From positions 1 to 64,000 of the forward strand of contig JAFTZM010000028.1 of NCBI GenBank assembly GCA_017464525.1: a stretch of 64,000 nt of DNA, read 5' to 3'. The notes beneath the pieces were generated by a model. It did not search any database. It worked only from the letters and a program-made list of their open reading frames with translations, and had not been told where the DNA came from. The translations under genes and the position numbers were made by a program. This document shows positions 1-64,000 of this stretch, in pieces; the first letter of the stretch is position 1; each line of letters opens with the position of its first letter. This stretch comes from Clostridia bacterium (GTDB lineage: Bacteria; Bacillota; Clostridia; Oscillospirales; QAKW01).

Positions 1-26
1 AAAACGATAGCGAATTATAATAAAGA

Positions 27-92
27 AAATCCAAACTTTCAGTTACAAAACACAGCGCATTTACTGCGTTTATACACTAAAAGTTTGGATTT
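27..92. terminator. Inverted repeat, likely terminator of the Y-family polymerase gene
   Basis: Arms of 13 bp at 27-39 and 80-92 are perfectly complementary, with a 40-nt loop that can itself fold. Read on the minus strand the second arm is followed by a T-rich run, so it could end the minus-strand polymerase transcript. The loop is long for an intrinsic terminator. The copies of GATTTCATAAAA near 88-116 are a short direct repeat. Confidence 0.45.
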
Positions 93-129
93 CATAAAAG
101 GATAGATTTCATAAAAAATAAAGAAGTTT

Positions 130-1629
130 TTATTTTTTATGGCCTCCGATCTGGCGGTTGCGCTCCCGGGCGGTGGCGCCCTCCTTTAAATTCATACCCT
201 TAATGACGGCGTTTTTGCCGAAACGTTTTTTGAGATAGATCACGGCGTGCTGCATCTGCTTTTCCTTGGCCAGAGCAGCCTCCTCCCGGCGGCGCTGCTG
301 CTCCAGAGCCTGATAATCCACAAAAAGCTCCAGCTGCTCGGGCAGTTCGGCGTCGATGGCTTGCTGCTCATCCATCAGCCGGCAGGCGGCAAGGGTGATC
401 CGCCGTACCAGCAGGGAAGGGTTCATGATTCGGTCGTATAATTCCATCACTGCATCGGTGATGAGGCGGGTGGAGGAACTGCGCTTTTTCAGGTTGACGG
501 TGCCGTGGGCGTGCTTGGGGATCTTTCGCCCGTAATGATCGGTCACCACCGGGCCGTTATAGCGCCAGGCAATATCCGGATTGGTCAGACATTCCACATC
601 GTAGCCCACCGTTAAGACCAGCTGATCGGTCACCAGATGCTTTTCTACCAGATCCAGCACCAGCAGATCGGTCATCTCTTGCACAATGAGCCGGGCCTTT
701 TGAAAATCATAGGGGCATTGCAGCACCTGCCCGGTACTCAGGCTATTGGAGGCGGGCTTATAGGCTTTGATCTGGGCGATGGTGCAGGGCTCCCAGCCCC
801 ATGCGTGGTCGATAAGCAGCTCCGCATTGATGCCGAATAGTTTGTAAAGAAGATCCTCGTTATAAAGGGAGCAACGGGCCACATCCCCCATGGTAGACAT
901 TCCGTACCGCTCCAGCTTATTGGCGTAGCCCCGCCCGATCCGCCAGAAATCGGTGAGGGGTCGGTGGGACCAAAGCTCCCGGCGGTAGCTCATTTCATCC
1001 AGCTCTGCGATCCGCACCCCGTTCTGATCGGGGGGCATTTTTTTTGCCAGGATATCCATGGCGATCTTGCAAAGGTACAGATTGGTGCCGATGCCGGCGG
1101 TGGCGGTCACGCCGGTCTCTGCCAGCACCTCCCGCACCAGCATCATGGCAAATTCCCGGGGGCTAAGGCCGCCGGCCTTCAGGTAGCAGGTGGCATCAAT
1201 AAATACCTCATCGATGGAATAAACATGGATATCCTCCGGGGCAATATGCCGCAGATAGACCTGATAGATGCGGGTGCTGTAGTCCATATAAAGCGCCATT
1301 TGAGGCGGGGCAACGATATAATCGATGGCCAGGGAGGGATCCTGCTGCAGCTTTTTGGCATCATAGGAGCCGCCCCGGAACCGCCGGCCGGGGGCGTGCT
1401 GCTGCCGCAGGGCATTGGCCTCGGAGACCTGCTGCACCACCTCAAACAGCCGCGCCCTCCCTGAAATTCCATGGGCTTTCAGAGAGGGGGAAACAGCCAG
1501 GCAGATGGTCTTTTCGGTGCGGGTGGGGTCGGCAACCACCAGATTGGTGGCCATGGGATCCAGCCCCCGCTCCATACATTCCACCGAGGCATAAAAGGAT
1601 TTTAAATCAATGGCAATATAAGTCTTCAT
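130..1629 (-). CDS. Y-family (UmuC/DinB-like) DNA polymerase
   Basis: Translesion DNA polymerase of the ImpB/MucB/SamB (UmuC-like) group, 499 residues. The N-terminus carries the palm motif DLKSFYASVEC, and the catalytic acidic pair is in YSIDEVFID near residue 140. The C-terminal part has the little-finger region and a basic tail. The start is placed at the ATG at 1629, because this gives the canonical MKTYIAIDLKSFYAS start and a strong promoter (-10 at 1636-1641) ends only 6 nt upstream. No Shine-Dalgarno is present, so the mRNA may be leaderless. The gene stands alone; no YolD-like or UmuD-like partner is seen. It would act in damage tolerance, but no LexA-type operator could be identified. 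Confidence 0.9.
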   Translation of the reverse strand: MKTYIAIDLKSFYASVECMERGLDPMATNLVVADPTRTEKTICLAVSPSLKAHGISGRARLFEVVQQVSEANALRQQHAPGRRFRGGSYDAKKLQQDPSLAIDYIVAPPQMALYMDYSTRIYQVYLRHIAPEDIHVYSIDEVFIDATCYLKAGGLSPREFAMMLVREVLAETGVTATAGIGTNLYLCKIAMDILAKKMPPDQNGVRIAELDEMSYRRELWSHRPLTDFWRIGRGYANKLERYGMSTMGDVARCSLYNEDLLYKLFGINAELLIDHAWGWEPCTIAQIKAYKPASNSLSTGQVLQCPYDFQKARLIVQEMTDLLVLDLVEKHLVTDQLVLTVGYDVECLTNPDIAWRYNGPVVTDHYGRKIPKHAHGTVNLKKRSSSTRLITDAVMELYDRIMNPSLLVRRITLAACRLMDEQQAIDAELPEQLELFVDYQALEQQRRREEAALAKEKQMQHAVIYLKKRFGKNAVIKGMNLKEGATARERNRQIGGHKK

Positions 1630-1635
1630 AATTGA

Positions 1636-1664
1636 ATTATAGCACAAATGTTCTTAAATTGCAA
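1636..1664 (-). promoter_or_regulatory. Promoter of the Y-family polymerase gene (leaderless type)
   Basis: Read on the minus strand: TTGCAA (1664-1659), a 17-nt spacer, TATAAT (1641-1636), then 6 nt to the ATG at 1629. Transcription would start at or next to the start codon. Confidence 0.7.
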
Positions 1665-1678
1665 GCGGTATTTCCTGG

Positions 1679-1707
1679 TTGTTTTTCCCTGTAAGGTGTG
1701 GTATTAT
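1679..1707 (+). promoter_or_regulatory. Promoter of the GH20 gene
   Basis: TTGTTT at 1679-1684, a 17-nt spacer and TATTAT at 1702-1707. A ribosome binding site AAGGGGG at 1724-1730 follows before the ATG at 1739. Confidence 0.6.
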
Positions 1708-1738
1708 TATAAAAAAATGATCCAAGGGGGAAAATTAG

Positions 1739-3571
1739 ATGGTTTTTTCGTTTCATACAGATCCGGATCTGATGCCCGGGATCGGGCGCCTGCAGCAGCT
1801 GCTGGGCTTTGAGATTGGGGAGGGGATCACTGTAACGGCGGTGAAGGGCGACCGTACGGGCGTCACCCTGAAGGGGGATCAGGCGGTGATCTATTATCCC
1901 AGAAAGCATCTCTTTTTCCGGGAACTGGGGCTGCTGGTGCAGCACGCCCGCAAGGATTTTGCGCTTTTTGAGGATGATCATTTTGAGGGGCTTTCGGTGA
2001 TGCTGGATGCTTCCCGCTGCGCTGTGCCGACGGTGGAGACGGTGAATCGGATGGTGGACTATCTGGCGGTACTGGGGTATAGTATGGCCATGCTTTATAC
2101 AGAAGATACGGTCCAGCTGGAAAATCGCCCCTATTTCGGCTATATGCGAGGCAGATATACTGCCGAAGAGCTGCGGGCCATCGATGATTATGCCTTTGCC
2201 TACGGGATCGAGATCATTCCCTGCCTGGAGTGCTACGGCCATATGCATAAATACCTGATCTGGCCGGAGGCGGCTGAGATCAAGGATACCGATGGGGTGT
2301 TGCTGGCCCGGGAGGAAAAGACCTTTGCTTTTCTGGAAGAGCTGATCTCTGCTGTTTCTTCCTGTTTCCGTTCCCGGCGGATCCATATCGGCATGGACGA
2401 GGCCTGGGATATGGGCCGGGGTAAATTTCTGGATCGCCACGGCTATGTACCGCCCTTTGAGATCTTTAATGAATATATGGAACGGCTGATCGGCATTACC
2501 AATAAGTATGGCCTTACACCGATGATGTGGAGCGATATGTACTTCCGCATTGCCGATGAAAATAATAAATATTACAGCGAAACGGTGGAGCTCTCTCCCG
2601 AGGTGGCGGCAAAGATCCCGGAGGAGGTGGAGCTGGTCTTCTGGCACTATGGCGAGAAGCCCTACTGCGATGATTATATGCTGAAAAAGCACATGGCGCT
2701 GGGGCGCAAGGTGATCTATGCCGGCGGCTCCTGGAGCTGGATCGGCCATTTCCCCGAGCATCACTACACCATGGAGACCACCCGCTTTTCCCTGAATGCC
2801 TGCCGCAGCAACGGGGTGCGGGAGGCGATGCTGACCCTTTGGTTCAACGATAATGCAGAATGTGATCTTTTTGCCAATCTGTTCAGCCTTTCCTATTTTG
2901 CAGAGCTGGCCTTTGATCCGGAGGCTTCAGAGGAAAAGCTTCGGGCACGGTTCGAGGCATCTACCGGCGGCAGCTACGGCGGCTTTTTGGCCATGAGTAA
3001 CTACCACAACGATTTTCTGCAGCGGGAATACCCCAATTTCCACGACCGTTTCCTGGGAAAACATCTTTTCTGGCAGGATGTGATGGAAGGGCTTTATGAT
3101 ACCCATCTTTTTGCATATCCCATGAGCGGTCATTATGCAGCAAGTGCTGCGGAGATGAAGGTGTATTCCGGCCGCTGGAGCGAGCTTTACGATTTTGCAT
3201 ATAAGGTTTTTGATTATCTGGCCATAAAGTGCCTGATCGCCGAAAATCTGGTGCCGGCTTATCAGGCGGGGAACCGGGAGCGGCTGGCAGAGCTTGCCGG
3301 GCTGCTGGCGCTGCTGAAGGAAAAAACGTCGGCGGTGCATCTGGCTCATAAGGCTTTATGGAACGATCGGAATAAGGTGCTGGGCTGGGCCAATATGGAT
3401 GTGCGCTACGGCGGCATGGCTGCCCGCTGCGATACGGCCCGGGAGCGGATCGAGGCCTATCTGGAGGGGAGTCTTTCCCGGTTAGAGGAACTGGAGGAGC
3501 CCCGCCTCCATAAGATCGCCCGGGGCTTTAATAACTATAGCCAGATCGTGACCGTGAATCTTAAAATCTGA
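1739..3571 (+). CDS. GH20 beta-N-acetylhexosaminidase, GcnA-like, cytoplasmic
   Basis: Exo-acting glycosidase removing terminal N-acetylhexosamine (GlcNAc/GalNAc) from oligosaccharides, 610 residues. A GH20 TIM barrel starts near residue 90. The catalytic Asp-Glu pair is D220-E221 in HIGMDEAWDMG, and other barrel motifs are YTEDTVQLENRPYFGYMRG and MMWSDMYFR. There is no signal peptide, so it should act on imported sugars or muropeptides. The size and cytoplasmic form resemble Streptococcus GcnA. It has its own promoter and a good ribosome binding site. Substrate specificity cannot be read from sequence. Confidence 0.88.
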   Translation: MVFSFHTDPDLMPGIGRLQQLLGFEIGEGITVTAVKGDRTGVTLKGDQAVIYYPRKHLFFRELGLLVQHARKDFALFEDDHFEGLSVMLDASRCAVPTVETVNRMVDYLAVLGYSMAMLYTEDTVQLENRPYFGYMRGRYTAEELRAIDDYAFAYGIEIIPCLECYGHMHKYLIWPEAAEIKDTDGVLLAREEKTFAFLEELISAVSSCFRSRRIHIGMDEAWDMGRGKFLDRHGYVPPFEIFNEYMERLIGITNKYGLTPMMWSDMYFRIADENNKYYSETVELSPEVAAKIPEEVELVFWHYGEKPYCDDYMLKKHMALGRKVIYAGGSWSWIGHFPEHHYTMETTRFSLNACRSNGVREAMLTLWFNDNAECDLFANLFSLSYFAELAFDPEASEEKLRARFEASTGGSYGGFLAMSNYHNDFLQREYPNFHDRFLGKHLFWQDVMEGLYDTHLFAYPMSGHYAASAAEMKVYSGRWSELYDFAYKVFDYLAIKCLIAENLVPAYQAGNRERLAELAGLLALLKEKTSAVHLAHKALWNDRNKVLGWANMDVRYGGMAARCDTARERIEAYLEGSLSRLEELEEPRLHKIARGFNNYSQIVTVNLKI

Positions 3572-3592
3572 TAGTATAATGTAATATTTTTC

Positions 3593-3621
3593 TTGTAAAA
3601 TCTGCAAAAACCATATATAAT
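3593..3621 (+). promoter_or_regulatory. Promoter of the phosphoribosyltransferase-like gene
   Basis: TTGTAA at 3593-3598, a 17-nt spacer and a perfect TATAAT at 3616-3621. The expected start near 3628 lies upstream of the ribosome binding site at 3637-3645, which supports a coding start soon after it rather than at 3710. Confidence 0.7.
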
Positions 3622-3636
3622 AGAATTATAAAAAAC

Positions 3637-3655
3637 AAAGGAGGATTTCCCTATA
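3637..3655 (+). promoter_or_regulatory. Ribosome binding site that points to an ATA start codon
   Basis: AAAGGAGGA at 3637-3645 is followed 7 nt later by ATA at 3653-3655, in frame with the downstream gene. No ATG, GTG or TTG lies in this frame at a usable distance; the first GTG is at 3710 and has no ribosome binding site. Confidence 0.7.
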
Positions 3656-4297
3656 CCTACTTCCGAAACCTTTAAGTATGAGACCAAGCGTAAAAATCTG
3701 TTTCTGCGGGTGGCAAGAGGCCATTTTGCTACCACCGGCCGCCATACCAATTATTATGTGGATGTGGCTGCCCAGAAGAGCCGCCTTTCTGAGGCCAAGG
3801 CTGTTGCAGAGGAGCTGCGTTCCTATTACTATAGTGATACGGTGGTGGATACCATTCTTTGCCTGGAGGGCACCGAGGTGATCGGCACCTGCCTGGCTGA
3901 GCAGTTGACCAAGGCGGATTTTGTAAATATGAATTCCCATAAAACCATCTATATCGTCACCCCCGAGGTGACCAGCAGCGGCCAGCTGATGTTCCGGGAT
4001 AATATTGTGCCGATGATCGCCGGCAAGCACGTGCTGGTTCTGGCAGTCTCCGTTTCCTCCGGCAGATCTACCTCTGTGGCGGTGGATGCGGTGCAGTATT
4101 ACGGCGGCAAGGTGGCCGGGATCTCTGCCATCTTTTCTACCATGGAGAAATGTGCCGGGTTCCCGGTCCATGCGGCCTTCAATCCCAATGATCTGATGGA
4201 TTATGTGAGCGCGCCTGCCCATGATTGCCCCATGTGCAAGGCCGGCCGGAAACTGGATGCTTTGATCAATAGTTACGGCTTTTCCAAACTGGACTAA
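3653..4297 (+). CDS. Orotate phosphoribosyltransferase-like protein
   Basis: Type I phosphoribosyltransferase fold, 214 residues if it starts at ATA 3653. It resembles a Firmicutes family annotated as orotate phosphoribosyltransferase. Recognisable parts are GHFATTGRHTNYYVDV near the start, the sheet around VVDTILCLEGTEVIG, and the PRPP-loop position VLVLAVSVSSGRST near residue 125. That loop lacks the usual adjacent Asp-Asp that binds ribose and metal, so orotate transfer activity is uncertain. The C-terminus has a CPMC motif (DCPMCKAGRKLD). Starting at GTG 3710 would remove 19 conserved-looking residues. The gene is monocistronic, between its own promoter and a terminator. Confidence 0.72.
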   Translation: MPTSETFKYETKRKNLFLRVARGHFATTGRHTNYYVDVAAQKSRLSEAKAVAEELRSYYYSDTVVDTILCLEGTEVIGTCLAEQLTKADFVNMNSHKTIYIVTPEVTSSGQLMFRDNIVPMIAGKHVLVLAVSVSSGRSTSVAVDAVQYYGGKVAGISAIFSTMEKCAGFPVHAAFNPNDLMDYVSAPAHDCPMCKAGRKLDALINSYGFSKLD

Positions 4298-4302
4298 TCA
4301 AC

Positions 4303-4328
4303 AAGGCGCACTTTGGTGCGCCTTTTTA
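4303..4328 (+). terminator. Intrinsic terminator of the phosphoribosyltransferase-like gene
   Basis: A 9-bp stem (AAGGCGCAC at 4303-4311 with GTGCGCCTT at 4316-4324), TTTG loop and T tract. Confidence 0.9.
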
Positions 4329-4365
4329 CATGATAAAATCTTGCCGATATAACGCAATATACGGC

Positions 4366-4394
4366 GAGACATTGTGAAAAAATTGCTGTATAAT
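4366..4394 (+). promoter_or_regulatory. Promoter of the GH51 / M20 operon
   Basis: GAGACA at 4366-4371, a 17-nt spacer and a perfect TATAAT at 4389-4394. It lies downstream of the farther GTG at 4374, so translation should start at ATG 4422 behind GGGAGG (4407-4412). Confidence 0.6.
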
Positions 4395-4421
4395 GAAAGA
4401 AAAAACGGGAGGCTTTTTGCA

Positions 4422-5864
4422 ATGAAAAAAATCTATCTGGTACATCCTCAAAAAATCGGTACCATTGCACCAGAGCTCTACGGCCATTTTATCGAGCATA
4501 TCGGCGGTGTGTTTTACGACGGCCTTTGGGTGGGGAAGGATTCACCCATCCCCAATATCCGGGGGTTCCGCAAGGATCTGGTGGAGAAGCTGAAGGCCAT
4601 CCATCCGCCGGTGCTTCGCTGGCCGGGCGGTTGCTTTGCCGAGACTTACGATTGGCGGGATGGGATCGGGGAGGAGCGCCCTACCCGTATCAGCTGGTGG
4701 ACCGGCCGGGACGGGCGGTATGAGCCCAATGCGGTGGGCACCCATGAATTTATGGATCTTTGCGAGATGGTAGGCGCAAAGGCCTATTTTGCCGCCAATC
4801 TCACCACCGTTTCCCCGCTGCATATCCGGGATTGGATGGATTATTGCCTCTCTCCCCGGGGAACTACTACTCTTGCCAAGGAGCGGGAAAAGAATGGGCA
4901 TCCGGAGCCCTTTGACATTCCCTTCTGGGGCATCGGCAACGAAAACTGGGGCGGCGGCGGAAGGATGCGGCCGGAATTTTATGCCGATGAATACCGCCGC
5001 TTTGCCACCGTTCTGCGGAATGCGGCGGGAGATACAGAGTTCTACGCCTGCGGCTCTGACAGTGAGGACTATAATTGGACCCACGGGGTGGTTCCCGGCC
5101 TGAAGGACCGCCGGGGGCGCATCGATGCCGAAGGCTTTGCCATGCATTACTATTGCGGCAAGGCGGGGGATCCTGTTGCCTTCACCGAGGAGGAATGGGA
5201 TGAACTGATCGCCAAAGCTCAAAAGATGGAGGCCATCATCAAGCGCAACTGGAATATCATCTGCGCCCACGGTGCGCAGGATAAGCTCAAGCTAATCGTG
5301 GATGAATGGGGCTGCTGGCACCCCGACGGCTCCGGCCCCAGTAAAGGTTATAACCTTTTCGAGCAGCAGAGCACTATGCGGGATGCCATGGTGGCAGCGC
5401 TGACCCTTAATATCTTCAATAACCATTGCGATAAGGTGCGGATGGCCAATGTGGCACAGCTGGTCAATAACCTGCATTGCCTCTTTCTGGCCGGCGGGGC
5501 GAACTGCATCGTCACCCCCACCTACCATGTATTTGATCTTTATAAAGGGCATCAGGGCGCTGAAGCCATTCAGGTGATTGCCGATGATCAACTTTCGGTT
5601 TCTGCATCGGTGAAGGATGGCAAGCTGCTGGTAACGGTGGGTAATCTTTCCTGCCGGGAGGATGCCACATTCACCCTGGAAAGCCTTGGATTATCCTTGG
5701 CCGCAAAAGGGAAGGGGCGGTTGCTGGCTCATGGGGATCTTCATGCGCATAATACCTTTGAAGAGCCGGAGCGGGTGCAGCCTGTGGATTTTGAATTTGA
5801 TGCAGATCAGCCTGTCAGTCTTCCCAAGGGCGGGATCGCAGCATTAGAGGTGGAGATCATATGA
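4422..5864 (+). CDS. GH51 alpha-L-arabinofuranosidase
   Basis: Retaining exo-glycosidase releasing L-arabinofuranose from arabinan, arabinoxylan or arabinogalactan oligosaccharides, 480 residues. The N-terminal barrel has GHFIEHIGGVFYDGLWVG and LRWPGGCFAETYDWRDGIG. The acid/base is E174 in GNENWGGGG, and the nucleophile is E295 in VDEWGCW. The C-terminal part is the usual small beta domain. There is no signal peptide, so it is cytoplasmic. Its stop overlaps the next gene by 4 nt, so the two are translationally coupled. It fits with the GH127 enzyme and ribulokinase further along the window. Confidence 0.94.
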   Translation: MKKIYLVHPQKIGTIAPELYGHFIEHIGGVFYDGLWVGKDSPIPNIRGFRKDLVEKLKAIHPPVLRWPGGCFAETYDWRDGIGEERPTRISWWTGRDGRYEPNAVGTHEFMDLCEMVGAKAYFAANLTTVSPLHIRDWMDYCLSPRGTTTLAKEREKNGHPEPFDIPFWGIGNENWGGGGRMRPEFYADEYRRFATVLRNAAGDTEFYACGSDSEDYNWTHGVVPGLKDRRGRIDAEGFAMHYYCGKAGDPVAFTEEEWDELIAKAQKMEAIIKRNWNIICAHGAQDKLKLIVDEWGCWHPDGSGPSKGYNLFEQQSTMRDAMVAALTLNIFNNHCDKVRMANVAQLVNNLHCLFLAGGANCIVTPTYHVFDLYKGHQGAEAIQVIADDQLSVSASVKDGKLLVTVGNLSCREDATFTLESLGLSLAAKGKGRLLAHGDLHAHNTFEEPERVQPVDFEFDADQPVSLPKGGIAALEVEII

Positions 5865-7180
5865 ATCTGAATATCGTTGATGCATACAGAAACCTGATCC
5901 TAGAGACTCAGGATCATATCTGGAAGAATGCCGAGACCGGTTACCGGGAAATCAAAACCGCAGCTTATATGGAAAAGGTTTTTGAGGACTTGGGCTATGA
6001 GCTGGTTCGGGCGGGGGATATCCCCGGCTTTTACACCGATATCGATACGGGTAAACCGGGCCCCAAGCTCCTGATTTTCGGGGAACTGGATTCTCTGATC
6101 TGCCCGGAGCATCCCGAAGCCACCGAACGGGGGACTGTTCATTGCTGCGGGCATAGCGCGCAATGCGCCGCTCTGGTGGGCATTGCGGCGGGGCTGAAGG
6201 CTCCCGGTGCATTGGACGGTCTTTGCGGCAGTATTCGTCTTTGTGCGGTTCCGGCCGAGGAACTGATTGAGATTGAATATCGGGAAGAGTTGAAAAAGCA
6301 AGGTAAGATCCGCTATTATGGGGGTAAAGTTGAATTCCTTTACAGAGGATTTTTTGATGGCTGTGATATCGTCTATATGCTCCATACCGCCGGAGGAACA
6401 GAGTTTTTCGAGACAAAGGGGAGTGTGGGCTGCATCAGCAAGAGGGTCATCTTCAAGGGGGTATCCGCCCATGCCGGTGGCAGTCCTTCCCGGGGCATCA
6501 ATGCGCTTTATGCTGCTAATTTGGGGCTGAATGCCATCAATGCCATCCGTGAGACCTTCCGGGAGCGGGATCAGATCCGGGTACATCCCATCATCACCCA
6601 AGGGGGCGGGGCGGTCAATGCCATCCCCGATTGTGTCAAGGTGGAAAGCTATGTGCGGGGCGCTTCCTTCGATGCCATCCGTGCGGAGAATCTAAAGGTC
6701 AACCGGGCGTTGGTGGGTGCTGCCCTTTCCATGGGGGCCAATGTGGAGATCATCGATGAGCCGGGCTATGCACCGTTGGATAACTGCAAGGCATTGTACG
6801 ATGTTATGGCCGACGCCGCCGCAGACCTTGGCTTTGCTTGTAATTACAATGATCATCGGGGTACCGGATGCACCGATATGGGAGATATCTCCTGCATCTT
6901 CCCCTCCATCCATGGCTATGCGCCGGGTGCGATCGGCACCAGCCATGGGACCGATTACTATATCGCCGATCCCGATCTTGCTTGCGTGGCTTCCGCTAAA
7001 GTTCAGTTGAAGATGGCGGAGCTTTTGCTGAAGGATGGAGCCGCCCGTGCCAAAGAGATCATCGAAGGCTTTGAGCCTCTCTTTGCTTCCAAAGAGGAAT
7101 ACTTTGCCTACGTGGACGAGATGGCCTGCTCGGGCGACCGTATCGTTTACGGGGGCGGAAAAGCGGAAATAAAATTATAA
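5861..7180 (+). CDS. M20D-type amidohydrolase / aminoacylase
   Basis: Zinc-dependent amidohydrolase of the M20D (HipO/AbgB-like) group, 439 residues, predicted to cleave an N-acyl or aminobenzoyl amino acid bond in the cytoplasm. Visible metal and catalytic sites are HCCGHSAQ near residue 95, the VPAEE glutamate pair, MLHTAGG, the dimerisation-domain motif GVSAHAGGSPSRGINAL, and GTSHGTDYY near the C-terminus. It overlaps the GH51 gene by 4 nt (ATGA), and GAGGTGGAG just upstream serves as ribosome binding site. The link to arabinose use is not obvious. Its substrate is unknown. Confidence 0.85.
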   Translation: MNLNIVDAYRNLILETQDHIWKNAETGYREIKTAAYMEKVFEDLGYELVRAGDIPGFYTDIDTGKPGPKLLIFGELDSLICPEHPEATERGTVHCCGHSAQCAALVGIAAGLKAPGALDGLCGSIRLCAVPAEELIEIEYREELKKQGKIRYYGGKVEFLYRGFFDGCDIVYMLHTAGGTEFFETKGSVGCISKRVIFKGVSAHAGGSPSRGINALYAANLGLNAINAIRETFRERDQIRVHPIITQGGGAVNAIPDCVKVESYVRGASFDAIRAENLKVNRALVGAALSMGANVEIIDEPGYAPLDNCKALYDVMADAAADLGFACNYNDHRGTGCTDMGDISCIFPSIHGYAPGAIGTSHGTDYYIADPDLACVASAKVQLKMAELLLKDGAARAKEIIEGFEPLFASKEEYFAYVDEMACSGDRIVYGGGKAEIKL

Positions 7181-7181
7181 T

Positions 7182-7218
7182 AAAAATGGGTAAAAACCAA
7201 CGGTTTTTACCCATTTTT
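7182..7218. terminator. Bidirectional terminator between convergent genes
   Basis: A 17-bp perfect stem at 7182-7198 and 7202-7218 with a 3-nt loop and A/T tracts on both sides. It can end both the M20 transcript and the minus-strand permease transcript. Confidence 0.9.
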
Positions 7219-8079
7219 TTAACTGAGCGCCATCAGGATCAGGGCGGCGACGCCGAGGAGGGTGCCGATCAACTGATTCTTTTTGAGTTTTTCTTTATAG
7301 ATCAGGGCGGAGACCAGAAAACTGAAGACCATCCCCGATCCCGTTCCCACGGGGGAGGACACCGAGACGGGGAGGTGGCGGTAACTGATTAGGGTGAGCA
7401 GATTTTTGCCGCCGTTAAGCATGCCGATCCCCGCGCCGTAGAGGGCGCCGAATCTGAGGGCAGAGCACATAATGCTCCGCTCCAACAACAGCGCCAATAC
7501 CAGCAGAAAAAGAAAGGCACCGCCGAAGGAAAGGAGCATAAATTCGTTGTCGCACTTCGTATCGAAGGCGATCTGTTGCTCGCGGTTGAGAATGCCGATC
7601 ACCCCGTTGCTGAAAAGGGCAACCATCGTCCAGAGGAACCATTTGAAGGAGACCCATTTTTGCCCTACCTCCTTCTTTTCAAGGTTGACCGTTACGATGG
7701 AGGCAACCGTCAGCAGGATGGCGGCATAGCGCAGGAGATTTGCAGGTTCCTTCAGGTAAAAGAGGGCGTAGATCAACACGATAACCCCCGAAAAGTTGGT
7801 GATCAGCACGGTCAGCATATAGGAGCCCAACTGAAAGGCGCGGTAGACGCTGTAAAACCCTGCGGCGATCATCAGGGCATTGAGGGTGCCGTACCAAAAC
7901 ATCTCTTTGGGGAAGAACAATCCCTCACTGTCGGTGAGGAAAAAGAACACCGATGCAAACAGGCAGATCACGCTGTTGAAGAATAAACCGCCGTTGCCGT
8001 GTTTTTTGCTGTAGCGGCGGGTGAGCATGGTCTCGCCCTGATTCAAGGCTTTGCTTAATAAAATGAAAAAATAGCCCAA
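7219..8079 (-). CDS. DMT-superfamily (EamA-like) permease
   Basis: Integral membrane transporter of the drug/metabolite superfamily, about ten hydrophobic helices over 286 residues, in two similar halves. The start is placed at TTG 8079 because AAAGGAGGG (8094-8086) sits just before it; the GTG at 8112 would place the ribosome binding site inside the coding sequence. It is a paralogue in fold, though not close in sequence, of the permease at 11402-12268. The last codons run into the shared terminator. Nothing in the sequence reveals the substrate. An amino acid, sugar or metabolite exporter role is typical for the family. Confidence 0.78.
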   Translation of the reverse strand: MGYFFILLSKALNQGETMLTRRYSKKHGNGGLFFNSVICLFASVFFFLTDSEGLFFPKEMFWYGTLNALMIAAGFYSVYRAFQLGSYMLTVLITNFSGVIVLIYALFYLKEPANLLRYAAILLTVASIVTVNLEKKEVGQKWVSFKWFLWTMVALFSNGVIGILNREQQIAFDTKCDNEFMLLSFGGAFLFLLVLALLLERSIMCSALRFGALYGAGIGMLNGGKNLLTLISYRHLPVSVSSPVGTGSGMVFSFLVSALIYKEKLKKNQLIGTLLGVAALILMALS

Positions 8080-8162
8080 ACCGATCCCTCCTTTGAGAGT
8101 ATACTTTAACACAGTTCGGGCTATTTTTAAATGGACAAAAGTTGCATTTTTATGGAATTTTT

Positions 8163-8249
8163 TCAGGTGTGGTCCTGCACATCCCGTAACAGTTCCGGTT
8201 GGGCGGAGACATAAAACGCCGGATAAAGCGGGGGAAGATCCCGAATTAT
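8163..8249 (-). pseudogene. Possible in-frame tail of a lost coding region
   Basis: Directly after the stop of the Gfo/Idh gene the same minus-strand frame stays open for 28 codons (ending VQDHT and a TGA at 8165-8163), with codon use like a gene. It has no start codon. It may be the remnant of a longer C-terminus or of a deleted gene, or chance. Confidence 0.25.
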
Positions 8250-9494
8250 TTAGTCATCCAGCGTAGCCTCCTGCCCGGTGAGGGAGAGGGCGCTGGGGCG
8301 GATGGGAGCCGGGCGTTCGCAGCGGGTGGTCATCTCGTAGATCCTGCCGGTAGTGCAGGATTCCTGAATTCCGTGGATCACCTCGATGGCGTGGAGACCG
8401 ATGTCGTAGTGGCAACGGGGCTTACGGCCGTTGAGCAGCGCATAGCACATATCAGCAAGGCCGATGCCCCGGCTGGAGCTGGAATAGCCGTGAAGGATGG
8501 GCAGCTGCACCGTCTGGGTGGGGCAGGCCTCGCCCAGATTCTGGATATCCTCTTCGTTGTCCTGAGGTTTCATGGTTTGAGAGGTAGGGGTCTGCCCGGC
8601 GGCGATCTTTTCCGCCTTAGGGTCGGCACCGGCACGGGTGACGCTGATCAGGCTGCTGAAGCTGTTGGGGTCGCCAAGATTGAGTACGCCCTCGGTGCCG
8701 GTGATCTCAAAGTGACGGGTGTGGTTGGAATCGGAGGAGATGTGGAAGGTGCCCACGGTGCCGTTCTCAAATTCCAGCGCCGCCATCAGGGTGGTGGGGG
8801 TATTCACAATGAAATCCTCTCCGTATTTGGGATGGCGGGGGTTGGTGTACTTACGGACCGGGTTCAGGTTGCCGCCGAAGCCGGTGACCCGCTTCACAGA
8901 ACCCAGCAGATTGATCATCTCATGGAGATAATAGCCGCCCAGATCAAAGGGGAAGCCGCCGCCGTAATGGAGGGGGAAGAAGAAATATTTGGGTGCAAGA
9001 TCAAAATAGGGAGTGGAGGGCTCATAGTGAGCGGTGATCTGGGCGTGCACCGTCACCGGCTTACCAATGATGCCGTCGTCTAAGTATTTGCGGGCGGATT
9101 GCTCCCAGGCTCCCAGGAAGGTATCGGGGGCGGTGGTGAAGGAGACGTGATTCTCCTCGGCCAACCGGGCCAGCTCCTTAGCCTCCTCAAAGGTGGGAGC
9201 CATCATCTTCTCGCAATAGACGTGCTTGCCGTGTTTCAGGGCTTCTGCTGTCACCTCAAAGTGGGATTCGGGGTAGGTGAGGTTGACAACGACCTGAATC
9301 TCAGGGTCGTTATAGATCTCCTCATTGGTCATCTTTTTGATGCCGTAGGTGTCTGCCATGTACTGGGCCCGGGAATCGATGAGATCCGCACAGCCTACCA
9401 CCTCGATGACGTTGAACTTGTACATCATGTTGTCCATGTAGGTACTGCGGCAAATACCGCCGCAGCCGATGACGCCGACTTTTACTTTTTTCAT
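8250..9494 (-). CDS. Gfo/Idh/MocA-family oxidoreductase
   Basis: NAD(P)-dependent sugar or cyclitol dehydrogenase, 414 residues. The N-terminal Rossmann fold has VGVIGCGGICRSTY; the family signature EKMMAPTFEEA is near residue 95 (EK as in EKP). The C-terminal substrate domain has DLGGYYLHEMINLLG, the usual position of the catalytic Asp and His. It is downstream of a beta-helix protein and a permease on the same strand, with the upstream stop 4 nt away and its own AAAAGGAGAA ribosome binding site. The set may import and process a carbohydrate or uronate; the substrate is unknown. Confidence 0.85.
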   Translation of the reverse strand: MKKVKVGVIGCGGICRSTYMDNMMYKFNVIEVVGCADLIDSRAQYMADTYGIKKMTNEEIYNDPEIQVVVNLTYPESHFEVTAEALKHGKHVYCEKMMAPTFEEAKELARLAEENHVSFTTAPDTFLGAWEQSARKYLDDGIIGKPVTVHAQITAHYEPSTPYFDLAPKYFFFPLHYGGGFPFDLGGYYLHEMINLLGSVKRVTGFGGNLNPVRKYTNPRHPKYGEDFIVNTPTTLMAALEFENGTVGTFHISSDSNHTRHFEITGTEGVLNLGDPNSFSSLISVTRAGADPKAEKIAAGQTPTSQTMKPQDNEEDIQNLGEACPTQTVQLPILHGYSSSSRGIGLADMCYALLNGRKPRCHYDIGLHAIEVIHGIQESCTTGRIYEMTTRCERPAPIRPSALSLTGQEATLDD

Positions 9495-9498
9495 TGCT

Positions 9499-11388
9499 TT
9501 ATTCTCCTTTTCCGTTTGCTAAAAAGCCCTTAAGGGGCTTGAAACCGAGCTTGAGGGCGGGGGAGCTCTCTTTCAGGGTGAAATCGAATTCCGCCGCATT
9601 TTCAAAGAGGGGGTCGGCAACGATGCTCCCCGCATCCTTGCCGGCTTGCTGCCATTCCTCCAATGGCTGATCGATCATTTGAACTTCGCCGCCAAGATCC
9701 CAGAATAGGTTTTTGCTGCTTCGGAGGGTGTGGATGCCCTCTTTTGGATGGTAGGCGGGGGCGTTTTGGGTCAGAATGATGTTACATTCTGCCAGCACCG
9801 TCTCATGATCTTCCCGGCGGCTGATTTGGATCCCATGGCCGCCGAAGGCGAAGATATTGTTCCGCACTATATTATTGGAGCCGTAGTGCTGATGGAAGGA
9901 GGCATCCTTGGTGCAGAACACCACATTATTTTCAATGGTGATATAGCTGGAGCCTTCGTCAGTATAGATACCCCAGCCGCCGTAGTTGGCGCTGGTCACA
10001 TGGTGGATCCGGTTTTCGCTGACCACTGTGCCGGGCTGCTTGCCCAAAAGATAGATACCGCCCATATCCGAAAGACGCCCCATGCCGATATGGTGGATGT
10101 GATTGCGGCGGATGATGTTGCCGTAGGTGCTGCTGGGGGCATAGCCCCATACCCAGCCTACCGAGATGCCGGTGTAGTCCATATGATGGATGTGGTTTTC
10201 GGCAATCTCCAGATGGGAGGTGTGGTTGGCCAGGATGCCGCAACCGGCAGCGTACCGCTTGCCGCAATGGGCGATCTCATTGCCACGAATGGTGCAATGG
10301 GCGGTGGCCAGGGCAGGCGCTTCTTCCGAAGCGCCGCCGAAGATCTTGATGCCGCCGGCACCCAAATCTTCGATGAGGTTGTTTTCGATGCGAATACTTT
10401 CGCAGCCGGTTCTGATCTCGATGCCGTGGATCCCCAGATGGTGCAGGATACAGTTTTCAATGGAGCACCGCCCGGCATTCTCAAAGATGATGGCGCCGGG
10501 GGCCCAGCAGACCGATTGGATATCGGAGGCGTAAGGGCGGGGATCCTCCGGTTGCTGGCTCAAGTAATCCCCTTGGGTGCAGAGAAATTCAAGGTCCCGG
10601 ATCCGCACGTCCTCGGCGGCGATCTCCAGCAGACGGGGCAGGGTGGGGGCATAGGCCTCCGTTGCCTCGCCGCAGTAGTAGACCTTGCCGGTCTTGCGCT
10701 CCAGGTACCATTCGTTTTCCGTTCCGAAGGTGGAGGGGACGTTGGTGAGGTAAAAGTTCATTTTTGCCGTGGAGCCTTCCTCGGTATTGATGAGGAAACG
10801 GGAGGCGTATTTCATTACCAGCTTGCCGGTTTCCGGGTCATAGCTTTCGATGGGGGAGTGCTCATCGATCCAATAATGATAATAGTTGATAATGGCATCT
10901 TCCACCCCTTCTACCTCCTTCAGATCGGCGATGATCCATTGGGAAGAGGCGAGAAGATTGTCGGATGTTTTTTTGAAATTCTGCTCGGTATCCAGAGCGG
11001 GGAGTTCTCCTTCTCTGGGGTAGCGGGTGGCATCGGCACGCTTGCCGTTTACCCACAGGTCGGTAAAGACCCGAGCACCAACTTTAGCGGAGCGGCAAGA
11101 AACGCCGTTGAAGATGTCCTCCTGCCAATTTTCGATTTTAAACCCGCCGATGATCCTTTTTCGTCCGCCGCAGGATTCCAGCGTCACCGCCGGCTGATCG
11201 ATGAGCAGAGGCTCCTCCAGATAATAATCCTCGGTGAGTGCCACAGTAAAGGGGCGCTGATCTCCCTCTGCCCGCAGTGCTCGGATGGCATCCATGGTAC
11301 GGTGCAGGGTCTTGAAGGGGGTGTTCATCCCATCGGCATGATCGCTGCCGTGGGCAGGGGAAACATAAAAAACAGAAGATGGATACAT
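9499..11388 (-). CDS. Right-handed parallel beta-helix protein (carbohydrate-active?)
   Basis: 629 residues with no signal peptide. The N-terminus has FYVSPAHGSDHADGMNTPFKTL, typical of the entry cap of pectin-lyase-like beta-helix proteins. From about residue 260 to 560 there are repeated coils with N and H ladders (for example IENCILHHLGIHGIEI, IENNLIEDLGAGGIKI, IRRNHIHHIGMGRLSD). This fold is shared by polysaccharide lyases, some glycosidases (GH110-like) and epimerases, so the exact activity is not settled. It is cotranscribed with a permease upstream and Gfo/Idh downstream. A clear AAGGAGAAA ribosome binding site precedes ATG 11388. Confidence 0.78.
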   Translation of the reverse strand: MYPSSVFYVSPAHGSDHADGMNTPFKTLHRTMDAIRALRAEGDQRPFTVALTEDYYLEEPLLIDQPAVTLESCGGRKRIIGGFKIENWQEDIFNGVSCRSAKVGARVFTDLWVNGKRADATRYPREGELPALDTEQNFKKTSDNLLASSQWIIADLKEVEGVEDAIINYYHYWIDEHSPIESYDPETGKLVMKYASRFLINTEEGSTAKMNFYLTNVPSTFGTENEWYLERKTGKVYYCGEATEAYAPTLPRLLEIAAEDVRIRDLEFLCTQGDYLSQQPEDPRPYASDIQSVCWAPGAIIFENAGRCSIENCILHHLGIHGIEIRTGCESIRIENNLIEDLGAGGIKIFGGASEEAPALATAHCTIRGNEIAHCGKRYAAGCGILANHTSHLEIAENHIHHMDYTGISVGWVWGYAPSSTYGNIIRRNHIHHIGMGRLSDMGGIYLLGKQPGTVVSENRIHHVTSANYGGWGIYTDEGSSYITIENNVVFCTKDASFHQHYGSNNIVRNNIFAFGGHGIQISRREDHETVLAECNIILTQNAPAYHPKEGIHTLRSSKNLFWDLGGEVQMIDQPLEEWQQAGKDAGSIVADPLFENAAEFDFTLKESSPALKLGFKPLKGFLANGKGE

Positions 11389-11401
11389 ATATAATTTCTC
11401 C

Positions 11402-12268
11402 TTATATCAATGTAGCAACCAGGGCAAGGGCCGCCGCAAGGTAGGAATAGACCCCCAGCTTTTCCCGAAAGAGCAGGGAGGCCAGCAGATTGACCAGCAC
11501 ATTCAATGCGCCGGTCAGGGGGGTATAGACCGAAAGCTCCAGCCTACCGATGAGCTGCAGGCTGATCAGGGAGTTCACATTGGAGCAGACCGTATTCCCG
11601 GCAAAGGGAAGAAGGGAGCGTGGGGTGAGCAAGGGCTTCAAGGGAACCGGCACCCGCTTCTGCAGCGCCAGAAACCAAAGGGCGGCGCCTCCGGTCAGCA
11701 TCGCATTGGTGAGAAAGAAAAAGGAATTTTCATTTGCGGTGCCGGGGGTCATGGCGTAAAACTTCAGCAGCAGGTTGTTGGCCAGCCCGGCGCCGATCAT
11801 CCCCAGAAGAACCGGGAGGAAGCCGGGCTTTGGCTTCTTTCCGGTGCGCTTTTCCAGAAAGATCAGCAGCACCGCTCCCAGCATCAGCAGGATCCGCAAC
11901 AGCTTGGGGAAATCGATGTGCTCCTGAAAAAAGAGAAATCCCACCGCTGAATTGATCAGCAGCCCGCCGGCGCTATTCATCACATTCACATTGCAGATCT
12001 CTGCCAGTTGCAGGGCTTTCAGGTTGCAGAAGAGGGCAAGCAGCACTACCGCAGCATAGAGCAGGGAAAAGAGAAGGGTGATAGAATTGATCCCAATGCG
12101 GAAGCCTCCCGAAATCAGAAAAAAGAGGCAGGCAACGATGCCGTTGACGGCGAGAAAAAAGGCAAAACTGCTTCTGCTTTTTCCCACCGTATTGCTGGTT
12201 AATTTGGCGGTGCATTGGCCGCCCATTCCAAAAAGGCCGAGAAAAATGATCAAAAATAACGTTTTCAT
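11402..12268 (-). CDS. EamA-like membrane permease, first gene of a minus-strand operon
   Basis: 288-residue integral membrane protein of the drug/metabolite transporter fold, about ten hydrophobic segments. A conserved-looking FFQEHIDFPKLLRILLMLGAVLLI half-repeat recurs as LLFREKLGVYSYLAAALALVATLI at the C-terminus. It heads the operon permease, beta-helix protein, Gfo/Idh. The promoter's -10 element ends 6 nt upstream of the ATG and there is no Shine-Dalgarno, suggesting a leaderless mRNA. The gene is divergent from the AraC regulator, whose -35 hexamer abuts its own. It probably moves the substrate handled by the downstream enzymes. Confidence 0.78.
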   Translation of the reverse strand: MKTLFLIIFLGLFGMGGQCTAKLTSNTVGKSRSSFAFFLAVNGIVACLFFLISGGFRIGINSITLLFSLLYAAVVLLALFCNLKALQLAEICNVNVMNSAGGLLINSAVGFLFFQEHIDFPKLLRILLMLGAVLLIFLEKRTGKKPKPGFLPVLLGMIGAGLANNLLLKFYAMTPGTANENSFFFLTNAMLTGGAALWFLALQKRVPVPLKPLLTPRSLLPFAGNTVCSNVNSLISLQLIGRLELSVYTPLTGALNVLVNLLASLLFREKLGVYSYLAAALALVATLI

Positions 12269-12274
12269 GGCTTA

Positions 12275-12303
12275 AATATAGCAATTTTTTCTTGATTTTT
12301 CAA
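12275..12303 (-). promoter_or_regulatory. Promoter of the permease operon (leaderless type)
   Basis: Minus strand: TTGAAA (12303-12298), 17-nt spacer, TATATT (12280-12275), 6 nt, ATG at 12268. The -35 element directly touches the -35 of the divergent AraC promoter. Confidence 0.65.
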
Positions 12304-12320
12304 GCCAAAAACAATATAAT
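12292..12320 (+). promoter_or_regulatory. Promoter of the AraC regulator operon
   Basis: TTGATT at 12292-12297, 17-nt spacer, perfect TATAAT at 12315-12320. One regulator bound at the shared -35 region could control both directions. Confidence 0.75.
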
Positions 12321-12350
12321 ATATAGACAAAATTTAGCATAGGGGATCGT

Positions 12351-13130
12351 ATGAATTTATTGAAGCAAAATGGCTTGAAATATCTTTTTTCCTCCAAGCG
12401 CCATCGGGATGTGACCTGCCCCTGGCATTTTAATGCTTTTATGGAGATCATTCTGACCGATGAGGGGGTAGTCTTGGCCGATATTGGAGGCGAGGAATAC
12501 CGGGTTCCTGCGGGGTGGGGGCTCTTTATCCCGCCTTTTGTACCTCACCATTTTTCCTCTCCGGAGCATAACCGCTGCCATGTGCTGATGTTTTCCGGCA
12601 GTCTTGTCTCCTATTTTGAGGAGTTTCTTAAGAAAAATGAAGCAAAAACATCGCTGTTTATTCCGTCGAAGGAGAGCCTTTTATTGGTGGCGTCTATTTT
12701 ACCGGGGGAGTCCAATGATGTGGATTATATCCATGGGCAAGCGGTGCTGGTGCCGCTCTGCAGTGAGATCTATGATCAATGCGGGTTTCAGCCCCGGGCG
12801 GAAACGACACCGGATTCGCTGGAGGCGGCAATGGCCTATATCAATGAGCATTTTACCGAGCGTATCACCTTGGAAAGCGTGGCCCGGGCGGTGGGGATCC
12901 ACCCGGTGACCCTCAGCCGGAATCTTACCGAGCAGGGCAGGACGAATTTTAGTTCTTATCTCAATTATCTGCGCTGCTCCTATGCGGCGGCACTGATCAA
13001 GAGCAGTAACAGTACGGTCAGCGAGATCGCGTATGCGGTGGGCTTCGGCAGTATCCGTAATTTTAACCGTGCCTTTTTGAAGATCTATCAGTTGACGCCT
13101 ACACAATTTCGTGAAACGGCTACTATTTAA
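12351..13130 (+). CDS. AraC-family transcriptional regulator
   Basis: 259 residues. The N-terminal half is a cupin-type sensor domain (WHFNAFMEIILTDEG, FIPPFVPHHF) expected to bind a sugar or glycoside. Residues from about 160 are the double helix-turn-helix AraC domain (ITLESVARAVGIHPVTLSRNL and VSEIAYAVGFGSIRNFNRAFLK). AGGGG at 12341-12345 is the ribosome binding site. It is divergent from the permease/beta-helix/Gfo operon and lies 15 bp upstream of the SGNH-M20 gene on its own strand, so it is the likely regulator of both. Confidence 0.9.
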   Translation: MNLLKQNGLKYLFSSKRHRDVTCPWHFNAFMEIILTDEGVVLADIGGEEYRVPAGWGLFIPPFVPHHFSSPEHNRCHVLMFSGSLVSYFEEFLKKNEAKTSLFIPSKESLLLVASILPGESNDVDYIHGQAVLVPLCSEIYDQCGFQPRAETTPDSLEAAMAYINEHFTERITLESVARAVGIHPVTLSRNLTEQGRTNFSSYLNYLRCSYAAALIKSSNSTVSEIAYAVGFGSIRNFNRAFLKIYQLTPTQFRETATI

Positions 13131-13145
13131 TTTGGGAGGAAAAAG

Positions 13146-14891
13146 ATGAAAAAGGTTTTATTTATCGGAAACAGTTACACTTATTATCATGAGATGCCTA
13201 CGGCGCTGTTTCAGCCCTTTGCCCAAGCGGCAGGCTTTGATATTGAAGTGGCGGCGGTCATCAAGGGCGGCTATACGCTGGAGCAGTTGGCCGATCCTGC
13301 CGATGAGCACGGCGCAAGGGTGGAGGCTGCTTTGAGCGGAGAGCCCTTTGATTATGTGGTTCTGCAGGAGCAGAGCCTGCGCCCCGCTGCGGATGCGCCC
13401 TTGTTTTTTGAGGCGGTGCGCAAGCTGGCGGCAAGGGTACGAAAAACGGGGGCCAAGCCCATCCTTTATGCTACTTGGGGGCGCAAGACCGGCAACCAAA
13501 AGTTAGAGGAGTACAGCTGGACCAATGAGACGATGACCCAGAAGCTTACAGCGGCCTACCGGCAGATCGGAAACGAGCTGGATATCCCGGTGGCCTATGC
13601 GGGGCAGGCTTTTTACGATATTTACACCCGGCAGAATATAGAGCTTTATGATCTCGACGGTTCCCATCCTTCCTATGCGGGGAGTTACCTGGCGGCGGCT
13701 ACACTTTGCACTGTGATCTTCGGGATAGATCCCACCGAGGTTCCTTTTACCGGAGCTTTGGCGGAAGAAGAGGCAAAGCTTCTTTGCACGGCCGCAAAAA
13801 AGGCGGTGCAAGGTGAACTGTTTGATCTGCTTTGCACGCTGGCGCAGATCCCTGCCCCCTCTAATCAGGAGGAAAAGCGGGCAGAGTTCTGCAAGGATTG
13901 GCTGGAAGCCCAAGGGGCCGAGGGAGTTTACATCGATGAGGCGCTGAATGTTATCTATCCGCTGGGGGATGTGAGCGGGGAGGTGACGGTCTACATGGCC
14001 CACAGCGATGTGGTTTTCCCCGATACCCAGCCTCTGCCTTTAAGGGTGGAGGACGGAAGGATCTTCTGCCCCGGAGTGGGGGACGATACCGCCAATGCTG
14101 TGGCACTTCTTGCTGCCGCCAAGGAAGTCGCTCAAAAGAAGCTGAAGCCCCGGGAGGGCGGCGTTCTGCTTGTCATCAATTCCGGAGAAGAGGGCTTGGG
14201 CAATCTGAAGGGTTCCCGGAGGATCATGGAGGATTTTCGGGTGCGGGAGCTGGTGACCTTTGATGGCTATGCCCAGAGCATCACCTGCCGGGCGGTGGGC
14301 TCCAAGCGGTATCAGGTGGAGGTCGAAACAGAAGGCGGCCACTCCTATGGGGCCTTCGGCAACCGCAACGCCATTGCCTATCTTGCGGCATTGATCAACG
14401 ATCTTTATCAGATCAAGGTGCCGCCTATGGGGAAGACCACCTTTAATGTGGGAACCATCGGCGGAGGGACCTCGGTGAATACCATTGCCCAGCACGCTGA
14501 GATGCTTTATGAATTCCGTTCCGATGAGCGGGAGGCGCTGGAGATCATGGAGCGGCATTTCCTTGCGGCCATTGATTTTTACCGCACCAAGGGAATCGAA
14601 GTGAAGGTGACGCTGGTGGGGGATCGCCCTTGCTCCGGGGCGGTAGATGAGGCGCAGCATGAAGCACTCAAAGCCCGGGCGGCAGAGGCGGTAAAGAAGC
14701 ATTACGGCTTTGATGTTGCCTTCCGATCCGGCTCCACCGATTGTAATATTCCTCTTTCCATGGGGGTGCCAGCGATTTGTGTGGGCTGCGTGACCGGCGG
14801 AAAGGCCCACACCCGGGAGGAATATGTGGAGATCGCCAGCCTGCAGCCGGGCATCGAGACGGCAAAGGAGTTAATTTTATCTCATTTTTAA
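13146..14891 (+). CDS. SGNH/GDSL-like hydrolase fused to an M20 metallopeptidase
   Basis: 581 residues with two apparent catalytic domains. Residues 1 to about 215 are an SGNH-type esterase fold (DUF4886-like): the block I serine is in FIGNSYTYYHEMP (S10) and the block V pair in DGSHPSYAG near residue 177. Residues about 218-581 are an M20 peptidase: metal sites in MAHSDVVFPD, CPGVGDDTANA, NSGEEGLGN and GGKAHTREEYVE, and a dimerisation domain around ETEGGHSYGAFGNRNA. There is no signal peptide. It follows the AraC gene by 15 bp with a GGGAGGA ribosome binding site. A role removing an acyl group and then an amide or peptide bond from one substrate is inference. Confidence 0.82.
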   Translation: MKKVLFIGNSYTYYHEMPTALFQPFAQAAGFDIEVAAVIKGGYTLEQLADPADEHGARVEAALSGEPFDYVVLQEQSLRPAADAPLFFEAVRKLAARVRKTGAKPILYATWGRKTGNQKLEEYSWTNETMTQKLTAAYRQIGNELDIPVAYAGQAFYDIYTRQNIELYDLDGSHPSYAGSYLAAATLCTVIFGIDPTEVPFTGALAEEEAKLLCTAAKKAVQGELFDLLCTLAQIPAPSNQEEKRAEFCKDWLEAQGAEGVYIDEALNVIYPLGDVSGEVTVYMAHSDVVFPDTQPLPLRVEDGRIFCPGVGDDTANAVALLAAAKEVAQKKLKPREGGVLLVINSGEEGLGNLKGSRRIMEDFRVRELVTFDGYAQSITCRAVGSKRYQVEVETEGGHSYGAFGNRNAIAYLAALINDLYQIKVPPMGKTTFNVGTIGGGTSVNTIAQHAEMLYEFRSDEREALEIMERHFLAAIDFYRTKGIEVKVTLVGDRPCSGAVDEAQHEALKARAAEAVKKHYGFDVAFRSGSTDCNIPLSMGVPAICVGCVTGGKAHTREEYVEIASLQPGIETAKELILSHF

Positions 14892-14907
14892 TGAAAACTT
14901 CAAATTT

Positions 14908-14936
14908 TTCACACATCTGCGTGTTATTCTAATAAT
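14908..14936 (+). promoter_or_regulatory. Promoter of the Cthe_2159-like lipoprotein gene
   Basis: TTCACA at 14908-14913, 17-nt spacer and AATAAT at 14931-14936, followed by AAAGGAGG ahead of ATG 14952. Confidence 0.55.
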
Positions 14937-14951
14937 AAAGGAGGCAGGCAG

Positions 14952-16769
14952 ATGAAACGATTATTTGCGATTTTATGTATTGCTGCTCTGCTACTGGCCG
15001 GTTGCAGCCGGCCCGGAGAGAGCGAAGAAGCCGAAGCGAAGCAGGTGCAGGAGCAGGCGGGCGCTGCGGAGGAAAATACAGAAACAGAGACCGGGACGGT
15101 CACCCAAGCACCGGCGGTGGCGGATATGTTTACCGACCGGGATACCCGTACTGAGGCGGAATCGGAGCCCCTCACCATTCAGCTGAAGGGCAGCTCGGTC
15201 ACAGCCCCCGACGGGGTGGAGGTGAGCGGTACCACTGTGACCATCAAAAAGGAAGCCACCTACCGCATCACCGGTTCCCTGACCGACGGCATGATCATTG
15301 TGGATTGCCCGGACACGGCGAAGCTGCAATTGATCCTGGATGGGGCAGAGATCACCAGCAAGACCTCGGCACCGCTCTATATTTTGGAGGCAGATAAGGT
15401 ATTTGTGACCTTGGCGGAGGGATCTCAGAATTCCCTGGACAACGGCGGCAGCTTTACCGCCATCGATGATAACAACATTGACGGGGCGGTGTTCTCCAAG
15501 CAGGATCTTACCTTCAACGGCTCCGGCAGCCTGACGGTGAATTCGCCGGCGGGGCATGGAATCGTCTGCAAGGATGATCTGGTGTTTACCGGCGGCAGCT
15601 ATAGCATTAACTCTGCTTCCCATGGGCTGGATGCCAACGACAGTATCCGTATCGCCGGAACCACCCTGACGGTGGATGCGGGGAAGGATGGGCTTCATGC
15701 CGAGAATTCCGACGATACTGCTCGGGGCTTTATTTATCTGGAAAGCGGCAGTTATCAGATCGATGCAGAGGGGGACGGCATCAGCGCCGGCGCTTCTCTG
15801 CAGGTACAGGGCGGTAGTTATACCATCACAACGGGGGGCGGCAGTGCCAATGCTGCCAAGCAGACCTCCGATAACTGGGGCGGCTTTATGGGTAAGCCCA
15901 TGTCTGCAACAGTAACAACGGAGGAGAGCAGCACCAGCATTAAGGGGCTGAAATCCACCGGGGATATGACCATTGCGGGCGGTGCCTTTACCATTGATTC
16001 CGCCGACGATGGGGTTCATTCCAATGCCAATGTTACTGTCAGCGGCGGCAGCTTTACCGTTGCTACCGGGGATGATGGCTTCCATGCGGATGAGACCCTG
16101 ACCGTTTCGGCGGGGACAATCAACATTACCGAAAGCTATGAAGGTCTTGAAGGGCTGCACGTGGCGGTCTCCGGCGGGGATATCAAGCTGGTGGCCTCCG
16201 ACGATGGCATCAACGCCGCAGGCGGCACCGATTCCAGCGGCTTCGGCGGTCAGCGGGGAAATGAACAGTTCGGCGGTGGAATGCGCGGGCCCGGCGGTAT
16301 GGGCGGCGGTGGCATGGGCGGAGGCGGAATGTCCTCTTCCTCCAACGGCAGCATTACCGTCTCCGGCGGGGAGCTTTATATCCAGGCCTCCGGCGACGGC
16401 ATCGATGCCAACGGTTCTCTGACCTTTTCCGGCGGTTACACGGTAGTCTGCGGCCCCACCCAAGGGGATACGGCCACGCTGGATTATGATACCACCGCAG
16501 CCATTACCGGCGGTACCTTTATCGGCACCGGTGCATCCGGCATGGCCCAGACCTTCAGCAGTTCTGAGCAAGGCTTGATCTCTATTAATGCGGGCAATAA
16601 TGCGGCGGGTACCAAGATCACCCTCACCGATCAGAACGGGAAGGTGATTCTGGAGCATAGTCCGGCGCTGAGCTTCTCGGTGGTGATCCTCAGCAGCCCC
16701 GAGATGGTTCCCGGGCAGACCTATACCGTGACGGTGGGCAGTCAATCGGCTGATTTTACCGCATCATAA
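14952..16769 (+). CDS. Cthe_2159-like beta-helix lipoprotein, probable polysaccharide-binding
   Basis: 605-residue lipoprotein: the signal peptide MKRLFAILCIAALLLAGC ends in a lipobox (LLAGC), so it is anchored to the outer face of the membrane. After an acidic linker (to about residue 60) come repeated beta-helix coils with motifs such as DGLHAENSDD, GDGISAGASLQVQGGSY, DDGVHSNANVTVSGGSF and GDDGFHADETLTVSAG. This matches the Cthe_2159 (DUF4353) family, known to bind cellulose-like and pectin-like polymers with calcium. A Gly/Met-rich insert (GGMRGPGGMGGGG) lies near residue 440-460. The gene is monocistronic with its own promoter and terminator. Confidence 0.85.
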   Translation: MKRLFAILCIAALLLAGCSRPGESEEAEAKQVQEQAGAAEENTETETGTVTQAPAVADMFTDRDTRTEAESEPLTIQLKGSSVTAPDGVEVSGTTVTIKKEATYRITGSLTDGMIIVDCPDTAKLQLILDGAEITSKTSAPLYILEADKVFVTLAEGSQNSLDNGGSFTAIDDNNIDGAVFSKQDLTFNGSGSLTVNSPAGHGIVCKDDLVFTGGSYSINSASHGLDANDSIRIAGTTLTVDAGKDGLHAENSDDTARGFIYLESGSYQIDAEGDGISAGASLQVQGGSYTITTGGGSANAAKQTSDNWGGFMGKPMSATVTTEESSTSIKGLKSTGDMTIAGGAFTIDSADDGVHSNANVTVSGGSFTVATGDDGFHADETLTVSAGTINITESYEGLEGLHVAVSGGDIKLVASDDGINAAGGTDSSGFGGQRGNEQFGGGMRGPGGMGGGGMGGGGMSSSSNGSITVSGGELYIQASGDGIDANGSLTFSGGYTVVCGPTQGDTATLDYDTTAAITGGTFIGTGASGMAQTFSSSEQGLISINAGNNAAGTKITLTDQNGKVILEHSPALSFSVVILSSPEMVPGQTYTVTVGSQSADFTAS

Positions 16770-16771
16770 AG

Positions 16772-16798
16772 AAAAGCACCCGCTTGGGTGCTTTTTTT
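16772..16798. terminator. Bidirectional terminator
   Basis: Stem AAAAGCACCC (16772-16781) with GGGTGCTTTT (16786-16795), GCTT loop and a T run. The A run on the left lets it serve the convergent PHP gene too. Confidence 0.85.
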
Positions 16799-17771
16799 AT
16801 GGTTTATAAGCATTGGAAAAAGCTTTGTTGCCTGCGGCGTCACGGACTTCGATACGGAAGTAGCGGCCGAATTTTTTGGGGCGGTAGCTGAATTCGGCGC
16901 AGGTGCAGTTGTATGCCTGCTGGGTATGACGCCCTTCGCTGAGAAGGGTGACGGTGGCGGCAGGGGAGGTCTTGACCCTGATCGTATCCCCGTCCAGAAC
17001 CAGGCTTAAGATCTCAGGGCCTTCGCTGGCGTAGCAATCTCCCCGCTCATAGGCGGCGATAAGGGCTTCATAGCTCAGCTCCGGGGCCTTGATTATCGTC
17101 CAGCTCCGGCCACATTCCTTTTGGCTATGGTTATCGTCACCCCCGGTGGGAACCAGCTTTTTCCCGGCACGGAGCAGATTCTGGTAGTGGAGGGCGGTGT
17201 TATCGTTCAGCCGGCGGCAGCCGCCGTTAATGACCTCGATGGAATGGAGATGTTCCAGGTCAATATAATCGCTGACCGTTTGCAGCGACCATTCCGGGTG
17301 GTTATAATTGATGAGAAAACCGCCGTTTTTTACCTCATTTAGGTACCAATTTAGCCAGTTTACGTTATAAAAATAGGTGTCGATGGTGCTGCTGAATTTT
17401 TGAGTCTCGGCCCATTTTGCAGAATTGCCGGGGAAGGAGGAGTTATAGCGGTAAAAGCGGGGGATGGTCAGGTTGCTCTGATCTTTGGCGATCATGTTGA
17501 AGTGGTAGACCGGCATGAACTCGGCGGTGTGGCCGCTTTGATCCTGCTTGATGGCCACCTCGTAGCCATGGAGGGCGATGAAATCTTTGTCGCAGAGGTC
17601 TTGGTGCCCCAGTAAAACTTCATGGTCGGTGAAGCATACGGCGCTGTAGCCAAGGCTTTTATAGTGTTCCTTCACTTCTTCGGGGGTCTGCTTGCCATCG
17701 GAAAGGTTGGTGTGGCAATGCATATTGACTTTATAAAAGTTCCCGTTTTCGGGAAGAAATTCCTGATACAT
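16797..17771 (-). CDS. PHP-domain phosphoesterase
   Basis: 324 residues. The N-terminus carries the PHP metal motif HCHTNLSDGKQTPEEV, followed by CFTDHEVLLG and later NYNHPEWSL and GGDDNHSQ, which supply further His/Asp metal ligands. This family includes histidinol phosphatases, trehalose-phosphate phosphatase-like and nucleotide phosphoesterases. The C-terminal 70 residues form a beta-rich tail ending in FRIEVRDAAGNKAFSNAYKP, seen in sugar-related PHP proteins. The start is placed at ATG 17771 behind AAAAGGAGTG; the upstream ATG at 17801 precedes that site. Monocistronic. The substrate is unknown. Confidence 0.82.
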   Translation of the reverse strand: MYQEFLPENGNFYKVNMHCHTNLSDGKQTPEEVKEHYKSLGYSAVCFTDHEVLLGHQDLCDKDFIALHGYEVAIKQDQSGHTAEFMPVYHFNMIAKDQSNLTIPRFYRYNSSFPGNSAKWAETQKFSSTIDTYFYNVNWLNWYLNEVKNGGFLINYNHPEWSLQTVSDYIDLEHLHSIEVINGGCRRLNDNTALHYQNLLRAGKKLVPTGGDDNHSQKECGRSWTIIKAPELSYEALIAAYERGDCYASEGPEILSLVLDGDTIRVKTSPAATVTLLSEGRHTQQAYNCTCAEFSYRPKKFGRYFRIEVRDAAGNKAFSNAYKP

Positions 17772-17791
17772 TTTGATCACTCCTTTTAAAT

Positions 17792-17820
17792 ATTTTATCA
17801 TAGGTTGAAGGAACTTGTAA
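17792..17820 (-). promoter_or_regulatory. Promoter of the PHP gene
   Basis: Minus strand: TTACAA (17820-17815), 17-nt spacer, TAAAAT (17797-17792). Confidence 0.6.
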
Positions 17821-17843
17821 AGACTTAAGGATTTTTATTTTCC

Positions 17844-17872
17844 TTGACAGCCTTTGTCGTTTTTTATATAAT
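17844..17872 (+). promoter_or_regulatory. Perfect-consensus promoter of the enoate reductase gene
   Basis: TTGACA at 17844-17849, exactly 17 nt, TATAAT at 17867-17872. All twelve hexamer positions match the sigma-A consensus, so the gene is probably strongly transcribed unless repressed. Confidence 0.88.
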
Positions 17873-17899
17873 GAATAAAGTGAAAGGAAGGTAGATTCT

Positions 17900-19960
17900 A
17901 TGGATCCGAAATATGAAGCGTTATTTACGCCGTGGAAGATCGGCAATGTGGAGATCAAGAACCGCATCGTGATGTGCCCCATGGGCGGCACCTCCCTCTT
18001 TGGCTGGTTTGAACTGACCGGCTGCCACTTCGATAAAGAGGCAGCAAAGCTTTTTATTGAAAGAGCAAACAACAATGTAGGTCTTATTATCCCCGGAATT
18101 GCGCCTTTGCGTGATACCTTCTGGGGGAAATGGCTTTGGCAGAATCCGAAGATGTTTGAGGAGCTGAAGGTCTTTATGGATGAGATCCACAAGACCGGCG
18201 CAAAGCTCTTTATTCAGCTGACCGCCGGTATGGGTCGTTCCTGGGCCATCACCGAGCTGGTGGCACCGCTTCATAAGAATAAATTGACCCGTGCGATCAT
18301 CAAGCCGATCATCGATACTTCCCATGAGTTGGCATCCCCCTCTCCGCAACCCTCCCGTTGGGCGCATGATATCGAGTGCCCTGAAATGACGGTGGAGCAG
18401 ATCCACGAGATCATTGAGGCATTTGCCAAAACTGCCAAGCTCTGCAAGGAGGCCGGCGTGGATGGCGTGGAGGTCCATGCGGTGCATGAGGGTTATCTGC
18501 TGGATCAGTTTGCCATTGAATTCTTCAATAAACGTACCGATGATTACGGCGGTTCCTTTGAAAACCGTTACCGTTTTGCCGCAGAGGTGGTAAAGGCCAT
18601 CAAAGAGGCTTGCGGCGAGGATTATCCCGTATCGCTTCGTTATTCTGTGGAATCTAAAATGAAAGGCTTTTGCGAGGGTGCGATGCCCGGCGAGGAATAT
18701 ACCGAGGTTGGCCGTGGGATGGAGGAATCCGAAAAGGCGGCCAAATATCTGCAGGATGCCGGCTACGATATGCTCAATGCCGATAACGGCACCTACGATT
18801 CCTGGTACTGGGCGCATCCCCCTATGTATATGCCCTTGAACTGCAACCTTGAGGATGTAGCGCATATCAAGAAATTTGTGGATATTCCGGTGGTCTGTGC
18901 CGGAAGAATGGAGCCGGAGACCGGCGCCGAGGCGATTGCTGAGGGCAAGATCGATGCGATGGGCGTTGCCCGCCAGTTCCTGGTGGATCCCGAATGGATC
19001 ACCAAGCTGATCGAGGATCGGCTGGAAGAGATCAAGCCCTGCATCTGCTGCCATAACGCTTGCTTTAATTTTTCCTCTTCCAAGGGTCATGCTAATACCC
19101 AGGATCTGACCGATACCATGGGTCTTTCCCGTTGCGCCCTTAATCCCCAGACGATGCAGTCCAAAAAATATCACATTGAGCCGGCTAAAAAGCAGAAAAA
19201 GATCGCCGTCATCGGCGGCGGTATCGGCGGTATGGAAGCTGCTATCGTTTGCGCCAAGCGGGGTCATAGCGTAGAACTTTACGAAAAGACCGATAAGCTG
19301 GGCGGCGTATTTATTGCCGCGGCGGCTCCTTCCTTTAAAGAGAAGGACCGTGCGCTGATCGCTTGGTATAACCGGGAGATCAAAAACTATCCCATCAAGA
19401 TCCATCTTAATACCGAGGTGCAGGATATTGCTTCCCTTGGAGCCGATGAGGTGATCGTTGCCACCGGCGCTGTGGCAAACAAGATCCCCGTGAAGGGCGC
19501 AGAAAAGACCGTGGAGGCGGTGGACTATCTGCTGGGCAACAAGACGGTGGGCGAGAAGGTCGTTGTTGTGGGCGGCGGTCTGACCGGCTGCGAGATCGCA
19601 TACGATCTGTATCTGCAGGGCAAAAAGCCTGTGATCGTGGAGATGCAGGATGATCTGATCACCACCAAGGGCATCTGCCTGGCCAACACCAGCTATCTGC
19701 GGGATTTCTTCAAGACCAATCAGGTGCCGGTCCATCTGGAGACCCGCACTACCGAGATCCGGGATAACGGCGTGACGGTCTGTGATAAAGATGGCAAGCC
19801 CTTTGATATCGAGGCAGACAGTGTTATCCTTTCTGTGGGGTATCATCCCGCACCGGTCGCCAAGAAGGGCGGTCATATCCATGTGGTAGGCGATGCCGCG
19901 AAGGTGGGCAACCTGCGCACGGTCATCTGGCAGGCTTGGGATGTGGCAATGAAGCTTTAA
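17900..19960 (+). CDS. Old-yellow-enzyme type FMN/FeS/FAD oxidoreductase (2-enoate reductase-like)
   Basis: 686 residues, built like 2-enoate reductase, BaiCD/BaiH and 2,4-dienoyl-CoA reductase. Residues 1 to about 370 are the FMN TIM barrel (NRIVMCPMGGTSLFGW, GVDGVEVHAVHEGYLLDQF). An FeS cluster site has C381/C384, C388 and C412; the last gap is longer than the usual 11-12. A FAD/NAD module follows (KIAVIGGGIGGMEAA near 434 and VVVVGGGLTGCEIAYD near 555). It would reduce an activated C=C bond of an enoate, cinnamate-like or steroid substrate using NAD(P)H. Single gene with a perfect promoter; no Bai operon neighbours are present. Confidence 0.88.
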   Translation: MDPKYEALFTPWKIGNVEIKNRIVMCPMGGTSLFGWFELTGCHFDKEAAKLFIERANNNVGLIIPGIAPLRDTFWGKWLWQNPKMFEELKVFMDEIHKTGAKLFIQLTAGMGRSWAITELVAPLHKNKLTRAIIKPIIDTSHELASPSPQPSRWAHDIECPEMTVEQIHEIIEAFAKTAKLCKEAGVDGVEVHAVHEGYLLDQFAIEFFNKRTDDYGGSFENRYRFAAEVVKAIKEACGEDYPVSLRYSVESKMKGFCEGAMPGEEYTEVGRGMEESEKAAKYLQDAGYDMLNADNGTYDSWYWAHPPMYMPLNCNLEDVAHIKKFVDIPVVCAGRMEPETGAEAIAEGKIDAMGVARQFLVDPEWITKLIEDRLEEIKPCICCHNACFNFSSSKGHANTQDLTDTMGLSRCALNPQTMQSKKYHIEPAKKQKKIAVIGGGIGGMEAAIVCAKRGHSVELYEKTDKLGGVFIAAAAPSFKEKDRALIAWYNREIKNYPIKIHLNTEVQDIASLGADEVIVATGAVANKIPVKGAEKTVEAVDYLLGNKTVGEKVVVVGGGLTGCEIAYDLYLQGKKPVIVEMQDDLITTKGICLANTSYLRDFFKTNQVPVHLETRTTEIRDNGVTVCDKDGKPFDIEADSVILSVGYHPAPVAKKGGHIHVVGDAAKVGNLRTVIWQAWDVAMKL

Positions 19961-20002
19961 GTTATATAGCAGAGGAGTGCTCTCATTTGAGAGCACTCTT
20001 CG

Positions 20003-20039
20003 GCGTGTCAAAAAACTCTATTTTTATTTTTTGACACGC
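20003..20039. repeat. 13-bp inverted repeat
   Basis: Perfect arms at 20003-20015 and 20027-20039 (GCGTGTCAAAAAA and complement) with an 11-nt loop, in the intergenic element. Confidence 0.7.
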
Positions 20040-20141
20040 TGGGAGATTGCCAAAAATGTTTCTGAATTCGTCAACCCGATCTCGTCGGCGTACATAGGTA
20101 CGGTAGAGAGCGGGTTGGCGGATAGCAGAAAAAAGTTCAAT

Positions 20142-20167
20142 AAAAATGCGGCTTTGGCCGCATTTTT
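20142..20167. terminator. Intrinsic terminator
   Basis: Stem AAAAATGCGGC (20142-20152) with GCCGCATTTTT (20157-20167) and a TTTG loop; T-rich on both strands. Confidence 0.8.
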
Positions 20168-20289
20168 CCTTATAACAAACCCTCCGCTGCTAATGCGGTC
20201 CCCCGTCCCTTACACAGGGGCGGCAGGGTCTATATTATGCATATGTTTTTTCTTTTTTCTGCGGTCGGGGACTTTTTTGACTGTCTCAG

Positions 20290-20319
20290 GAGTGCTCTCA
20301 TTTGAGAGCACTCTTTTTT
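20290..20319 (+). terminator. Hairpin with T tract (second direct-repeat copy)
   Basis: 11-bp stem 20290-20300 / 20303-20313 and TTTTTT. It probably blocks read-through into the fatty-acid operon. Confidence 0.7.
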
Positions 20320-20373
20320 GTTTTGGAACGCTTCTGGAACTCTGCGGGCGGTGCGGCGGAACAGAGGGTTTTG

Positions 20374-20379
20374 TATAAT
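20374..20379 (+). promoter_or_regulatory. Putative -10 element of the fatty-acid operon
   Basis: A perfect TATAAT at 20374-20379, 55 nt before acpP. No good -35 is seen at 16-18 nt, so an activator or another promoter may be involved. No FapR or FabT box was recognised. Confidence 0.4.
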
Positions 20380-20434
20380 AACGTCAACGGGCGGCCGAGT
20401 GTTGCCTAAAATAATAATTTGGAGGCATATCATT

Positions 20435-20656
20435 ATGTACTTTGACGCTATTGCAAAAATCGTTTCGGAACGCACCGGGTGCGACATCGCAGATGTGAAG
20501 CCCGAAAGCAAATTCGCTGAGCTGGGCATCGACTCTCTGGATACGGTAGAGCTGCTGATGAACCTGGAGGATGAGATCGGCATCGAGATCGAGCTGGATC
20601 AGAAGGTGGAGACCATCGACGATCTGGATAAATTCATCCAGAGCAAACAGGGTTAA
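20435..20656 (+). CDS. acpP: Acyl carrier protein
   Basis: 73-residue carrier that holds growing fatty acyl chains on a phosphopantetheine arm. The attachment serine is S34 in GIDSLDTVEL, and the protein is strongly acidic as usual. Start at ATG 20435 behind GGAGG (20421-20425). It is the first gene of the fab/acc operon and lies 5 nt upstream of fabK. Many Clostridia have fabT and fabH before acpP; neither is found here. Confidence 0.95.
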   Translation: MYFDAIAKIVSERTGCDIADVKPESKFAELGIDSLDTVELLMNLEDEIGIEIELDQKVETIDDLDKFIQSKQG

Positions 20657-20661
20657 ACGCC

Positions 20662-21606
20662 ATGATCAAGTCAGAGATTTGCGAAATGCTGGGAATTCAG
20701 TACCCGGTATTTCAGGGTGGTATGGCTTGGATCGCTGACGGTAAACTGGCCGCTGCTGTTTCGGATGGCGGCGGCCTTGGCATTATTGCGGCGGGCAACG
20801 CGCCCGGCGAATATGTACGGGAGCAGATCCAAATCGCCAGAGCACGCACCTCGAAGCCCATCGGGGTCAATATTATGCTGATGAGCCCCTATGCGGATGA
20901 GATCGCAAAGATCGTTGCGGAAGAAGGGGTAGAGGTCGTGACCACGGGGGCAGGAAACCCCTCTAAATATATGAAAGAATGGAAAGAGGCCGGAATCCGG
21001 GTGATCCCGGTGGTGGCCTCGGTGGCCATGGCAAAGCTGATGACCCGCCTCGGTGCCTCTGCGCTGATCGCCGAGGGCGGCGAGAGCGGCGGGCACGTGG
21101 GGGAGCTAACCACTATGGTGCTGGTTCCTCAGATCTGCGATGTCACCACGCTGCCGGTGATGGCTGCAGGCGGTATTGCGGATGGCAGAGGGATGGCGGC
21201 GGCTATGATGCTGGGGGCTCAAGGTGTTCAGATGGGCACCCGTTTTTTGAGTGCAGAGGAATGTACGCTTCATGCTGCTTATAAGGAAAAGATCCTGAAG
21301 GCCACCGATCTTTGCACCATGGTGACCGGCAAGCGGCTGGGCCATCCGGTACGAAGCCTGCGCACCCCCTTTGCAAGAAATTATTCCAAAGCAGAATACG
21401 GCGGAATGCCGGATGATGAGTTGGAGGCGCTGGCTACCGGTGCTCTGCGGCTTGCGGTGCAGGAGGGAGATGCGGAAAAGGGCTGTTTCCTGGCGGGGCA
21501 ATGCGCCGCCATGGTGAAAAAAGAGCAGCCGGCCGCTGAAATTATCAAGGAAGTAACGGAGGAGGCTGAGGCCATCCTTCTGAGGGCAGATCAATGGGTA
21601 AAATAG
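20662..21606 (+). CDS. fabK: Enoyl-ACP reductase II (FabK)
   Basis: FMN-dependent enoyl-ACP reductase performing the last step of each elongation round, 314 residues. TIM-barrel flavoprotein of the nitronate monooxygenase/FabK type: QYPVFQGGMAWIADGKLA at the start, GVNIMLMSPY, VVTTGAGNP, AEGGESGGHVGEL (flavin phosphate region) and AAGGIADGRGMAAAMMLGA. This triclosan-insensitive form replaces FabI in many Firmicutes. It overlaps fabD by 13 nt. Confidence 0.93.
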   Translation: MIKSEICEMLGIQYPVFQGGMAWIADGKLAAAVSDGGGLGIIAAGNAPGEYVREQIQIARARTSKPIGVNIMLMSPYADEIAKIVAEEGVEVVTTGAGNPSKYMKEWKEAGIRVIPVVASVAMAKLMTRLGASALIAEGGESGGHVGELTTMVLVPQICDVTTLPVMAAGGIADGRGMAAAMMLGAQGVQMGTRFLSAEECTLHAAYKEKILKATDLCTMVTGKRLGHPVRSLRTPFARNYSKAEYGGMPDDELEALATGALRLAVQEGDAEKGCFLAGQCAAMVKKEQPAAEIIKEVTEEAEAILLRADQWVK

Positions 21607-22481
21607 CATTTGTATTTTCCGGGCAGGGGGATCAATACCCCGGCATGGGAAAGGAACTTTTTGAAAAATATCCGGCTGCTGCAGCGGTTTTTGAATTGTG
21701 CGACCGTATTCGCCCCGGCACCTCTCTGCAATGCTTTGAGGGCACCGAGGAGGAACTGAAGGAGACCCAAAACACCCAGCCCTGCCTCTTTGCCATGGAG
21801 CTGGCGGCGGCATCGGTATTGCTGGAAAAGGGTATCAGGCCGGATGCTTTGGCCGGGTTCTCTCTGGGGGAGGTCGTCGCTGCAACGGTCAGCGGGCTTT
21901 TTGATACCGAGACCGGCTTTCGCCTGGTGTGCAGGCGAGGGGAGCTGATGCAGCGGGAGGCAGAAAAATTCGATACCTCCATGGCGGCCATCGTGAAGCT
22001 GGCTCCGGAGCAGGTGGAGGAGCTTTGCTCCCATTACGGGGAGGTCTATCCGGTGAATTTCAACTGCCCCGGCCAGATCACCGTTTCCGGCCTCTCCTCC
22101 CAGATGCCGGACTTTTTTGCGGAGGTCAAGGCTGCCGGCGGCAGAGCCATTCCTCTTAAAGTTAAGGGGGCGTTCCATTCTCCCTTTATGGAGCAGGCGG
22201 CAGAAGCCTTTGCGGAGGAGCTTGCCAAGGCAGAACTCAAGGAAAGAGAAACGGTGCTTTACTCCAATATGACAGCAATGCCCTATACAGAGGATGCTGC
22301 GGGGCTGCTTTCTCGGCAGATCTGCAGCCCGGTGCAATGGGAGAAGTTGATCCGGAATATGATGGCCGAGGGCGTCGATACCTTTATTGAGATCGGCCCG
22401 GGCAGGACCCTGACCAATATGATCAAAAAGATCGATCCGGGGGTAACGGCAAAAACCTTTGCAGAAACGGAGGCAGAATAA
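21594..22481 (+). CDS. fabD: Malonyl-CoA:ACP transacylase
   Basis: Transfers malonyl from CoA to ACP, 295 residues. FVFSGQGDQYPGMGKELF is the N-terminal GQG motif, the nucleophile is S90 in GFSLGE, and the catalytic histidine is in GAFHSPFM near residue 195. The start lies inside the end of fabK, and the stop is immediately followed by the fabG start codon, so the three are tightly coupled. Confidence 0.95.
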   Translation: MGKIAFVFSGQGDQYPGMGKELFEKYPAAAAVFELCDRIRPGTSLQCFEGTEEELKETQNTQPCLFAMELAAASVLLEKGIRPDALAGFSLGEVVAATVSGLFDTETGFRLVCRRGELMQREAEKFDTSMAAIVKLAPEQVEELCSHYGEVYPVNFNCPGQITVSGLSSQMPDFFAEVKAAGGRAIPLKVKGAFHSPFMEQAAEAFAEELAKAELKERETVLYSNMTAMPYTEDAAGLLSRQICSPVQWEKLIRNMMAEGVDTFIEIGPGRTLTNMIKKIDPGVTAKTFAETEAE

Positions 22482-23210
22482 ATGTTAAAAGGAAAGGTTG
22501 CGGTGGTCACCGGAGGCTCACGGGGCCTTGGTGAGGCCATCGCTTATAAATTGGCATCCATGGGGGCCGAGATCGCTATTGTGGACATCGGCGACCCCGC
22601 TAAAGCACAGCCGGTCTGTGATAAATGTAAGGAACACAATCAGGGAAAAGCAAAAGCATATCAATGCGATGTTTCTGATTTTCAGGCTGTGAAGGAAACG
22701 GTGGCGCAGATCAAGGCAGATTTCGGCACCGTACATATCTTAGTCAATAACGCGGGCATTACCCGGGACGGTCTGGCGGCCATGATGAAGGAAGAGGATT
22801 TCGATCAGGTACTGGCTGTCAATCTGAAGGGCGCCTTTAATATGATCCGCCATTGCGCCGGTCTGCTGATCCGCAACCGGGAGGGGTGTATCATCAATAT
22901 TGCCTCGGTGGCGGGGCTGATGGGAAATGCGGGCCAATGCAACTATGCGGCCTCCAAGGCGGGGCTGATCGGCCTGACCAAAACCATTGCCAAGGAGCTG
23001 GCACCTAAAGGGGTGCGTTGCAACGCCATTGCTCCCGGGTTTATCGCCACCGATATGACCGGCGATCAGACGGAGAATCCTCTGTTGAAGATGATCCCTC
23101 TGGGCAAAATGGGGGAGGCTGCCGATGTGGCAGAGGCCGCAGGCTATCTTGCGGTTGCAAAATATGTGACCGGCGATGTGCTCCGTGTGGACGGCGGAAT
23201 CGCCATGTAA
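22482..23210 (+). CDS. fabG: 3-oxoacyl-ACP reductase
   Basis: NADPH-dependent short-chain dehydrogenase reducing 3-ketoacyl-ACP, 242 residues. TGGSRGLGEAIA is the cofactor-binding glycine motif, NNAG is at residue 88-91, and the active-site YxxxK is in CNYAASKAGLIG with the serine in INIASVAG. It begins directly after the fabD stop. A GGAGAAAGAAG ribosome binding site for fabF follows its stop. Confidence 0.95.
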   Translation: MLKGKVAVVTGGSRGLGEAIAYKLASMGAEIAIVDIGDPAKAQPVCDKCKEHNQGKAKAYQCDVSDFQAVKETVAQIKADFGTVHILVNNAGITRDGLAAMMKEEDFDQVLAVNLKGAFNMIRHCAGLLIRNREGCIINIASVAGLMGNAGQCNYAASKAGLIGLTKTIAKELAPKGVRCNAIAPGFIATDMTGDQTENPLLKMIPLGKMGEAADVAEAAGYLAVAKYVTGDVLRVDGGIAM

Positions 23211-23221
23211 GGAGAAAGAAG

Positions 23222-24457
23222 ATGAGCAATAAGAGAGTTGTTGTGACCGGGCTGGGTGCCATCACCCCGCTGGGAAACAATGTGAAGGATACCTGGGAGA
23301 GCCTGAAAAACGGCCATAACGGCATTGGGCCCATTACCCTTTTTGATACCGAAAAATTTAAGGCAAAGCTGGGTGCAGAGGTGAAGGGCTTTGAACCCAA
23401 GGAATATCTGGAGGTTAACGAGATCCTCCGCACCGACCGCTACGCGCAGTTTGCGGTGGCTGCCGCTCAGCAGGCGGTGGAGGAAAGCGGCGTAAAGGGG
23501 ACAGTCGAGCCGGAGCGTTTTGCGGTGCTTTTCGGCACCGGCATCGGCGGGATCGGTACCTTTGAAAATGAGCACACCAAGCTGATGGAGAAGGGGCCCC
23601 GCCGGGTCTCTCCCTTATTTGTTCCCATGATGATCGCCAATATGGCGGCGGGGATGATCGCCATCCGCCACGATTGCCGGGGCTCTGCCATGCCGGCGGT
23701 TACGGCTTGTGCTTCCGGCTCCAATGCCATCGGCGAGGCCATGCGGATGATCCGTCACGGCTATGCGGATGCGGTGATCACCGGCGGTGCAGAGGCGGCT
23801 ATCAATGCCTCGGCCATTGCGGGATTTGTGAATATGCAGGCCCTTTCTGTTTCGGAGGATCCCGAGGCGGCCTCTTTGCCCTTTGATCGGCGCAGAGGCG
23901 GTTTTGTGATCGGCGAGGGGGCTGTTGCTCTGGTGCTGGAGGAATATGAGCACGCCAAGGCCCGGGGCGCAAAGATCTATGGTGAGGTCTGCGGCTATGG
24001 CTCCACCTGCGATGCCTATCATATTACAGCACCCCATCCCGAGGCCCGGGGCGGTGCGCAGGCCATGACCGACGCCATGCGGGAGGCCGGATATACAGAG
24101 GAGGATACGGTTTATATCAATGCCCACGGAACCGGTACTCCCATGAACGATGCCATCGAGACAGTGGCCATCAAAAAAGCGCTGGGGGAGGAAAGTGCCC
24201 GCAAGGCTTATGTGAGCTCCACCAAATCCATGACCGGCCATATGCTGGGCGCTGCCGGGGCTATTGAAGCCATGGCTTGTTTGTTTGCGTTAAACGAGGG
24301 GGTCATTCCTCCTACCATCAACTTAAAAGAGCAGGATGAGGCCTGCGATCTGAATTGCGTGCCCAACCAGGCAGTTCAGGCAGAGATCACTCTTGCTCTC
24401 TCCAATTCCCTTGGTTTTGGCGGGCATAATGCCTGCCTGGCCTTTAGAAAGGTGTAA
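23222..24457 (+). CDS. fabF: 3-oxoacyl-ACP synthase II
   Basis: Condensing enzyme that extends acyl-ACP with malonyl-ACP, 411 residues. The Cys-His-His triad is visible: C163 in TACASGSNAIGEA, the histidine in NAHGTGTPMND and the histidine in STKSMTGHMLGAAGAIEA. The start is ATG 23222 (KRVVVTGLGAITPLGNN); an upstream in-frame extension overlaps fabG and has no ribosome binding site. In the absence of a local fabH, chain initiation must come from a distant gene or another route. Confidence 0.95.
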   Translation: MSNKRVVVTGLGAITPLGNNVKDTWESLKNGHNGIGPITLFDTEKFKAKLGAEVKGFEPKEYLEVNEILRTDRYAQFAVAAAQQAVEESGVKGTVEPERFAVLFGTGIGGIGTFENEHTKLMEKGPRRVSPLFVPMMIANMAAGMIAIRHDCRGSAMPAVTACASGSNAIGEAMRMIRHGYADAVITGGAEAAINASAIAGFVNMQALSVSEDPEAASLPFDRRRGGFVIGEGAVALVLEEYEHAKARGAKIYGEVCGYGSTCDAYHITAPHPEARGGAQAMTDAMREAGYTEEDTVYINAHGTGTPMNDAIETVAIKKALGEESARKAYVSSTKSMTGHMLGAAGAIEAMACLFALNEGVIPPTINLKEQDEACDLNCVPNQAVQAEITLALSNSLGFGGHNACLAFRKV

Positions 24458-24461
24458 CATT

Positions 24462-24869
24462 ATGAATGAATCTGATATTCGCAAATATGCGGGACTGATG
24501 CAGGAACTGGGGCTCACCGGTCTGGAGATCACCGAGGATAACAAGGTGGTGCGGCTGGAACGCACCGCTCCTGCGGCAGAAAAGCAGGCGGTAGCGATTC
24601 CTACGGCTCCTGCTCCTCAGGAGGCGGGGGATCATATCAGCGTGAAGTCTTCCATTGTAGGGGTATTTTATGCCGCTCCGGCAGAAAATGCCGATCCTTA
24701 TGTAAGGGTGGGCGACCGGGTGCAGAAGGGGCAGACCCTCTGCATTGTGGAGGCTATGAAGCTGATGAATGAGATCACCGCAGAAGAGGACGGGGTCATC
24801 ACAGAGATCTGTGTGACCAACGGCCAGGTGGTGGAATTCGGTACAGAATTATTCAGAATGAAGAGGTGA
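24462..24869 (+). CDS. accB: Biotin carboxyl carrier protein of acetyl-CoA carboxylase
   Basis: 135 residues: an N-terminal helical part, an Ala/Pro-rich hinge (residues about 38-55), and a C-terminal biotinyl domain with the biotinylated lysine K100 in VEAMKLMNEI. It carries carboxybiotin between AccC and AccDA to make malonyl-CoA. Start at ATG 24462, four nt after the fabF stop. Confidence 0.94.
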   Translation: MNESDIRKYAGLMQELGLTGLEITEDNKVVRLERTAPAAEKQAVAIPTAPAPQEAGDHISVKSSIVGVFYAAPAENADPYVRVGDRVQKGQTLCIVEAMKLMNEITAEEDGVITEICVTNGQVVEFGTELFRMKR

Positions 24870-24873
24870 ACCC

Positions 24874-25299
24874 ATGAACAGAGAAGAGATCATGAAGATC
24901 CTGCCCCACCGGGATAATATGCTGCTGCTGGATGATGCAGAAATGCAGGGCGGTGATGCGGTAGGGCATTATACGGTACGGGGGGATGAATTTTTCTTAC
25001 GGGGGCATTTCCCCGGCAATCCCATTGTGCCCGGGGTGATCCTCTGCGAGATCCTGGCTCAATCGGCCTGCGTGCTGATGCAGGATGCTATGAGCGAGGG
25101 CAAGCTGCCGGTCTATACGGGGCTGAATAATGTGAAGTTCCGTTCCCCGGTGAAGCCCGGCGATAAAATTGAGACCCGCTGCCGTATCAAGAAAGCAAAA
25201 CATCCGTTTTATTTTGCTGAGGGAACGGTCACGGTAGAGGATCGGCTTTGCGTTTCTGCAGAGTTTTCCTTTGCTATTAGCCAGAGCATTAAAACTTGA
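24874..25299 (+). CDS. fabZ: 3-hydroxyacyl-ACP dehydratase
   Basis: Hot-dog fold dehydratase, 141 residues. ILPHRDNMLLLDD starts the domain; the catalytic His and Glu are in GHFPGNPIVPGVILCEILAQ. It precedes a 267-nt non-coding stretch that separates it from accC, although the gene order is that of one operon. Confidence 0.94.
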   Translation: MNREEIMKILPHRDNMLLLDDAEMQGGDAVGHYTVRGDEFFLRGHFPGNPIVPGVILCEILAQSACVLMQDAMSEGKLPVYTGLNNVKFRSPVKPGDKIETRCRIKKAKHPFYFAEGTVTVEDRLCVSAEFSFAISQSIKT

Positions 25300-25566
25300 A
25301 TTGGCCTGAAAGGGCGGTTTTTCGATGCTTTTCGGCTCATTGTCGCCAATAGGCGCCAGCCTTATTCGCTCCGCTTCACCAAAAATCATTCAAAAAACCG
25401 CGCCTTTCAGGTCGCAGAATTTTGGAACAGCGGTTTTTTCGGTGGGCGCGGCGCAAAACGCAGCAAATCCTGACGGATTTGCGAATATTTCAACAAAGCC
25501 TCGGCGGAAAATACGTGTTCCAAAATCCGGTTCAAGTATCAACGCTCTGGCTACAGGAGCATAACC
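25300..25566. repeat. Structured non-coding element inside the fab/acc operon
   Basis: No gene is seen here. Near-perfect inverted arms lie at 25305-25322 and 25393-25411 (one extra base in the second), and a perfect 10-bp pair ATTTTGGAAC / GTTCCAAAAT at 25419-25428 and 25517-25526. This suggests two successive stem-loops or a folded RNA. There is no T tract after the arms, so it is not an obvious terminator. The layout is like intergenic repeat elements of gut Clostridia. The accC ribosome binding site AGGAG is at 25555-25559. Confidence 0.55.
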
Positions 25567-26874
25567 ATGTTTTCAAAAATTTTAATTGCCAACCGGGGTG
25601 AGATCGCCGTCCGTATTATACGGGCCTGCAAGGAAATGGGCGTTGCCACGGTGGCTGTGTACTCCGAGGCGGATCAGAACGCCCTTCATGCGGCGCTGGC
25701 CGATCAAAGCTACTGCATCGGCGGCCCCGAAGCCTCGGAAAGCTATTTAAATGAAAATCAAATCATCAGCACCGCCATTCTGGCAGGGGCTCAGGCCATC
25801 CATCCCGGTTACGGGTTCCTTTCGGAAAATGCCCATTTTGCCCGGTTGTGCAGAAAGAACGGGCTGGTTTTTATTGGTCCTGATCCGGAAAGCATGGAGC
25901 GGCTCAGCGATAAAGCGATCCTGAAGGAGTTGATCCGTAATACCGGCCTTTCTGTGATTCCCGGAACCAAGGCGGTGGCTTCTGTGGAGGAGGCAAAAAA
26001 GGCTGCGGAGAGGATCGGCTATCCCGTGATGCTCAAGGCCTGTGCAGGGGGCGGCGGCCGGGGGATCCGGCTGATCCGCACTGCCGACGATCTGGAGGAA
26101 GCGTACCTGCAGGCTACCGCCGAAGCCATCAGCGCCTTCGGCGACGGCAGCGTTTATCTGGAAAAGTATATTTTTCCTGCCCGCCATGTGGAGCTGCAGA
26201 TTCTGGCAGATGAGCATGGCAATGCTGTTTGCCTTGGGGATCGGGATTGCTCCTTGCAACGGCGCAATCAAAAGCTGATCGAGGAGACCCCTTCTCCCGC
26301 CGTGAACCAAGAGCAACGAAGCCGCATCATGGCGCTGGCGGTGGAGGCGGTGAAAAAGATTGGCTACGTGGGCGCCGGGACGTTGGAATTTTTATTGGAC
26401 AGAGAGGGCAACTTCTGGTTCATGGAGATGAATGTCCGGCTGCAGGTGGAGCATTGCGTCACCGAGATGCTGACCGGCATCGATCTGGTGAAATGGCAGA
26501 TCCGCATTGCAGCGGGGATCCCGCTGAATTTTACTCAAAAGGAGATCCGGATGCAGGGCTCGGCCATCGAATGCCGCATCAATGCGGCAAGCTGCGGAAC
26601 GCTGGGAATGCTGCACGTTCCGGGTGGGCCTTCAGTACGGTTTGATACCTGCCTGATCGCCGGCACCGCTGTATCGCCTTATTATGATCCGCTGCTGGGA
26701 AAGCTCATTGTTTATGCCAAAACAAGGGAGGAGACGCTGCGAAAGCTGCGGGCGTCTCTCTGCGAGCTGGTGATCGATGGGATCTCTACCAATATTGAAG
26801 AACAACTGCGGATCGTGGAGGATGAACGGTTCACCTCCGGCAACTATGATTTAACATTTATGGGGAACAGATAA
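25567..26874 (+). CDS. accC: Biotin carboxylase subunit of acetyl-CoA carboxylase
   Basis: ATP-grasp enzyme that carboxylates biotin on AccB, 435 residues. The N-terminus is KILIANRGEIAVRIIRACKEMG; the ATP lid glycine loop is KACAGGGGRGIRL; the catalytic EMNVRLQVEHCVTEMLTGIDLV segment is near residue 285. Its stop codon shares one base with the accD start. Confidence 0.95.
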   Translation: MFSKILIANRGEIAVRIIRACKEMGVATVAVYSEADQNALHAALADQSYCIGGPEASESYLNENQIISTAILAGAQAIHPGYGFLSENAHFARLCRKNGLVFIGPDPESMERLSDKAILKELIRNTGLSVIPGTKAVASVEEAKKAAERIGYPVMLKACAGGGGRGIRLIRTADDLEEAYLQATAEAISAFGDGSVYLEKYIFPARHVELQILADEHGNAVCLGDRDCSLQRRNQKLIEETPSPAVNQEQRSRIMALAVEAVKKIGYVGAGTLEFLLDREGNFWFMEMNVRLQVEHCVTEMLTGIDLVKWQIRIAAGIPLNFTQKEIRMQGSAIECRINAASCGTLGMLHVPGGPSVRFDTCLIAGTAVSPYYDPLLGKLIVYAKTREETLRKLRASLCELVIDGISTNIEEQLRIVEDERFTSGNYDLTFMGNR

Positions 26875-27734
26875 TGGCATTGATCAATTTTTTAAAACCG
26901 AAGAATAAGTTGGAGGAGGGCGGCCGTACCGCCGCTCCTGTGCAGCAGGATGCGGGGGAGCCGGAAAAGAATTGCCCCAACTGCCATAAGGATATTCCGC
27001 TCAGCCGCCTTTGGGCCAACGATCTGGTGTGTCCCTGCGGCTATCATTTCCGCATGAAGGCCCGCCAGCGGATCCGGATGATCGCCGATGGGGAAAGCTT
27101 TCATGAATTGTTTTCCGAAATGAGATCCGGCAATCCGCTGCACTTCCCCGGCTATAAGGATAAACTGGAAACGGTGCGGGCCGCCAGCGGCGAAGAAGAG
27201 GCTGTAGTATGCGGCACCGCAAGGATCGGCGGGCAAAGCTGCTGCCTTTTTGTGATGGAATCCTATTTTATGATGGGCAGTATGGGCAGCGCTGTGGGGG
27301 AGAAGATCACCTCCCTCTTTGAATATGCCGCCGAGCACCGGTTACCGGTGGTGGGCTTTACCGTTTCGGGAGGTGCCCGAATGCAGGAAGGGCTACTTTC
27401 TCTGATGCAGATGGCCAAGACCAGCGCTGCGGTAAAGCGTCACAGTGATGCGGGACTTTTATATCTGGCGGTGCTGACCGATCCTACCACCGGCGGAGTG
27501 ACCGCAAGCTTTGCCATGGAGGCAGATATCATTCTGGCAGAGCCCGGCGCAACGGTGGGCTTTGCCGGCGCCAGGGTGATCGAGCAGACCACCAAAAAGG
27601 CACTGCCTGCCGGATTTCAGAAATCAGAATTTGTGCTGGAGCACGGCTTTATAGATGGGATCGTGCTGCGTGCCGATCAGAAGCGGCTGCTGGCCGAGCT
27701 TTTGAAAATACATGAATGGAGGGTGAACGGATGA
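26874..27734 (+). CDS. accD: Acetyl-CoA carboxylase carboxyltransferase beta subunit
   Basis: 286 residues. The N-terminal zinc ribbon is present ([17 protein letters not shown] then LVCPCGYHF), but the second knuckle reads C-P-C, one residue shorter than the usual CxxC. The crotonase-type carboxyltransferase domain follows ([47 protein letters not shown]). It pairs with AccA to move CO2 from biotin to acetyl-CoA. Coupled to accC by a 1-nt overlap and to accA by a 4-nt overlap. Confidence 0.94.
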
Positions 27735-28516
27735 GCGGTGTACCTTATGATCGGGTAAAGCTTGCCCGGGAGAGCAGCAGGCCTACCGGGCTGGATTATA
27801 TCCGGAATATCTTTAAGGGATTTTTTGAATTTCACGGGGATCGCTGCTATGCCGATGACCCGGCCATTGTGGGCGGCATTGCCCGTCTGAACGGAATGCC
27901 GGTCACGGTGATCGCCATTGAAAAGGGCCACACGGCCAAGGAACGTACCTACCGTAATTTCGGCGCTCCCCATCCCGAGGGCTACCGCAAGGCGCTCCGG
28001 CTGATGAAGCAGGCAGAGAAATTCGGCAGACCGGTGGTCTGCTTTATCGATACCTCCGGTGCCTATTGCGGTATCGGTGCCGAGGAACGGGGGCAGGGGC
28101 AGGCTATCGCCGAAAATCTGATGGAGATGTCTACCCTTTGTGTGCCCGTTATTTCTATCCTGATCGGCGAAGGAGGCAGCGGCGGTGCCCTTGCCCTCGG
28201 CGTAGCTGATCGGGTGTGGATGCTGCAGAATGCCGTTTATTCGGTAATCTCACCGGAGGGGTGTGCCAGTATCCTTTGGAAGGATCCGGCGAAGGCAGAG
28301 GCTGCTGCCGCCAGCCTGAAGCTTACGGCAGAGGATGCTAAAAGCCTTGGGGTGATCGAACGGATCCTTTCGGAAAAGGATCTGGGGCAGAAGGAATTTT
28401 ACGACCGGATCCGCGTTCTTTTGTCGGAAGAACTGCGGGTGCTCTCGGGGGATCCCGATCTGATCGGGAAACGCTACGACCGCTTCCGCCGGATCGGAAC
28501 GAAGGAGTTATTATGA
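27731..28516 (+). CDS. accA: Acetyl-CoA carboxylase carboxyltransferase alpha subunit
   Basis: 261 residues, the short Firmicutes form. Motifs: [65 protein letters not shown] and [18 protein letters not shown]. The start is ATG 27731, overlapping the accD stop (ATGA), with GGAGGG at 27718-27723 as ribosome binding site; the ATG at 27716 lies upstream of that site. It overlaps the acyl-CoA synthetase gene by 4 nt. Confidence 0.94.
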
Positions 28517-30144
28517 GTATTTATCAAAAATTTTGCAAAGAGACTCTGGATGAGCAGGGCGGCCTGAAAAGCATTCAGATCGAGTATCCCGTTAATTTTA
28601 ATTTCGGGTATGATGTGGTGGATGCTATTGCCGGGGAAAGCCCGGAAAAAAGAGCAATGGTGTGGTGCAATACCGAAAATCAGGAGCGTATCTTCACCTT
28701 TTCCGATATTAAAAAATACAGCAATCAGATGGCGAATGTCTTCAAAAATGCCGGCATCGGCCGGGGAGACCGGGTGATGCTGGTGCTGAAACGTCATTAT
28801 GAATATTGGTTTGCGGCGGTAGCCCTTCACAAGCTGGGGGCGGTCATGATCCCAGCGACCCATATGCTGACGGTGAACGATCTTGTCTACCGGCTTAAAG
28901 CCGCTAAGGTGAAGGCCATCGTCTGCACCGGACAGGACGAGGTGCCCGGGAAGATCAAGGATGCACTTTGCCGGGCGGGGATGACGGCCAGGCTTTGGTG
29001 TGTGCAGGGAAAGGCAGAGGGCTTCGAGGACCTGACCGCAGCCATGCAGACGGCAAGCGGGGAACTGGAGCGGATCGAGACCCTGGCCACGGATCCGATG
29101 ATGCTGTACTTTACCTCCGGGACCACCGGTTATCCTAAAGGCGTGATCCATGATCACACCTATCCGCTGGCCCATATCGTCACCGCCAAATACTGGCATC
29201 AGGCAGAGGACGGAGGGCTTCATTTCACCGTCGCCGAAACCGGCTGGGCCAAGGCTTCCTGGGGGAAGATCTACGGTCAATGGCTGGTGGGCAGCGCGGT
29301 AATGGTCTATGATTTTGATAATTTTGAGCCGAAGCAGCTGACCCATATCATCAACCGTTATGGGGTGACCTCCTTCTGTGCGCCGCCCACCGTTTACCGG
29401 TATCTGGTGCGGAAGGGGATCCCGGAGATGCCCACCCTGAAGCACGCATCCACCGCCGGCGAAATGCTGGCGCCGGAGGTGTTCCGTAAATTTACCGAGC
29501 TTACCGGGCTGCCTCTTTGCGAGGGCTACGGGCAGACCGAGACCACCCTGCTTCTTGCCAATTTCAAGGGAAAGACCCCGGTGGAGGGCTCTATGGGGAC
29601 AGTATCGCCGTTCTATCAGATCGAACTGCGGGGCAAGGATGGAAGGCCGGTTCCCGACGGGGAGATCGGTGAGGTGGTGATCGTGCCGCCTGAAAACGGA
29701 AAACAGCCCGGCGTCTTTACGGCATATCTGGATCATGAGGAGCAGTATAATTATGTGTGGCGGGACGGTGTTTACCATACCGGCGACGCAGCATATATGG
29801 ATGAAAACGGTCTTTACTGGTTCCACGGCCGGTTCGATGATATCATCAAGACCGGCGGATTCCGGGTGGGCCCTTATGAGATCGAAAATGTATTGATGGA
29901 GCATCCTGCTGTGGTGGAATGCAGCGTGGTTGGCGTGCCCGATCCTTTAAGGGGGCAGGCCATCAAAGCGGTGATCGTACTGGGAGGCTGTTATAGACCC
30001 TCCAAGGAGCTGGAGCTGGAGATCAAGGAGTTCTGCAACCGGAAACTCGCAGAATACAAATGGATCCGGATCGTGGAGTTTGTGGAGGAGATGCCCAAGA
30101 CCATCAGCGGAAAAATACAGAAGAATGTATTGAGAAATGGTTAA
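28513..30144 (+). CDS. AMP-binding acyl-CoA synthetase (medium-chain type)
   Basis: 543-residue adenylate-forming enzyme. Core motifs: [17 protein letters not shown] (P-loop), [37 protein letters not shown] and the hinge/lysine region [17 protein letters not shown] and [16 protein letters not shown]. It is most like medium-chain acyl/benzoate-CoA ligases and makes acyl-CoA from a carboxylate, ATP and CoA. It is coupled to accA, so it belongs to the fatty-acid operon. Since fabH is missing locally, it might activate an exogenous short or branched acid as primer or salvage fatty acids; this is inference. Confidence 0.85.
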
Positions 30145-30155
30145 AACAACTTAAT

Positions 30156-30184
30156 TTGACCAATCGGACTGCCTGTGTTATACT
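30156..30184 (+). promoter_or_regulatory. Promoter of the PAS regulator gene
   Basis: TTGACC at 30156-30161, 17-nt spacer, TATACT at 30179-30184. Confidence 0.75.
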
Positions 30185-30197
30185 ATAATTAAAAAAA

Positions 30198-30219
30198 CGC
30201 CGCTCCTTTCGGGGCGGCG
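30198..30219. promoter_or_regulatory. GC-rich hairpin in the 5' leader of the PAS regulator
   Basis: A 9-bp stem (30198-30206 with 30211-30219, TTTC loop) lies just after the expected transcription start. The A run before it would make it a terminator only for minus-strand RNA. In the sense direction it probably stabilises the 5' end or affects translation. Confidence 0.5.
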
Positions 30220-30241
30220 CAAGGCTATTTCAGGAGATGCG

Positions 30242-32206
30242 ATGAAAAATATGTTCAATAATATGGAGGAGATCCTGAGCCGGAATATCCCCGGATTTCA
30301 CCAATATGTTTTGCGTGAGCCGGTCCACCTGAGCTATGTGAGCCAAAATCTCTGCGAAATGGCAGGGGTCACGGAGGGCGAGCTGCTGAGTGAGAGCGAG
30401 GATCTTTATATTTCCCTGGTGCATCCGGCAGATCGGGAGGTCTATTCTGATTTTATCTCCCGTTTAAAAGTGGAGGAACAGACGCTGACCTGCCAGTACC
30501 GGCTGGTGAAAAAAGACGGTTCGGTCTTATACATCAGCGATACCGCTACATCCGGGCGGGCAGAGGACGGAACGCCGGTGGCCTGCTCTGTGCTGGCCGA
30601 TGTGACCGGGATCAAAAAAGAAAACAACAATCTGCAGTTTTTAAATGAGACCATTCCCTGCGGATTTATTAAATATACCTGCGAAAAGCAGCCGAGAGTC
30701 ACCTATATCAATAAGCAGATGATGGATTTTCTGCGGTTTCCCGAGGCAAGGGAGGGGGAACTGGATTATTTGGAGCTTTATAAGGATAATGTGTTCCTGA
30801 TGATCCCCATTGAGGAGCGGCGCAGATTTGCTCTGTACCTGAACCGGGTCTACACCGCCGGAGCTCCCATTGCCGGGGAGATGACGCTGCTGCGTTGCGA
30901 TGGAACCCGGGCCTATATGTTCGGCTGGGTCACAAAGTGCGTGAACGAGCAGGGAGTGGAGGAATTCCAAAGTGTCTGCATGGATGTAACGGAGCGTCAC
31001 CGGGCCAAAAAGGCCCACGAAACCAAGCGCTACCTGAAGGCTCTTGCGGATGTTTATGATAAGATCTTTGAATATGATCTTTCCAATAGTACGGTCAACT
31101 GTCTCTACGGCAGCAATTCTGCTGTATTCAAATGGCTGGAGAACATCCCTATGCAGATGGAGGAGGCGACCGAAAAATGGATCGCAGGAACGGTGGCGGA
31201 GGAGGATCAGCCAAAGGTACGTGGATTTTTCAGGGATTTCTTCCGAAAAAAGCTGCAAAGATCCGGAGAAAAACCGCCCCAGATCACCTACCGGGCCCTT
31301 TCCTCCGATGGGGAACTGCGGCAGTACAGCGGGATCTTTCTGACGATGGATCATGCGGTAAGCCTTTATTGCTGCCGGTGTGTACCGGAGGCGCCGGGGA
31401 AGGAGAATGTGCAGGAGCTGCTGATGCGGTTTACCGATGGGATCGCCGCCTTTGAAGTGACCGATGAGTTTGTTACGCCGCTGTACGCCAGCGAAAATGT
31501 CTGTGAATTCTTCGGCATTTCCCGGGAGGAATGGCTGCCGTTGATGGAGAAAAGTACCCCCATCGAGGAGTTTGTAGCCCGCAGCGAGGCGGCCTATGAG
31601 GAGTTTGCAGAGCTGCTGCGGAACGGAGAGGCGGAATTTACATACTTTGATCTGGCCACCGAAAGGGAGCGCCGCATCAAGGCGATCTGTTCCCGGAAAT
31701 CTCCCGGAGGCACTGCGCCCCGATATGTCATGCTCTATAATGTGGAGGAGCCGGAGGAGGCCCCCGGGCTGCCGGAAAACCGTACGGTGACCATCCGCAC
31801 CTTTGGATATTTTGACGTGTTTGTGGGGGAGAAGCCCATTGCTTTCCGAAACAAAAAGTCCAAGGAGCTCTTTGCTCTGCTGGTGGATCGCCGGGGCGGC
31901 TATGTATCCTCGGAGGAGGCTATCACCTTTTTATGGGAGGATGAGCCGGTCAATTCCGTGACCCTTTCCCGCTACCGCAAGGTGGCCCTTCGGCTAAAAA
32001 ATATTCTGGAGGAATACGGCATCTCGGAGGTGGTGGAGACCGTAGACGGCAAGCGGCGTATCGTGCCGGAACGGGTAAAATGCGACCTTTATGATTACCT
32101 TTCCGGAAAAGAGGAGTTTTCTCAGCTTTTCAAGGGCAGTTATCTTTCCAATTACAGCTGGGGTGAAACAACTTTGGCAGAATTAACAGGTAATATCTTG
32201 TTTTAA
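30242..32206 (+). CDS. Multi-PAS sensor with C-terminal OmpR/SARP-type winged helix
   Basis: 654 residues, no membrane segment. There are several PAS-like segments: about residues 20-130 (VHPADREVYSDFISRLK, YRLVKKDGSVLYISDT), 145-260 (ending FQSVCMDVTERHRAKK), 275-390, and 395-505. From about 515 a winged-helix DNA-binding domain follows (TIRTFGYFDVFVGEKPIAFRNKKSKELFALLVDRRGG, then SVTLSRYRKVALRLKNILEEYGI), as in OmpR/SARP-type regulators. No kinase, receiver or cyclase domain is present, so ligand binding in PAS would act directly on DNA binding. It stands between the fatty-acid and arginine operons with its own promoter. Its targets are unknown. Confidence 0.8.
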   Translation: MKNMFNNMEEILSRNIPGFHQYVLREPVHLSYVSQNLCEMAGVTEGELLSESEDLYISLVHPADREVYSDFISRLKVEEQTLTCQYRLVKKDGSVLYISDTATSGRAEDGTPVACSVLADVTGIKKENNNLQFLNETIPCGFIKYTCEKQPRVTYINKQMMDFLRFPEAREGELDYLELYKDNVFLMIPIEERRRFALYLNRVYTAGAPIAGEMTLLRCDGTRAYMFGWVTKCVNEQGVEEFQSVCMDVTERHRAKKAHETKRYLKALADVYDKIFEYDLSNSTVNCLYGSNSAVFKWLENIPMQMEEATEKWIAGTVAEEDQPKVRGFFRDFFRKKLQRSGEKPPQITYRALSSDGELRQYSGIFLTMDHAVSLYCCRCVPEAPGKENVQELLMRFTDGIAAFEVTDEFVTPLYASENVCEFFGISREEWLPLMEKSTPIEEFVARSEAAYEEFAELLRNGEAEFTYFDLATERERRIKAICSRKSPGGTAPRYVMLYNVEEPEEAPGLPENRTVTIRTFGYFDVFVGEKPIAFRNKKSKELFALLVDRRGGYVSSEEAITFLWEDEPVNSVTLSRYRKVALRLKNILEEYGISEVVETVDGKRRIVPERVKCDLYDYLSGKEEFSQLFKGSYLSNYSWGETTLAELTGNILF

Positions 32207-32210
32207 GAAC

Positions 32211-32236
32211 AGCGGCAGGGAAAATTCCCTGCCGCT
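32211..32236 (+). terminator. Hairpin after the PAS regulator
   Basis: A 12-bp perfect stem (AGCGGCAGGGAA with its complement) at 32211-32222 / 32225-32236; the following T run is weak. Confidence 0.6.
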
Positions 32237-32268
32237 ATTGCATTTATTCAAATAAAAACAGAAAAAAG

Positions 32269-32300
32269 TGAATAATATGCATAAAAAGATGCATAAAAAG
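32269..32300. promoter_or_regulatory. Putative upstream ArgR (ARG box) sites
   Basis: TGAATAATATGCAT at 32269-32282 resembles an ARG box, and it runs into a tandem 12-bp repeat ATGCATAAAAAG at 32277-32288 and 32289-32300. The repeat spacing puts successive sites on nearly the same DNA face. Confidence 0.45.
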
Positions 32301-32393
32301 CGGCTTTTGGTTATATTTTACACAAAAGGCAGAGGCTTTTTAGCTTTCTTATTGTTTATTAGTGAAAAAATGCACAAAGCGACAGAAAAATGC

Positions 32394-32422
32394 TTGCAAT
32401 ATAATAGGGTCTGTGTTAGAAT
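32394..32422 (+). promoter_or_regulatory. Promoter of the arginine operon
   Basis: TTGCAA at 32394-32399, 17-nt spacer, TAGAAT at 32417-32422. Confidence 0.7.
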
Positions 32423-32436
32423 TTATACATAAATTT

Positions 32437-32451
32437 TTGAATTTTATTCAA
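32437..32451. promoter_or_regulatory. Putative ArgR operator between promoter and argG
   Basis: TTGAATTTTATTCAA is a palindrome matching the TGAAT-n-ATTCA core of ARG boxes, placed just downstream of the expected transcription start, where a bound repressor would block the operon. Confidence 0.6.
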
Positions 32452-32467
32452 TCGGAGGAAAAATACA

Positions 32468-33700
32468 ATGAACAAAGAGAACATCAAGAAGGTTGTTTTG
32501 GCTTATTCCGGCGGCTTGGATACTTCCATCATCATCCCCTGGCTGAAGGAAAACTATAATAACTGCGAGGTCATCGCTGTTTCCGGCAACGTGGGCCAGG
32601 CCGACGAGCTGGAGGGCCTGGAGGAGAAGGCTCTGAAGACCGGCGCCTCCAAGCTGTATGTGGAGGATCTGACCGAAGAGTTTGTAAACGATTTCGTCTT
32701 CCCCGCCGTGAAGGCCGGCGCTGTTTATGAAAATTATTTGCTAGGCACCTCCCTGGCACGTCCCTGCATCGCTAAGAGACTGGCCGAGATCGCCATCGCA
32801 GAGGGCGCCGATGCTATCTGCCACGGCTGTACCGGTAAGGGCAACGACCAGGTTCGTTTTGAGCTGACCCTCAAGGCCTTTGCTCCCGATCTGCCCATCA
32901 TCGCTCCCTGGCGTGAGTGGGATATCAAGTCCCGTGAGGAGGAGATCGAATACGCCGAGGCGCACAACATCCCCCTGAAGATCAACCGGGAGACCAACTA
33001 CTCCAAGGATAAGAATATGTGGCACCTCTCTCATGAGGGTCTGGATCTGGAGGATCCCGCCAACGAGCCTCTTTATAACAAGCCTGGTTTCCTGGAGTTG
33101 GGTGTTTCCCCTGAGATGGCTCCCGATGAACCCACCTATGTGACCATCCATTTTGAAAAGGGTATTCCCACCGCCATCGACGGCAAGGAGATGAACGGGG
33201 TAGATCTGATCTGGAAGCTGAACGAGCTGGGCGGCAAAAACGGCATCGGTCTTTTGGATATCGTGGAGAACCGTCTGGTGGGTATGAAGTGCCGCGGCGT
33301 ATATGAGACCCCCGGCGGAACCATCCTCTATAAGGCTCATGAGATTCTGGAGACCCTTTGCCTGGACCGTGCCACCTCCCACTATAAGGCGCTGGTAGGC
33401 CAGAAGTTCGCAGAGATCATCTACGACGGTCAGTGGTTCACTCCTTTGACCAAGGCAATCATGGCATTTGTGGACAGCACGCAGGAGACTGTTACCGGTG
33501 ATGTGAAGCTGAAGCTCTATAAGGGCAACATGATCCTGGCCGGTGTGACCTCTCCCTACTCCCTCTACGATCCCGAGATCGCTACCTTTGATGAGGATGA
33601 GGTTTACGATCAGAAGGATTCCGCAGGCTTTATCAACCTCTTCGGGCTGCCTGTGAAGGTCAACGCTAAAATGCGCAAGAAAAACGGTTTGGAGCTGTAA
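32468..33700 (+). CDS. argG: Argininosuccinate synthase
   Basis: Joins citrulline and aspartate with ATP, 410 residues. The N-type ATP pyrophosphatase loop [10 protein letters not shown] is at the start, followed by [16 protein letters not shown] and [11 protein letters not shown]. First gene of the arginine operon, with GGAGG (32455-32459) ahead of the ATG. The preceding 261 bp hold the hairpin, the ARG boxes and the promoter. Confidence 0.96.
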
Positions 33701-33705
33701 GATTC

Positions 33706-35079
33706 ATGGAAAAAATGTGGGCGGGCCGCTTCCAGAAGGAACTGGATCGGGAAGCGGACGATTTTAATTCATCCATTCACTTCGACAGCCGGATGTTCCG
33801 GCAGGATATTCAGGGCTCGGCGGCCCATGCGGCCATGCTGGCCAAGCAGGGCATCATCACCGAGGCTGAGGGCGCTCAGATCATCGAGGCTCTGGGCGGG
33901 ATCCTGGCGGATCTGGAAAGCGGTGCTTTGGAATTCGATTGGGCAGCGGAGGATATCCATATGTTCATCGAATCGGTGCTGACCCAGCGGATCGGCGATG
34001 TGGGCAAGAAGCTGCATACGGCGCGCAGCCGTAACGATCAAGTGGCGGTGGACATCCGCTTGTATCTGCGGGATGAGACCCGGGAGATCATCGGGCTGAT
34101 CAAGGAACTGCTGGCGGCAGTGGTGGGGCAGGCCAAGGAGCACGCAACCACCATTATGCCCGGCTACACCCATCTGCAGCGGGCCCAGCCCATCACCTTC
34201 GGCCATCACCTGATGGCATATTGCATGATGCTGATCCGGGATTGCGGCCGGTTGGAGGATGCGGTGAAGCGGATGAATCAAAATCCTCTGGGCTCTTGTG
34301 CGCTGGCCGGTACCACCTATGAGACCGACCGGGCAGAGACCTCCCGTTCCCTTGGGTTTGACGGCTACACCCTGAACAGCATCGACGGTGTTTCCGACCG
34401 TGATTTCTGCCTGGAACTGATGAGCGCTTACGCCATGATCATGATGCATCTTTCCCGGTTCTCCGAGGAAGTGATCCTCTGGTCCAGCTGGGAGTTCAAG
34501 TTTGTGGAGCTGGACGATAGCTACACCACCGGCTCCAGCATTATGCCCCAGAAGAAAAATTCCGATATGGCAGAGCTGGTACGGGGCAAGACCGGCCGTG
34601 TGTACGGCGATCTGGTAGCGCTTCTCACCACCCTGAAGGGGCTGCCTCTGGCATACAACAAGGATATGCAGGAGGATAAGGAGGCTATCTTCGACAGCGT
34701 GGATACGGTAAAAAAGTGCCTGCGCATCTTTGCACCCATGATCCGCACCATGCGTGCCATTCCCGAGAATATGTACGCTGCGGCAGGGAAGGGCTTCATC
34801 AACGCCACCGACCTGGCAGATTATTTGGTGAAGAAGGGCCTGCCTTTCCGTACCGCCTATAAGATCGTGGGCCAGACTGTGGCCCGTGCTATTGAGGAAA
34901 ATACGGTTCTGGACCGTCTGCCCCTTGAAACGCTAAAAGAATTTTCCCCTCTCTTTGAAGAGGATGTTTATAACGAAATTTCGCTGGAGACCTGTGTTTC
35001 CAAGCGGATCTCTGCCGGCGGTACCGGCCCTGAGTCGGTGGCGGTGCAGATCGCATTTGTGGAGGATTTCCTGAAATGA
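33706..35079 (+). CDS. argH: Argininosuccinate lyase
   Basis: Cleaves argininosuccinate to arginine and fumarate, 457 residues. The fumarase-superfamily signature is GSSIMPQKKNSD near residue 275; HTARSRNDQVA and GYTHLQRAQPITFGH are also present. It starts 5 nt after argG and overlaps argC by 4 nt. Confidence 0.96.
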   Translation: MEKMWAGRFQKELDREADDFNSSIHFDSRMFRQDIQGSAAHAAMLAKQGIITEAEGAQIIEALGGILADLESGALEFDWAAEDIHMFIESVLTQRIGDVGKKLHTARSRNDQVAVDIRLYLRDETREIIGLIKELLAAVVGQAKEHATTIMPGYTHLQRAQPITFGHHLMAYCMMLIRDCGRLEDAVKRMNQNPLGSCALAGTTYETDRAETSRSLGFDGYTLNSIDGVSDRDFCLELMSAYAMIMMHLSRFSEEVILWSSWEFKFVELDDSYTTGSSIMPQKKNSDMAELVRGKTGRVYGDLVALLTTLKGLPLAYNKDMQEDKEAIFDSVDTVKKCLRIFAPMIRTMRAIPENMYAAAGKGFINATDLADYLVKKGLPFRTAYKIVGQTVARAIEENTVLDRLPLETLKEFSPLFEEDVYNEISLETCVSKRISAGGTGPESVAVQIAFVEDFLK

Positions 35080-36005
35080 AAAAGGTATTTATAGACGGCA
35101 GCGCCGGCACCACCGGGCTTCGGATCCGGGAACGGCTGGAAAGCCGCAGTGATATTGAGCTGCTCACCCTCCCGGAGGAGACCCGGAAGGATCCTGTTGC
35201 CCGGAAGGAAATGCTGAATCAAGCCGATATCGCCTTCCTTTGCCTGCCGGATGATGCGGCAAGAGAAGCGGTGGCTATGATCGAAAATCCCCATACGGTG
35301 GTTTTGGATACCTCCACCGCCCACCGTACCAATCCCGATTGGTGCTACGGCTTTCCGGAGCTTTCCGAGGAGCGCTGGGAGCAGGTGAAGAACGCCAAGC
35401 GGATCGCCGTTCCCGGCTGCCATGCCAGCGGATTTATCGCTCTGGTGGCACCCTTAGTGAAGGCGGGCATCCTGCCCAAGGATGCGCTGCTGACCTGCCA
35501 TTCCATCACCGGCTACAGCGGCGGCGGGAAAAAGATGATCGCCCAGTATGAGGCCGATGAAACAGATCCCCTGCTGACCGCTCCCCGGCAATATGCTTTG
35601 GGCCAGAAGCATAAGCATCTGCCGGAGATGAAGGTGATGACCGGCATTGAAAATGAACCCATCTTTTGCCCCATTGTTTCGAATTTTTACAGCGGCATGG
35701 CGGTAACGGTTCCCCTCTTTAAGAGTCAGCTCAATGAGGGCTTCGGCATCGAAGAGATCAAGGAGGTCTACCGCAGGCAGTATCAGGGGCCCATCGTTCT
35801 TTGGAGCGAGACCCCCGATGCAGACGGTTTTTATTCCGCCGAAGCCTTTGGCAATAGCGATAAAATGGAGATCACCGTGCAGGGCAATGAGGAGCGTATC
35901 CTGCTTCTGGCGCGGTATAACAATCTGGGCAAGGGCGCTTCCGGCGCCGCCCTGGAGTGCATGAACCTGGTTTTGGGGGATGCACCGGATAAGAATCTGG
36001 AATAA
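35076..36005 (+). CDS. argC: N-acetyl-gamma-glutamyl-phosphate reductase, type 2
   Basis: Short (309 residues) class-2 ArgC, which reduces N-acetylglutamyl phosphate. DGSAGTTGLRIRERL is the NADP loop and the active-site cysteine is C115 in VPGCHASGF. Coupled to argH; argJ follows after 13 nt with an AGGAGA ribosome binding site. Confidence 0.94.
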   Translation: MKKVFIDGSAGTTGLRIRERLESRSDIELLTLPEETRKDPVARKEMLNQADIAFLCLPDDAAREAVAMIENPHTVVLDTSTAHRTNPDWCYGFPELSEERWEQVKNAKRIAVPGCHASGFIALVAPLVKAGILPKDALLTCHSITGYSGGGKKMIAQYEADETDPLLTAPRQYALGQKHKHLPEMKVMTGIENEPIFCPIVSNFYSGMAVTVPLFKSQLNEGFGIEEIKEVYRRQYQGPIVLWSETPDADGFYSAEAFGNSDKMEITVQGNEERILLLARYNNLGKGASGAALECMNLVLGDAPDKNLE

Positions 36006-36018
36006 AAGGAGAAAAAAT

Positions 36019-37239
36019 ATGGATTTTGTGAAGGGTGGAGTTGTTGCTCCTCACGGCTTTCGTGCAAGCGGGATCCATTGCGGGATCCGCAAAAATAAAA
36101 CCAAAAAGGATCTGGCGCTGATCTTCAGCCGTGTGCCCGCCAAGGCTGCGGCGGTCTATACCACCAATCTGGTAAAGGGGGCTCCTCTTACGGTTACCAA
36201 GGCGCATCTGCAGAACGGGATGGCGCAGGCTGTGATCTGTAACAGCGGCAATGCCAATACCTGTAATGCCAATGGGATCGAGGTGGCCGAGGAAATGAGC
36301 CGTCTGGTAGGCTCTGCCCTGAAGCTTTCCCATAAGGATGTACTGGTGGCCTCCACCGGTGTCATCGGTCAGCCTTTGGATATTACCCCCATTGCAAAGA
36401 ATATGGAAACATTGGTCCATAATCTGGGGAAGGATCTTTCCAACGGCCGTGCGGCAGCCGAAGCCATCATGACCACCGATACCAAGGTGAAGGAGATCGC
36501 GGTGGAATTTACCGTCAACGGCAAAAAGTGCCGCTTGGGCGGTATTGCCAAGGGCAGCGGCATGATCCACCCCAATATGGCCACCATGCTGGTGTTCCTC
36601 ACTACTGACTGCAGTATTAGCACCCAAATGCTGCAGAAGGCCCTTTCCACTGATGTGCAGGATACCTTCAATATGACCAGCGTGGACGGAGATACCTCCA
36701 CAAATGATATGGTGGTGATCATGGCCAACGGAACAGCCGGCAACCCGGAGATCGTGAAGGAAGGCCATGCCTTTGATACCTTCATGAAGGCGCTGAATAC
36801 GGTAACGGTTCAGCTTTGCCGCTGGATCGCCGGCGACGGCGAGGGCGCTACCAAGCTGCTGGAATGTAAGGTCACCGGCGCTCCCGATCTGGCCATTGCC
36901 AAGACGGTTGCCAAGAGTGTGATCTGTTCCTCTCTTACCAAGGCGGCCATGTTCGGCGCCGATGCCAACTGGGGCAGAATTCTCTGCGCCATCGGCTATA
37001 GCGGTGCGGCTGTGGATGTGACCAAGGTAGAGGTGAAATTTGCTTCTTCCAAGGGGGAAATCCTGGTCTGCGAAAACGGTGCCGGTGTGGCATTCTCCGA
37101 GGAGCTTGCCAAAAAGATCCTGCTGGAGAAGGAGATCGATATCCTCATCGATCTGCACGACGGGGAAGCCGCTTCCACTGCATGGGGCTGCGACCTTACC
37201 TATGACTATGTGAAGATCAACGGAGATTACCGTACTTAA
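36019..37239 (+). CDS. argJ: Glutamate N-acetyltransferase / amino-acid acetyltransferase
   Basis: Recycles the acetyl group from N-acetylornithine to glutamate, 406 residues. It is an N-terminal nucleophile enzyme that cleaves itself before T189 in NMATMLVF. The start is ATG 36019 (MDFVKGGVVAPHGF). Its presence with no argE or argA nearby indicates the acetyl cycle. A hairpin with T tract follows before argB. Confidence 0.95.
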   Translation: MDFVKGGVVAPHGFRASGIHCGIRKNKTKKDLALIFSRVPAKAAAVYTTNLVKGAPLTVTKAHLQNGMAQAVICNSGNANTCNANGIEVAEEMSRLVGSALKLSHKDVLVASTGVIGQPLDITPIAKNMETLVHNLGKDLSNGRAAAEAIMTTDTKVKEIAVEFTVNGKKCRLGGIAKGSGMIHPNMATMLVFLTTDCSISTQMLQKALSTDVQDTFNMTSVDGDTSTNDMVVIMANGTAGNPEIVKEGHAFDTFMKALNTVTVQLCRWIAGDGEGATKLLECKVTGAPDLAIAKTVAKSVICSSLTKAAMFGADANWGRILCAIGYSGAAVDVTKVEVKFASSKGEILVCENGAGVAFSEELAKKILLEKEIDILIDLHDGEAASTAWGCDLTYDYVKINGDYRT

Positions 37240-37244
37240 TATTC

Positions 37245-37281
37245 AGCGAGCAGGGTGGCGTTGCCACCCTACTCGCTTTTT
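37245..37281 (+). terminator. Terminator-like hairpin between argJ and argB
   Basis: A 15-bp stem with one mismatch (37245-37259 / 37263-37277), GTT loop, then five T. It is inside the operon, so it may give partial termination and lower expression of argB-D-F-car. Confidence 0.75.
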
Positions 37282-37299
37282 CTGAAAAGGAGATATAAA

Positions 37300-38169
37300 A
37301 TGTCAGTTTCAATCACAAACGCACAGCGGGCAGAGGTGCTGACCCAAGCGCTGCCCTATATCAAAAAGTATAACGGCAAGGTGGTCGTGATCAAATACGG
37401 CGGCAATGCCATGATCAATGAGCAGCTCAAGGAGCAGGTGATGGAGGATATCGTTCTGCTCTCTCTCATCGGGGTCAAGGTGGTGCTGGTGCACGGCGGC
37501 GGCCCCGAGATCACCGAGACCATGAAGAAGGTGGGGAAGGAGAGCGTCTTTCTGGACGGGCTCCGGGTCACCGATAAGGAGACCGCTGAGATCGTTCAGA
37601 TGGTGCTGGCCGGCAAGATCAATAAAAGCCTTGTCAACCTGCTGGAGGTGAAGGGCGGCCGGGCCATGGGCCTTTCTGGTATGGACGACCGGATGATCCT
37701 TTGCGAGATGAAGGATGAGCGGCTGGGCTATGTGGGCAAGATCACCAAGGTCAATGTGACTCCCATTCTGGATCTGCTGGAAAAGGGCTATATCCCGGTG
37801 GTTTCCACCGTGGGTGTGGATAAAGAGGGGAATGTGTATAATATCAATGCCGATACTGCCGCCGCCTTTATTGCTGGCGCCATGCACGCCGAGCGGCTGA
37901 TCACCCTCACCGATATTGCCGGCATCCTGCGGGATCACACCGATCCTTCTACCCTGATCCCCAAGCTGGATGTGGAGGAAGCGCATAAGCTTTTTGAGAC
38001 CGGCATCATCTCCGGCGGCATGATCCCCAAGGTGGAGTGCTGCATTGAGGCCATTGAGCATGGCGTGCGCAAGGTGATCATTATGGATGGCCGGGTGCCT
38101 CATTCCATTCTGATCGAGACCCTTACCGATGAAGGGGCAGGCACCATGATCGTAGGAGAAAAGTCATGA
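37300..38169 (+). CDS. argB: Acetylglutamate kinase
   Basis: Phosphorylates N-acetylglutamate, 289 residues, amino-acid kinase fold. VVIKYGGNAMI and VLVHGGGPEIT are the phosphate-binding segments; GMIPKVECCIEAIEHGV is near the C-terminus. Start at ATG 37300 behind AAGGAGA; the ATG at 37255 lies in the hairpin. It overlaps argD by 4 nt. The N-terminal helix before the kinase domain suggests the arginine-inhibitable form. Confidence 0.95.
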   Translation: MSVSITNAQRAEVLTQALPYIKKYNGKVVVIKYGGNAMINEQLKEQVMEDIVLLSLIGVKVVLVHGGGPEITETMKKVGKESVFLDGLRVTDKETAEIVQMVLAGKINKSLVNLLEVKGGRAMGLSGMDDRMILCEMKDERLGYVGKITKVNVTPILDLLEKGYIPVVSTVGVDKEGNVYNINADTAAAFIAGAMHAERLITLTDIAGILRDHTDPSTLIPKLDVEEAHKLFETGIISGGMIPKVECCIEAIEHGVRKVIIMDGRVPHSILIETLTDEGAGTMIVGEKS

Positions 38170-39335
38170 GCATTAAAGAATTAGATTCCCAATATATCGC
38201 CCATACCTACAACCGGTTTCCCCTGGAGATCGTAAAGGGAGAAGGCTCCCTCATGTGGGATGAAACAGGCAAAGAGTACATCGATCTGGGCAGCGGCATT
38301 GCAGTGAACCTTTTGGGTGCCTGCGATCCCGGCTGGGTCCGGGCGGTGGAGGAGCAGCTGCATCAGGTGCAGCATACCTCCAACCTCTTTTATACCGCCC
38401 CTCAGGTCAAACTGGCGGAGCAGCTCTGCCTGCGCACCGGCATGAAGAAGGTGTTCTTTGGTAACAGCGGCGCAGAAGCCAATGAGTGCGCCATCAAGGT
38501 GGCCAGAAAATATGCCGCCGAGAAAAAAGGCGAAGAATATTTTACCATTATTACGTTGGTCAATAGCTTTCACGGCCGCACCATCACCACCCTGGCTGCC
38601 ACCGGCCAGGAGGTGTTCCACCAAGACTTCAAGCCCTTAACCTCGGGCTTTGTTCATGCCCCTGCCAACGATCTGGCGGCGGTGGAGCAGCTGGTGGCGC
38701 AGTACAAGGTTGCCGCCATCATGGTGGAGCCAGTGCAGGGGGAAGGGGGCGTACTGCCCCTGACCGCTGAATTCTGCAAGGGCCTGCAAAAGATCGCCGA
38801 TGAGCAGGATATTTTGCTGATCATCGATGAAGTGCAGACCGGCAACGGCCGTACCGGCAAGCTTTACGGCTATATGAATTTTGATCTGCATCCCGATGTG
38901 GTCACCACCGCTAAGGGCATCGGCGGAGGCCTGCCTATCGGCATCTGTATGCTGGGCGAGCGGGCGGAGGCGGTTCTTACCCCCGGCTCCCATGGCTCCA
39001 CCTTCGGCGGTAATCCCATTGCGGCCGCCGGGGCTCTGCATATTTTAAACCGCGTGAATGATGCGCTGCTGCAGGAGGTGCAGGAAAAATCCGACTATCT
39101 GTTCAAGACCTTTGCTGGCAAGCCCGGCATCAAGAGCGTCAGCGGCATGGGCCTGATGATCGGTCTGGAGACAGAGCGTCCCGCCGGCGAGATCGTTGCC
39201 CGCTGCCGGGAGCTGGGGGTTCTGGTGCTGACCGCCAAGACCAAGGTGCGGCTGCTGCCCCCCTTGAATATTCCCATGGAGCTGCTGAAAAAGGCGGCCG
39301 ATGTCATCATTAAAGTAGCAGGAGAAAAAGCATGA
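38166..39335 (+). CDS. argD: Acetylornithine aminotransferase
   Basis: PLP class-III aminotransferase, 389 residues. The PLP lysine is K250 in [33 protein letters not shown] and [11 protein letters not shown] are typical. Overlaps argB and argF by 4 nt each. Confidence 0.95.
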
Positions 39336-40327
39336 AAAACCGTCATTTTTTGAAACTTTTGGATTATACCCCCGCTGAGATCGGGGCTTTGCTGGATCTG
39401 GCAGCAGATCTGAAAAATAAGAAGAAAAACCGCATCCCTCACCGCTATTGCGAGGGCAAAAATATTGCCCTGATCTTTGAAAAGACCAGTACCCGCACCC
39501 GCTGCAGCTTTGAGGTTGCCGCCTATGATCTGGGGATGGGGGTCACCTATCTGGATCCCACCGGCTCCCAGATCGGTAAAAAGGAAAGCATTGCCGATAC
39601 CGCCCGGGTGCTGGGCCGGATCTATGATGGCATCGAGTACCGGGGCTTCGGCCAGGAGATCGTGGAGGAGCTGGCCAAGCACGCCGGAGTGCCGGTGTGG
39701 AATGGCTTGACCAATGAGTTTCATCCCACCCAGATCCTGGCTGATTTTCTGACCATCCGGGAGCATTTCGGCAAACTGAACGGCATTAAAATGGTCTATC
39801 TGGGGGATGCCCGCTATAACATGGGCAATTCCCTGATGGTGGGTGCCGCCAAGATGGGTCTGCATTTTGTGGCCGCCGCGCCCAAGGCCTACTGGCCCGA
39901 TGAAGCGCTGGTCGCAGAATGCCGGAAGATCGCAGCCGAGACCGGCGCCACCATCGAGTTCAACGAGGATCCCAAGAAAGCGGTCAAGGGCGCTGATGTG
40001 CTTTACACCGATGTCTGGGTCTCCATGGGCGAGCCTGCCGAGGTGTGGGAGGAGCGGATCAAAGCCCTTTCCCCCTATCAGGTCAATAGCGAGTTGATGC
40101 AGATCGCAGGGGAGAAGGCGGTATTCATGCATTGCCTGCCCGCCTTCCATGATCTTAATACCACCGTTGGCAAGGAGATCAGCGAGAAATTCGGCATCAA
40201 CGAGATGGAAGTGACGGATGAAGTGTTTGAAAGCGCCCAGTCCATTGTGTTCGATGAGGCCGAGAACCGGATGCACACCATTAAAGCGGTGATGCTGGCC
40301 ACTTTAGAGGGGATTTCACATGACTAA
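39332..40327 (+). CDS. argF: Ornithine carbamoyltransferase
   Basis: Makes citrulline from ornithine and carbamoyl phosphate, 331 residues. The carbamoyl-phosphate site is [15 protein letters not shown], and MHCLPAFHD holds the ornithine-site cysteine. It overlaps the truncated carA by 8 nt, so carbamoyl phosphate use and production are encoded side by side. Confidence 0.96.
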
Positions 40328-40742
40328 AGCATACTTAATGCTGGCCGACGGTACTGTTTTTGAGGGTACCGCCTTTGGTGCCGAAAAAGAAAATGCCGGA
40401 GAACTGGTTTTCAAGACCAATGTGGTGGGGTATCTGGAAACTTTAGAAGATCCCGCCAATGCCGGCAAGATCATTTTGCAGACCTTTCCGCTGATCGGAA
40501 ATTACGGGGTCATTCCCGAGGATATCAGCGGGAACTGTACTCCCGCCGGTTATGTGGTGCGGGAGATCTGTGACGCTCCCTCCAACTTCCGCTGTGAGGG
40601 GACGTTAGATGCTTATTTGAAAGAACAGGGTATTCCCGGTATTGCCGGCGTGGATACCCGTGCGCTGACCCGGATCCTGCGGGAGAAGGGCAGTATGCAG
40701 GCAAAAATCGTATACGAGGTGACGGATCATGCCGCTGAATAA
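40320..40742 (+). CDS. carA: Carbamoyl-phosphate synthase small subunit, N-terminal domain only
   Basis: 140 residues that match the N-terminal domain of CarA from start to domain end ([47 protein letters not shown]). Normal CarA has about 350-380 residues, with a class I glutamine amidotransferase domain holding the Cys-His-Glu triad. All of that domain is missing. The stop is at 40742, and carB begins inside the last codons, so there is no room for a frameshifted remainder. The reading frame is clean, and the break falls at the domain border. The product could still dock on CarB, but it cannot hydrolyse glutamine. Confidence 0.88.
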
Positions 40743-43700
40743 ATCAATTAAGAAAGTATTGGTCATTGGCTCCGGCCCCATTGTGATCGGCCAGGCGGCA
40801 GAATTCGACTATGCGGGTGCGCAAGCCTGCCGGGTGCTGAAGGAGGCCGGGGTGAATGTGGTGCTTGTCAACTCCAACCCAGCCACCATCATGACCGACA
40901 AGGCGCTGGCGTATGAAATTTATCTGGAGCCCCTCACCGCCGAAACGGTGAAGCGGATCATTGAAAAGGAACAGCCCGATAGCCTGCTGGCGGGCTTGGG
41001 CGGCCAGACCGGCCTGACCATCGCCATGCAGCTTCATCACGAGGGCTTTCTGGAGGAGGCTGGGGTACGGCTTATCGGCACCAATGTGGATGCCATTGAT
41101 AAGGCGGAGGACCGCCAGCTCTTCAAGGATACCATGGAGGCCATTGGAGAGCCCTGTATTCCTTCGGATATTGCTGAAAATCTCCCCGATGCGCTGGCCA
41201 TTGCGGCCCGTATCGGCTACCCGGTGATCGTGCGCCCTGCCTTTACATTGGGCGGCACCGGCGGCGGTGTGGCGTATAGCGAAGAGGAATTGCGCACCGT
41301 GGCCCGGATCGGCCTGGATGCTTCCCCCATTACTCAGATCCTGGTGGAGCGTTACATCTTCGGCTGGAAGGAGATCGAATTCGAGACCATGCGGGATAGC
41401 GCCGGCAACGCCATCGCCGTTTGCAGCATGGAAAATGTGGATGCGGTGGGGGTTCATACCGGCGATAGCATTGTGGTGGCTCCTGCCCTGACCCTTTCCT
41501 CCAAGGAATATAAAATGCTGCACGATGCTTCTCTGAACATTGTGAAGGAGCTGGGCATCGTGGGCGGCTGTAACTGCCAGTTTGCCCTCAATCCCGATAG
41601 CTTTGAGTACGCTGTCATCGAGGTCAATCCCCGGGTCTCCCGTTCTTCGGCGCTGGCCTCCAAGGCTACCGGCTATCCCATTGCGAAGATCACCACCAAG
41701 GTGGCGCTGGGCTATACGCTGGATGAGATCACCAATGATATTACCGGCAGATTGGGGGTAAACTTTGAACCTTCGGTGGATTATGTGGTGCTGAAGTTCC
41801 CCAAATGGCCCTTCGATAAATTTGCCGGCACCTCTCGGAAGCTTGGCACCCAGATGAAGGCCACCGGCGAGGTGATGAGCATTGCCCCCTCCTTTGAAAT
41901 GGCGCTGATGAAGGCCATCCGGGGTGCAGAAATCTCTCTGGAAACGCTGAATGCGGCCCCGCTGGATGATGCGCCCCTCATGGAGCGGCTGAAGCGGATC
42001 GATGACCGCCGCATCTTTACCGTCTTTGAGGCCATCAAGGCGGGGATCGCCATCGATACCATCTATGAGATCACCCGCATCGACCGTTTCTTCTTATATA
42101 AATTAAAGAAACTGGCAGATTTTGAGCAGAATTGGGCAGGAGATTACGCCGAAGCCAAGCGGCTGGGCTATCCCGATTCCGCTTTAAAAAAGCTCTTTGA
42201 TTATACCCCCGATGTGCCGCAGGCCTTTTCCTATAAAATGGTGGATACCTGCGCCGGGGAATTTGCGGCGAAAAAGCCCTATTTCTATTCCTCTGCCGAT
42301 GGGGAGTGCGAAGCCCGGAGCTGGCAGCGGAGCGGCAAGCCGGTGGTGTTGGTGCTGGGCAGCGGCCCCATCCGCATCGGCCAGGGCATCGAATTTGACT
42401 ATTCCTCTGTCCACTCGGTGTGGACATTGAAGGAGATGGGCTATGAGGTCGTGATCATCAATAATAACCCCGAGACCGTCTCTACCGACTATGATACCGC
42501 CGACCGGCTGTACTTTGAGCCTCTTTGCCCCGAGGATGTAATGAACATTATCCGGGTAGAGAAGCCGGTGGGGGTGGTGGTTGCCTTCGGCGGCCAGACC
42601 GCCATCAAGCTGACCCAGTTCCTGGATCAGAGCGGCATACGTATTCTGGGTACCTCTGCCGAGGGCATTGACCTGGCGGAGGATCGGGAACGGTTCGATT
42701 GCCTTTTGGAGGAGATCGGTGTCCGCCGTCCCTCCGGTAAGGGCGTCAAGACGCTGGAAGAGGCGTTGGAGGCCGCTGAGGAACTGGAATATCCGGTGCT
42801 GCTGCGCCCCTCTTATGTTATCGGCGGGCAGAATATGAAGATCGTCCACAATGCGGATGAGGTCAAGCTTTATATGGATCGCATCTTGGCGCAGGGCATT
42901 GAAAACCCGGTGCTGGTGGATAAATATATGATGGGCACCGAGCTGGAGGTGGATGTGATCTCCGACGGTAAGGATGTGCTTATCCCCGGCGTGATGGAGC
43001 ATATCGAGCGGGCGGGGGTCCACAGCGGTGATTCCATTGCCGTTTATCCCCCTTATAACCTGAACGACCGGATGCTGGAAAAGCTGCTGGAGGTCTCTGA
43101 AAAGCTGGCGCTGGCGCTGGGTACGCAGGGATTGGTCAATATTCAGTATCTGATCTATCAGAACGAGCTGTTTGTCATCGAGGTCAACCCCCGGGCCAGC
43201 CGCACCATTCCCTATATCAGCAAGGTGACCGGTGTACCGATGGTGGATCTGGCCTCCAAGGTGATGCTGGGGCAGCCTCTGAAGGAACTGGGCTACGGCA
43301 CCGGTCTTTACCGTACCCCGCCTTATTTTGCCGTGAAGGTGCCGGTATTCTCCTTTGAGAAATTAGAGGATGTCAATGCCTATATGGGCCCTGAAATGAA
43401 GTCCACCGGCGAGGTGCTTGGGTTGGGTAAAACGGTGGAGGAGGCCCTCTTTAAGGGGCTCTCTGCCGCCGGATTTAAGATGAAGGATGCCCATAAGGAG
43501 GAAACCGGCTTCCTGCTGAGCGTGGATACCCACGACCGGCTGGAGGTGGTCAGCCTGGCCAAAAAGCTGGATGATCTGGGCTTTAAGCTTTATGCCACCG
43601 AGGATACGGCAGAAGCCATCCGGCCTTTGGGGCTGGAGGTAGTCTCCATGCCCGGCATCGGGGCGGAGGATCATATCTTCGAATTGCTGGAGAGCGGTAA

Positions 43701-44742
43701 GGTCAGCTATATTCTTTATACCGGTGCGCTGCTGGATTCCAGCGTGGAGCAGTATATTGCCCTTCATCGGCGAGCGCTGCAGCTTTCCATTCCTTGCCTG
43801 ACCTCTTTGGATACCGCCAATGCTCTGGCAGATAGCATTGCCAGCCGGTTCAATCAGCAGAATACCGAGCTGGTAGATATCAATAATCTTCGTGAGAAGC
43901 GGGAGGAGCTGCATTTTGCCAAGATGCAGGCTACCGGTGATGATTATATTCTTATTGAGAATTTTGACGGTCGGATCACCTGCCCCGAATCCCTTTGCGT
44001 GGGGCTTTGTGATCGCCACAAAGGCGTCGGCGGCTACGGTCTGGTGTTGATGGAGCGTTCCGCAAGGGCGGATGTGAGGATGCGCATCTTTAACCGGGAC
44101 GGCTCGGAGGGTGCCATGGGCGGCAACTGCATCCGTTCGGTGGCAAAATACCTTTATGATAAGGGCTTGGTTCACCGGGAGAAGGTGACGGTGGAGACCC
44201 GCAGCGGCATCATTACGGTTCGGGTGTATACCGCCGGCGGTAAGGTGAATTTTGCCAGCGTGGAGATGGGTAAGGCGGTGCTGGATACCCCAAGCATCCC
44301 CTGCACCCTGCCGGAAGAGCAGGTGATCGACTATCCTATCGAGGTGGCGGGCAGAACCTTCAACATCACCTGCGTGAATGTGGGGAATCCCCATTGCGTG
44401 GTGTTCTGCGACCGGGTGGATACCCTGGATCTTAAGTCCTGGGGCCCGCTCTTTGAAAACCATGCCATCTTCCCCCAGCGTACCAATACCGAGTTTGTGC
44501 GAGTGGTCAACCCCACCACCATCAAAATGCGGGTGTACGAGCGGGGCAACGGCGAGACCTCTGCCTGCGGCACCGGCGCCTGCGCCGCTGTGGTTGCCGC
44601 TGTGGAAAACGGTCTTTGTAAAAAAGATACCGATATCACCGTGAAAGTCCGGGGCGGCGATCTGCTGATCCGCTACTCTGATGAGGGCTTGACCCTTTCG
44701 GGCGAAACAGTTCTGGTTTATGAAGGGGTAACTACATATTAA
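40729..44742 (+). CDS. carB-dapF: CarB-DapF fusion: carbamoyl-phosphate synthase large subunit joined to a diaminopimelate epimerase domain
   Basis: 1337 residues. Residues 1 to about 1060 are a full CarB: first ATP-grasp half (VLVIGSGPIVIGQAAEFDYAG), second half from about 538 (VLVLGSGPIRIGQGIEFDYSS), and an MGS-like regulatory domain (about 930-1055). From residue 1061 (LHFAKMQATGDDYILIENFDG) to the end is a complete DapF-like domain, with GNPHC and the second catalytic cysteine C1280 in GNGETSACGTGACAA. At the first catalytic cysteine position the sequence reads M-G-G-N-C-I-R-S, so the usual Cys is Gly (1131), with a Cys at 1134. GGGAGGAG at 43901-43908, now coding, looks like dapF's former ribosome binding site. 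Confidence 0.92.
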   Translation: MPLNKSIKKVLVIGSGPIVIGQAAEFDYAGAQACRVLKEAGVNVVLVNSNPATIMTDKALAYEIYLEPLTAETVKRIIEKEQPDSLLAGLGGQTGLTIAMQLHHEGFLEEAGVRLIGTNVDAIDKAEDRQLFKDTMEAIGEPCIPSDIAENLPDALAIAARIGYPVIVRPAFTLGGTGGGVAYSEEELRTVARIGLDASPITQILVERYIFGWKEIEFETMRDSAGNAIAVCSMENVDAVGVHTGDSIVVAPALTLSSKEYKMLHDASLNIVKELGIVGGCNCQFALNPDSFEYAVIEVNPRVSRSSALASKATGYPIAKITTKVALGYTLDEITNDITGRLGVNFEPSVDYVVLKFPKWPFDKFAGTSRKLGTQMKATGEVMSIAPSFEMALMKAIRGAEISLETLNAAPLDDAPLMERLKRIDDRRIFTVFEAIKAGIAIDTIYEITRIDRFFLYKLKKLADFEQNWAGDYAEAKRLGYPDSALKKLFDYTPDVPQAFSYKMVDTCAGEFAAKKPYFYSSADGECEARSWQRSGKPVVLVLGSGPIRIGQGIEFDYSSVHSVWTLKEMGYEVVIINNNPETVSTDYDTADRLYFEPLCPEDVMNIIRVEKPVGVVVAFGGQTAIKLTQFLDQSGIRILGTSAEGIDLAEDRERFDCLLEEIGVRRPSGKGVKTLEEALEAAEELEYPVLLRPSYVIGGQNMKIVHNADEVKLYMDRILAQGIENPVLVDKYMMGTELEVDVISDGKDVLIPGVMEHIERAGVHSGDSIAVYPPYNLNDRMLEKLLEVSEKLALALGTQGLVNIQYLIYQNELFVIEVNPRASRTIPYISKVTGVPMVDLASKVMLGQPLKELGYGTGLYRTPPYFAVKVPVFSFEKLEDVNAYMGPEMKSTGEVLGLGKTVEEALFKGLSAAGFKMKDAHKEETGFLLSVDTHDRLEVVSLAKKLDDLGFKLYATEDTAEAIRPLGLEVVSMPGIGAEDHIFELLESGKVSYILYTGALLDSSVEQYIALHRRALQLSIPCLTSLDTANALADSIASRFNQQNTELVDINNLREKREELHFAKMQATGDDYILIENFDGRITCPESLCVGLCDRHKGVGGYGLVLMERSARADVRMRIFNRDGSEGAMGGNCIRSVAKYLYDKGLVHREKVTVETRSGIITVRVYTAGGKVNFASVEMGKAVLDTPSIPCTLPEEQVIDYPIEVAGRTFNITCVNVGNPHCVVFCDRVDTLDLKSWGPLFENHAIFPQRTNTEFVRVVNPTTIKMRVYERGNGETSACGTGACAAVVAAVENGLCKKDTDITVKVRGGDLLIRYSDEGLTLSGETVLVYEGVTTY

Positions 44743-44746
44743 TTTA

Positions 44747-44777
44747 AAAAGCCTGCGTGCTGAGCACGCAGGCTTTT
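44747..44777. terminator. Bidirectional terminator after the arginine operon
   Basis: A perfect 14-bp stem (44747-44760 / 44764-44777) with a TGA loop; A and T tracts on either side serve the operon and the convergent lipoprotein gene. Confidence 0.9.
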
Positions 44778-44780
44778 GGT

Positions 44781-45467
44781 TTAGTATACGAAGGTTGGGA
44801 TGTTTTCCAGCGCTTCTTTTTGGGCATCGGTAAGCATTTCCGATATTGTGCCTTCGATGTGATCTCCTTCGATTCGAACCGCATGGACGGAACCGGAAAT
44901 TTTATCGCCAAGATTATAGTCAAATTGGTCGCTTGATCCGGTGGAAGGGAAGTTTAATTTGACTGTTTTTTGGGGCTCGTCCGGTAGTTTAGCGTATATA
45001 AATGATTCGTAAATTGCAGTAACGATCATGGGGGTATCGTCTGCAAGAAAGCTTCCGGTGATGTCGGGGCCGATAAAGTCCTCCGAATGGGTGATCTCTG
45101 TCAAAAGAGGCTTGCCGCTTTCGGGGATGCGGTACCGTTTTCCGTTGAAGCGCAACAGCATATCTTTGAGGGAGAATTCAACGGTTGCAGTTTCTCTTTC
45201 TTCCCCCGGATCTTCCATTAGGCAGACGGTATATTCGGAAGAGAAGGAGGTTTCCTCTGCAACTGCGGTGGATGCTAGAAGGATTTGCCGGCAGAATTTT
45301 TGGGCGTATTCTTCGTTTAAAAGCCCGTTTGCATCCCCCTCGATGGTCATAGAAGTGGGGGAGAAGGTGTCGGGGCTTTCAACAACAGGGTGATCTACCT
45401 GCGCTGTGCAACCGTTGAGAAAAAGATACATTAAAATAAGTCCTATTATAATGGTAATTTTTTTCAT
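44781..45467 (-). CDS. Hypothetical lipoprotein
   Basis: 228 residues. The signal peptide MKKITIIIGLILMYLFLNGC ends in a lipobox (LNGC), so the protein should be lipid-anchored outside the cell. The rest is hydrophilic with no recognised domain; motifs such as FSLKDMLLRFNGKRYRIP suggest a beta-rich fold. It lies 11 nt downstream of the broken peptidase on the same strand and shares its promoter. The ribosome binding site is GAGGTC. The function is unknown. Confidence 0.7.
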   Translation of the reverse strand: MKKITIIIGLILMYLFLNGCTAQVDHPVVESPDTFSPTSMTIEGDANGLLNEEYAQKFCRQILLASTAVAEETSFSSEYTVCLMEDPGEERETATVEFSLKDMLLRFNGKRYRIPESGKPLLTEITHSEDFIGPDITGSFLADDTPMIVTAIYESFIYAKLPDEPQKTVKLNFPSTGSSDQFDYNLGDKISGSVHAVRIEGDHIEGTISEMLTDAQKEALENIPTFVY

Positions 45468-45478
45468 AATAGACCTCT

Positions 45479-45961
45479 TTATCTGTATGGACAGAAGGCG
45501 AACATTTCTCTGTTAATTCCGGTTAAATTCGTGCTATCCCATTCATAATAAGTCAGCATATCCCAGCAGACATAGCGTTTTCCTCCGTTTGCTAACGCAT
45601 CATATATTTTGATGAAAGAGTAATTTTCTGGTTGACCATTTCGTATCCCTGATATATTGTTATAGCCAAAGATAATGTTCATATGACCTCCGGGATAGAA
45701 TGTAGATACAGTGGAATTGATTCCTAATAATATTGGCCATCCTAAATCAATATAATCTGTAACAAAATCCCAATCCGCATCTTGGCCAGAACTATGAGCT
45801 ACTTGCCCATAATAGCCGAAAGAATAATTGATGTTCATGGTGTGACAGCAATTGTTTTGAATGTTGTGATGAATAAAACGATCACCGAGATAACTGCGGT
45901 TTTCTAAAGATGTTTCTTCAATGTTTTCATTTGCTTTCCTCCTAAAAATTATTAAAGACAA
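45479..45961 (-). pseudogene. Truncated secreted cysteine peptidase (C39/papain-like C-terminal half)
   Basis: The 160-codon frame keeps what looks like the C-terminal half of a C39/C10-type peptidase (GWPILLGINST, then GGHMNIIFGYNN with the catalytic His, and FIKIYDALANG). The N-terminal half with the catalytic Cys is absent. The good ribosome binding site AGGAGG points to a different-frame ATG that encodes only MKTLKKHL before a stop, as if the original signal peptide and half the enzyme were lost by a frame-breaking deletion. It is AT-rich compared with its neighbours. It could still be a functional short protein from ATG 45961, but this is less likely. Confidence 0.6.
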
Positions 45962-45969
45962 ATGTCTTT
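45954..45969. promoter_or_regulatory. Palindrome at the transcription start of the peptidase/lipoprotein pair
   Basis: AAAGACA-AA-TGTCTTT at 45954-45969, where transcription from the promoter upstream would begin; a possible operator. Confidence 0.4.
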
Positions 45970-45975
45970 GTAAAT

Positions 45976-46004
45976 AATATATATTAAGTTCATAAAAAAG
46001 TCAA
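45976..46004 (-). promoter_or_regulatory. Promoter of the broken peptidase and lipoprotein
   Basis: Minus strand: TTGACT (46004-45999), 17-nt spacer, TATATT (45981-45976). Confidence 0.65.
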
Positions 46005-46128
46005 TAGAAATAGTTTAAAATGTAAAAAAAGTGATGTGTAATGATAAAATTTATAGTCTGGTGATTTTGGATATAAACGGGCGATATACATTCTACGTGA
46101 ACAGAAATGTAATTGTTGAGGAATATAC

Positions 46129-46173
46129 TCCGGTGAGACGATTTTGGTCTACGAAGGCGTTACAACCTATTAA
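46129..46173 (+). pseudogene. Remnant of a second dapF 3' end
   Basis: In one frame this stretch encodes SGETILVYEGVTTY and a stop, matching the last 14 residues of the CarB-DapF protein (SGETVLVYEGVTTY) with one change. At DNA level 12 of 45 bases differ, and 11 of these changes are synonymous, so it is not a recent copy but a diverged homologue that was under selection. Upstream similarity stops abruptly. Its own terminator follows directly. Confidence 0.8.
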
Positions 46174-46206
46174 AAAATGGCTGAGTGCTTTGCACTCAGC
46201 CATTTT
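46174..46206. terminator. Bidirectional terminator between the dapF remnant and the GH127 gene
   Basis: A 15-bp perfect stem (46174-46188 / 46192-46206), TTT loop, and A/T tracts at both ends. Confidence 0.9.
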
Positions 46207-46207
46207 C

Positions 46208-47959
46208 TTATAATTTGGGGAGCTCGGACATGCGGAGCTTGGCGCAGCCGTAGGGAACGAGGGTGATCTCTTCGGGGTCGCTGATGGGTTCGGTGTTTTG
46301 GGGGACTTTGGCGCAGACGGTCTCGTAGCCTTCCTCATAGCCCCAATCGATCTTGCAGGCTTTGATCTTCATGGTAAGGGGTGGGTGTTCCGAGGAGAAG
46401 GGGATGGCATCCACCTCGCCGGGAATCAGCTCCGGCTCGCCGCAATAGGCGTAGTTCCAATCTGATCTTGCGATGTATTCATAGTCGCAATAGGGAAATT
46501 TGCGTTCTACACCGTTTCGTTCGTATTCCAGCATTTTTTTCTCATACTGAATGGGAAGAGCAAAGACGAGGGACCCGTATTTTACCGCCTTTAGGTCATA
46601 GGGGCGGTCAATAAACTCCAACTTTCGTTCGATCTCAATGGAAATATCGGTTTTTTCTCCTGCTTTAAATGTAAAGTTTTTATCCTTTACAACCAAATTA
46701 AAGTCTTTTTCGGTATCGATGCGGTAGGTGACGGTATTTTTAAAGGGATATTCGGTGATGATCTCGATATGGATACCATTTGCATCTAATTTTGCGGGAA
46801 CGGGAAGGGTGTTAACCACCGTATCCCCGTTGTGCATGAAAACAGAGAGGGCCAGCTTGGGCCAGGCCTGGTTGAAGTTGGAGGTGCAGCAGCCGTAATG
46901 GGGCTCCAGACCGAAGATGTGGGCATCCTTGCCGTTGGTGCGGAAGATGGGTTTGCCCTCAAACCGCTGGCAGGAGATCTGGTTGCTCATCTGCACATAC
47001 TGGTGCGCCCACATATCGTCGCTGATGGTAGCGGGGAGGGCGTTGAATGCCAGCAGCTCCAGCCGGTCTGCCCATTTCTGATCCCCGGTCACTGCAAAGA
47101 GATGCTCATAGGAATACATCTGCTCCACCACAGAGCATAACTCTGTACCCTGGATGGGGCTTAAGCCGGAAAGGCACTCATCGCCGGTAAACAGGCCCAC
47201 GGGGGTGCCGTTCCATTGATCCAGGAGGGTGCGGAATTTCTCCGCCTCATCGGTATATTCTTCTCCCAGCAGTTCATGGGAGACGGCTTCGGCCTTCAGC
47301 ATCATGCAAAGGTTGACGATATGGGTGTAGAGGGTCCACTTATTCAGCGGGCGCTCCCAATGGGGGATGACTTCGTGGTAATCCTTGCCCTGCTCCTTGA
47401 GAAGGGCGGCCAGCTCCTTCAGCCACTCTTCGCCGGTTCTTTGATAGAGAAAATTGATGGCGATAAAGCCCTCAAACCAGCGGTACCGCCCCCAGCGGAA
47501 GAGGTGGATAGTGCCGTTTTTCAGCAGTTCATAGTAGTTTTTCAGGGCTTTTTCCAGGGCACCGGGGATCCGCTCATCTCCGGAGCACTCATAATAAACC
47601 ACCAGCACCTTGGAGATAAGCAGAGTGGCCCAAGTGTCGTAGGTGGAGATCTGATCCTCGCCGCAGGGGCAGATCCAGCCGCTGGGCTGCTGCCGCTCCA
47701 GAATAGCGTCGATGTACTTCTTCGCCCGGCCGATCATATCCTCGTTTCCCAGCAGATAGGCCAAGGGAATAAAGCCGTCCAGCCAGTAGGGGACTCGCTC
47801 CCAGCCCTCGGAGGTGCCGCCGATCCAGGCGCTATCCCGAACATCGCGCCAGACCTTATCTAAATTGCCGCTCAGGCCTTCAGCTTGAATTTCCAGCTGG
47901 CGCTTCAGCCAGCCGGCGGGCTTAATTTCATTGGATGTATAAAAATTCCATTTTTTCAT
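46208..47959 (-). CDS. GH127/GH146-type beta-L-arabinofuranosidase (DUF1680)
   Basis: 583 residues, with the (alpha/alpha)6 barrel of the DUF1680 family. Motifs: WERVPYWLDGFIPLAYLLG, TELCSVVEQMYSYEHLFAVTGD (with the conserved Glu and Cys), and EPHYGCCTSNFNQAWPKLA, where the tandem cysteines belong to the zinc-thiolate site containing the nucleophile. It removes beta-linked L-arabinofuranose, as in plant hydroxyproline-linked arabinans. There is no signal peptide, so it is cytoplasmic. The start is at ATG 47959 behind GAGGTG rather than the GTG inside that site. Works logically with GH51 and ribulokinase. Confidence 0.9.
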   Translation of the reverse strand: MKKWNFYTSNEIKPAGWLKRQLEIQAEGLSGNLDKVWRDVRDSAWIGGTSEGWERVPYWLDGFIPLAYLLGNEDMIGRAKKYIDAILERQQPSGWICPCGEDQISTYDTWATLLISKVLVVYYECSGDERIPGALEKALKNYYELLKNGTIHLFRWGRYRWFEGFIAINFLYQRTGEEWLKELAALLKEQGKDYHEVIPHWERPLNKWTLYTHIVNLCMMLKAEAVSHELLGEEYTDEAEKFRTLLDQWNGTPVGLFTGDECLSGLSPIQGTELCSVVEQMYSYEHLFAVTGDQKWADRLELLAFNALPATISDDMWAHQYVQMSNQISCQRFEGKPIFRTNGKDAHIFGLEPHYGCCTSNFNQAWPKLALSVFMHNGDTVVNTLPVPAKLDANGIHIEIITEYPFKNTVTYRIDTEKDFNLVVKDKNFTFKAGEKTDISIEIERKLEFIDRPYDLKAVKYGSLVFALPIQYEKKMLEYERNGVERKFPYCDYEYIARSDWNYAYCGEPELIPGEVDAIPFSSEHPPLTMKIKACKIDWGYEEGYETVCAKVPQNTEPISDPEEITLVPYGCAKLRMSELPKL

Positions 47960-47977
47960 TTTTTTCACCTCGGTTTC

Positions 47978-48005
47978 ATTATACCTGAAAATTCAAAAAA
48001 ATCAA
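47978..48005 (-). promoter_or_regulatory. Promoter of the GH127 gene
   Basis: Minus strand: TTGATT (48005-48000), 16-nt spacer, TATAAT (47983-47978). Confidence 0.65.
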
Positions 48006-48107
48006 TGAAATTATCGGGATAAAAAGTGAGAAAATCCGATATTTTCTTGAACAAAATGGGAGTGTGTATTCTAATAATTTTAAAACGGTACTATTCCGGA
48101 AATTTGA

Positions 48108-48242
48108 GCTGGGGATGATCCTGGAGGCGGCGATGAATTTGAACAGATCGATGCGCTGGCGAAAAAGAGCTATGATTATCTGCAGCAGGCACTGAAATAT
48201 AGTGTTAATATTGGGTCTGCGGCAACAGAGACCATTTTATAG
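48108..48242 (+). pseudogene. C-terminal fragment of a lost gene
   Basis: After an in-frame TGA at 48105, a 44-codon frame runs to TAG at 48240, encoding an acidic helix-like tail (DEFEQIDALAKKSYDYLQQ). It has no start or ribosome binding site and is followed by a proper terminator, as expected for the 3' remnant of a deleted gene. Parent family not recognised. The rest of 47960-48308 holds the GH127 promoter and the next gene's promoter. Confidence 0.5.
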
Positions 48243-48270
48243 AAAAACTCCCCGTTTTGGGGAGTTTTTT
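48243..48270. terminator. Intrinsic terminator
   Basis: Stem AAAAACTCCCC (48243-48253) with GGGGAGTTTTT (48259-48269), loop GTTTT. Confidence 0.88.
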
Positions 48271-48273
48271 GTC

Positions 48274-48302
48274 TTGTAATGAAGGAAATAGTATGGTATT
48301 AT
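48274..48302 (+). promoter_or_regulatory. Promoter of the acyltransferase/ribulokinase operon (leaderless type)
   Basis: TTGTAA at 48274-48279, 17-nt spacer, TATTAT at 48297-48302, and only 6 nt to the ATG at 48309. Confidence 0.6.
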
Positions 48303-48308
48303 TTACAT

Positions 48309-49010
48309 ATGAAACGTTTGACAATGATCGACATTTTAAGAGCCGTTGCTATTATCAATATGGCGGCGTACCATACTCTTTGGGATCTGGTCTACATTCA
48401 CCGGGTGCCCTTGGGATGGTTTCGCTCGGAGGGGGCCACCGCCTGGCAACTTTCTATTCGGTGGGCCTTTATTCTGCTTTCCGGCTTTTGCTTTTCCCTG
48501 AGCAAGCGCAAGCACAAGCGGGGGTGGTTTGTATTTGGCTGCTCCTGGGTCATTACTGCGGTAACGTTGATCGCCATGCCCCGGGATGCGATCCTCTTCG
48601 GGGTGCTGACTCTTTTGGGAACGGCCATGATCCTGACCTATTTTCTGGAGCCGATACTGCAGCAGATCCCCGCTCCCATTGGTATTGCAGCCAGCGGACT
48701 GCTCTTTTGCTTTTTTGACCGGTTTCCCTTTCCCAAGGCTTTATATGCCAACTATTTTACCGCCTTTTTAGGCTTTCCTCCGGGGTGGTTTTCTTCCTCT
48801 GATTATGTGCCGGTATTTCCCTGGCTTTTTGCCTTCTGGATGGGGTATTTTCTGTTTGAAATAATGAGGAAAAATGATCTGCTCCGGTACCTTTCCGGCC
48901 TGCGCTGCAGGCCGCTGGAATGGATCGGCCGCCATTCACTGGCTATCTATATGGTACATCAGCCGTTGATCTACGGGTTCTTATATCTTCTTTTTGAGGT
49001 GATCAGATGA
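48309..49010 (+). CDS. Membrane acyltransferase-like protein (DUF1624 / HGSNAT-like)
   Basis: 233 residues with about six to seven hydrophobic helices. The start MKRLTMIDILRAVAIINMAAYHTLWDL matches the DUF1624/heparan-glucosaminide acetyltransferase family, with the conserved R and H of the first two helices (DILR, YHTLWDL); a second H is in IGRHSLAIYMVHQPLIY. Such proteins acetylate sugars using acetyl-CoA across the membrane. The start at 48309 has no Shine-Dalgarno and lies 6 nt after the -10 element, so the mRNA may be leaderless; ATG 48324 is an alternative. It overlaps ribulokinase by 4 nt. Confidence 0.78.
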   Translation: MKRLTMIDILRAVAIINMAAYHTLWDLVYIHRVPLGWFRSEGATAWQLSIRWAFILLSGFCFSLSKRKHKRGWFVFGCSWVITAVTLIAMPRDAILFGVLTLLGTAMILTYFLEPILQQIPAPIGIAASGLLFCFFDRFPFPKALYANYFTAFLGFPPGWFSSSDYVPVFPWLFAFWMGYFLFEIMRKNDLLRYLSGLRCRPLEWIGRHSLAIYMVHQPLIYGFLYLLFEVIR

Positions 49011-50608
49011 AAAAATATGTGATCGGCATCGATTTCGGTACCCTATCCGCCCGGGCGGTACTTTTTGATCTGAAAACGGGGGAGGAGGCGGCAGAGGCGG
49101 TCTACACCTACCCCCATGGGGTGATGGATTTCGGCCGGCCAAAGTATGCCCTCCAGCACCCGGATGATTATCTGGAGGCGCTGAAAACCACCATTGCCGG
49201 CCTTGCGGCTGATCCGGCCGAGGTGGCGGCGTTGGGGATCGATTTTACCTGCTGCACCATGGTGGCGGTGGATGAAAAGCTGGAGCCGCTCTGCAAGCGG
49301 TTTGAGAATCCTCACGCTTATGTGAAGCTCTGGAAGCATCACGGTGCGGTGGAGCAGGCAGATCGGTTTGATGCCTTTGCCAAAAAGGAAGAGTGGTTCA
49401 GGATTTTTGGCGGGAGCAGTTCTTCCGAATGGCTCTTTCCCAAGATCATGGAGACCTTGGACGAGGCGCCGGAGGTATTTGATGCCACCTATCGCTTTAT
49501 GGAGGTAGCGGATTGGCTCTCTTGGCGGATGACCGGCCGGGAGACCCATAATGCGTCTATGGCGGGGTTGAAGAATCATTGGAGCAAGGAATACGGCTAC
49601 CCCGATAACGAATTTTTAAAGAAGGTTCACCCCGGTCTGGGCGGCATTGTGGGAACCAAGGTTTCCGCGGTTGTCAATTCGGTGGATGAGACGGCGGGGG
49701 TACTGAACGAGTGCGGAGCCGCTATGACGGGGCTTTTGCCCGGTACTCCGGTGGCTCTGCCTATGGTGGATGCCCACGCCCCGCTGGCGGCGCTGAACAT
49801 TGTGGGGGAAGGGGAGATGCTGGTGGTGATCGGCACCTCTACCTGCCATATCATCAACACCAAGCACCCGGCGACGGTGCCGGGTATCACCGCCTATGTG
49901 CAGGACGGGATGATCCCTGGTTTTTATACTTATGAATCCGGTCAGGCGGGGGCAGGAGATTGCTTCGATTGGTTTGTGCATCATTGCGTGCCTGCTTCCT
50001 ACACGGCAGAGGCCGAGGAGCGGGGGATGAATATTCACGCTCTTTTGCGGGAAAAGGCCATGAGGCTAAAGCCCGGCCGAAATCGGCTTGTGGCGCTGGA
50101 TTGGTGGAGCGGTAACCGCAGCGTGCTAAAAAATGACAATCTGACCGGCATGATCCTAGGGCTGACAATGCAGACCAAGCCGGAGGAGATCTACCGGGCG
50201 CTGATCGAGGCCACAGCCTATGGTACCCGGCGGATCATTGAGAATTACGAGGAGCATGGCATCCCCGTTACTGATATCTGCGCCGCCGGGGGTATCGCCC
50301 GGAAGGATCCCATGCTGATGCAGATCTATGCGGATGTGACCGGCCGGGAATTCCGGGTGGCCCGCACCGGGCAGGCGGCAGCCCGGGGCAGCGCCCTTTA
50401 TGCGGCGGTGGCGGCGGGGGTCTGCCGGGATATCACAGAGGCGGCAGAAAAATATGCCCGCCCGGATGCGGAGCGTTACACCCCCGATCCCGGAGCGGCG
50501 GAGATCTATGAAGCACTATATCGGGAATATAAAAAACTGCACGATTATTTCGGGCTGGAAAACCGCGTGATGGAGCGATTGGATGAGATCGCGGGGAGGG
50601 CAGAATGA
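49007..50608 (+). CDS. araB: Ribulokinase
   Basis: FGGY-family kinase phosphorylating L-ribulose in arabinose breakdown, 533 residues. YVIGIDFGTLSARAVLFD is the N-terminal phosphate motif, GIDFTCCTMVAVD the ribulokinase signature, VVIGTSTCHI lies mid-domain, and the FGGY C-domain has EATAYGTRRIIENYEEHGI and ICAAGGIARKDPMLMQIYADVTG. No araA or araD is in this window. Coupled on both sides by 4-nt overlaps. Confidence 0.9.
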   Translation: MKKYVIGIDFGTLSARAVLFDLKTGEEAAEAVYTYPHGVMDFGRPKYALQHPDDYLEALKTTIAGLAADPAEVAALGIDFTCCTMVAVDEKLEPLCKRFENPHAYVKLWKHHGAVEQADRFDAFAKKEEWFRIFGGSSSSEWLFPKIMETLDEAPEVFDATYRFMEVADWLSWRMTGRETHNASMAGLKNHWSKEYGYPDNEFLKKVHPGLGGIVGTKVSAVVNSVDETAGVLNECGAAMTGLLPGTPVALPMVDAHAPLAALNIVGEGEMLVVIGTSTCHIINTKHPATVPGITAYVQDGMIPGFYTYESGQAGAGDCFDWFVHHCVPASYTAEAEERGMNIHALLREKAMRLKPGRNRLVALDWWSGNRSVLKNDNLTGMILGLTMQTKPEEIYRALIEATAYGTRRIIENYEEHGIPVTDICAAGGIARKDPMLMQIYADVTGREFRVARTGQAAARGSALYAAVAAGVCRDITEAAEKYARPDAERYTPDPGAAEIYEALYREYKKLHDYFGLENRVMERLDEIAGRAE

Positions 50609-51867
50609 GCAAGAAAAAACTGATCATCATTTCCAACGACGCATTGGTACGGGAGGATATGGATTATTTATTGACCAAGCCTCTCATGAAGGAATTGGTG
50701 GCCAAGGGCAGCTGGGTGGAGACGCTAAAAACGGTGTATCCCTCCATTACCTATTGCTGCCATGCCTCTATGATCACCGGCTGTTACCCGGAAAAGACCC
50801 ATCTTTACAATAATGAGGTGGATGAATACGGCTGCAAGGACTGGAACTGGGAGCGGAAGAGCATCCGGGTCAAGACCCTCATCGATGCGGCCAAGGATGC
50901 GGGCTGCACCACCGCCAATGTATTCTGGCCGGTGCTGGGCAACGACCCTAATATCGACTATAATATTGCCGAATACTGGTCCCAGACCCCGGAGGAGCCG
51001 CTGGTCGACGCCCTTCGGAGAATGGGCAGCTCCGAGCAGGTGCTCAAGGAGATCGTGGAGCCCAATCTTTATTATATTGACGGTCATCAGCGGCAGCATC
51101 CCTTCTGCGATGAGTTTATCTTTGCCTGCGCCCGGGATATGATCGTGAAATATCAGCCGGATCTGCTGGTGCTGCATCCTGCGGGGATCGATGGGAAACG
51201 CCATCAATGCGGCATCTTCAACGATGAGGTGACGGAGCAACTGGATTATACCTATTACTGGATCGAAAAGCTGGTGCGTGCCCTGAAGGAGCAGGGGCTT
51301 TATGAGGATACCAACATCATTCTTACCTCCGATCACGGGCAGATGGATGTGAAGCGCCGCTGCAACCCCAACGCGTTGTTGTTGGAGGCGGGGATCCGTC
51401 CGGAGCAGGCGTATGTGAAGCCGGTAGGCGGCTCGGCGCAGGTCTTTATCGGGGATCGGGCGGTTTATGAGAAGGTCTATCGGCTCTTCAAGGATGCGGC
51501 AGAGGCCGGGATCTACGGCTTCGAGCGGGTATATACCAAGGAGGAGGCCCAAGCGGAGGAGCGGCTGGCCGGTGATTTCGAGCTGGTGCTGGAAAGCGAC
51601 GGCTATACCACCTTCAGCAACAGCACTGAGGGTCGCTATATGCTGGATTTTGATTTTAACGATTACCGCCAGGGCCACGGAACTCACGGCTATCTGCCGG
51701 AAAAGGGGCCGCAGCCTTCCATGGTGATGATCGGGCCTGATTTCAAGAAGGGGGTAAGGGTCCCCCGCCGCAATACGGTGGATATGGCAGTGACTGCTGC
51801 CCATGTGATGGGTTGGAGCCTGCCGGATGCCGACGGTGAAATTATCAATGAAGTGTTAGAGGGTTAA
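50605..51867 (+). CDS. Type I phosphodiesterase / alkaline-phosphatase-superfamily enzyme
   Basis: 420 residues of the nucleotide pyrophosphatase/phosphodiesterase group. LIIISNDALVRED gives the first metal Asp. The nucleophile region is YPSITYCCHASMITGCYPEKTH, in which the Thr is kept but the usual TFPNH reads TYCCH. LVLHPAGIDGKRHQCG and ILTSDHGQMDV give further Asp and His ligands, and QGHGTHGYLP the last His. No signal peptide, so cytoplasmic. It is coupled to ribulokinase by a 4-nt overlap and is followed after one base by the next gene. Substrate unknown; a sugar phosphodiester or nucleotide sugar is possible. Confidence 0.83.
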   Translation: MSKKKLIIISNDALVREDMDYLLTKPLMKELVAKGSWVETLKTVYPSITYCCHASMITGCYPEKTHLYNNEVDEYGCKDWNWERKSIRVKTLIDAAKDAGCTTANVFWPVLGNDPNIDYNIAEYWSQTPEEPLVDALRRMGSSEQVLKEIVEPNLYYIDGHQRQHPFCDEFIFACARDMIVKYQPDLLVLHPAGIDGKRHQCGIFNDEVTEQLDYTYYWIEKLVRALKEQGLYEDTNIILTSDHGQMDVKRRCNPNALLLEAGIRPEQAYVKPVGGSAQVFIGDRAVYEKVYRLFKDAAEAGIYGFERVYTKEEAQAEERLAGDFELVLESDGYTTFSNSTEGRYMLDFDFNDYRQGHGTHGYLPEKGPQPSMVMIGPDFKKGVRVPRRNTVDMAVTAAHVMGWSLPDADGEIINEVLEG

Positions 51868-51868
51868 G

Positions 51869-54800
51869 ATGAATTATACATTTGAAGGGATCCAGATCCC
51901 GCCCCGCAAGGTGATTCCTCTGGGGAAATTTGAAAGTATCGGCAGCCTGCAGAAGGTGCATGAGGAACCGGCGCAGGCAGTACCGACTGAGGCGGCGGTA
52001 GGAAGCCTGGCCAACTCGCAGGATGCCCGCACGAAGGTCTGCTTTGTGATCCATGAGCCTCAGGACGGCAGTATCTCTGCGGATGCGCTGTCGGCAGCCT
52101 TAGAGCAGGACAGCCGAGAACTGAAGGTGCAGCAATGGGGGCGGAACGACCGGGGAGATCTGCTGGATGCAGATGACCTTTGCCTCTTTTTCAAAAAGAA
52201 AAGCGTTATCCGGGTGGCCAAGGAGCATGGCCTCTGGAATCAGCCCTCCTTGCTGACAGAGGCCAAGATCGGCCTGGTCAGCCTTATTGTTACGGTGCTG
52301 CTTTCGGTGGCGGCGCCGGTGATGCAATTTGCCATCGATCTGCTGCAGGGATATGTGTGGCTGGCATTTTCCCTGCTCTTTGGGGGATTGGCGGTGGTTT
52401 CGGCGGCGATCACGGTGCAGAAGCATCGGCAGTCCTGCAGCCGGGCCCTGCGTCAGCTGGCAGACCAGGTGGAACGGATGCCGCTGGAGGAGTATGCACG
52501 GCTGGTCTCCTATTTTGATACCGAGGATTTTCTTTGCTATAAGTTGAATTATTCCGATGATAAGGAGATCGCCATTGTGAAGTGCGTGCCTTATCACACC
52601 CGCCACTATGCGCTTTTGGAGCGGTACTTGGCCGGTGCGCCGGAGGGGCAGTTCTGGGTGATCTTTCTGGAACGGAAAAAGGTGTATGATCCCCTGATCC
52701 ACCACCGGGGCCCCGGGGCAGACCACCGTTGCTATTATCTGGTGCCGCTGAACAAGCGCCAGAAAAAGGAGCTGGCCTCCAAGGTGGCGGACACTCGGCT
52801 TTCCGACCCCCATCTGCGGAATTTGGGGATCGATTACATCTTTAAAAACTACATCAACCGGATGGGCACCGAGCATGAGACCGGAGAGGATCTGCTGGAG
52901 CGGATCAACGGGTTTGTGGAGGAACGGCGGCAGGATGGCTTTACCGCCGATATCCGGGCGTTGATCGTCTTTATTGCCCAGCTGAAATGTTATTTCTTTG
53001 CTTCCGGTGTGGCGGATCAGCGGTGCTGGGAGATCCTTTTTGATTATAATTCCGAATCGGCGTTGAATCGGGCGGATCTGGAACTTTCCCACGAACTGCT
53101 CTTTACCGCAGCCAACCGCAATGCGGAGGATGTGCGGCTTTCCGACCTGAAAAAGCTGACGGTGGGGATCGTGAATAAATTTGAGGATGATTTCAGCAAT
53201 ATCCTTGTGAACCCCAAGCTGATGGAAAATTGCCCGGACAATCTGGATTGGTCGCTGCTTTTGCTGATCAAGGTGCTGAAATACCGGGGGATGGCAGAGG
53301 CACGCTGTAATTCGGCCACCGATTATCTGTTTACCCTGGTGCCTGCCGACCGTCGGGAGAGCGGATGGAAGCAGGATTTCCGCACGGAGCAATGGCAGGC
53401 AGTGTTTGTGGAACTGCTGGGCCTTTTGCGGGAAGCGCGGGCCTACTGGCTGGTGCCGCATCTGCTGCATCTGGCGGTGGAGATCTATGAAGGAACCGGC
53501 TCGGCTGTTTTTGCTGCCGATCATGTACTTTGGGCGGCGCGCTGCGGTGCCCTTCTTTGCCCTGATACCGACGACAGCGATCTGGATATGATCGCCGATC
53601 ATTGCCGGGTACTGCGGGGGGCGGTGGCTGTTTCCAAGCGAGGGGATCAGTTCCGGCTGACAAGCGATTGGCCGGATTCCTTCTCCATCTTAAATCTTTC
53701 CGATGAGGACCGGGCCTTTTATTTCAGCGCCCTTACCTTCTTCGGGGAGCAGGTGGTGTTGCAGTATTACGAATACCTATTTGATGCCTATTGCACCAAT
53801 GTACGGGTGACCTTCACCGCCGACCGGATGGATCAACTCAGCGACCGGGTGCGGAAAAATGACCTTCATTCCAAGTATTATGATGCCGAGCGGCGGTCGG
53901 ATGACCTGCATAAATATTACCTGAGCACCATCGTATGCCGGCTTTGCGGGCTTCTGGCCGAGGAATATCGGGAGGATGAGGAACTGCGGCAGCTGCTGCA
54001 GGAGCTTTCTGATATCAGCAGAAGTGCGCCGGAGGAGGGAGAGGAGCAGCTTCTGCTTCTGCTTATCTCACGGGCAGAATTCTCTGCCTGCGCCACCTCG
54101 GTATTTTTATCCTGCCTGATCACCTTTGTGCGCCGCAAAACGGTGGGAAAAAGCACGGTGCTGGGGATGGGCGGCTACCTGCTGCGTACCGTATTTTTGA
54201 TGGAATGGATGGCAGGAGAGACCTTCATCTTCAATGACGATACCAAGCTGCTGATCGAGCTTTTGATCAATTATCTCCAGCCCAAGGATCCGGTGCTGGC
54301 TTTTCTCATCTGCTTTACCTCTTACCCCTGCCCGCAGGGCATTCTGGATGAGATCATCTCTTATCTGGAGCAGAACCGGGCGGCCTGCGATGAGGCCATT
54401 GCCACCGCCATCCGCAACAGCAGCATGGAAATGCTGGAGGACAGTATTTCCATGATCTGTACCATTGGCTGTATTCAGGAGGAGCGCAAGAGCAAATTCT
54501 ATCAGCTGATCCGGGATCGGGTGGAGGAAGGGCAATATGCCCAATCGGAGGCGGCCGCTCATTGCAAGGAACTGCTTTCTGTTTATTTGGACAACCGGAT
54601 CCATCCCGCTTTGGAGGGAGTTTCTCCCGAGGAGATCGTCCGGCGGATGCAGACCGGCTACCGGCCCAATTCGGTGAAGATGCTCTATTCCTTCTATTGC
54701 GAGAAGGATGCGGCGGCCTTTCTGCCTTATTGCCCTCTTCTGCTGGAGCAGTTGAAAAACAGCACCCGGGTGGCAAAATATTCCGAGGTGCTGGATTATG

Positions 54801-55438
54801 TGGATGGTCCCCGGGATCGGGACAGCGAGGATTTTGCCGCTGCTGTAAAGGTTCTTTATAATTTTTACGGGCGGTGGGAAAACTCCTGCCCCAACGATTG
54901 GGTGACCAAAAAGATCATTAAATTCTTCCGGATGCTGGAGAGTGAGACCGATGCGCATCTGCTGGCTTGGGAGGTAGAGCGGGAGAAGCTGAGCCGGTAT
55001 CTGGAGCTCCACCGCTCCACGCTGGATCGGCTGCATCTGGCGCGGGCGAGAGCCTATTTCTTCCACCGGCGGTTCAGCCGCTATGGGCTGTATCAATATA
55101 TCAAATATATGTTGAACCGGTTTTATGAAGCGGTTCCCGCAGATTATTCCGGGCTGGAGGAGGAAAAGAGGATCGACTATCTGATCGCTCATTTCGATCA
55201 GATCACCCCCTTTATCATGGAAGAGGACAAGCACCGGTGCAACCGGGCGTATCTGGATCTGCTGGATGCGGTGATCCATAATACCCGGAATATCCAGGCA
55301 TCTATCAGCGAGGCGCGGATGATGGAAAAGGCCTCTCGGGATGTTCATGTGATCATTGATGCCTTTCCTTCCTATTCCAGCAAGGTGCGGGAGCAGATCT
55401 ATCAGATGATCGAGCAGTATAAAAAGCAGTTACAATAA
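51869..55438 (+). CDS. Unrecognised 1189-residue membrane protein
   Basis: I do not recognise a family. Residues 1-130 are soluble with a small mixed domain (CFVIHEPQDGSIS, ADDLCLFFKKKSVIRVAKEH). Two adjacent membrane helices follow at about 134-155 and 161-182. The remaining 1000 residues are mainly helical, rich in Leu, Glu, Asp and Tyr, with many short helices like a solenoid, and a Lys/Gln-rich C-terminal coil. No Walker A loop, protease or kinase motif was found. The ribosome binding site AGAGGG lies over the end of the upstream phosphodiesterase gene, so it is part of the ribulokinase operon. Codon use looks the same as its neighbours. Confidence 0.85.
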   Translation: MNYTFEGIQIPPRKVIPLGKFESIGSLQKVHEEPAQAVPTEAAVGSLANSQDARTKVCFVIHEPQDGSISADALSAALEQDSRELKVQQWGRNDRGDLLDADDLCLFFKKKSVIRVAKEHGLWNQPSLLTEAKIGLVSLIVTVLLSVAAPVMQFAIDLLQGYVWLAFSLLFGGLAVVSAAITVQKHRQSCSRALRQLADQVERMPLEEYARLVSYFDTEDFLCYKLNYSDDKEIAIVKCVPYHTRHYALLERYLAGAPEGQFWVIFLERKKVYDPLIHHRGPGADHRCYYLVPLNKRQKKELASKVADTRLSDPHLRNLGIDYIFKNYINRMGTEHETGEDLLERINGFVEERRQDGFTADIRALIVFIAQLKCYFFASGVADQRCWEILFDYNSESALNRADLELSHELLFTAANRNAEDVRLSDLKKLTVGIVNKFEDDFSNILVNPKLMENCPDNLDWSLLLLIKVLKYRGMAEARCNSATDYLFTLVPADRRESGWKQDFRTEQWQAVFVELLGLLREARAYWLVPHLLHLAVEIYEGTGSAVFAADHVLWAARCGALLCPDTDDSDLDMIADHCRVLRGAVAVSKRGDQFRLTSDWPDSFSILNLSDEDRAFYFSALTFFGEQVVLQYYEYLFDAYCTNVRVTFTADRMDQLSDRVRKNDLHSKYYDAERRSDDLHKYYLSTIVCRLCGLLAEEYREDEELRQLLQELSDISRSAPEEGEEQLLLLLISRAEFSACATSVFLSCLITFVRRKTVGKSTVLGMGGYLLRTVFLMEWMAGETFIFNDDTKLLIELLINYLQPKDPVLAFLICFTSYPCPQGILDEIISYLEQNRAACDEAIATAIRNSSMEMLEDSISMICTIGCIQEERKSKFYQLIRDRVEEGQYAQSEAAAHCKELLSVYLDNRIHPALEGVSPEEIVRRMQTGYRPNSVKMLYSFYCEKDAAAFLPYCPLLLEQLKNSTRVAKYSEVLDYVDGPRDRDSEDFAAAVKVLYNFYGRWENSCPNDWVTKKIIKFFRMLESETDAHLLAWEVEREKLSRYLELHRSTLDRLHLARARAYFFHRRFSRYGLYQYIKYMLNRFYEAVPADYSGLEEEKRIDYLIAHFDQITPFIMEEDKHRCNRAYLDLLDAVIHNTRNIQASISEARMMEKASRDVHVIIDAFPSYSSKVREQIYQMIEQYKKQLQ

Positions 55439-55461
55439 ATTCTGTATTGGAGGGTGAATTG

Positions 55462-56442
55462 ATGAAAGAAAAAAGATTTATATCGTTGCTGCATCTTGGC
55501 GGAAATATGTGGCAAAAGCCCGGCAATGCAAAGCTTTATAAAAAAGAAAGCATTGATTGGCTTTATCGGGATCATCTGGTGACGGACGACGCCACCTGGC
55601 AAAAGATAACTGATTTTTTGCCTAACTGTAAGATCAATACTCTGCTGATCGATATGGGCGAGGCGGTGGAGCTTCGTCGGCACCCTGAACTGGCGGTAAA
55701 AGGGAGTTGGTCTCAAGAAAAATTCAAGAACGAGCTGAAACGGCTGCGTTCCATCGGCCTGGAGCCGTTGCCGAAATTTAATTTTTCAACCTGCCATAAT
55801 GCCTGGATGAAGGATATGATGTACCGGGTGGGCACAAAAGAATACGATGATTTTTGCAGAGATATCATTGAGGAAGCCTGCGAGCTCTTTGACGGGCCCG
55901 CCCTCTTCCATCTTGGGATGGATGAAGAGGACTGGACCTCGCAGAATATAAACGGTCATTCGGTGATCATCACCCGAAGCCCTGAAAAATTTGCCGAAGA
56001 TACACAAAAACTGTTTGATGCCTGCCGAAAAAACGGAGCACGGCCGTGGATGTGGGCAGGGACCTCGGTCTTTGATTATTACGGAAGTGAAAAACAGTTT
56101 GCCGAGGCGGTGGAGAAGGACGTGGTGCTTTCCAACTATCACTACGGATCGATCCACGTGGGAGAGGACGATATGTATGCCGCTCCGTCGGTGATGCAGT
56201 ATAAAAAACTGGAGCAGCTCGGCTATGATCAGATCCCCTGCGCCTCCACTTGGGCAGAGCCGACCTCCAATCTGCGCACCATGAATTTCGCAAAAAATTA
56301 TATGGATGACAGCAAGCTGCTTGGATTTATGAGTGCACCATGGCATCTGACGGTGCCGGAAATGCTTTACGGACTGATGCACGATGTGACCTGCCAAAAG
56401 CTTGCTATTGAAAAATATTATGCGGAATCAGAAACCTTATGA
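55462..56442 (+). CDS. GH20-like TIM-barrel glycosidase
   Basis: 326 residues, without signal peptide. The barrel core includes LPKFNFSTCHNAWMKDM, ALFHLGMDEEDWTSQ (like the HxGxDE catalytic Asp-Glu of GH20), RPWMWAGTSVFDYYG and PCASTWAEPTSNLRTMNFAKNY. It is about half the length of the GcnA-like enzyme at 1739, so it has only the catalytic barrel. The start is ATG 55462 behind GGAGGG; ATG 55447 is before that site. It lies 23 nt after the 1189-residue gene and ends the operon at a strong hairpin. Hexosaminidase activity is likely but unproven. Confidence 0.72.
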   Translation: MKEKRFISLLHLGGNMWQKPGNAKLYKKESIDWLYRDHLVTDDATWQKITDFLPNCKINTLLIDMGEAVELRRHPELAVKGSWSQEKFKNELKRLRSIGLEPLPKFNFSTCHNAWMKDMMYRVGTKEYDDFCRDIIEEACELFDGPALFHLGMDEEDWTSQNINGHSVIITRSPEKFAEDTQKLFDACRKNGARPWMWAGTSVFDYYGSEKQFAEAVEKDVVLSNYHYGSIHVGEDDMYAAPSVMQYKKLEQLGYDQIPCASTWAEPTSNLRTMNFAKNYMDDSKLLGFMSAPWHLTVPEMLYGLMHDVTCQKLAIEKYYAESETL

Positions 56443-56475
56443 TCAAGGTTCGGATATCTAAAATACTTGAACAAT

Positions 56476-56524
56476 AAAAAGGCACCCTTGCAACTTCTCA
56501 TAAGGAAGTTGCAAGGGTGCTTTT
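56476..56524. terminator. Bidirectional terminator
   Basis: A 15-bp stem (56482-56496 / 56506-56520) with A run before and T run after, between the convergent GH20-like and GH106-like genes. Confidence 0.88.
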
Positions 56525-56541
56525 CTACACAAGCGGAACCA

Positions 56542-59001
56542 TTATTTTAAGTACTTTGTAGGCCCTAAGATGCCGCTGGGGGGCAGCTTCATGAAGATGG
56601 AGAAGGGATCCCGCTCATAATAGGCAGGGTTATTCACCACTTCGATCTCGATGGTATTTTTACCGGGTTTGATGGCTTCGCTGATATCGAAGGCATAGGG
56701 CGGGGCAATGCGGCTGCCGCAGGGGATGCCGTTGAGGGTCAGCGCAGCGGTCTCGCCCACGGTGCCCAGATCCAGCATTTTGGTGCCGGCGGGAATCTCC
56801 GCCTCGGTGCGGTAGGTGATCTTACCGCTGAAGCGGGTCTGGCCGCCCTTACCGGTGATGTTGAAGAGGGGAGAGGCAGAATAGCTCTGCTCCCCGGCGG
56901 TGATCTCCCAAAGCAGCACTGCATCCTGGCCCTGCAAGGTCATGGGATGGAGATATTCGGGGAGGCCTTCGGTCTTTTCCCCGAGGATCCAGATGATACT
57001 CTCGCCACCGTCCAGAGTCAGGCGGCGATCCTCCTTCCGGAACACTCGGTTGTTCCAGGCGTCGTAGACGGTGACGGCACCCTCCGGGAGCAGTTCGATG
57101 ACGGTATCAATGGGGGTATCACCGTCATTTTTGAACATATAGATATCCTTGCCGTCTCTGGCTGCATGATAATAGCGGAGATGGGGGGAGGGGACGGTCA
57201 GCCGCAGCTGGCAGGGAAGCACTGTTTCCAGGTGGCTCTCGAAGCCGGCGGGGGCGGTGCCACGGAAATAGAAGGGAACATACTCTGCTTCCATTTTTTG
57301 CAGGAATTTCCGCATCCGGGGGGTCACATAGCGGCATCCCGGAAGCACCAGCAGGGAATATTCCTCCTGATTGATGCAAAGCTTCTGATCCTTGAATTCG
57401 GCAGCTGCCAGATAATCCTCCGAAACAAAATCGAAATCCAGCTGATTCTGGGTCAGCACCTTGGCTACGGAGAAGTAGGTATCTGTCTCATCGCCGGCCC
57501 ATTCGCACTCGGCATTGTAATAAAGGGCGATGGGGGCTTGATGGATGCTGCCCTCAAAGAGGTGGATCACCCGCTGCATATAGCGGATCAGTTCGCCAAA
57601 GCCCTCGAACTGGGGATTGTTGCCCTTGGAATAGAAGTGGGGCGGGCAGTCCGGATCGGGATATTTGGGGCTGAAGGCATGGGGAACATAGCGGTTGATG
57701 CCGCTGGCCAGCATATGATCTGCCAGCTTTTTCATAAAGGGCAGGCCTTCTGCATAACCATAGGCACCGAAGATCTCGCACATGGCCCGGTTTTTCATGT
57801 TGGGGTTGAGATGGGCGTGAGAGGAGCCCAGCTTGGCCAGGGCGTAAACAAAGAAGGTGGGATCGGCGATCCGATCGAAGATGCGGGCGGTATGGGGCAT
57901 TTCATTTTGCCCCGGCATGATCTGGTGGAGCACCACATCGATGCCCGCCATGTCCTGCGCATCCAGGCAACGGAAATAATGGCCGGCGCTGTGACCCATC
58001 CGGGAGCAGGAGCCCATGTCCTCGATGGTGTGACCGATGTATTCCACGCCGTGGGCCCGGCACCAGCCGCCCAGCTTTTCGGTGAAGTTCTGGGCATAAA
58101 GGGCGGTCACCGTATCCATATAGGCCACTCGCAGGGCGCTTACATCGTTGACGTTGGCCCAAAGGGCGGGGAGGAGCAGCAGGACTTCGGCTTCTGCCTT
58201 GCCCAGCTTTTCCCCCATCAGGGCGGGCAGATCGGCACGCCAGGGGTAGGGGGTGCTGCGGCCCAATTTACCGTAATAGCTGCCGGTGGAGTTTAAAAAG
58301 CCCGGTTCATCGGAGAAAAAGCCCCGGAAGGTATTGCCGAAATATTCCGCAAAATGCTCGTACTGGGGCTGATAGATCTCGCTGATCATCAGCTCGGTGG
58401 AGGCGGGGTTCAGCATATCGATATGATCCGGTCTGCCGCTGACAGGCTCCTGAGATTCCAGCAGGAAGAACACCCGCCACATTCCATCGGGGATATCGAA
58501 ACGCACCAGACCGTCCTCGGCGGTGGGGGTCAGATCGATGGGCTCGCCGGCGCAGTCTACGCCCTTGCCGGTGCGCTTGTAGGCTACGGCGGCAAGCAAC
58601 TTTTCCCCATGGCGGCAGTAATAGTCGTAGATCAGGGCCACGTCCTGCTGGGGGCCCTGCACATCTACCTTTTCGCAAAGGATGGTCTTTTTCCGCAGTT
58701 CGGGATGCTTCAGAGTGCCGCCGTTGGCAAAGCCGGTGGGGAATTTTTTATCGTCCAGCAGCCAGACATTCATATCCAATTCCTTGGCGGTCTTTAAGAT
58801 AAATCCAAAATCCTCCCACCATTGCGCTCTGCAGAAATCGGGGTAGGGGCGGCTTTCTGCACAAAAGCTGAGGCAGCCGCTCTGCTTGATGGCAAGGATC
58901 TCCTCCCGCAGCTCTTCGTGGCTTTCGCCGTGGAGCCAGAGGAAGGGGAGAATATAATTCATTTTTTGGTTTTCAAGGCATTCCTTTAATTGTTGGTCCA
59001 T
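56542..59001 (-). CDS. GH106-like glycosidase (possible alpha-L-rhamnosidase)
   Basis: 819 residues. The N-terminal TIM-barrel part has WLLDDKKFPTGFANGGTLK, HIDMLNPASTELMISEIYQ and FRGFFSDEPGFLNSTG, typical of the GH106/GH2-like rhamnosidase superfamily, with the Asp-Glu of FFSDEPG as candidate catalytic residue. The middle has ALYYNAECEW (Rossmann-like glutamine-amidotransferase fold region) and the C-terminus a jelly-roll (LDLGTVGETAALTLNGIPCGSRIAPPYAFDI). No signal peptide. The start is ATG 59001 behind GAGGTGA; upstream in-frame codons overlap the promoter. Monocistronic. The rhamnose specificity is inferred from family resemblance only. Confidence 0.78.
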   Translation of the reverse strand: MDQQLKECLENQKMNYILPFLWLHGESHEELREEILAIKQSGCLSFCAESRPYPDFCRAQWWEDFGFILKTAKELDMNVWLLDDKKFPTGFANGGTLKHPELRKKTILCEKVDVQGPQQDVALIYDYYCRHGEKLLAAVAYKRTGKGVDCAGEPIDLTPTAEDGLVRFDIPDGMWRVFFLLESQEPVSGRPDHIDMLNPASTELMISEIYQPQYEHFAEYFGNTFRGFFSDEPGFLNSTGSYYGKLGRSTPYPWRADLPALMGEKLGKAEAEVLLLLPALWANVNDVSALRVAYMDTVTALYAQNFTEKLGGWCRAHGVEYIGHTIEDMGSCSRMGHSAGHYFRCLDAQDMAGIDVVLHQIMPGQNEMPHTARIFDRIADPTFFVYALAKLGSSHAHLNPNMKNRAMCEIFGAYGYAEGLPFMKKLADHMLASGINRYVPHAFSPKYPDPDCPPHFYSKGNNPQFEGFGELIRYMQRVIHLFEGSIHQAPIALYYNAECEWAGDETDTYFSVAKVLTQNQLDFDFVSEDYLAAAEFKDQKLCINQEEYSLLVLPGCRYVTPRMRKFLQKMEAEYVPFYFRGTAPAGFESHLETVLPCQLRLTVPSPHLRYYHAARDGKDIYMFKNDGDTPIDTVIELLPEGAVTVYDAWNNRVFRKEDRRLTLDGGESIIWILGEKTEGLPEYLHPMTLQGQDAVLLWEITAGEQSYSASPLFNITGKGGQTRFSGKITYRTEAEIPAGTKMLDLGTVGETAALTLNGIPCGSRIAPPYAFDISEAIKPGKNTIEIEVVNNPAYYERDPFSIFMKLPPSGILGPTKYLK

Positions 59002-59020
59002 GTTTATCACCTCATAAAAA

Positions 59021-59049
59021 AGAGTAACAGAATATAAAATAAAAGTCAA
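59021..59049 (-). promoter_or_regulatory. Promoter of the GH106-like gene
   Basis: Minus strand: TTGACT (59049-59044), 17-nt spacer, TACTCT (59026-59021). Confidence 0.6.
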
Positions 59050-59144
59050 GTCTAACTTTTTTCTGTATATAAGTGGAAATCTTCCATGTTCATTTTTAAA
59101 TAATTTTAGTAAAATTAAATAAAAAGTGAAAGGAGATCCAGAAA

Positions 59145-62100
59145 ATGAAGAAAGGTTTGATTCGTGCGGTGGCCTTTGCGGCTTCGCTGCTGCTGGGGGC
59201 GAATATGTGCGTATTTGCTGCCGGGGCAGAGGAGGCGGATCCGGTGGTCACCCGATTTGTGGTGGCATCCGATGTGCACACCAATGAAGAGATCCCCTCC
59301 AATCAGGAGCGGCTGCCCAAGGTGTTTGAAACCGCTTACGCCTATGCTGAAAGCCGGGGCGGGACCATCGACGCCTTTGTGTTTAACGGCGACAGTGTGG
59401 ACGGAAGCTTTACAGACGGGGTCAATTTGACCCAATGGGAGCTTTTTCTGCAAGGGGTGCAGGAAAATATCCGGGAGGAGTCCAAGTTTCTGCTGACCCT
59501 CGCCCGTACCCATGATATTTACGATTCCTGGGGCACCAAGCTCCGCGTCACAGAGGATGAATTGAATGCCATGATCGCCGATGCGTTTGGTACCTCCGGC
59601 GATCATATTGCGGCAGATTGGGGCTATGGCTCCTACCTGACCAAGCTGAACGGGGTTGCGGTCATCACCCTCTCCAACGATATGACCAATACCAACAATG
59701 CCTATAACCATTGCAACAACGCTCGGGAGTGGCTGAAAGAGCAGTTGGAGGCATTGGTGGCGGAGGATCCGGAGCAGCCCATCTTTGTGGTGTATCATTA
59801 TCCCGAGGTGGGGGCGCTGGATTATTCCCAGCGATGGGGCTCCTTTGCGGTATCGGACATTCTGGACGATTATCCGCAGGTCATCGCCATGAATGCTCAT
59901 GTGCACCGGGATCCCCGCCAGGCTCGCTCCATCTGGCAGGAGGATTATACTGAGGTCTATGACGGAGCGGTATCCTACACCTCCTATTTCGATGGCAATA
60001 ACCAGGAGGTGGCGACCTATGAGCTTTCCACCTATTCTATCGTGGAGGTCACCGCTTCGGGAGCGGTCACCATCCGTTATATGGATAACCTGACCGGTGA
60101 ATTGCTGAAGGAAGGCAACGGCTCCGGTGAGACGCTGGTGTATTCCATCCCGAAGGCATGGGATCCATCTACCTGGAATTATACATATGAGGCACGGAAT
60201 ACCGGCGGGTTTCCCTATTTTGAGGGAGATGCTGCTGTTCGGCTGGAAAATGGCAATACGCTGATCTTTGACCGGGCTGAATCCGAGGAAGCCATGCTAT
60301 ATTATAAGGTAGAGATCTCGGACGGTATGAGGACAGAGACCTATTATACCGGTTCTCGATTTTTTGAAGAGCCGTTGCCCGGAACCCTCTCGGTGGCGGT
60401 CTCTCTCCGCAGCAACACCGCCTATACGGCGAAGATCACAGGAGTGGACAGCTTATACCGGGAGACATCCAACGGGCTGGAGTATACCTTTACGACTGCC
60501 GACAGCGACTTGAAGCAGGAAGGCGGCATTGCGGCCCCTGCGGCAGATGATATTTCCTTTGGAACGGCAGAAGAATTCAAAGCGATCCTGGCCTCCGGGG
60601 AGAATTATGCCGGCAAGACGCTGGTACAGACCGCCGATATTGACTTGAACAACGAGATACTGACCCCCGGCGCTGCTTTTATGGGCACGCTGGACGGGAA
60701 CGGCTTTACCATCGATGGGTTATTTGTTGCCGGAACGGCTTTGTTTGAACGGGCAGAAAATGCTTTTTTTAAAAATCTGAATCTCTCCGGTACCGTGATC
60801 CGGGAGGGAGATGCGGCCGCTTTGGCGGGCGATGCCGTAAACTGTACCTTTGAAAACTGCATGAACGGGGCTGTGGTGATCGCCCGGGGCGGTAAGGCGG
60901 TGTCTTTTGCGGTGCGTGCCGAAAATACAACCTTCCTGAACTGCATTTTCGATGGCAGCCTGCATGGCGCAGAGACTGCTGAAAATCAGAGCAGTATCAA
61001 CAATACCGAAACCGTGACGGTGGAGGAAAAGCAGTTGATCTTCCACACCGAAAAGGGAGATATCAAGCGTTCCCTGAAGGACGGCGGCCGCCATATGGAT
61101 TGGAGTTTTGACACCTCCATCGGCAGCGCCGAGGAGTTCCTCAGCTGGCTGCTGGGCGGTGGTTCTGAGGCGGCCTTGGAATGCGATATCGATCTGGATA
61201 AGCTGCATGGCCGCCTGGCGCTGATCGCTGATCTCGGGCTGAATTTTGAGGTTGCGCTGAACGGCAATTATTGTGTGATCCGGGGCGGTAAGATGGCGTT
61301 GAAGGGCGCCTATGATCTGGGCACCACCGATCTGACCCTGACCGGGGAAAACTGCTGGGATGCCGATGATTTTACCGCAGAGGAGCTGGCCAGCGGAGCA
61401 GCCGCTTATGCATTGGGAGCTTGGGGGCAGTATGAAGATACCCCTGCCGGAAAAGGCAAAGTGGTAAAGATCACGGTGGGAGGCCGGGTGAACTATGTGA
61501 ACGCCGGTACGGTTTATGAGGTGGAGGTTCCTTACGGTTACACAGCGGAGCAGACCTCCTTTACAGCAGAGGCCGACACCGTTATTACCTTGACTGCACA
61601 CACGGCTGATAAAACCATTTTGGGAGAACTGTACGATCGTGCAGCCCTGATGAATGGGCAGGCCTTTACCGAACCGGCAGCATTTACGGCGGCCTTGAAC
61701 GCTGCCGGAGTGGTGCTGGAGGATGCTTCTGCCGGGCAGGACACGGTAGATCAGGCGGTAACGGCGCTGACCGCGAGACTGAACGCCCTGACGCTGGCGG
61801 AGGATGCGGAGAATTATCCCGCTGTTTCTTTACGGGAGATCTATCAGCAATTCTTTGAGGTAACCAAATGGTCGGTCAATGATCTTGCAGATCTGCAGGC
61901 GTGGTCGGCCTGGAGCAAGACCCATTCCGGCGCAGGGATGGAATTCCATATGACCGCCGATATTGATATGAAGAATGTGAATTTCGGCATGATCGGCAGC
62001 AATGAGGTTCCCTTCAAGGGGAAATTTGACGGCCATCTGCATACCGTTTCCCATCTGCTGATCGATGATACCAGCGGTACCGGCACGGGCTTCTTTGTCT

Positions 62101-64000
62101 ACGTTGCCGATGGGGATATCCGCAATTTCGGTATTGAAAGCGGAACTGTGATTGGATATATTACCAACCGCACCAGCCCGACCTACGGCTGTTCTTACGA
62201 AGATTTCAATGGTGTGGCAGCGGTGGCCGGCAGAGCCGATAGCACCAAGTTCCGCCATGTGTGGAACCGCGCTGATGTGACCCATCCCTATATGCTCAGC
62301 GTCGGAAACAGTTGCTTTGCGGGGCTTGTGGCTCGGGCGCAATTAGGAACAAGCTTTGTTGGGTGCTATAATACCGGCGATGTGTACGGCAAGCATCGGG
62401 CCAGCGGCATTACCAATTGGGCGCAATGCACCACCAATATGGCACGCATCAGTAACTGCTTTAATATCGGCCGGATCTATACGGAGGAAAGTGCGGAAGA
62501 TCATGATGTAAACGCCATTGCTTTGTATGATGATCCCCAGAGCAGCGATAACAGTTATTTTTCCTATAATAACTATTGGCTGGAGGGGAGTGCGGAGACC
62601 GGCACCAGCCGGGATACGGTAACCGATGGCTATGCTGCTAAGGGTGCTGAGGCGCCGGCGGCGCTTTCTGCCAAGGAGATCGGTACTGATCTTGCCGGTT
62701 TGCTCAATGACCGGAAATATACCGGTTATTATGCAGATACTGCCACTTGGGTGCAGGGAGATGAGGGGTACCCGGTGATCGCTTCTGTTTACGATGGGGA
62801 CGAAGGAAGTCCCTGGCCGTTGGCAGACTTTGAGGCGCATCCCGATGCCAAAGCCTTCACCATCTCCACACCGGAGGAGCTGAACAAGTTGGCTACTCTT
62901 TCCAAGGGGACTAATTTTGCAGGCTATACCTTTATTCTGCTGAATGACATTGATATGAGCGGCACAGCCTCCTTTGCTATGATCGGCGCAGGTGATCCCG
63001 AGACCGCCACCGGAAAGGATACCACCAAGGTATTTGCCGGTACCTTCGACGGCCAGGGACACACCATTTCCGGTTTGAATATTTCCAGTACATCTTCTTG
63101 GGGTGGGTTCTTCGTGGCGCTGAAAAATGCCACTGTGAAGAACTTTACGTTGAGCGGTGTCAATATGACCGGCGCCCGGTATTCCGGAATGCTGGTAGGG
63201 AAGATCTGTAATTCTCTTATTGAGGATGTTCATGTGGTGAACAGCACCTTTAAATCCAACAGCGATTATCGTACCGCCGGCGGTCTGGTAGGGTATATCT
63301 ACAACCAGAGCCGGGGTGGGGGATTGACCAAAATGGTGCGCTGTTCTCTGGAGGGCAGTACCCTGAATACCGCCGCTAACGGCGGTGTGGGCGGTCTGAT
63401 CGGGGAGATGGCGGAGGCGACCATCACCGATTGCTATGTTATTAATAATACGATCAATGCTTTGAACCGCAGCGGTTTGTTGCTGGGCTACTGCTATATC
63501 GGCACCATTGAAGGTTGCTTCACCTACGGCAACACCTTGAATGTGGCTAACAATGAGTATGCCAGCGGTGCCGCTGTAGGGCAGTTCTGGTACGGCGGGA
63601 AATCTTACTTCAATGATAGTATTTTCTGCGAAAAAGAGCTGAACATTTACGGCTGTTTCCAGGCCAATAATGACCCGATCTTTGATAATACCTACAGTCT
63701 GTACGCATCTCCCAGCGAGGGGATCGCCGCCACCGAGGCGCAGTTGAGCAGCGGTGAGCTGGCTTATCTCACCGGCAAGGCCATGAAGAACGGCAAGCTG
63801 GCTTTGGCCAACGAGACCGATCTGGCCGCCCGGAAGGTGATCTATACGGCTGATGGGGCAGAGTATGCTGTGCGCTATACCGATAGCTCCGGAGCGGTGA
63901 TCGGGGAGGTCGGGGAGCCTGCCAAGCCCGGTTCTTTCTTTAGGGGATGGAAGCAGACGGAGGAAGGATATACCGCCGAATTCCAGCGGATCCCCAACGA
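59145..64000 (+). CDS. Very large secreted protein: degenerate metallophosphoesterase plus GLUG-like repeats (partial)
   Basis: Open from ATG 59145 (AGGAG at 59131-59135) through the window edge, more than 1618 residues. A signal peptide (MKKGLIRAVAFAASLLLGANMCVFA) indicates export. Residues about 35-330 are a calcineurin-like phosphoesterase: D43/H45 in SDVHTNEE, D83 in FNGDSVD, T-H-D at 122-124 where GNHD is usual, H218, and H252/H254 in NAHVH. Beta-rich linkers and GLUG-like units follow near 500, 945 and 1290 (FMGTLDGNGFTIDGL, FKGKFDGHLHTVSHL, FAGTFDGQGHTISGL). Near residue 1570 an InlB-type repeat begins (VRYTDSSGAVIGEVGEPAKPG). A cell-surface enzyme or adhesin; the C-terminal anchor is outside the window. 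Confidence 0.85.
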   Translation, partial: MKKGLIRAVAFAASLLLGANMCVFAAGAEEADPVVTRFVVASDVHTNEEIPSNQERLPKVFETAYAYAESRGGTIDAFVFNGDSVDGSFTDGVNLTQWELFLQGVQENIREESKFLLTLARTHDIYDSWGTKLRVTEDELNAMIADAFGTSGDHIAADWGYGSYLTKLNGVAVITLSNDMTNTNNAYNHCNNAREWLKEQLEALVAEDPEQPIFVVYHYPEVGALDYSQRWGSFAVSDILDDYPQVIAMNAHVHRDPRQARSIWQEDYTEVYDGAVSYTSYFDGNNQEVATYELSTYSIVEVTASGAVTIRYMDNLTGELLKEGNGSGETLVYSIPKAWDPSTWNYTYEARNTGGFPYFEGDAAVRLENGNTLIFDRAESEEAMLYYKVEISDGMRTETYYTGSRFFEEPLPGTLSVAVSLRSNTAYTAKITGVDSLYRETSNGLEYTFTTADSDLKQEGGIAAPAADDISFGTAEEFKAILASGENYAGKTLVQTADIDLNNEILTPGAAFMGTLDGNGFTIDGLFVAGTALFERAENAFFKNLNLSGTVIREGDAAALAGDAVNCTFENCMNGAVVIARGGKAVSFAVRAENTTFLNCIFDGSLHGAETAENQSSINNTETVTVEEKQLIFHTEKGDIKRSLKDGGRHMDWSFDTSIGSAEEFLSWLLGGGSEAALECDIDLDKLHGRLALIADLGLNFEVALNGNYCVIRGGKMALKGAYDLGTTDLTLTGENCWDADDFTAEELASGAAAYALGAWGQYEDTPAGKGKVVKITVGGRVNYVNAGTVYEVEVPYGYTAEQTSFTAEADTVITLTAHTADKTILGELYDRAALMNGQAFTEPAAFTAALNAAGVVLEDASAGQDTVDQAVTALTARLNALTLAEDAENYPAVSLREIYQQFFEVTKWSVNDLADLQAWSAWSKTHSGAGMEFHMTADIDMKNVNFGMIGSNEVPFKGKFDGHLHTVSHLLIDDTSGTGTGFFVYVADGDIRNFGIESGTVIGYITNRTSPTYGCSYEDFNGVAAVAGRADSTKFRHVWNRADVTHPYMLSVGNSCFAGLVARAQLGTSFVGCYNTGDVYGKHRASGITNWAQCTTNMARISNCFNIGRIYTEESAEDHDVNAIALYDDPQSSDNSYFSYNNYWLEGSAETGTSRDTVTDGYAAKGAEAPAALSAKEIGTDLAGLLNDRKYTGYYADTATWVQGDEGYPVIASVYDGDEGSPWPLADFEAHPDAKAFTISTPEELNKLATLSKGTNFAGYTFILLNDIDMSGTASFAMIGAGDPETATGKDTTKVFAGTFDGQGHTISGLNISSTSSWGGFFVALKNATVKNFTLSGVNMTGARYSGMLVGKICNSLIEDVHVVNSTFKSNSDYRTAGGLVGYIYNQSRGGGLTKMVRCSLEGSTLNTAANGGVGGLIGEMAEATITDCYVINNTINALNRSGLLLGYCYIGTIEGCFTYGNTLNVANNEYASGAAVGQFWYGGKSYFNDSIFCEKELNIYGCFQANNDPIFDNTYSLYASPSEGIAATEAQLSSGELAYLTGKAMKNGKLALANETDLAARKVIYTADGAEYAVRYTDSSGAVIGEVGEPAKPGSFFRGWKQTEEGYTAEFQRIPN

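Follow-up and report, generated by a model that had tools for sequence, protein, structure and literature searches.

Introduction

Displaced copies of gene ends have been described in several bacterial systems. At the icd gene of E. coli, the e14 prophage stands beside a displaced 165-bp gene end in which 12 bases have changed and two residues are conservatively replaced (PMC11148124). Orphan 3' ends of effector and Rhs genes have been ascribed to homology-facilitated illegitimate recombination (PMC5361080), a process that is known from experiments in transformable species and is rare in E. coli (PMC3240628), and that has also been proposed for replaced segments between E. coli strains (PMC2884548).

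Here we analyze a 64,000-nucleotide stretch of DNA from a Clostridia bacterium of the order Oscillospirales (the whole stretch is called the window), in which a fused carB-dapF gene is followed by a second, orphaned dapF end, referred to as tail 2. With its complete front gene and its mostly synonymously diverged end beyond an insert, the locus recalls e14 at icd and the icdC remnant; however, the e14 prophage encodes an integrase and its repeat measures 165 bp, whereas here the repeat is 45 nt, the insert is 1.4 kb and there is no integrase. The orphan 3' ends of Rhs/CDI and T6SS effector genes are alike in that an old end is shifted behind newly arrived DNA, and they are explained by recombination anchored in a conserved part with illegitimate joining at the other end. 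Those are diversifying polymorphic toxin genes, whereas dapF is a housekeeping gene and its product is unchanged. Finally, homology-facilitated illegitimate recombination as known in Acinetobacter, Streptococcus and Pseudomonas, and rarely in E. coli, predicts that one junction is homologous and the other is not, with a resident remnant left behind, the product proposed for our locus; there the process was shown by experiment, whereas for this locus and this order we infer it from end products. Tail 2 is most likely the scar of a recombination between two related forms of the gene, a type already described at icd and in the Rhs orphan ends.

Results

The features of the locus are as follows.

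40729-44742, plus strand: carB-dapF fused gene, 1337 aa, intact, with Pfam CPSase_L domains and DAP_epimerase, terminating in tail 1
44698-44742, plus strand: tail 1, the last 14 codons and stop of carB-dapF, SGETVLVYEGVTTY*
about 44747-44777: terminator T1, which separates carB-dapF from the convergent lipoprotein gene (predicted RNA fold -24.4 kcal/mol, z -6.1)
44781-45467, minus strand: lipoprotein-like ORF, 228 aa, signal peptide with a lipobox-like Cys
45479-45961, minus strand: C39_2-like peptidase, C-terminal half (Pfam PF13529, E 0.0026, below its cut-off)
45962-46128: AT-rich stretch up to the junction with tail 2 (27% GC at 45875-46124)
46129-46173, plus strand: tail 2, an orphan dapF end of 14 codons and TAA, SGETILVYEGVTTY*
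about 46174-46206: terminator T2, a homologue of T1 that separates tail 2 from the convergent GH127-like gene (-23.8 kcal/mol, z -8.8)
46208-47968, minus strand: GH127-like beta-L-arabinofuranosidase gene, convergent with tail 2 (Pfam PF07944)

The DNA of the two tails, codon by codon, is given below.

Tail 1: TCG GGC GAA ACA GTT CTG GTT TAT GAA GGG GTA ACT ACA TAT TAA
Tail 2: TCC GGT GAG ACG ATT TTG GTC TAC GAA GGC GTT ACA ACC TAT TAA

The initial annotation had described a second dapF tail of 14 residues plus stop, one change away from the end of CarB-DapF, some 1.4 kb downstream of the fused copy and with a terminator of its own. All of this is borne out by our analysis: 13 of the 14 residues are identical, the two stops lie 1431 nt apart, and T2 forms a stable predicted hairpin. 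The tail-to-tail comparison also confirms the earlier count of DNA differences (12 of 45 nt, of which 11 are synonymous and one changes Val to Ile), and all 8 fourfold-degenerate sites differ. The differences are spread along the whole tail; the longest run identical in both is about 6 nt, and a very short core is possible. We also considered whether the match could be due to chance. We collected 159 distinct dapF ends from genomes of the order and from 80 named contigs and, for each gene, looked downstream for the best match to its own final 14 residues standing before a stop. This match reached a BLOSUM score of 70 in the window, 70 in L129, 69 in L132 and 46 in L239, and at most 24 at every remaining end. 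This gap excludes a chance match and identifies tail 2 as homologous to the dapF end. The GC3 of tail 1 appeared atypical (4/14); gene ends in the window are often low as well, and we therefore did not use it.

Since nearly all of the differences are synonymous, both tails were ends of working genes until recently. As judged from this substitution pattern, and from the difference at 8 of 8 fourfold sites against 47% between this gene and that of its congener G004, they diverged as parts of working, selected genes before they met. An in-place duplication of the gene end followed by drift is highly improbable, because a non-coding copy would change at all positions; the lepA gene-end copies described below, nearly identical within a genome, are those that look like in-place duplications.

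The hairpins behind the two tails are also related. A stem core common to T1 and T2, CTGNGTGC-NNN-GCACNCAG, fits both exactly, and no other site in the window fits it with fewer than 3 mismatches. The core stems of the two hairpins, CTGCGTGC-TGA-GCACGCAG and CTGAGTGC-TTT-GCACTCAG, are one compensated base pair apart, and the stop codon of a convergent gene lies within a few bases after each terminator. Going by these stems, T1 and T2 are homologous.

At the far junction, the dapF remnant is present behind 46129 and there is no dapF similarity in front of it. The similarity 5' of 46129 is not significant (40% of shuffles are as good), and an upstream extension of tail 2 with indels was rejected as no better than shuffles. 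The fragment is therefore limited to the terminator and some 45 nt of coding sequence. These results bear on the idea that the downstream DNA once held a complete second dapF or carB-dapF, derived from a congener, and that a deletion spared its last 14 codons and terminator. Such a second copy, acquired for example via single-crossover integration, would lead to the same end state; a complete stand-alone dapF does lie directly behind carB-dapF in L239, and the genome of the window has a second carB-dapF-like locus elsewhere (48% identical). However, this route requires two events and would have left no wider dapF remnant upstream of 46129, and in L239 the second gene is a distant paralogue instead of a near-identical allele. 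We consider this history unlikely. The L239 match itself was rejected as a scar, because it represents a complete dapF paralogue.

No integrase or transposase was recognized between the tails (44743-46128) among the ORFs and with Pfam. The lipoprotein-like ORF has no Pfam match and no relative in the family. In the C39_2-like gene, a stop and a frame change interrupt the upstream start with its signal peptide, so that the gene has probably decayed. Among 394 genomes of the order, a relative of this gene was found only in G004, where the start is likewise broken and the gene adjoins a lipoprotein gene, but elsewhere in the genome. C39_2-like genes adjoin lipoprotein genes in two congeners (window, 45479-45961; L055, 1420-1830); both are of the same broken-start type, and the catalytic half is seemingly missing. 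A viral origin was rejected, as the viral contigs searched showed neither the tail pattern nor a relative of the lipoprotein. On the right, the GH127-like gene is absent from the other family members searched. It was rejected as a resident neighbor in relatives, because it lies beside no dapF in the genomes searched.

We next consider the origin of the two tails. The carB-dapF fusion is also present in about 125 other genomes of the order, and the nearest relative, which is the only congener with this gene, is G004 (the same as L058); its protein is 87% identical and ends in SGGTVLVYEGVTTY*. Other genera mostly end dapF differently, for example with KTEY, RVEY or GEIEY. The genus-type residues SG.T.LVYEGVTTY occur in both tails and, as a whole, were not seen in other genera, so both tails come from close relatives within this genus. 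Compared with G004, tail 1 differs at 8 of 45 nt and tail 2 at 11 of 45. Fourfold divergence from G004 stays even, at about 0.47, throughout the arg-car-dapF operon, with no mosaic breakpoint seen. A phylogeny of DapF set against that of CarB, the check named in the initial annotation, gave concordant trees in which the window groups with L058 both times. Together with the even fourfold divergence, this gives no sign that DapF is foreign as a whole, a possibility that we therefore reject; given the concordant trees, any foreign part must be short or come from a congener. No intact gene ending in tail 2 was found in the searched genomes, one per species and from species other than that of the window. 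The proposal that two separated dapF alleles met here is supported by the predominance of synonymous differences and by the recurrence of the arrangement, with different cargo, in two other species. Within the same operon, the carA of the window (40320-40742) has only 140 codons, with a CPSase_sm domain and without the glutaminase domain, while that of G004 at the same place has 355 codons; the genome of the window has two other carB loci, one of them beside a carA-like sequence.

Partial second dapF tails were found at 3 of the 159 dapF ends, namely in the window, L129 and L132. The second end in L129 spans 84 nt with 5 differences and lies 2.8 kb from the gene end, in the order carB-dapF, thyA-dfrA, a secreted protein gene, second dapF end, terminator and a tRNA-like sequence. 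That of L132 spans 120 nt and lies 0.6 kb away, in the order carB-dapF, a 151-codon ORF, second dapF end, terminator and ssrA-like sequence; both the tRNA and the ssrA labels were assigned by eye. In L132, the last approximately 33 nt hold most of the differences, mainly synonymous, and the 87 nt before them are nearly identical, a pattern that a crossover within the gene end would be expected to leave. The CarB and DapF trees both place L129 and L132 as sister species, and their cargo, repeat length and right-hand neighbor differ; their tails could possibly stem from one shared older event. The 3' ends of the tRNA-like and ssrA-like genes with their terminators look partly duplicated (L129, 16800-17054; L132, 14650-15253), and these partial duplications stand around REP-like palindromes (GAACAGTCC..GGACTGTTC). 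In L131, a short repeat of the dapF end (TEIEY*) lies right behind the dapF stop.

A scan of ORF ends across all genes gave 13 matches, some of them noise, against three in an antisense control. At argJ (L124, around 3929-4103), the tail copy lies 174 nt downstream with synonymous differences and a palindromic REP-like spacer. At lepA, five Oscillibacter-type loci (L102, L106, L123, L128 and L136) each carry a nearly identical repeat of the last approximately 78 nt about 225 bp downstream, set apart by a GC-rich palindromic spacer of about 165 bp; in L123, the spacer sequence is also present after the second tail. Shorter copies occur in L158 (queA-like, probable) and at one more gene in L219, and the matches in L121 and L065 were discarded because they look like tRNA or repeat noise. 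The genome of the window (about 1.05 Mb scanned) yielded one more candidate on contig C34 of G000 (about 4824-10004, minus strand), where the last codons of an AraC-type regulator recur 5.2 kb downstream with a 30-nt identical core and without the synonymous pattern; three genes lie between these tails, one of which looks like a DeoR-type regulator. From these copies, scars of the gene-end type are seen to recur at several genes in the order.

These comparisons bear on a site-specific integration at the dapF 3' end, in which an element as at icd, with a synonymously diverged gene end in its attachment site, would have restored the gene, displaced the old end and since decayed to 1.4 kb. The e14 locus looks alike in its displaced gene end with base changes and conservative replacements (PMC11148124), and tail 2 is indeed a gene-end copy that was under selection and now lies displaced beyond the insert. 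Moreover, second tails are commoner at dapF ends than at other ORF ends (3/159, compared with a few events among about 3,100), an enrichment that is only suggestive because the sample was chosen around dapF. On the other hand, an integrase is absent from the ORFs of the window insert and none was recognized by eye in the L129 and L132 inserts; the duplicated stretch starts 45, 84 and 120 nt before the stop in the window, L129 and L132, with no common crossover point; the tails share no identical core beyond the run of about 6 nt; and the same type of scar is found at lepA and argJ. The variable start, the unrelated genes involved, and the absence of both an integrase and a common core argue against one site-specific recombinase and for a homology-anchored joining within the gene with illegitimate completion at the other end. 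We thus regard site-specific integration as unlikely, and of the integration or recombination at the dapF 3' end put forward in the initial annotation, recombination is favored, while integration by a recombinase finds no direct support. It is also doubtful that the carB-dapF 3' end in Oscillospirales is the target of undescribed small insertions that carry a synonymously recoded gene end, keep the essential gene whole and displace the old end.

Discussion

We lean towards the explanation that tail 2 once terminated a second dapF allele of the same genus and was orphaned by one-sided homologous recombination with an illegitimate far junction. Incoming DNA, consisting of one dapF end and downstream genes, would be joined to a chromosome carrying the other end. 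Homology would let one of its sides pair with the resident carB-dapF, and its other side would be joined illegitimately at 46128/46129, just inside the last codons of the resident gene. The front gene would thereby stay complete, and the old last 14 codons and their terminator would be left behind, with the lipoprotein/C39 pair in between. Both the one-sided mechanism and the role of tail 2 as the resident end are putative. That the incoming DNA restored the gene end, as the initial annotation suggested, is plausible.

The frequency of orphaned gene ends in the order is a mild surprise. As traces of gene gain, orphaned gene ends can be dated, in that the synonymous distance gives the divergence of the partners. 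Because they recur within one order, at dapF, argJ, lepA and other genes, they provide an easy means of mapping where uncultured gut bacteria acquire genes without visible mobile elements.
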